DNA of 20,084 nucleotides. Origin: a virus. The notes under the pieces are model-generated. The model was not told where the DNA came from. It saw only the letters and a list, made by a program, of their open reading frames with translations, and did no database searches. The translations under genes were made by a program, and so were the position numbers. How positions within the stretch are numbered: position 1 is the stretch's first letter; the number at the start of each line of letters is the position of its first letter. The DNA is taken from positions 1 through 20,084 of IMG/VR virus record IMGVR_UViG_3300043775_002447; one strand, 5' to 3'. Below are positions 1 through 20,084 of this stretch, one piece after another.

Positions 1-334
1 CAACATCGATAACTCGATATGGAAAATTATCTTTAAGTTCTTGTTTGATTTTACCAAGGATATCAAAAATCAAATGCCAATCTAAATCGGATTTTTCACG
101 TGTCTTTTTACGACCAGCTTTGTAGAATGGAAAGAATTCTTTACGCCAATACTTCTTATTGTCACAGCATAGCACAACTTCGCCGTATTCGTGACGGAAC
201 TGTTTAATGTGACCACGTAGGATATTCAATGCTAGATGGCGAATCAAATCTTCTTCCAGCTTCACATTTTTCTGTCCAGAGATTTGGACCATAAGACCAG
301 CCAGTAAAACCTGGTTTAAGTCAACAAGAATCAT
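1..334 (-). CDS. rnh: T4-type RNase H (5'-3' exonuclease / flap nuclease), C-terminus cut off by window edge
   Basis: The first 111 residues are visible. The protein opens with a hydrophobic beta strand holding an Asp (ILVDLNQ, residues 2-8), followed by RHLALN, VVLCCDN and YWRKEFFPFYKAGRKKTRE. In order and spacing these match the N-terminal half of phage T4 RNase H, a FEN-1-like 5' nuclease that removes RNA primers from lagging-strand fragments. The Asp residues in the two strands are the expected metal ligands; the Arg/Lys-rich helix is expected to bind substrate. The ATG at 334 follows the upstream stop by 8 bases and has AAGG about 7 bases before it. The replication-gene neighbourhood fits. 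The C-terminal half lies outside the window, so intactness cannot be judged. Confidence 0.9.
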   Translation of the reverse strand, partial: MILVDLNQVLLAGLMVQISGQKNVKLEEDLIRHLALNILRGHIKQFRHEYGEVVLCCDNKKYWRKEFFPFYKAGRKKTREKSDLDWHLIFDILGKIKQELKDNFPYRVIDV

Positions 335-342
335 AATATACC

Positions 343-1437
343 TTATTTAATTACTCTGAGTAGAATTATATCAGAATTGATTCGACCTGTCAAGGCCTGT
401 TCAACCGCATTTATATCGGTTAATGTTTTCCGTAGTGCAATCTTACCTGCTTTCAATGTGGCAGGTAAAACAACCTCAGGTTTTCTAATGGTTTTTTGTA
501 CAGACGTTTCCTCATTGTAATTAATGAGTGTTGTACCTTTAACGTTCAATCCACCGGCATCCGTTGCATTGTAACATCCGAGTTTTCTTGTTTTGGTATT
601 AAAAACCCACAACTGTGAAGAACCGATGATATCAGCAGGATTAATAGAAGCGACTTTATATTCATTGTCTTCCTTTTTGAATTGAAGTTTTTCTATGATT
701 TTATCCACAGGCTTAGCCTTTTTCTTCCTAGGCGCCCGTGTAACTTTTGAGGTATGTGCAATCTTAGTACAATCGTCAATAATTGTTTTTAGTAGATTAG
801 CATACTCTTTCAATTCAGATTTCTTGAGATACGAATAACCATCAACAAGGTCTTTATCTTTACCTTTCAATGCTTCTTCTATTTCGGTTAATTTGTTGCT
901 AAAAACTGGAATAATAAATCGTGTATGAGCACCTTTAATATCTAAAGTTTTCATCAACTCATAAGGTTTAAATGTTGTTTTGAAATTCCTATTAACAAAA
1001 CATTCATCGATTGAACCTTCTATTTCACCGATATACTCACGTGTTTTTTCGGCAATACGTTCTTGTATAGAGACTACTTTAGTTTGTGTGACTTCTTCGA
1101 CTTTGACAACAGGTGCTTTGTTGTTTTTGAGTTTTTGAATGAACGAATTGATCCATTCTTCATTTTTCTCGGATAATGGTGCACCTCTGAGTTTCATTCG
1201 GCAAACAAAACCAAGATTCTGAAATTCAGCTTCTGGATTCTTTTCGACAAGTTCAATATCTTTTTTAGATGCACCGATTTCTTTTAAGTAAGAGAGTGTG
1301 AATTTTTTACTCTCTTTAGAATCAGAGTGGTAATTATACCAGTTTAATGCGGAAGATATTGATGTTTGTCCGGTTTTCCATGATGGTTCTCCACCAGACA
1401 ATGCTTTTTCAAAATCTTTAACGGATGCGTGTCTCAT
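343..1437 (-). CDS. conserved hypothetical phage protein, 364 aa
   Basis: The protein is Lys/Glu-rich, without a signal peptide or membrane segment. The N-terminal ~110 residues look helical and carry an LNWYNYHSDSKESKK segment. A strongly basic patch, RAPRKKKAK, lies near residues 232-240. The last ~100 residues form a better-structured region with WVFNTKTRKLGCYNA, a GGLNVKGTT turn and a repeated Lys/Thr/Leu C-terminus. This overall pattern seems familiar from unassigned proteins of T4-like marine phages, but I cannot attach a function. The basic patch and the adjacent RNase H gene make nucleic-acid binding conceivable. The start overlaps the end of the upstream 93-aa gene by 20 bases. Its ribosome site is weak (AAGG about 12 bases upstream), so translation is probably coupled. 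Confidence 0.75.
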   Translation of the reverse strand: MRHASVKDFEKALSGGEPSWKTGQTSISSALNWYNYHSDSKESKKFTLSYLKEIGASKKDIELVEKNPEAEFQNLGFVCRMKLRGAPLSEKNEEWINSFIQKLKNNKAPVVKVEEVTQTKVVSIQERIAEKTREYIGEIEGSIDECFVNRNFKTTFKPYELMKTLDIKGAHTRFIIPVFSNKLTEIEEALKGKDKDLVDGYSYLKKSELKEYANLLKTIIDDCTKIAHTSKVTRAPRKKKAKPVDKIIEKLQFKKEDNEYKVASINPADIIGSSQLWVFNTKTRKLGCYNATDAGGLNVKGTTLINYNEETSVQKTIRKPEVVLPATLKAGKIALRKTLTDINAVEQALTGRINSDIILLRVIK

Positions 1438-1699
1438 GCGTATTTACAGCCTTTACAGAATCGAGACGGAAAGAACGCCAACCGTTATTTTCCATATCCC
1501 AAACCGAGAGTGTATTCGGATTTTCTGCTTTTGTCAAGCCCTCTGTTAACAACTGTTGTCCTTCAACAACAGGTTGTGCAGGTAGATATTCGGGTAGAAG
1601 TGTGCATTTAAGTTCACGTTCTGTGCCATCAATTTTAGTGAACACAACTGTGGATACACTATTTGTCAAAATCTCTTTCAATTCATACTTATCAAACAT
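1418..1699 (-). CDS. small SH3-barrel-type protein, DUF2693-like, 93 aa
   Basis: Residues 5-37 read as a helix followed by beta strands (LKEILTNSVSTVVFTKIDG, then ERELKCTLLPEYLP). This resembles the DUF2693 / SH3-like barrel family common in T4-like phages, where the core pattern is V-x-V-x-F-T-K-x-D-G-T-E-R followed by a Cys-Thr-Leu strand. The second half ends with SVWDMENNGWRSFRLDSV, a typical final strand with Trp and Arg. Function is unknown in the family. The start overlaps the upstream gene by 8 bases and has AAGGA 8 bases before the ATG. The family call rests on remembered motif shape, not a search. Confidence 0.7.
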   Translation of the reverse strand: MFDKYELKEILTNSVSTVVFTKIDGTERELKCTLLPEYLPAQPVVEGQQLLTEGLTKAENPNTLSVWDMENNGWRSFRLDSVKAVNTHETRIR

Positions 1700-2066
1700 T
1701 TTTCATTTCCTTTTCATAATCTTTAATATATTCAAAAGTTTCATCTTCCATTCCAGCCATAATATTATCCATAACTTCTTTCGATGTTGTGGTAAATTTT
1801 GTAACGACACCATAAAAACCATCTTCCGCCATTCGGCCAATATAATCTATTGGTGAGGTTAGAATTGCTTGAAATCGTTCTGGCATTTTTGGTGGATCAT
1901 CTTGTACAATGATAATATCAAAGTAGTCTCCTAATTCTGTTCCACCAACTTTTTCACCTGGATTTTTAAATTGAAATTGTGAGAATTCCAAATCACCATC
2001 CTCGTTGCGATAGAAATTAATTCCATCAAAATCATTATTCTTTAATTGTTGCAAGAATTCTTTCAT
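1692..2066 (-). CDS. hypothetical protein, 124 aa, acidic
   Basis: Unrecognised acidic cytoplasmic protein with no membrane segment. Residues 14-60 look beta-rich (DGINFYRNEDGDLEFSQFQF, then DYFDIIIVQDDPPKMPERF). The C-terminal third is helical and Glu/Met/Lys-rich. The ATG at 2066 lies inside the end of the GIY-YIG gene, a 32-base overlap, but has AAGG six bases upstream, so the start looks genuine. The N-terminus (MKEFLQQLKNND) superficially resembles the leaders of the head-module proteins in this window, but lacks the Leu/Ile-x-Glu triplet. Confidence 0.7.
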   Translation of the reverse strand: MKEFLQQLKNNDFDGINFYRNEDGDLEFSQFQFKNPGEKVGGTELGDYFDIIIVQDDPPKMPERFQAILTSPIDYIGRMAEDGFYGVVTKFTTTSKEVMDNIMAGMEDETFEYIKDYEKEMKNV

Positions 2067-2475
2067 TGAATGCCTTAATGTGTGACTTTCTCACTTTGAC
2101 CATAATCCATGCATTGTAGTAATCATTAGATTCTAATACACTACGGTCAAACTGTTCTTTAGCTTCTAGATAACCACATTCACCTTTTGATTTACATAGG
2201 TGTAAGATTTCTCTTTTGAAATTATCCTTCCCATGTAGTATAACATCATTTTGCAACTCGGCACTAGATCCGTAGTAAGTTTGCCAGTCCGAAGGTGTTT
2301 TGTACCTTTTCTTTTTACCTTTGAGAACTTTCGTTTTCATAGAATAAAAAAACTTTTTACCAATATATTTTCTACCTGTAGCTAAATGGGTGATAATATA
2401 GACAAAGCCATAATTATCACCCACATCATTTTCTGTAAAATCTTTATTGTCGTATTGCCAATTTATTTGTCCCAT
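2035..2475 (-). CDS. SegE-like GIY-YIG endonuclease, 146 aa
   Basis: Residues 23-41 hold the two diagnostic strands of the GIY-YIG nuclease fold: GFVYIIT (GIY strand) and RKYIGKK (YIG strand). Then come a Lys-rich stretch, SDWQTYYGSS (residues ~62-71), a DNFKREIL segment with the catalytic-region Arg/Glu, and YLEAKEQF. This layout is that of the SegE-like GIY-YIG group of T4-like phages. No separate DNA-binding domain is visible, so specificity is unknown. The gene overlaps the gene before it by 13 bases and the one after it by 32 bases. That is unusual for a freshly inserted homing endonuclease and suggests a stable operon member. It could be a homing relic or a repair or host-DNA-degradation nuclease. 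Confidence 0.8.
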   Translation of the reverse strand: MGQINWQYDNKDFTENDVGDNYGFVYIITHLATGRKYIGKKFFYSMKTKVLKGKKKRYKTPSDWQTYYGSSAELQNDVILHGKDNFKREILHLCKSKGECGYLEAKEQFDRSVLESNDYYNAWIMVKVRKSHIKAFNERILATIKE

Positions 2476-2651
2476 TCCTCATTCTCATCAAAGTCCTCAT
2501 CTTCTATATATTCTTCATTTAGGACTTCGATTCTTTCACCACAGAACGGGCAAAAGGTGGGAGATTCATCTGACACATAATCTTCTTCAAACGCAATTTC
2601 ACAGGTTGATTCACAATTTTCACACTCTGCGGTTGTAATTTTTTCAGACAT
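2463..2651 (-). CDS. small zinc-ribbon-like acidic protein, 62 aa
   Basis: Two CxxC pairs are visible: C10/C13 (with C17 close by) and C34/C37 in the sequence FCPFCGER, the usual zinc-ribbon knuckle. The tail (residues 45-62) is almost entirely Glu and Asp. A short metal-binding module with an acidic tail could be a transcription-modulating or DNA-mimic-like protein, but the sequence does not decide this. The start is well supported: AAGGA stands six bases before the ATG, 17 bases after the nrdB stop. It overlaps the GIY-YIG gene by 13 bases. Confidence 0.75.
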   Translation of the reverse strand: MSEKITTAECENCESTCEIAFEEDYVSDESPTFCPFCGERIEVLNEEYIEDEDFDENEEWDK

Positions 2652-2668
2652 TTTTTATCCTTCTTATT

Positions 2669-3652
2669 TTATGCCCAAACGTCACCCCAGTTTCCTGATG
2701 TGGCACCTTTAGCATAGTCTGTTGCACGATTTTCAAAAAAGTTAGTATGAGTTGGTGCATTAATCATCTCTTCAACCCATGGCAATGGATTGCGTTTGAC
2801 TTTAAAAATACCCTTCATACCTAAACCAATCAATCTGCGGTCAGCAATATATCGGATGTATTTTTTCAAATCATCACTTGTCAGACCTTCCATCTCACCC
2901 ATACCAAACGACAAATCAATGAACTTATCTTCTAGTTCAACCATGCGTTCTGCAATAGTGTAAATGGATGATTTTAATTCATCATTCCAGATTTCCTGAT
3001 TCTCGCTTATGTATGTTTTGAATAATTTCATCATGTTCTCGGCGTGCATTGTCTCATCGACAATAGACCAAGTAACAATCTGTCCCATACCCTTCATCTT
3101 ACCTGTGCGTGGGAAATTCAATAACATAACAAAAGAGGAGAATAACTGCATACCTTCAGTAAATGCACTGAACACGGCGATGTGGCGTGCAGTATTCTCT
3201 TTTGTTCCGTTTTTGCTTGCAATATCTAAAACATAATCGTGCTTGTCTTTCATTTCTTGGTAGTCCAAGAATTGATTGTATGTTGTTTCAGGCAAGCCTA
3301 GTGTTTCAATCAAATGTGAGTAAGCGGCAATATGAAGTGCTTCACGTGCGGCAAAACCCATCAGCATCATTCGTACTTCTGGTTGTGGAAAATAAGGCAA
3401 GTAATTACGAACATAACCACCGGCAACATCAATGTCACCTTGAGTGAAGAATCGGAAAATGTTGGTAAGAAATTGTTTTTCTTGATCCGTTAATTTCTTT
3501 TTCCAATCTTTCACATCCTCAGCCATTGGTACTTCAGTGTGAAGCCAATGGCTTTGTTCATGTTTCAACCAAGCATCATAAGCCCAAGGATAATTGAAAG
3601 GTTTGAAATTGTTTCTTTCATCCGTTAGTCTAGAAGATGTCTTTTTAATCAT
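2669..3652 (-). CDS. nrdB: class I ribonucleoside-diphosphate reductase, beta subunit
   Basis: This is the radical-generating subunit that works with NrdA to make deoxynucleotides. The diiron ligands can all be placed: D46 (EDVKDW), E104 and H107 (REALHIAAY), E166 (FTEGMQLF), E200 and H203 (DETMHAE). The radical tyrosine is Y111, four residues after H107 as in E. coli R2 (H118 to Y122). This indicates a tyrosyl-radical subclass rather than a Tyr-less variant. Length (327 aa) suits short phage and bacterial beta subunits. The C-terminus (NWGDVWA) is the flexible, aromatic tail expected to dock on the alpha subunit. The start overlaps the stop of the thioredoxin-like gene by four bases (ATGA), implying coupled translation. 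Three genes separate it from nrdA. Confidence 0.96.
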   Translation of the reverse strand: MIKKTSSRLTDERNNFKPFNYPWAYDAWLKHEQSHWLHTEVPMAEDVKDWKKKLTDQEKQFLTNIFRFFTQGDIDVAGGYVRNYLPYFPQPEVRMMLMGFAAREALHIAAYSHLIETLGLPETTYNQFLDYQEMKDKHDYVLDIASKNGTKENTARHIAVFSAFTEGMQLFSSFVMLLNFPRTGKMKGMGQIVTWSIVDETMHAENMMKLFKTYISENQEIWNDELKSSIYTIAERMVELEDKFIDLSFGMGEMEGLTSDDLKKYIRYIADRRLIGLGMKGIFKVKRNPLPWVEEMINAPTHTNFFENRATDYAKGATSGNWGDVWA

Positions 3653-3894
3653 GCTTCAATCCAATTCTTCAAAATTTCTTTTGTTACTAAACCCGTCATT
3701 CTTTTAACTTCAATATTTTCTTCAACAATAACCAATGTAGGAACTGATCGGATTCCATAGTCCATTGCCAGTTCTGTATCAACGTCAATATCAAAGACTT
3801 CAATTGGTAAGCCTGTATCAATTTCTTCTAATTGTTTAGCCAAGTTTTTGCAGGGTTGGCACCAAGATGCCGTAAATCTTAAAATTTTTCTCAT
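3649..3894 (-). CDS. thioredoxin-like / glutaredoxin-like protein, 81 aa
   Basis: A minimal thioredoxin fold: beta strand, then the active site WCQPCK at residues 12-17 (CxPC type, Trp before the first Cys as in thioredoxin), VFDIDVD, and the cis-Pro loop RSVPTLVIV (residues 49-57). At 81 residues it is shorter than thioredoxin (~105) and close to glutaredoxin or NrdH size, but the Trp-Cys-x-Pro-Cys signature is thioredoxin-like. Its place directly before nrdB, in an ATGA overlap, suggests it supplies electrons to the phage ribonucleotide reductase. The ribosome site is weak, and its start overlaps the SNase-like gene by four bases. Confidence 0.88.
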   Translation of the reverse strand: MRKILRFTASWCQPCKNLAKQLEEIDTGLPIEVFDIDVDTELAMDYGIRSVPTLVIVEENIEVKRMTGLVTKEILKNWIEA

Positions 3895-4334
3895 TTGTTA
3901 CACCAAGAAGTTTTAGCTTCACCGTAATATTCACGTGCGAAACCATTGTTAATTAACATCATTCTGAGACTTTTTCCGTCTAACAGAACATCACCTAAAA
4001 CACGACCACCGTATTTGTCCCAATCCATTAAGACAATCTGTCTTTTTTGTGCCGCATTGATTTGTGCTTTCGTGAATGCTGTTGCGGCTTGGCCACGTGC
4101 ATCTTCTTCTGGACATCCAGCACGAAAACCTTTTTCTGGTGTGTCAACACCAAAAACACGAACACTTAATTCCTTTTTAAGTGGATCAGGTAACCAGTTA
4201 GCCTGAAACGCTACTGTATCACCATCCACAACTCTTGTCAATACCGCATCATAAGTTACACCAGTTTTTTGTTTGCCTTGTGCAAATGCTACGATGGTTG
4301 CCATCGCCATTATTGTTATAATTAATTTTTTCAT
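3891..4334 (-). CDS. exported SNase-like (thermonuclease family) nuclease, 147 aa
   Basis: Staphylococcal-nuclease fold with the active-site set intact: VVDGDT (residues 35-40, calcium-binding Asp), VRVFGVDTPEK (R59, D64, E67, matching R35, D40 and E43 of SNase), and DKYGGRVLG (R111, matching R87). Residues 1-18 form a signal peptide (two Lys, then a hydrophobic run ending in Ala-Phe-Ala-Gln), so the enzyme should act in the periplasm or outside the cell. Three Cys (C74, C145 and the surrounding loop) may include a disulfide. Family members cut single- and double-stranded DNA and RNA. It sits between nrdA and nrdB, coupled by ATGA overlaps on both sides. A role in nucleotide scavenging or in destroying incoming DNA is possible but not shown. 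Confidence 0.9.
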   Translation of the reverse strand: MKKLIITIMAMATIVAFAQGKQKTGVTYDAVLTRVVDGDTVAFQANWLPDPLKKELSVRVFGVDTPEKGFRAGCPEEDARGQAATAFTKAQINAAQKRQIVLMDWDKYGGRVLGDVLLDGKSLRMMLINNGFAREYYGEAKTSWCNK

Positions 4335-4969
4335 TTTTCTTTTCTTTCATACATTACGGTATCAGTGTCACCTAAAGCCCATTTTGCTTCAGTTTCTACG
4401 GACCACCTTTTGGTTGATACTTTAAAATCCGGATACTTTAATTCACGAGGATTACTCGATGGCTCAAACACAATCATTCTATTATTAGGTTGACATGCAA
4501 ATTGACCATTATCACACTTGATGAAGTTATAAGATTTATGGTCTTCAACATCCTCAGAGAGACCAGTATCTATAACGTTAAAATCTGGGTGTGCCGAATC
4601 TACTGTGAACATATATTCACCATACATCCAATCACCACTTTTCAATTTGAATTTACATTTCATCGATTGCAATTGTGCCTTCTTCAGTACAGTAATATCG
4701 TAACTTAGGCAGTCCCATAACTGCAAATAATCAAGTGGAAGTGGCTCACCTTCAATAGGTTTCCAACAGTATGCACTGATGGGTAACTTATCATACAATG
4801 CACCATATTGATTCAAATAAGATTCAATTCGAAATGCTTGTCCTCTTAATGATTTAATACTAACCCACCAACAAGGTTCCAACTCATCATAACCTTTTTC
4901 GAAGTCATAAAGAAATTCTTTGCGAACAAAACATTTTACTGTTGGTAGGTTTGCAATTATATGTGACAT
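4331..4969 (-). CDS. conserved unknown phage protein, 212 aa
   Basis: This is a compact, aromatic- and Cys-containing protein with no signal or membrane segment. Distinct blocks are CFVRKEFLYDFEKG (13-26), LQLWDCLSYDITV (82-94), GEYMFTVDSAHPDF (116-129) and NGQFACQPNNRMIVFEPS (154-171). The same block order occurs, to my recollection, in a widespread unassigned family of tailed phages of aquatic bacteria. The mostly beta character and conserved Trp/Asn/Pro blocks suggest an enzyme-like or ligand-binding fold, but I name none. GAGGG lies directly upstream and the start is one base after the nrdA stop. Its position between nrdA and an exported nuclease, coupled on both sides, suggests a role linked to nucleotide or DNA metabolism. 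Confidence 0.82.
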   Translation of the reverse strand: MSHIIANLPTVKCFVRKEFLYDFEKGYDELEPCWWVSIKSLRGQAFRIESYLNQYGALYDKLPISAYCWKPIEGEPLPLDYLQLWDCLSYDITVLKKAQLQSMKCKFKLKSGDWMYGEYMFTVDSAHPDFNVIDTGLSEDVEDHKSYNFIKCDNGQFACQPNNRMIVFEPSSNPRELKYPDFKVSTKRWSVETEAKWALGDTDTVMYERKEK

Positions 4970-6769
4970 TTATCCCTCACAGGCAATACAATCATTACCT
5001 TCAGCGAGGGCTGTCATATCAAGTTCTTTAATTACATCACGTTCAATTCTCTTGGAAACCTTATCAGCCTTTGCCAATTTTTCTGAACGGCAGTAATATA
5101 ATGTTTTCACACCTTTCTTCCATGCTAAGAAGTGAATAGCATGTATATATTTCAGATGAGAATCTGGTCGGAAGAATACGTTTAGTGATTGTGCTTGGTC
5201 AATGTAAACTTGACGGTCTGCGGCATGTTCAATCACCCAACGTTGGTCGATTTCCATAGAAGTCTTAAACACGGCTTTTGTGTCCTCGTCCATCCAATCA
5301 AGGTGTTGTACAGAACCATCATTAGCAATAATTGAAGACCAAATATCAGCATATTTTCCAGAATCCATTCCATCTTCTAGTGACAGATGTTTTCTGATTA
5401 CTCTATCGAGCCAACGATTCTTATTTAAAAATGAGCCAGATAAAGTGTCCTGACGGTAAGCGTTAGCACGATAAGGCTCAATGCTAGGGCTAGTATTTCC
5501 CATAATGATAGACGAAGAAGCATTTGGAGCAATAGCCATAAGATGACTGAAACGCTGGCCACTACCCGTAGCATCGGGTGCTTCACCGCGTTCAGTACCG
5601 AGTTGAAGATTTGCTTCATCTAGTTTACCTCTGATATGTTTGAAAATCTTATTGTTTAATACTTTTGCCATTACACCTTCAAATGCTACATTGTTCTTTT
5701 GGAGAAAAGCATGAAAGCCGAGAGCGCCAACACCGATGCTCCGTTCACGGCTAGCACTATATCTTGCACGTGATATGCTATCAGGAGCATTATCAATGAA
5801 ATATTGAAGGACGTTATCGAGCATCTCTGCAATGTCCCGAAGAAATAATTCGTTATCTTTCCAATCATCATAATACTCCAAATTTACGGACGATAAGCAA
5901 CATACAGCAGTTCGTTCTTCATTAGTAGGAAGAATAATCTCCGAGCAAAGATTTGATTGGTGTACTTTCAGACCTTTATCTTTTAAGAATTGTGGAAGTC
6001 CACGATTGCTTGTATCAATGTAATGAATGTATGGTTCACCTGTATGCATACGGAGTTCGAGAATTTGTTGCCACAGATGTTTAGCAGACACAACTTCACG
6101 CACTTCACCTGAATGTGGATCTTTTAGTTCCCAAGCATCATTCGCTTCTGGATCAACCATACACTTTTCAATGATTCGCATGAAATCATCGGTGATATTG
6201 ATACCATGATGCAGATTCAAACAACGGACGTTTGGATCACCCGTTGGTTTACGCATCTCTAAAAAGGGAATAAGGTCAGGATGACTAATATCAAGGTAGG
6301 CAGCATAAGAGCCACGGCGAGTGCGTCCTTGACGATACGCAAGACTAGAGGCATCGTAAATCTTGAGGTGAGGCATAACGCCAGTACTCTTATCATCCGC
6401 AGAGCGTATCCCAAAGCCGATGCCAACACCGCCGCCAAACATAGACAGCCAATTAGTTTCAGAAAGATTATCAACTAGACCCTCCGCAGTATCTTCAACA
6501 TAGTTAAGAAAGCATGAAATAGGTAGCCCACGCTTAGAACGGCCGTAGCTAAGAATAGGAGTGCTATAGCTAAGCCAATGATTAGAGGCGTAATTATACA
6601 AACGCTGGGAATGCTCCGGATTAGAGCCAAAAGACGTTGATACATATGCAAACCTCTGTTGTGGTGATGTTTCATCATCACGCATGTACGATTCTTTTAA
6701 TCGTTTAATACCCAATTCATCAAATAGTTTATCTTTTTCCAAGTCTATTGTGATACCCATATATTCCAT
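4970..6769 (-). CDS. nrdA: class I ribonucleoside-diphosphate reductase, alpha subunit, ATP-cone-less
   Basis: This is the catalytic subunit, 599 residues. The ten-stranded barrel landmarks are present: redox Cys C86 (ISCFLN), the N-x-C-x-E active-site trio N273, C275, E277 (SNLCSEI), the partner redox Cys C290 (AVCCLSSVNL), the radical-relay tyrosines Y558/Y559 (TLYYCR), and a C-terminal Cys pair C594/C597 (DCIACEG) for reduction by thioredoxin. The first redox Cys is at ~86 instead of 225 as in E. coli. The N-terminal ATP cone and part of the helical domain are therefore missing, and dATP inhibition through a cone cannot occur. A longer in-frame reading to 6817 exists, but the ATG at 6769 has AAGGA six bases upstream and lies just after the MazG stop, so I take 6769. 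Confidence 0.96.
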   Translation of the reverse strand: MEYMGITIDLEKDKLFDELGIKRLKESYMRDDETSPQQRFAYVSTSFGSNPEHSQRLYNYASNHWLSYSTPILSYGRSKRGLPISCFLNYVEDTAEGLVDNLSETNWLSMFGGGVGIGFGIRSADDKSTGVMPHLKIYDASSLAYRQGRTRRGSYAAYLDISHPDLIPFLEMRKPTGDPNVRCLNLHHGINITDDFMRIIEKCMVDPEANDAWELKDPHSGEVREVVSAKHLWQQILELRMHTGEPYIHYIDTSNRGLPQFLKDKGLKVHQSNLCSEIILPTNEERTAVCCLSSVNLEYYDDWKDNELFLRDIAEMLDNVLQYFIDNAPDSISRARYSASRERSIGVGALGFHAFLQKNNVAFEGVMAKVLNNKIFKHIRGKLDEANLQLGTERGEAPDATGSGQRFSHLMAIAPNASSSIIMGNTSPSIEPYRANAYRQDTLSGSFLNKNRWLDRVIRKHLSLEDGMDSGKYADIWSSIIANDGSVQHLDWMDEDTKAVFKTSMEIDQRWVIEHAADRQVYIDQAQSLNVFFRPDSHLKYIHAIHFLAWKKGVKTLYYCRSEKLAKADKVSKRIERDVIKELDMTALAEGNDCIACEG

Positions 6770-6780
6770 ATTTTTCCTTA

Positions 6781-7128
6781 TTATTTTACAAAGTTTTCTA
6801 GTTGCGGTGGTTTCCAACCTTCGGGTTTCATCACTTTACCATCTTCACGTTTTTTAACTTTACCTGTTACTGGATCAATTTTATCTAGATTCGATCTAGC
6901 AACTTCATTCCATGCACCAGAAACATCATAGCCTTTCATGTAGCAATAACCTAGAATAACCCAAATCATATCCATACATGCATCGAGGGTTTCTACTTCA
7001 TCTTTTGTTAATAGCGCACCAACATATTCATCATATTCTTCTCGAATAAGTTTATCATATAATTTAACATTATCTAATGTCTTTTCTTGGTCACATGCTT
7101 CAATAAACTTAACTACATCATTGTACAT
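6781..7128 (-). CDS. MazG-like nucleotide pyrophosphohydrolase, 115 aa
   Basis: The all-alpha NTP pyrophosphatase signature E-E-x-x-E ... E-x-x-D is complete: E30, E31 and E34 (REEYDEY), then E46 and D49 (VETLDACMDM), with a further acidic residue at D53. These coordinate magnesium and hydrolyse an (d)NTP or related nucleotide to the monophosphate and pyrophosphate. After the helical core comes SNLDKIDPVTGKVKKREDGK and KPEGWKPP, a tail seen in phage and bacterial PRA-PH/MazG-like proteins. Substrate could be a noncanonical dNTP, a dUTP-like nucleotide or ppGpp; sequence alone does not say. AAGGA stands 8 bases before the ATG, which overlaps the thyX stop by 11 bases. It is followed by nrdA, fitting dNTP-pool control. 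Confidence 0.85.
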   Translation of the reverse strand: MYNDVVKFIEACDQEKTLDNVKLYDKLIREEYDEYVGALLTKDEVETLDACMDMIWVILGYCYMKGYDVSGAWNEVARSNLDKIDPVTGKVKKREDGKVMKPEGWKPPQLENFVK

Positions 7129-7780
7129 TAATATATTCCTTAATCATTGGAAAAATTGGTTCGATTGCATCAGCACAAGCCAAAGCAATTTCACGGTGTT
7201 CTTTTTGTGTTCCGTTACCGGATCGGAGCTGTATATAGTGTACCCAAGAACGCAGAGTTCCGTTCATGTACATACGTGAACATGTCATACCTTCAGGAAG
7301 AACGGCACGTGCTTGTTCTTTGGCGATTCCATGTTCCAAGGCCCATTGATATGTGTCTTGACACATTTTTTGAATATTATTCTGCATGTTTTCCCACTGA
7401 TATGCCAGTCTTCTAGAATCATCATCTCTTTTTAGTTCAACACTATTTTGACGATTCTTCATATCTTGCAAACGGGTTTCTCTAATTTCAAAACCAAGTT
7501 GTGATGCATCAGCATAACGTTGGCTAAACTCTTGGAAAGAAAAAGAACGGTGACGTAGAATCTGTCGTGCAATGTCACGTGTGGTTTCGATCTCCATGCA
7601 TACGGAGACCATCTCCAATGGCGACCAATGCTGGTGCTTAATCAGATAGCGAACTAACTTCTCGGCAGTTTCTGAATTGTTTTGATTTGTTGGATTCGAT
7701 ACACGTGCGGCGAAAGCCACCTGCTCAAGTAAGTTCATTCCATCGGGGCTTTGTGAATAATTAATTAATTTTACGTTCAT
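7118..7780 (-). CDS. thyX: FAD-dependent thymidylate synthase ThyX, 220 aa
   Basis: The ThyX signature RHRxxSxxxxSxRY is exact at residues 76-89 (RHRSFSFQEFSQRY); it binds dUMP and the flavin. Other family landmarks are HWSPLEM (51-57), TRDIARQILR before the signature, and ARAVLPEGMTCSRMYMNGTL followed by LRSWVHYIQLR (157-186). The enzyme converts dUMP to dTMP with methylene-tetrahydrofolate and reduced flavin, and is unrelated to the T4 Td enzyme. A start at 7792 is possible, but the ATG at 7780 overlaps the primase stop as ATGA and has GGAAGA about five bases upstream, so it is preferred. It works with nrdA, nrdB and the MazG-like enzyme in dNTP supply. Confidence 0.96.
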   Translation of the reverse strand: MNVKLINYSQSPDGMNLLEQVAFAARVSNPTNQNNSETAEKLVRYLIKHQHWSPLEMVSVCMEIETTRDIARQILRHRSFSFQEFSQRYADASQLGFEIRETRLQDMKNRQNSVELKRDDDSRRLAYQWENMQNNIQKMCQDTYQWALEHGIAKEQARAVLPEGMTCSRMYMNGTLRSWVHYIQLRSGNGTQKEHREIALACADAIEPIFPMIKEYINVQ

Positions 7781-8793
7781 ACTTTCTTCCATTGAATAAA
7801 TTCCATCTTTGCTCTCAAATTAACGAATGTGTTCTTATCAATAATGTCAACAATTTCATCAGTTGTAAATCCAGACAATATCATATCATTAATATCTTTC
7901 TCTTGCATCATCTCAGGCCAAATACAAATTGCAAAATGATTCTCGATTGCTTTGTCCATCAATTTACAAATATCTTTATTTCTAGGTTCATTATCAAATA
8001 CTAGAACCAACTTATCCCTTTTTATATAACTTACAGCATTGGCTAAATTAGCATCGGCTGTAGCAACAGCATTTGGTAGGAAAAGGGAATCGATTGGACC
8101 TTCAGTTACATATACTTTTTCATCTTTATTCACTCTATCCAGTCCGAAGATTTTTATACTTTCTTCTGCAATTTTAATTGTAATATAACGAATCTTTGAA
8201 TCACGCAACGCACGACCTTGAACCGCTAACAGAGAACCATCAATGTCGAAAAAAGGAATAATAAGTCTAGGATCATCTTCTTTCAAGTCTTTATCGTGGT
8301 CTGGAAGCAACTCATCGATAAATGCTTTGAAGTCATTTGCATAGTATAGTGTATTATATGTAGCCTCTGGAATTTTTCGTCCTATGCAATACTGTGCCGC
8401 ATAGTGATCCATCGGTAGATCAATAATCTTTGGTAGATTTATATCCTTTGGTTTCTTTTTGAACACTGGTGCTTCAAACTTCAGTTCAGTTTTTTCAATT
8501 TTTGTTGGAGTTTTGTGTGTATCTGCATAACGTTCAAGTGCATATTCCTTGACTAGATTTGCATCAAGTAAATTGATGAAGTTATACATTGTGTGACCAA
8601 TACCACAATTCTGACACTTATAGAAGTAATCATTCTTTTTGCGGTAAACATAACCACGTGCTTTGTGTAGGTGCTTCTGTGAATCACCACAAAACGGGCA
8701 CCGAAAATTAAACAGGTCTTCTTTCTTTTGGGAAAACCTATTTAATTTTGGAGAGAGTAGTTTGAGGTATTTTCGATCAATAAAAACGGACAT
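7777..8793 (-). CDS. DNA primase, T4 gp61 type
   Basis: The N-terminal zinc finger is visible as C32PFC35 and C60QNC63, spaced as in phage primases. The central and C-terminal part is a TOPRIM domain: VYVTEGPIDSLFL with E231 and D235, then LVLVFDNEPRNKD with D267, and KDINDMI (299-305). These acidic residues bind the catalytic magnesium ions. Length (338 aa) equals that of T4 gp61. It would make RNA primers at the fork together with a replicative helicase that lies outside the window. There is no clear ribosome site: the 23 bases before the ATG are pyrimidine-rich. A sigma70-like promoter lies just upstream. Its last codons overlap thyX. Confidence 0.93.
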   Translation of the reverse strand: MSVFIDRKYLKLLSPKLNRFSQKKEDLFNFRCPFCGDSQKHLHKARGYVYRKKNDYFYKCQNCGIGHTMYNFINLLDANLVKEYALERYADTHKTPTKIEKTELKFEAPVFKKKPKDINLPKIIDLPMDHYAAQYCIGRKIPEATYNTLYYANDFKAFIDELLPDHDKDLKEDDPRLIIPFFDIDGSLLAVQGRALRDSKIRYITIKIAEESIKIFGLDRVNKDEKVYVTEGPIDSLFLPNAVATADANLANAVSYIKRDKLVLVFDNEPRNKDICKLMDKAIENHFAICIWPEMMQEKDINDMILSGFTTDEIVDIIDKNTFVNLRAKMEFIQWKKV

Positions 8794-8822
8794 AACAAGG
8801 CAACATAATGTAAAGTTCTGTT

Positions 8823-8851
8823 ATTCTAGCACATTTTTATTTGGAGTGCAA
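8823..8851 (-). promoter_or_regulatory. sigma70-like promoter driving primase and downstream genes
   Basis: On the minus strand, TTGCAC (8851-8846) is a -35 box with 4-5 consensus bases. A 17-base spacer follows, then TAGAAT (8828-8823), a -10 box differing from TATAAT at one position. TG lies just upstream of the -10 (TGTGC-TAGAAT), giving an extended -10 character. It lies in the largest intergenic gap of the window (8794-8866), after the membrane-protein gene ending at 8867. A start near 8816 would leave a leader of about 23 bases before the primase ATG. This looks like an early promoter read by host RNA polymerase. Confidence 0.7.
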
Positions 8852-8866
8852 TACCATTTTTGGTAA

Positions 8867-9172
8867 TTAACTTAACAGAGAAAGGATTTTATCGGAATGG
8901 CCAGCAATCCATCCACCCACGCCTATGCCACCGGCAATCATGTATGTCCACTTCTCTTTCAATTTCTTTAATTCGGAAATATCCTTGGCTAAAGCGGCAT
9001 GTTGCTCACAAGAAGCACCATACATCTTTTCAAGTTCACCCTTGAGGTCGTCACGGGTTCTATCGAGACAATCGTGCATGTCTTTGACATCCACTTTAAG
9101 AACATCAATTTTTTCATTGATGTTTTCCACCTTTGTCTCAACGATACCAAGTCTTTCCGTTGTAGTCGCCAT
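8867..9172 (-). CDS. coiled-coil protein with C-terminal membrane anchor (XhlA-like), 101 aa
   Basis: Residues 5-75 are a Lys/Glu/Asp-rich heptad-like region (ERLGIVETKVENINEKIDVL and on). A Gly-rich hydrophobic segment (residues 76-92, TYMIAGGIGVGGWIAGH) is long enough to cross the membrane. This coiled coil followed by one C-terminal membrane segment resembles haemolysin XhlA-type proteins of phage lysis regions. The likely topology places the coiled coil in the cytoplasm. The reading could extend to 9214 from a TTG, but the ATG at 9172 directly after the preceding stop is more plausible, though its ribosome site is poor. It is the last gene before the promoter gap and could help a holin or anchor lysis proteins. 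Confidence 0.75.
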   Translation of the reverse strand: MATTTERLGIVETKVENINEKIDVLKVDVKDMHDCLDRTRDDLKGELEKMYGASCEQHAALAKDISELKKLKEKWTYMIAGGIGVGGWIAGHSDKILSLLS

Positions 9173-9173
9173 T

Positions 9174-9383
9174 TTATTTCTTTTCTGACTTTTCTGGAAC
9201 CTTGGTACCTTCAAGTTTCTTGTGAACTTTGATAGTCTTGCATTCTTGTTGTGGCTTACCTGCTTTATCTAGAACAGGTTTTCCATCTTTGGTCATTTTA
9301 TCGATGCAAACTTTTTCAGTTTCAGCACCAAAAGAAAGTGTTGTGACCAATGTAAGTGTAAGTAACGCTATGAACTTTTTCAT
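9174..9383 (-). CDS. small exported protein, 69 aa
   Basis: Residues 1-19 are a classical signal peptide: MKK, a Leu/Thr/Ala core, and a Phe-Gly-Ala cut region. The mature part is ~50 residues, very Lys-rich, with two Cys (VCIDKMTKDGKP and QQECKTIKVHKK) that could pair in the periplasm. I recognise no family. The start is strong: AGGAG stands six bases upstream and overlaps the stop region of the holin-like gene. A tiny oxidised periplasmic protein within a lysis cluster may affect the envelope, but nothing shows how. Confidence 0.75.
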   Translation of the reverse strand: MKKFIALLTLTLVTTLSFGAETEKVCIDKMTKDGKPVLDKAGKPQQECKTIKVHKKLEGTKVPEKSEKK

Positions 9384-9392
9384 TTTAAACTC

Positions 9393-9626
9393 CTAAAAAT
9401 TAACTTTATTTTTGTGACTTGCAAATTTTTCTGATGCAGTGAAACCTAAACCTGCAACAACAATATACATCATACTGTCGAATAGTGTGTTATCCACAGT
9501 TTTTCCTAAAAACACATTACTCATAAAGGCCACCGAACACATAATAAAAGCGAGGAAGGTTATAACTCTCTTGGAACTCCAAGAGTCATTATGACCATCA
9601 CTCAACAAACTTTTTAAAAACTTCAT
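9393..9626 (-). CDS. putative holin, two membrane segments, 77 aa
   Basis: Two hydrophobic segments are clear: residues 21-40 (VITFLAFIMCSVAFMSNVFL) and 47-64 (around SMMYIVVAGLGFTA). A short loop (GKTVDN) separates them, and the termini are charged (SSKR before the first segment, a Lys/His-rich end). Size, the Ser-Ser-Lys-Arg lead-in and two segments fit small class II-type phage holins or similar membrane proteins. The start overlaps the preceding gene by four bases (ATGA) with GGAA upstream. Neighbouring endolysin and spanin genes support a lysis role, but the gene before it also has two membrane segments and is a rival candidate. Confidence 0.7.
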   Translation of the reverse strand: MKFLKSLLSDGHNDSWSSKRVITFLAFIMCSVAFMSNVFLGKTVDNTLFDSMMYIVVAGLGFTASEKFASHKNKVNF

Positions 9627-10132
9627 AGTTCCGGTTGGTGTGCAGGTGGTGGTGCAAGTTTTCCACCGAAACCTGTCATCACTTCGGATGATGTAAATGT
9701 TGGTTCAACTCTGGAACTCATTCCCATTTGTGAACCCATTCCACCCATTTGCATAGATGGTGAAGAAAATGAATTGGATGCCGGTGCTTGTGAAACAGGT
9801 GGTGTTTGTGCAACCGTTGCTTTAGCCGCTTGGACTTGATTCTCACTTGCTTGCTTCATCAATGCCATTTTGGCTTCTGTTTCTTCTTTCGAGCCACCAG
9901 CCAACATGATACCTGAAAGGGTACCTGTCAAGAATGTAGCAATAGGTACAATCAACTCAAAGAACTTCTGGTCAATTGGAGAAATTGCGTTAAGAGGTTG
10001 TGTGACAAATATTAAAGAATAAAGAACAACAAAAACAATACCTGTCAATGTTAGAGATAAGCATACACCAATAAAGAACTTCAGTCGAGCCATCAACTGT
10101 TCTTCTGTGTACATTAAATTATTATTTTCCAC
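9623..10132 (-). CDS. membrane protein with Met/Gly/Ser/Pro-rich tail, GTG start, 169 aa
   Basis: Residues 19-43 and 58-80 are hydrophobic segments around a short loop (TQPLNAISPIDQKF). The second ends in a Gly-rich TGTLSGIMLAGG stretch. After residue 85 come a Lys/Glu/Ala-rich helix and a low-complexity tail of Ser, Met, Gly, Gln and Pro (from ~110). The start is a GTG at 10132, chosen because AAGGAG lies six bases upstream, inside the end of the preceding gene; an ATG six codons later lacks this spacing. The hairpin-like pair of membrane segments suits a holin or holin-associated protein, but the long soluble tail is unusual for one. Confidence 0.72.
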   Translation of the reverse strand: MENNNLMYTEEQLMARLKFFIGVCLSLTLTGIVFVVLYSLIFVTQPLNAISPIDQKFFELIVPIATFLTGTLSGIMLAGGSKEETEAKMALMKQASENQVQAAKATVAQTPPVSQAPASNSFSSPSMQMGGMGSQMGMSSRVEPTFTSSEVMTGFGGKLAPPPAHQPEL

Positions 10133-10424
10133 AATTTGCTCCTTGTTGTACTGGTTGGCAACTTGGTGTTGCCATATTTAATTGTTGTTTTGCTAATATG
10201 TTTTGTGGTTCTTCCGGAGGACCTAATCTAGGATCACGTTGACCTTTGAACACATGTTCAATACATGTTCGTGTTACATCACAAGCCGGCTTTTGACAAA
10301 TTGGTTTGTCCCAGTTAGATGGGTCTTGACAAGGATAGCGAAATCTGTCACCACCAAAAATAGCTAGTGCAAGTGGTAATAAAACAAGAAGGGCTAGCCA
10401 TCTAAACATTTTTTTATCGTTCAT
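10122..10424 (-). CDS. Cys-rich exported or membrane-anchored protein, 100 aa
   Basis: An N-terminal hydrophobic stretch (residues 8-23, Leu/Ala-rich) follows a charged start, so the protein is either secreted or anchored with its body in the periplasm. The body has six Cys (C32, C43, C48, C54, C89, C98) in a Pro-rich setting: RYPCQDPSNWDKPIC is the most distinctive block. It resembles small unassigned proteins found near structural and lysis genes of T4-like aquatic phages. Disulfides are likely. AGGAG precedes the ATG, which shares a base with the endolysin stop (TGATG). Function is unknown. Confidence 0.75.
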   Translation of the reverse strand: MNDKKMFRWLALLVLLPLALAIFGGDRFRYPCQDPSNWDKPICQKPACDVTRTCIEHVFKGQRDPRLGPPEEPQNILAKQQLNMATPSCQPVQQGANCGK

Positions 10425-11050
10425 CAGTGTACTCCTAATACGTGTAGAGCGTGTTCATAATGTTTGATACGGTCATCTAGGCCAATTGTTCCACCATTGA
10501 TACGTTTAGTAAGTGTGACAATATCACCTTTGTCTGCCCATTGATTCAGGTTATTTGTTTCCCAGAACCAGCAAGCCGATTGTGCGGCACCTTCAAATGT
10601 AGCAAGATATTCTGATGCTTCATCCGGAGAAATATGTAGTGATGCGGCAAACCAAGTATAGTTTTGTTTACCTGTCAACTGAATGAGTCCACGACCACAG
10701 TATTTGTAGCCGTCACCTGATGCTTCATCTCCGTTACCCATGCGGTTTGCATAAACACGATTGGCGATTGCTTCTTGTTTATTTGGACGTGAGCAATATT
10801 CATTAGCGATAGCATCATCAGGGAAATACTTTGGGAAAATCTTACGTAGTGTAGCTGGCTTATAATTTAGATTCTCTTTGAGTGCAGTGAAACCACCAGA
10901 CTCATGGGCACATTGTGCAATAAAAGCCGCAATGCGTTGTGGTGTATTGATCTCATAATCCGGTAACAGTTGAGCCAAGGCATTATGCCAATGTTCAACA
11001 TATGGATTTTTTGGAAGTAATTGTTTTAATTGTTGTAGTGTTAGTTCCAT
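10424..11050 (-). CDS. GH19 family endolysin (chitinase-like lysozyme), 208 aa
   Basis: The glycoside hydrolase 19 core is clear: AHESGGF (residues 48-54) with the catalytic Glu E50, NRVYANRMGNGDEASGDG (97-114) with a second acidic residue near E109, then YCGRGLIQLTGKQNY (117-131), the substrate-cleft block typical of phage GH19 lysins. The C-terminal helices contain SACWFWETNNLN and TKRINGG. It should cut the glycan strand of peptidoglycan. There is no signal peptide, so release needs a holin. The ATG has AAGGA eight bases upstream and shares a base with the o-spanin stop (TAATG). Spanin genes lie immediately before it. Confidence 0.92.
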   Translation of the reverse strand: MELTLQQLKQLLPKNPYVEHWHNALAQLLPDYEINTPQRIAAFIAQCAHESGGFTALKENLNYKPATLRKIFPKYFPDDAIANEYCSRPNKQEAIANRVYANRMGNGDEASGDGYKYCGRGLIQLTGKQNYTWFAASLHISPDEASEYLATFEGAAQSACWFWETNNLNQWADKGDIVTLTKRINGGTIGLDDRIKHYEHALHVLGVH

Positions 11051-11313
11051 TACTTTAATCCTTCAAAGATTGTTTTTTGTACACCGTACCATTCAATCCA
11101 CGCATCACTCTTTACAGCACATGCGTAATACTCTGAATAGTTAACAGTAATAGTTTTTGCAATATCACTTAATTTAGCATCATCATTCACTTTATTTAAT
11201 TGTGGGCATTTCACCATTAAATGTTTTGGCACTTCAGGGAATTTAGCAACAACTGGAACTGTAGTTGAACATCCAGTTAGTAATGCAACAAATAATATAG
11301 CTATTAATTTCAT
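11050..11313 (-). CDS. o-spanin-like outer-membrane lipoprotein, 87 aa
   Basis: A lipoprotein signal peptide ends in the lipobox LLTGC (residues 11-15), so C15 would be lipidated. The residue after it is Ser, not Asp, which favours outer-membrane sorting. The mature ~72 residues include a short Pro/Val segment and two more Cys (C36, C65). It follows the i-spanin candidate with an ATGA overlap and GAGG seven bases before the ATG. Lipoprotein, small size and position after a coiled-coil inner-membrane protein make it the Rz1-like partner that bridges the envelope during the last step of lysis. Low Pro content makes it less typical of Rz1 of phage lambda. Confidence 0.82.
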   Translation of the reverse strand: MKLIAILFVALLTGCSTTVPVVAKFPEVPKHLMVKCPQLNKVNDDAKLSDIAKTITVNYSEYYACAVKSDAWIEWYGVQKTIFEGLK

Positions 11314-11762
11314 TTTGGCACCTCTGCCGCTTTATTATGTAATACTATGAATTCTTTTGGTATTTCACATTCACCGCCTGGTAGAAACTTGGTATCATAT
11401 TTCACAATTTCTTTATCAACGTATTTGATAATTTCTTCACCACGTTCTTTTATAACTTGTGTTTTTGTTACAATTTTAGTTTCAATCTTTACATTTTCTT
11501 TTTCAGATTCAACTTGAGCGGCTTCAACTTTGGCTTCAAGTTCTTTTACCCTAGCCAACCAAGCCTCTTCATTTGAGATTGCACCAGACATATATGTGCC
11601 TAACACAATAAGTGCAACAGAGGCGAGTTGTATGGGAGTTTTATAAATGTAGATTGCTGGTATGGGAATATACTTTAGTAAGTAGGTTACAGCAAGACCA
11701 ATCAAGCCGATACCAAGTATGGCATAAAATATCCAAAATGGTAACCACTTAAGTATCCACAT
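11310..11762 (-). CDS. i-spanin-like inner-membrane coiled-coil protein, 150 aa
   Basis: Two hydrophobic segments occupy residues ~8-29 and 43-60. A long charged coiled coil follows (64-120; repeated Glu/Lys/Val, with two near-repeats EIIKYVDKEIVKYD). The C-terminus LPGGECEIPKEFIVLHNKAAE matches the end of many phage i-spanins, where a Gly-Gly/Cys turn is followed by a Pro-x-x-Phe/Trp and LH(D/N)xAA helix. Classical Rz has one N-terminal segment; two here is a variation. It stands directly before the lipoprotein gene and the endolysin. The ATG is one base after the upstream stop, with a weak ribosome site. Confidence 0.82.
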   Translation of the reverse strand: MWILKWLPFWIFYAILGIGLIGLAVTYLLKYIPIPAIYIYKTPIQLASVALIVLGTYMSGAISNEEAWLARVKELEAKVEAAQVESEKENVKIETKIVTKTQVIKERGEEIIKYVDKEIVKYDTKFLPGGECEIPKEFIVLHNKAAEVPK

Positions 11763-11763
11763 T

Positions 11764-11946
11764 TTACATCTTTGGTGATTTACGTGTAAGTGTGGTCATA
11801 AGAACTACACGTTTTTTCTTTTTCAGATTAACACCTGGTTCTCCACCCTTTTCACCTGTGCCTGCAATAGCACCTGTACTTACAGCATTACCTGGTCCCG
11901 TGGAAACTGCACCACCATCTTCTCTTAATTTTTTGAACGATTTCAT
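11764..11946 (-). CDS. 60-aa Gly/Thr/Lys-rich peptide with capsid-targeting-like leader
   Basis: The N-terminus MKSFKKLREDGG has the M-K-x-F/Y start and a Leu-x-Glu triplet at residues 7-9, like the leader of T4 internal proteins (cleaved by the gp21 prohead protease after Leu/Ile-x-Glu). The rest is low complexity: repeated AVSTG-like units around residues 13-27, a Gly/Glu/Pro stretch and a basic patch LKKKKRVV. Similar tiny proteins occur near lysis and head genes in T4-like marine phages, by my recollection. It starts in an ATGA overlap. It may be an internal capsid peptide; no function is known. Confidence 0.65.
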   Translation of the reverse strand: MKSFKKLREDGGAVSTGPGNAVSTGAIAGTGEKGGEPGVNLKKKKRVVLMTTLTRKSPKM

Positions 11947-12329
11947 ATTTCTTTTAGTATGTTGGCTACATCCATGTCAATTGGTATATTTGAAGATAAT
12001 ATGTCTTTTCCATTTATACCTTTGACGAAATCTGGCATATAATTTAAATATGTCAGAAAGGTTTTAAGTACATCATAGTCAACCTCATCAATTCTGAAAA
12101 ACAAAATTCGGGTTGCGGGTTCTACTCCAAAAACATTATACAGAAGTATTAGATGATTTAAAACCAATCTTTCTTTGAGTGATTTTGTAATCTTATAGCG
12201 CCTGAACAATCTTTTCAAATATTTAGTGCGTTTTAAGTCACCTTCGAATTCACTCATAACATAATGCGGTGAAGTATAAGCCTTCATAGCATACATCAAA
12301 AAGTTTTCTTCATTCAAATCATCGAACAT
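11943..12329 (-). CDS. conserved phage protein of unknown function, DUF7207-like, 128 aa
   Basis: The likely start is the ATG at 12329 (MFDDLNEENFLMYAMKAY). The open frame runs back to 12359, but only through a TTG and a hairpin region. The protein is mostly helical. Its blocks DDLNEENFLMYAMK, LKRTKYLKRLFRRYK, SLKERLVLNHLILLYNVFGVEPATRILFFRI and a C-terminal LTYLNYMPDF match my recollection of a conserved protein in T4-like phages of cyanobacteria and other aquatic hosts. No catalytic motif is visible. It sits between a structural gene and the 60-aa peptide. No clear ribosome site precedes the ATG; the hairpin at 12340-12357 lies there instead. Confidence 0.78.
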   Translation of the reverse strand: MFDDLNEENFLMYAMKAYTSPHYVMSEFEGDLKRTKYLKRLFRRYKITKSLKERLVLNHLILLYNVFGVEPATRILFFRIDEVDYDVLKTFLTYLNYMPDFVKGINGKDILSSNIPIDMDVANILKEI

Positions 12330-12339
12330 AATGATAAAT

Positions 12340-12357
12340 GGGTGACTTGCGCCACCC
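12340..12357 (-). terminator. stem-loop between structural gene and next gene; weak terminator or translation control
   Basis: On the minus strand, GGGTGG and TCACCC form a 6-bp stem (one G-T pair) around the loop CGCAAG. The sequence then reads ATTTATCATT, which is AT-rich but not a clean T tract. It occupies most of the 33-base gap after the 182-aa structural gene and ends about 10 bases before the ATG at 12329. It could attenuate transcription, protect the 3' end of the abundant upstream message, or affect loading of ribosomes on the next gene. Confidence 0.5.
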
Positions 12358-12362
12358 AAATA

Positions 12363-12911
12363 TTAAATGATAACTGCGCCGTTGCCAGTCATACTTCCGG
12401 CCGCTACCAATGTTTCATACTGTGTACGATTAGCACGACCACCCATTGTTACAGTGAATGCGGCATTTCCAGAAACAGGAACTGCTGTAGGTGTAGTGAG
12501 ATATAAACCGGCAGTATTAATAGTGATATCTCGAATCGAACCATTCGTATTTACTGCTACTGTTGCATTTGCTACGGTAGCACCTGTGCCACCACCAGAG
12601 AATGTTACGAAACTGTTCGTTCCAAAAGCACCTGCGTTTGCGGTGATAGAAAGAACAGGACCCATACCGGCAGTTCTTTGAACCCAACCAGCATGTGCCA
12701 TTTTATTTGCGGCAGGTGTTACTTGTGTGTTTGATGCTTCTTGTGTATCGACACCATAAACACCAACGGCCTCAGAAAATGCTTGTGCTACGTTAGCATT
12801 AGCAAAAATTACATTGGCGTTTGCACGTGTTGGTGCTAAGTTTAAAGCAGTACCAGCATAAAGTGGCACACCAGTGTTTGCATCTGTCATTGTCCAGAAA
12901 GCTGTTGACAT
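12363..12911 (-). CDS. virion structural protein, Ala/Gly/Thr-rich, 182 aa
   Basis: The composition (Ala, Thr, Gly, Asn, Val; few charges) is that of an exposed beta-rich virion protein. The N-terminal part has FWTMTDANTGVPLYAGTA and VYGVDTQEASN, then AHAGWVQRTAG (72-82). The C-terminus GGRANRTQYETLVAAGSM (157-174) is a block I associate with structural proteins of T4-like aquatic phages. Between them, residues ~85-156 form a Gly-Thr-Gly-Ala beta module (FSGGGTGATVANATVAV, then NGSIRDITINTAGLY and PTAVPV) of the kind repeated in phage fibre and decoration proteins. AAGGAG nine bases before the ATG is the strongest ribosome site nearby, fitting high expression. A late-promoter-like box precedes it. 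Confidence 0.8.
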   Translation of the reverse strand: MSTAFWTMTDANTGVPLYAGTALNLAPTRANANVIFANANVAQAFSEAVGVYGVDTQEASNTQVTPAANKMAHAGWVQRTAGMGPVLSITANAGAFGTNSFVTFSGGGTGATVANATVAVNTNGSIRDITINTAGLYLTTPTAVPVSGNAAFTVTMGGRANRTQYETLVAAGSMTGNGAVII

Positions 12912-12943
12912 TTTTAATTTCTCCTTGAAAGAATTCTATTTAC

Positions 12944-12951
12944 TATTTATT
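12944..12951 (-). promoter_or_regulatory. possible T4-type late promoter box
   Basis: On the minus strand the octamer AATAAATA matches the T4 late consensus TATAAATA at seven of eight bases. It overlaps the stop codon of the 732-aa gene and lies about 33 bases before the ATG of the structural gene at 12911, a plausible distance. AT-rich DNA produces such octamers by chance, so this rests mainly on position. Confidence 0.35.
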
Positions 12952-15145
12952 GTTTCTGTGAATTAGGTCTGGTCTTAAGAACAGGCTCAATCTCTACTGT
13001 ATCACGGGGCTGACCCGTCATGGTTGTTCCGCCTTGCAAAACAACTTTGGCTGTAGGTGTTTTACCACCTTTGTCAGTTTTTTCCCAATCATACATGCTT
13101 TCATTTTTACCCTTCTTTTTATAGATGGATTTAATGATACGTGCAGATTTCATATTCTTTTTGCGGTGCTCTGATTCCATTGCTTTAACAGAATTTGTTG
13201 CTGATAGGGGTGAGTCTTCGATACCACCAATGCCTTCTTGTACAACATCTTCAGAGACAGACTTCCAGCCACCACCTTTGGATTTATACCATTTTGACGC
13301 CCAACCATTTGCATATGCTGATGGGTAAACATCAAACTTAGAACGAGCCATTGATTTTGCTCTTGACCAAAGTGCAGGATTTGTTGGACTATTTTTTTCG
13401 TCCATTTGTTCTGCTTCTTCATTTTTAGGTCTGCAATCTGGAACCATCTTACCACCCTTCATTTTCATGCCGACTTGTTTGTGTGTATCCCAACATGCTT
13501 CATCAACTTCTTCTTCACTGAGTTTACCTTTGCCGTAATTTGATACATTTATTGGCTTACCACCCTTGCCTGCACGGTCTGCAACTGGATCATGTCTGCG
13601 TTTAGTTGCGACTGCGGCCGCTCGTTCACTCTTACTGAGTTCAGCACGTTTTTCTTTTGACATACATTTTGGTTTTGGTTCACCAGGTTCTCTGGCACAA
13701 GGACCTGCTACTTCACCTTTTGAGTTGATTCTTTTCCAATCACCTTCAGGATCAGTTTTGCTAAACCATTTACGTAAATCTTCACGTGTGAGGTGGCTAT
13801 CAAGTTCTTGGTTGTCATCTTGTTTCTTCAATTCAGCCAAAGGTTTTTCTGCTTGTTTGCGAATTGCTTTTGTGACACCACCGATAGCTTTAATGCTTTT
13901 GAGTGTACCTTTTGGTGTTACACCACGTGATGGGCCTGTGGAAACTTTATCAACATAAGATTTCAATGTAGAAGTTTTGAGTTCTTGTAGGGGTTCACCT
14001 TCAACTTCCACGGAATCTCCGACATAACGTCCACTACCAGCAGATTTGTAATATGCTCCAGGTGAACTCATGTCAACCTTTTTCTCTGGTTCAGACTTCA
14101 CTGGCGGATACATTTTCTTATATGCTTTTTTGATACCCTTATCTAATTTAGCCTGTTTAGCAGGAGATGCTGTAGGAAATTTCTTATGACCAGCAGACAT
14201 GTATGAATGTAACGTACCTTTTGAAAGTTCATCTAAAACTTCTTCGTCCAGTTCTTTTGTAGATTTCAAATAATCTAAAGAAGTTGTGATATAATCTTCT
14301 GCTTTTGTTATTTTGGATTGGACCCACTCTGGAAGATTTTCATCATCTTCTAGCATATTTTTAATATCTTCTGCATTTCTACAAATGGTTTGTAATAGAG
14401 TTTTAGCCATTGAACCTTCATAATCATATTCACCAGCATCTTTACTTTCTTTTAATTTTCCAGTAATAGAATCATAGTGTTCCATAGTTAACGGAACATC
14501 GTGGCGCATATCAATTAAACGTTCAACAACTTTGTGTAGTTCTACATCTGTCTTGACATCTTCACGGATGAATTCTAGTACACGAATAAGCAAAGGAATG
14601 TCCATGCTAACTGTATCTTTTACATCCGCTTCTTCTTTGACAGATTTCTTTTCTTCGTTCCAATCATCACCACGTTCGCCCATGCCTGATATTTCTTTCA
14701 CGTGTCTATTTTTAAACAATCTAAATTCTGAAGAACGTGAATATGATTTCTTTTGGTTTCCATCCATCGATAGTGGATTTAAACCTTTAGCCTTGATGAA
14801 AGACATTAGAAGACCAGTACCAGCTTCGTCTAATTCTTCAACATCTTCAGTTCTCAACTGGTCATTCATGTGAGAAATTTTATAGTTCTTAAATGCATTT
14901 GAACGTGCATATTTTGAACGTGAAGCAAAGTCCATCTGTTCTGGATTATAACCAAGTGAACGAATATACTTAAACAACAATGGATCAGATTCGTCTAACT
15001 GTTCGGCTTCCTCTTTGACTGGTTGTGCATATTTTGCAGACCAAGGCTCCATTGGATCCTCATATGGTGAATCACCAAGTTTGCCCATAACAGACTCTTT
15101 CTTGGCCTTCAACATATCCTTGATTAATTTACCAGCTTTGCTCAT
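12947..15145 (-). CDS. large modular Lys/Glu-rich head-associated protein, 732 aa
   Basis: The protein is a string of short modules joined by acidic linkers. Residues 49-95 and 104-150 are diverged tandem copies (E-x-LDE, then LLFKYIRSLGYNPEQMD versus LLMSFIKAKGLNPLSMD, then a Ser/Arg/Lys-Phe helix). Residues 239-295 (YDYEGSMAKTLLQ, EWVQSKITKAEDYI) match a helix pair common in head-core proteins of marine T4-like phages. LSKGTLHSYM (307-316) and LKTSTLKSYV (389-398) are another repeated motif. Residues 455-530 (RKWFSKTDPEGDWKRIN, GPCAREPGEPKPKCMS) resemble DUF5872, followed by EACWDTHKQVGMK (549-561) and PSAYANGWASKWYKSKGG (608-625). Several Leu-Asp-Glu triplets (50-52, 105-107, 299-301, 304-306) sit at module edges and resemble gp21 protease sites. 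A scaffold or internal-virion role is inferred. Confidence 0.8.
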   Translation of the reverse strand: MSKAGKLIKDMLKAKKESVMGKLGDSPYEDPMEPWSAKYAQPVKEEAEQLDESDPLLFKYIRSLGYNPEQMDFASRSKYARSNAFKNYKISHMNDQLRTEDVEELDEAGTGLLMSFIKAKGLNPLSMDGNQKKSYSRSSEFRLFKNRHVKEISGMGERGDDWNEEKKSVKEEADVKDTVSMDIPLLIRVLEFIREDVKTDVELHKVVERLIDMRHDVPLTMEHYDSITGKLKESKDAGEYDYEGSMAKTLLQTICRNAEDIKNMLEDDENLPEWVQSKITKAEDYITTSLDYLKSTKELDEEVLDELSKGTLHSYMSAGHKKFPTASPAKQAKLDKGIKKAYKKMYPPVKSEPEKKVDMSSPGAYYKSAGSGRYVGDSVEVEGEPLQELKTSTLKSYVDKVSTGPSRGVTPKGTLKSIKAIGGVTKAIRKQAEKPLAELKKQDDNQELDSHLTREDLRKWFSKTDPEGDWKRINSKGEVAGPCAREPGEPKPKCMSKEKRAELSKSERAAAVATKRRHDPVADRAGKGGKPINVSNYGKGKLSEEEVDEACWDTHKQVGMKMKGGKMVPDCRPKNEEAEQMDEKNSPTNPALWSRAKSMARSKFDVYPSAYANGWASKWYKSKGGGWKSVSEDVVQEGIGGIEDSPLSATNSVKAMESEHRKKNMKSARIIKSIYKKKGKNESMYDWEKTDKGGKTPTAKVVLQGGTTMTGQPRDTVEIEPVLKTRPNSQKQ

Positions 15146-15148
15146 TGC

Positions 15149-15799
15149 TTAGTCCTTTTTAGCGGCCTTTGTGGCAGTTGCATACATCACTTCTTTGGCT
15201 CTTTCACCGTAACGTGATTTGAAACCAGCAAGAGATTTTTTCATACCTTTAACGATACGTTCTTTTTCAGCAGTCTCACCTTTAGTTAGTGTGCGTTCGT
15301 CAACTTGTTCAACTTCTTCTTCGTTAACATTAAGTTTAACTTTAGCTTTTAAGAATGGATTAGCTGACTTGCCAGCAACTCTACCTGTTAAGGTGTCTGT
15401 TGTTGTGACGCTTGGATCAATTTCTTCTTTTTTAGTCATCTTCTTCTCAAGGTCACCCAAGTCTTTATCTTTAGGACCTTTGACAATTGCAAAAGGATCA
15501 GCCATAGAATCACGATGTGTCTTTGCGGCATTACCATAACGGTGGCCTAAAACTCTTGTACCGGTTGAAGTAGGAATTTTAACACTTGTGTCTGCTTCTT
15601 CAACTTGTTCTTCATTGACTTTCTTTTCGCCACGGAGAAGTTTGAAGTCGTGAGCATCAATTTTGTTGTTCTTATTTTTATCAATCTTGTGTTGATTGCC
15701 CTTGAGTGCTTCCATCTTAGCCTTATAATCGGCTTCGTTGATACCTTTGATGAGGTCAGCAACAACATCGGTTTGGGTGAATACGTTTTTGTTGAACAT
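15149..15799 (-). CDS. Lys/Glu-rich head-associated protein with EF-hand-like loop, 216 aa
   Basis: Residues 40-52 (DKNKNNKIDAHDF) have the spacing of an EF-hand calcium loop: D40, N42, N44, Ile at position 8, and D51 at position 12. Only one such loop is present. The C-terminal ~45 residues (TAEKERIVKGMKKSLAGFK, then RYGERAKEVMYATATKAAKK) are a basic helical block that recurs in unassigned head-region proteins of marine T4-like phages. Acidic linkers (EEQVEEAD, EVEQVDE) join the parts as in the 732-aa neighbour. I20-N21-E22 and similar triplets could be prohead-protease sites. GGAG is six bases before the ATG. It is probably a minor scaffold or internal head protein. Confidence 0.75.
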   Translation of the reverse strand: MFNKNVFTQTDVVADLIKGINEADYKAKMEALKGNQHKIDKNKNNKIDAHDFKLLRGEKKVNEEQVEEADTSVKIPTSTGTRVLGHRYGNAAKTHRDSMADPFAIVKGPKDKDLGDLEKKMTKKEEIDPSVTTTDTLTGRVAGKSANPFLKAKVKLNVNEEEVEQVDERTLTKGETAEKERIVKGMKKSLAGFKSRYGERAKEVMYATATKAAKKD

Positions 15800-15816
15800 T
15801 TATGTCTCCGTTAAAA

Positions 15817-16110
15817 TTAGCAGTTCCATTTGCGTAGTGATAATGCTTTTCTAGTTGGTCTACCTTTTTCGTCCTTCATAGGACCTGGCATTCCACCCAT
15901 TCTAGCACAGAATGATTTTCTTCTTTTAGCCGCTTTACTTCCAGGTTTTAATTTGGAAGGTGGTGTTGTCACAGCCATCGAAAGTTTTGAACCTGGGTTT
16001 TCTCTGCGATAAGAAGCAATACCTTTACGGTTCAAACCACCTTCGGGGTTCTTACCTTCTTTGCGTTTCCATGCCGCAGATTCATCTAAAAATTGTTTAA
16101 ATTTTAACAT
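15817..16110 (-). CDS. DUF6321 family basic protein with capsid-targeting-like leader, 97 aa
   Basis: After the leader MLKFKQFLDE (Leu-Asp-Glu at 8-10) the protein is the compact basic DUF6321-type domain: AAWKRKEGKNPEGGLNRKG, ASYRRENPGSKLSMAVTTPP, a Lys/Arg-rich stretch around residues 55-66, then FCARMGGMPGPMKDEKGRP and the C-terminal LRKWNC. It is strongly positively charged and has two Cys (C68, C97). Such a protein is likely to bind nucleic acid; packaging with the phage DNA would fit, but this is an inference. It overlaps the nucleotidyltransferase gene by 14 bases and has AAGAAG before the ATG. Confidence 0.85.
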   Translation of the reverse strand: MLKFKQFLDESAAWKRKEGKNPEGGLNRKGIASYRRENPGSKLSMAVTTPPSKLKPGSKAAKRRKSFCARMGGMPGPMKDEKGRPTRKALSLRKWNC

Positions 16111-17971
16111 TTTTTTTCTTCTTAGGATTAACAGGTATCTTATTCAGAGTATCCATTGGTTCTTTATTTGATGGTCCATGATACCCACCGGTGACTCCCA
16201 TTTCTGTACTAGGAGAATCAATTGATTCTTTTCTAAACTTATTGAAAGATTTGCGTGTCACCTCTGCGGTACTGGTATATTTATGCTCACTTTGTTCTTT
16301 AAAGTTTACATTACTTAGACCAGCCATTGGATAAACTGTACCTTGACCACGTGTATCATACTCAGGAGAAACACCGGCCGCTTTGATTACTTTGCCGCTT
16401 TCGGCGTTTGAGGCTTTTTGCTTCTTGGATTTTTGTTTGTCGTTGTCTTGTTGGAAACGGAGTTCTTTGTCGGCGCCTCTGACTGTGACGGTTGGCTCAC
16501 TGCTTTCGTAGGTTCTGAAGGTGTAACCGGAGTTTGAGGTAATTCCTCCATCTTTAATGTCGTCTGGCTTACCTTGTCTTCTGACGAGTTCACAGCTTGG
16601 ACAGATGTTGTCGGTGAAGAGGCTTCTTTTGGTGCTTCCGCAGGAGCAGGAGCCTGCTTTGGCATTAGAAGACTTGCTAGTTGTTTTATTTTCTGTAACA
16701 TATTTTTTGTATCCCTTTTCTGATGTAGGTTTAGTTATAAAGTTTTCAAACATCTTGTTGATGTTGTGTTTCTTGTGCCTTGTCAACCACGACTCAGCGA
16801 TTTCATTATCAACGGGAGTATCGAAAAACCAATTTGTCATTTCATAAATGATTGAAATGTCTTCTTCTTTTTCCGATGTTTCAAACTCATTTGCTTCATT
16901 CAAATCAACTGAATTATCGAATTCCAAATACTTCTTAAATTCTTGATTGAACTTCTCTGCAACTAACTGTGTGACTTCCCAACGTTCTTTGCGAACGGAT
17001 TCAGCCATCATTCTTTCGTGTCCTTCGTTTCTCTTTCTTGAAGATTCATCCGAAGTGTTTACAAAAACCATCATTGTTTCGTAACCAAGTTCTTCCAACT
17101 CCTCACGAATCGTCAGAATATTATATTGTTCGTTTGTTGTGCCTGTGATAACCAAAGGTTGCCTTTGACGCAATGCTTCACGGCGGGTATCACGTGAATA
17201 CTCATAGAGTTTGTGTTTGTCATTCAACAATGAGATTGCTGTTGTTGAGGTGATTTCTATGGCATTTTGCTGTGCAATTGCTTCACGGATGATAATGTCT
17301 TTGCCAGAGCCTGGACCACCAGATATGAAAATGGCTTTAAACATTCCATGATTAGCACTTTCATGTATTCCCATTCCACTTCTAACATCACGGAACAATT
17401 CTTTTGCATGTTTCTCTGTAACGTGGGCAGGAACACCTTGTCTAAAAGAATGAAAATCATTGTTTTGTGCATGTTCACGCATTTTAGATGCTGACATACC
17501 TTCTGCACCTTCGGCATCAGGATCACGATGACCAGCAGACTTAACTTCTATCTTTTTGAAATTATATAATGCACCGGCATGTGTTCCATTATATTGTTGA
17601 AGTTTCTTTTCATATTCTGGAATTCGATCAGATCCGGCAACCATAATTAAATGGTCGTGTCCCATTTGATTCAATCTGGCGGCATGTTGCAAAAATGTTG
17701 GTTGCTCTTTACTCGATGCTTCAATATTAGCACCAGGAAAGAATCTTTTTGCATGAAGTAACTTCTTTTTAATTTCAAGTGGATTCTTCTTAGCATCCAC
17801 AGAATGTGATATCACAATATGATGTGGTGCATTATAATCGTGTGCAATTTGTTGAACACGATTGACCAATTTTTCGTGACCAATAGTAGGAGGATTCATA
17901 CGACCAAAAGCCATTACCACAGGCTTATGTGTCTGAGTATCTTCTTCTATTTTTTGTAAAAACTTTTTCAT
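16097..17971 (-). CDS. nucleotidyltransferase - P-loop kinase - zinc-ribbon fusion protein, 624 aa
   Basis: Counting from a GTG three codons upstream (17980), residues 20-200 form a cytidylyltransferase/NMN-adenylyltransferase-like Rossmann domain: VVMAFGRMNPPTIGHEKLV with the TIGH nucleotide-binding motif (32-35), HLIMVAGSDR, and SASKMRE (163-169) in place of the ISSTxxR motif. Residues ~214-350 are a P-loop domain: AIFISGGPGSGKD (Walker A, 221-228), then VITGTTNEQYN and a VFVNTSDESSRKRN lid-like Arg stretch. A zinc ribbon follows (C445, C447, C460, C463). The last ~130 residues are low-complexity and Lys/Ser-rich, like other head-cluster proteins. The preferred ATG at 17971 gives the leader MKKFLQKIEED with an Ile-Glu-Glu triplet. 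NadR-like NAD synthesis or nucleic-acid end processing are both possible. Confidence 0.82.
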   Translation of the reverse strand: MKKFLQKIEEDTQTHKPVVMAFGRMNPPTIGHEKLVNRVQQIAHDYNAPHHIVISHSVDAKKNPLEIKKKLLHAKRFFPGANIEASSKEQPTFLQHAARLNQMGHDHLIMVAGSDRIPEYEKKLQQYNGTHAGALYNFKKIEVKSAGHRDPDAEGAEGMSASKMREHAQNNDFHSFRQGVPAHVTEKHAKELFRDVRSGMGIHESANHGMFKAIFISGGPGSGKDIIIREAIAQQNAIEITSTTAISLLNDKHKLYEYSRDTRREALRQRQPLVITGTTNEQYNILTIREELEELGYETMMVFVNTSDESSRKRNEGHERMMAESVRKERWEVTQLVAEKFNQEFKKYLEFDNSVDLNEANEFETSEKEEDISIIYEMTNWFFDTPVDNEIAESWLTRHKKHNINKMFENFITKPTSEKGYKKYVTENKTTSKSSNAKAGSCSCGSTKRSLFTDNICPSCELVRRQGKPDDIKDGGITSNSGYTFRTYESSEPTVTVRGADKELRFQQDNDKQKSKKQKASNAESGKVIKAAGVSPEYDTRGQGTVYPMAGLSNVNFKEQSEHKYTSTAEVTRKSFNKFRKESIDSPSTEMGVTGGYHGPSNKEPMDTLNKIPVNPKKKKNVKI

Positions 17972-17972
17972 T

Positions 17973-18578
17973 TTAATCACCAGATGTTTGGCCTGAACCT
18001 TTCACGGAACTCATTGGATCACTTTCGGAACTAAATTTGATTGCATGGCGACCAAATGTTTTATTCTTGTATTTAAAATGTATTGATGATCCACTATGAT
18101 GTACGCTGATATTGCGTGAATCATTATAAATGTGGTTGTGGTGTGTGCCCGGATTCATAGAACTATGTTGCTGACCATTTTTGTTGGTATATGAAACATG
18201 TCTAATGTGCTTGTGTCCCTCTTTTTCCATTGGAGTGCTTTTCGAATGTAGCACATGTTTTATATGATGTACTAATTCTGATTTTGGAATAGTGGATAAG
18301 TGGTGGTGCAAATCTTTGGCAATTTTATGCAATGTTTCTTGATTTTTTTGTTTCACATGCGCCTGCATTGAAGGATTTGCTTTCATCATACCTTTGCGCT
18401 CGTCACGATTAGAAGCCTTTTTCAATTCTGGATATTTTTTCAGAATTGATGTTCTATGTGCTTCTAGATGTTTTTTTGCATTTGGTCCAGCATATTCAAT
18501 TCCAGGATTTGATGTTGGAACATGTTTGGATGATGAATCGGTGACTTTAAGACTAATACCGTGGTGTATAACTTGCAT
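17973..18578 (-). CDS. C-terminal half of a split putative nuclease-like protein, 201 aa
   Basis: The protein opens with VIHHGISLKVTDSSSKHVPTSNPGIE. In related phage proteins, as I recall them, this continues directly from the block that ends the upstream gene (QKEDASDIVI). The rest is His/Lys-rich: RTSILKKYPELKKASN, KANPSMQAHVKQKNQETLHKIAK, and a C-terminal beta part (SIHFKYKNKTFGRHAIKFSS). ISLKVTD could be the strand carrying the Ser-x-Lys form of a PD-(D/E)xK active site. The frame is +1 relative to the upstream gene. The ATG at 18578 has GAGG seven bases upstream, so independent translation is likely. Confidence 0.72.
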   Translation of the reverse strand: MQVIHHGISLKVTDSSSKHVPTSNPGIEYAGPNAKKHLEAHRTSILKKYPELKKASNRDERKGMMKANPSMQAHVKQKNQETLHKIAKDLHHHLSTIPKSELVHHIKHVLHSKSTPMEKEGHKHIRHVSYTNKNGQQHSSMNPGTHHNHIYNDSRNISVHHSGSSIHFKYKNKTFGRHAIKFSSESDPMSSVKGSGQTSGD

Positions 18579-18585
18579 ATATGCC

Positions 18586-19098
18586 TCACTTCTTATGTGT
18601 TGTTATAACAATATCGGAAGCATCTTCTTTTTGAGTCGAATGTATTCCGGTTGAACGGTGAATGTCTCCAGGTTTTGAAGTCCAATGAACATCATGTATT
18701 TTATGTCCGTTCGTTTCAACTTGTTTTCTTATGTCATTTGCGGCGCTTTTGGCCCGAATATTCATTTTTTTATAGTCATTTATATGAACTTTTGCTTTTA
18801 ATTTATCATGCGCTTGTTTTGGTGTATCACCAACCTTATCGGGATGTTTTGACATGTGTTTACCGCCGTTGAGATGGTAACCAACCAATAGTTCATGCAA
18901 TTTACCTTTAGTGTCGGATTTTACTTTACCTTCGACAGGTTCAGCAGGTTCAGCCTTTTCTTCATTTAATTCAAAAAATTCATCATACTCCTCATCTTCA
19001 CAAGTTTCAGAATCATATGATTCTTCCATAACTTCTAAAGAATTTAAATAAAGACTTATTTCATCTTGTTCTGTGCTAAAATTTTTAAATGATTTCAT
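18586..19098 (-). CDS. N-terminal half of a split putative nuclease-like protein with capsid-targeting-like leader, 170 aa
   Basis: The start at 19098 gives the leader MKSFKNFSTEQDE. GAGGA lies about ten bases upstream, just after the preceding stop; the frame is open further back but only through the upstream gene. Residues ~28-60 are highly acidic (Glu/Asp/Pro linker). The domain begins at KGKLHELLVGYHLNGGKHM and runs to GHKIHDVHWTSKPGDIHRSTG and TQKEDASDIVITTHKK, where a TGA ends it. The Asp of ASDIVI would be the first acidic residue of a PD-(D/E)xK-like core whose Lys strand lies in the next gene. The fold is an inference. Two adjacent frames covering one apparent domain mean gene fission, a programmed +1 shift or a sequence error. 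Confidence 0.72.
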   Translation of the reverse strand: MKSFKNFSTEQDEISLYLNSLEVMEESYDSETCEDEEYDEFFELNEEKAEPAEPVEGKVKSDTKGKLHELLVGYHLNGGKHMSKHPDKVGDTPKQAHDKLKAKVHINDYKKMNIRAKSAANDIRKQVETNGHKIHDVHWTSKPGDIHRSTGIHSTQKEDASDIVITTHKK

Positions 19099-19114
19099 TT
19101 TTATTACATCCTCG

Positions 19115-20084
19115 TTAAATATTCCTAATTCCTGCAAAGTTTCTGCGGGAGAATTCTGCACGATTAACAAACTTGTCTGATTCTTTTCCATGGTGAAAAA
19201 CATATCCTTCAGGATTAGCATTTTCACCCGCATGTGTGTGTTGAAATTCTTGATGTTGATTCATCACATTAATTAATACATTTTTTGCCTTCTGCAAATG
19301 CTGGTGCATTTTGAATAGGTTATTGTAGTGTTTTCTGTTTCTATCAATTTTACCCAACTCATCCTTCAATTCGGATTGTTTTGCAGTTCTATTCTTTTCA
19401 ACCTTCAGCTTATCAATTTCTTTATTCTTTTTGGTTTCTAACCATTTGCTGAAATTTTGGTGATTTGGTGTTTCACCAGTACGAACAGTGTGGTTCATAT
19501 ATGTTTCTAGGTGACCACCAACACCGTGATGTGCCTTAGTACCAGCATACATGTCATCACCATGGGTATCATGTACGGCTTGTGCGGCAGAAATGTGTTT
19601 GTTGAATTCAGCACGGTCTTTAGGACCAAAATGTACCTTTGAAGTATCCATTCTTGGGTCGACCGAGAATACATCTGGATGTTGATTAAAGTTTTCGTGG
19701 TCAACTTCATGGTTTGCATTTAAACTGTTTGAATCTTTACCTGAATATGAAAGATGTGTCACAACACCGATCTTAGCTTTCTTAACTGTGGAGGCATGTG
19801 TTCCATGTGCAGTATATGTTAAACCGGATGGATTAGGATGAAAAGATACTCCACCACCTTTAGCGGGTGTCTTATCATCTTGTGAGAACATCATGTCACC
19901 CTGATAGACACCTTTCTCTGGTGCACCTTTTGGTAGATGTTTCAATGCATCTTTTAATTTGCTAACTAAACCTGGTGCGTGTCCGTGATTCTTTTCAATG
20001 TCAGCATTTGTGTAATTAATCTTTGGTGTCTTATTAAATGCAGATTTTGAAGCAACGAAAAACTTACCATTTTCTGGATGATGA
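19115..20084 (-). CDS. DUF6267-like, possibly ligase-like, head-module protein; N-terminus beyond window edge
   Basis: The frame is open to the window edge, giving 322 visible residues without the true start. Blocks in order: NGKFFVASKSAF (5-16), INYTNADIEKNHGHAPGLVSKL (22-43), KHLPKGAPEKGVYQGDMMF (48-66), VSFHPNPSGLTYTA, and AKIGVVTHLSYSG. These match my recollection of DUF6267-type proteins of marine phages. Full-length members carry a KWDG-like motif just upstream of GKFFV, reminiscent of covalent nucleotidyltransferases (DNA/RNA ligases); here that part is outside the window. The second half is a His/Lys/Asn-rich coiled-coil-like region. Gene order links it to the split nuclease and the nucleotidyltransferase fusion. 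The ligase-like role is inference. Confidence 0.75.
   Translation of the reverse strand, partial: HHPENGKFFVASKSAFNKTPKINYTNADIEKNHGHAPGLVSKLKDALKHLPKGAPEKGVYQGDMMFSQDDKTPAKGGGVSFHPNPSGLTYTAHGTHASTVKKAKIGVVTHLSYSGKDSNSLNANHEVDHENFNQHPDVFSVDPRMDTSKVHFGPKDRAEFNKHISAAQAVHDTHGDDMYAGTKAHHGVGGHLETYMNHTVRTGETPNHQNFSKWLETKKNKEIDKLKVEKNRTAKQSELKDELGKIDRNRKHYNNLFKMHQHLQKAKNVLINVMNQHQEFQHTHAGENANPEGYVFHHGKESDKFVNRAEFSRRNFAGIRNI

Follow-up and report, generated by a model that had tools for sequence, protein, structure and literature searches.

Why does a conserved phage protein appear as two reading frames, one ending a few bases before the next begins, and do the two pieces still make one protein? The question is raised by the window, a stretch of 20,084 nucleotides that constitutes a 20-kb IMG/VR fragment of an uncultured T4-like phage. 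A sequence-only reading had noticed two frames in a +1 relation, a stop and a following ATG; all of these are present in the window, on the minus strand, which that reading had left unstated. The upstream frame (chain A) ends with ...QKEDASDIVITTHKK and then TGA, and the ATG of the downstream frame (chain B) occupies 18578-18576. Between the stop and this ATG there are 7 intervening bases; the "eight bases on" of that reading is a count from the last base of the chain A stop. Frame B is open for 8 codons above its ATG and overlaps frame A by 14 coding bases and the stop, in agreement with the approximately 17 bases proposed. The GAGG noted ahead of the second ATG lies 5 bases before it (local sequence GTGAGGCATATATG). 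The longest ORF starts at 19233, but the start of chain A was placed at 19098, behind an SD (Shine-Dalgarno)-like GAGG, since this is where homologues begin. The features of the split gene are as follows.

18589..19098, minus strand: chain A, 170 aa, MKSFKNF...DIVITTHKK, supported by relatives and by dN/dS of 0.03-0.2 between split relatives
18892-18894, minus strand: codon of chain A Glu69 (in HELLVGYHL)
18613-18615, minus strand: codon of chain A Asp162
18586..18588, minus strand: TGA stop of chain A, with the same junction in L001-L005, L007, L010 and L012
18584..18587, minus strand: GAGG, the Shine-Dalgarno-like site for chain B, overlapping the chain A stop codon
17976..18578, minus strand: chain B, 201 aa, MQVIHHGISLKVTD..., in the +1 frame relative to A
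18552-18554 and 18546-18548, minus strand: Ser and Lys codons of the predicted Ser9-Leu10-Lys11 of chain B
17973-17975, minus strand: the stop of chain B itself

Chain A consists of an N-terminal tag-like peptide, an acidic linker, a helix with HELLVGYHL and a strand from Asp162, while chain B is predicted to supply Ser9-Leu10-Lys11 plus the remainder of the fold. Both chains are conserved proteins with dozens of relatives each.

Is one chain or two the rule in this family? Relatives were collected from IMG/VR using each half and alignments of split forms. One continuous frame was found in 58 of the 75 distinct junctions holding both halves, and a split in the other 17. In most relatives the protein is a fused single chain of ~330-450 residues, the halves cover a fused homologue end to end, and homologues of ~60% identity run through the same place as one chain, which bears out the suggestion that A and B read as one domain. 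Thus, the relatives are mostly one gene, and not always separate genes of unrelated fold. Every split sits in the same linker, between SDIV(V/I)TT and HHGISLK, and the halves are 1-11 nt apart with nothing between them, neither a mobile element nor an insert. All three relative frames are used.

Frame 0, gap of 9 bases: L011, L022
Frame +1, gap of 1, 7 or 10 bases: the window group, L006 (with which L010 and L012 were grouped), L023/L024, L025, L110
Frame +2, gap of 8 or 11 bases: L093, L105, L106, L108, L109, L113

The window junction is identical in five other contigs whose chain B is 100% identical, and it is also found in most of the 90%-identical relatives. One fused homologue (L051:3738-5093, 452 aa) has an extra N-terminal stretch with TLAHELVHRKQ, a motif resembling the HExxH of metallopeptidases.

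What would the two chains form together? A close fused form (L087, 376 aa) was modelled with AlphaFold2 on a 35-sequence alignment, giving a pLDDT of 91.3 and a pTM of 0.85. The predicted elements run H105-126, E132-138, E162-169, E175-186, H208-222/244-271 and E298-307, the order of the PD-(D/E)xK core (a helix, three strands, a helix and a strand), and the strands with the Asp and the x-x-Lys are adjacent. Strands 162-169 and 175-186 flank the break, which falls in the turn of a beta-hairpin. All of the 35 fused sequences have Glu68 and Asp161, while Ser183 and Lys185 are conserved in at least 90%; Asp161 opens the first of the two strands and Ser183-x-Lys185 lies inside the second. The equivalents in the window are Glu69 and Asp162 of chain A and Ser9 and Lys11 of chain B. 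Since the Glu and the Asp are on A and the Ser-x-Lys is on B, the putative active site is divided between the chains. In a Foldseek search of the PDB with the L087 model, the top three matches were to MspI and HinP1I, type II restriction endonucleases of the PD-(D/E)xK kind (probabilities 0.89, 0.90 and 0.63), and the next match had a probability of 0.13. The E-values were only 6e-3 to 5e-2 and the whole-chain TM-scores 0.24-0.40. As in the fused model, adjacent strands of MspI and HinP1I carry the Asp and the x-x-Lys in the same order. HinP1I acts as a monomer with one catalytic site (PMC4081073). On the other hand, these enzymes have no detectable sequence similarity to the phage protein, which in some phages builds its fold from two chains and alongside which no partner methylase was seen. 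The proposal that the break separates the Asp strand from the Ser-x-Lys strand of a PD-(D/E)xK-like core is thus backed by the conservation, the predicted model and these matches. As the model is a prediction and the scores are modest, I hold this assignment at moderate strength, as support at the level of the fold and not as proof; the protein may act like a PD-(D/E)xK nuclease, and its membership of the superfamily is less than certain.

Many families of the PD-(D/E)xK superfamily have been joined to it by fold alone. Searches of Pfam, PHROGs and the PDB sequences gave no convincing match for either half or for any of the 35 fused homologues, and no sequence-level match to any known nuclease was found. 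No relative was found among 50,697 annotated phage records with the halves and the fused homologues as queries, nor in a scan of genome contigs, and the best viral models matched by the fused form are uncharacterised proteins. This nuclease-like family, carried by uncultured T4-like phages, thus appears to be unnamed in Pfam and PHROGs and would be an addition to the families known.

Could the protein be a binding or structural head protein on a PD-(D/E)xK-like scaffold, in which a split would be harmless? The modest fold scores and the missing relative of known activity would agree with this, as would the virion-associated look of the neighbourhood. In addition, the position before x-Lys is Ser where PD-(D/E)xK proteins have (D/E), so that the third motif is Ser-x-Lys and not Glu-x-Lys, a variation. 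Against it, the conserved residues are those that a PD-(D/E)xK active site would need, in the right order and in the right elements. I consider a non-nuclease role unlikely, with a real chance of being correct.

How is chain B translated? Of 10 distinct split junctions, 9 have a correctly placed SD 4-mer and the tenth has GAG; for 3571 internal ATGs taken from these loci the rate is 7.0% (binomial P about 4e-10). This excess supports the separate translation that the GAGG had suggested. In many split junctions the SD incorporates the stop codon (TAAGGAG, TAGGA, GTGAGG), which fits termination followed by an immediate re-start. A programmed +1 frameshift at AAG-TGA, yielding a fused A-B protein, would also be compatible with the window, since the second frame is in +1 there, in the L006/L010/L012 group and in L023/L024, L025 and L110, and a single chain can work, as is seen from the fused homologues. 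However, the other splits would need frame 0 (stop read-through) or +2, so that no single recoding event serves all of them, and no slippery motif is common to the junction sequences. Moreover, every split form has a start codon and nearly all have an SD, whereas an ATG with an SD occurs at the break point in 1 of 57 fused genes. A frameshift is therefore very unlikely. The single fused gene is L067, where an SD-like AAGG and an ATG stand precisely at the position of the break, near 5408-5421; it is a possible intermediate with an internal start.

Gene splitting is often the first step in decay. Might the two frames be a decaying pseudogene or an inactive remnant? No result here points that way. 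Comparison of split relatives gives a dN/dS of about 0.03-0.23 in each half, even near saturation of the silent sites; therefore, the gene is not decaying, and both halves are under strong purifying selection. The predicted catalytic residues are invariant in all eight split pairs compared. I regard decay as extremely improbable. Finally, a base lost or gained in a single gene by assembly or sequencing error can give such a picture, and is almost certainly the wrong explanation, as the junction is identical in the five contigs with a 100% identical chain B and recurs in further 90%-identical groups, split relatives of different sequence have in-frame stops for which no one error accounts, and neither an SD site nor an ATG would be gained through an error. 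Taken together, the recurrence of the split in varied frames, the SD sites, the selection and the identical junctions rule out assembly error, decay and a conserved +1 frameshift. Thus, among the three options offered by the sequence-only reading, the two-chain protein is supported, while the +1 frameshift falls with the use of frames 0, +1 and +2, and the assembly error with the recurrence of the junction.

The locus quite probably represents a gene of T4-like phages that has been split naturally and encodes a nuclease-like protein of the PD-(D/E)xK type, made as two chains by coupled translation. According to this explanation, the ancestral chain would have been cut in the turn of the beta-hairpin formed by the catalytic Asp strand and the Ser-x-Lys strand. 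Chains A and B would be made from one message by coupled translation: ribosomes would end chain A and re-start immediately on chain B from the stop-overlapping Shine-Dalgarno site, so that the halves are made together. By completing the hairpin, the chains may then form a single folded domain in which A provides the Glu and the Asp and B the Lys, and the assembled domain would cut nucleic acid with a metal ion.

In a tree of 74 proteins, five changes between the split and fused states are required under strongly supported branches. The tree fits repeated splitting as well as a single split followed by re-fusions or gene exchange. Split enzymes are already known in T4-like phages, namely Aeh1 nrdA/mobE, gene 43A/43B of phages 25 and 44RR, and topoisomerase 39/60 of T4; the Aeh1 NrdA was reported to be fully functional, and the polymerase halves of phage 25 co-purify with activity (PMC2988022). 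As in those cases, one ancestral chain is now two polypeptides from adjacent genes. However, the T4-like split enzymes are usually tied to a mobile element or insert (PMC2988022), while here there is no homing endonuclease or untranslated insert, the SD overlaps the stop, and the break recurs across lineages with different junctions. The locus may thus provide a natural example, in several lineages, of a putative active site shared by two co-translated chains without a mobile element, and it should be useful for studying why phage genes split and re-join.

What do the neighbouring genes and the N-termini indicate? The genes on both sides of the split gene are on the same strand.

19118..20083, minus strand: DUF6267 (PF19782, E 1.2e-72), the upstream neighbour, partial at the window edge
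16100..17980, minus strand: cytidylyltransferase (phrog_3041, phrog_395) with an AAA/kinase-like domain, the downstream neighbour
15820..16110, minus strand: a 97-aa protein, MLKFKQFLDESAAWKRKEGK..., with a clear capsid-targeting-like N-terminus (FLDE|S)
11764-11946 and, in the cytidylyltransferase, 16100-17968, minus strand: further leader-like N-termini

Of 74 loci with the nuclease-like gene, 67 also have DUF6267, in nearly all cases close to it and on the same strand, and 56 have the cytidylyltransferase. A leader-like motif, M-x-x-F-x-x-F/Y-L/I-x-E, was found on 96 of 645 genes of the region against 2 expected from shuffled N-termini, a statistic tied to an ad hoc regular expression and to a simple rule for start codons; the 8 of 35 nuclease-like family members scored positive are too low a count, as the expression missed many. 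The leader is common to proteins without similarity past residue 25: DUF6267, the nuclease-like protein, the cytidylyltransferase, HAD-like proteins and small basic proteins, a number of independent families that is inexact because clustering of the N-termini merged DUF6267 with the cytidylyltransferase. The carriers span loci L001-L139 and 111-119.7 kb of G001 (L145-L150). In this 121-kb relative with the same split (L010/G001), real-looking leaders are confined to that cassette; among its about 123 genes there are three further matches, which look spurious (Fisher P 4e-5). The leaders are predicted to be disordered, with pLDDT <50 at residues 1-11 and 1-20 in two models.

In T4, the leader directs proteins into the head and gp21 cuts after L/I-x-E (PMC9026906). 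The T4 IPIII leader MKTYQEFIAE (X04567) resembles MKTYKHFIVEQ of the L006 chain A, MKSFKSFLNEE of the fused L080 protein and MLKFKQFLDES in the window, all with aromatic positions 4 and 7 and often with L/I-x-E. Many fused relatives fit the leader and the cut site fully. Chain A of the window has the two aromatic positions as in T4 and departs from the T4 internal head proteins at positions 8-10, where it has S-T-E and not L/I-x-E, and chain B has no leader. About a third of the relatives use another leader, MSIQ..IYLERAGLLxE; in the form M.SIQ..IYLERAGLLxE(A/S) it was seen on many nuclease-like homologues (L032, L034, L035, L037 and others) and also on an unrelated 145-aa protein in L037. A gp21-type prohead protease (PF03420) is encoded in five long contigs of related phages, those of L010, L052, L119, L080 and L088. 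From these sequence features, a virion-packaged enzyme is plausible: the N-terminal peptide of chain A would bring both chains into the head, chain B as a passenger, and they would be delivered along with the genome.

Purified virions of several cyanophages contain the cytidylyltransferase T4-GC190 (PMC3037559) or NMNAT-like proteins (PMC10665884, PMC9602691), with a warning from the authors of these virion proteomes about possible carry-over in purification (PMC10665884, PMC9602691, PMC3037559). In cyanophages the same kind of gene adjoins DUF6267 (P-HM2 T4-GC71, T4-GC190), while those with virion cytidylyltransferase or NMNAT-like proteins have no detectable nuclease-like homologue. The shared leader peptides suggest why cytidylyltransferases recur in cyanophage virion proteomes, and the leader may serve as a sequence rule for predicting what such phages bring into the cell. 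One may go further and speculate that the nuclease is packaged in two pieces, in which A alone has the capsid-targeting leader and B joins by closing the catalytic hairpin, that the separation of the Asp and the Lys would keep the enzyme inactive in the producing cell until it assembles within the head or is delivered to the next host, and that it would be delivered with a ligase-like DUF6267 protein and the cytidylyltransferase. As a joint claim this is rather doubtful, and I offer it tentatively.

Several minor observations concern the neighbours. DUF6267 has an invariant K-x-D-G in KYDGSPS (full copy at L001:3268-4461); KxDG is motif I of DNA/RNA ligases and capping enzymes. The PDB matches of its predicted model are enriched in ligases, none of them significant; DUF6267 is probably a nucleotidyltransferase-fold protein. 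The two neighbours may be fused in some phages, since a single profile of 764 positions, phrog_455, covers DUF6267 at 74-334 and the cytidylyltransferase protein at 418-676. In HTVC008M (L151:3914-4969) and Melnitz (L152:4923-6005), a leader-bearing protein adjoins DUF6267 and has a PD-(D/E)xK-like motif, WTS...PKTD..IGN..(I/F)SLK..AAQLMSGG. The DUF6267-adjacent genes of HTVC008M, Melnitz, P-HM2, C48C1 and DLP6 were considered as remote homologues and rejected, as no profile match was obtained and the N-terminal leader alone matched when they were aligned with the nuclease-like protein by hhalign. Further along the minus strand of the window, two proteins (12947-15145 and 15149-15799) contain many repeats of an L/V-D-E-A/S-like site (EELDEA, EQLDES, EEVDEA), which hints at head core or scaffold proteins with numerous cleavage points.
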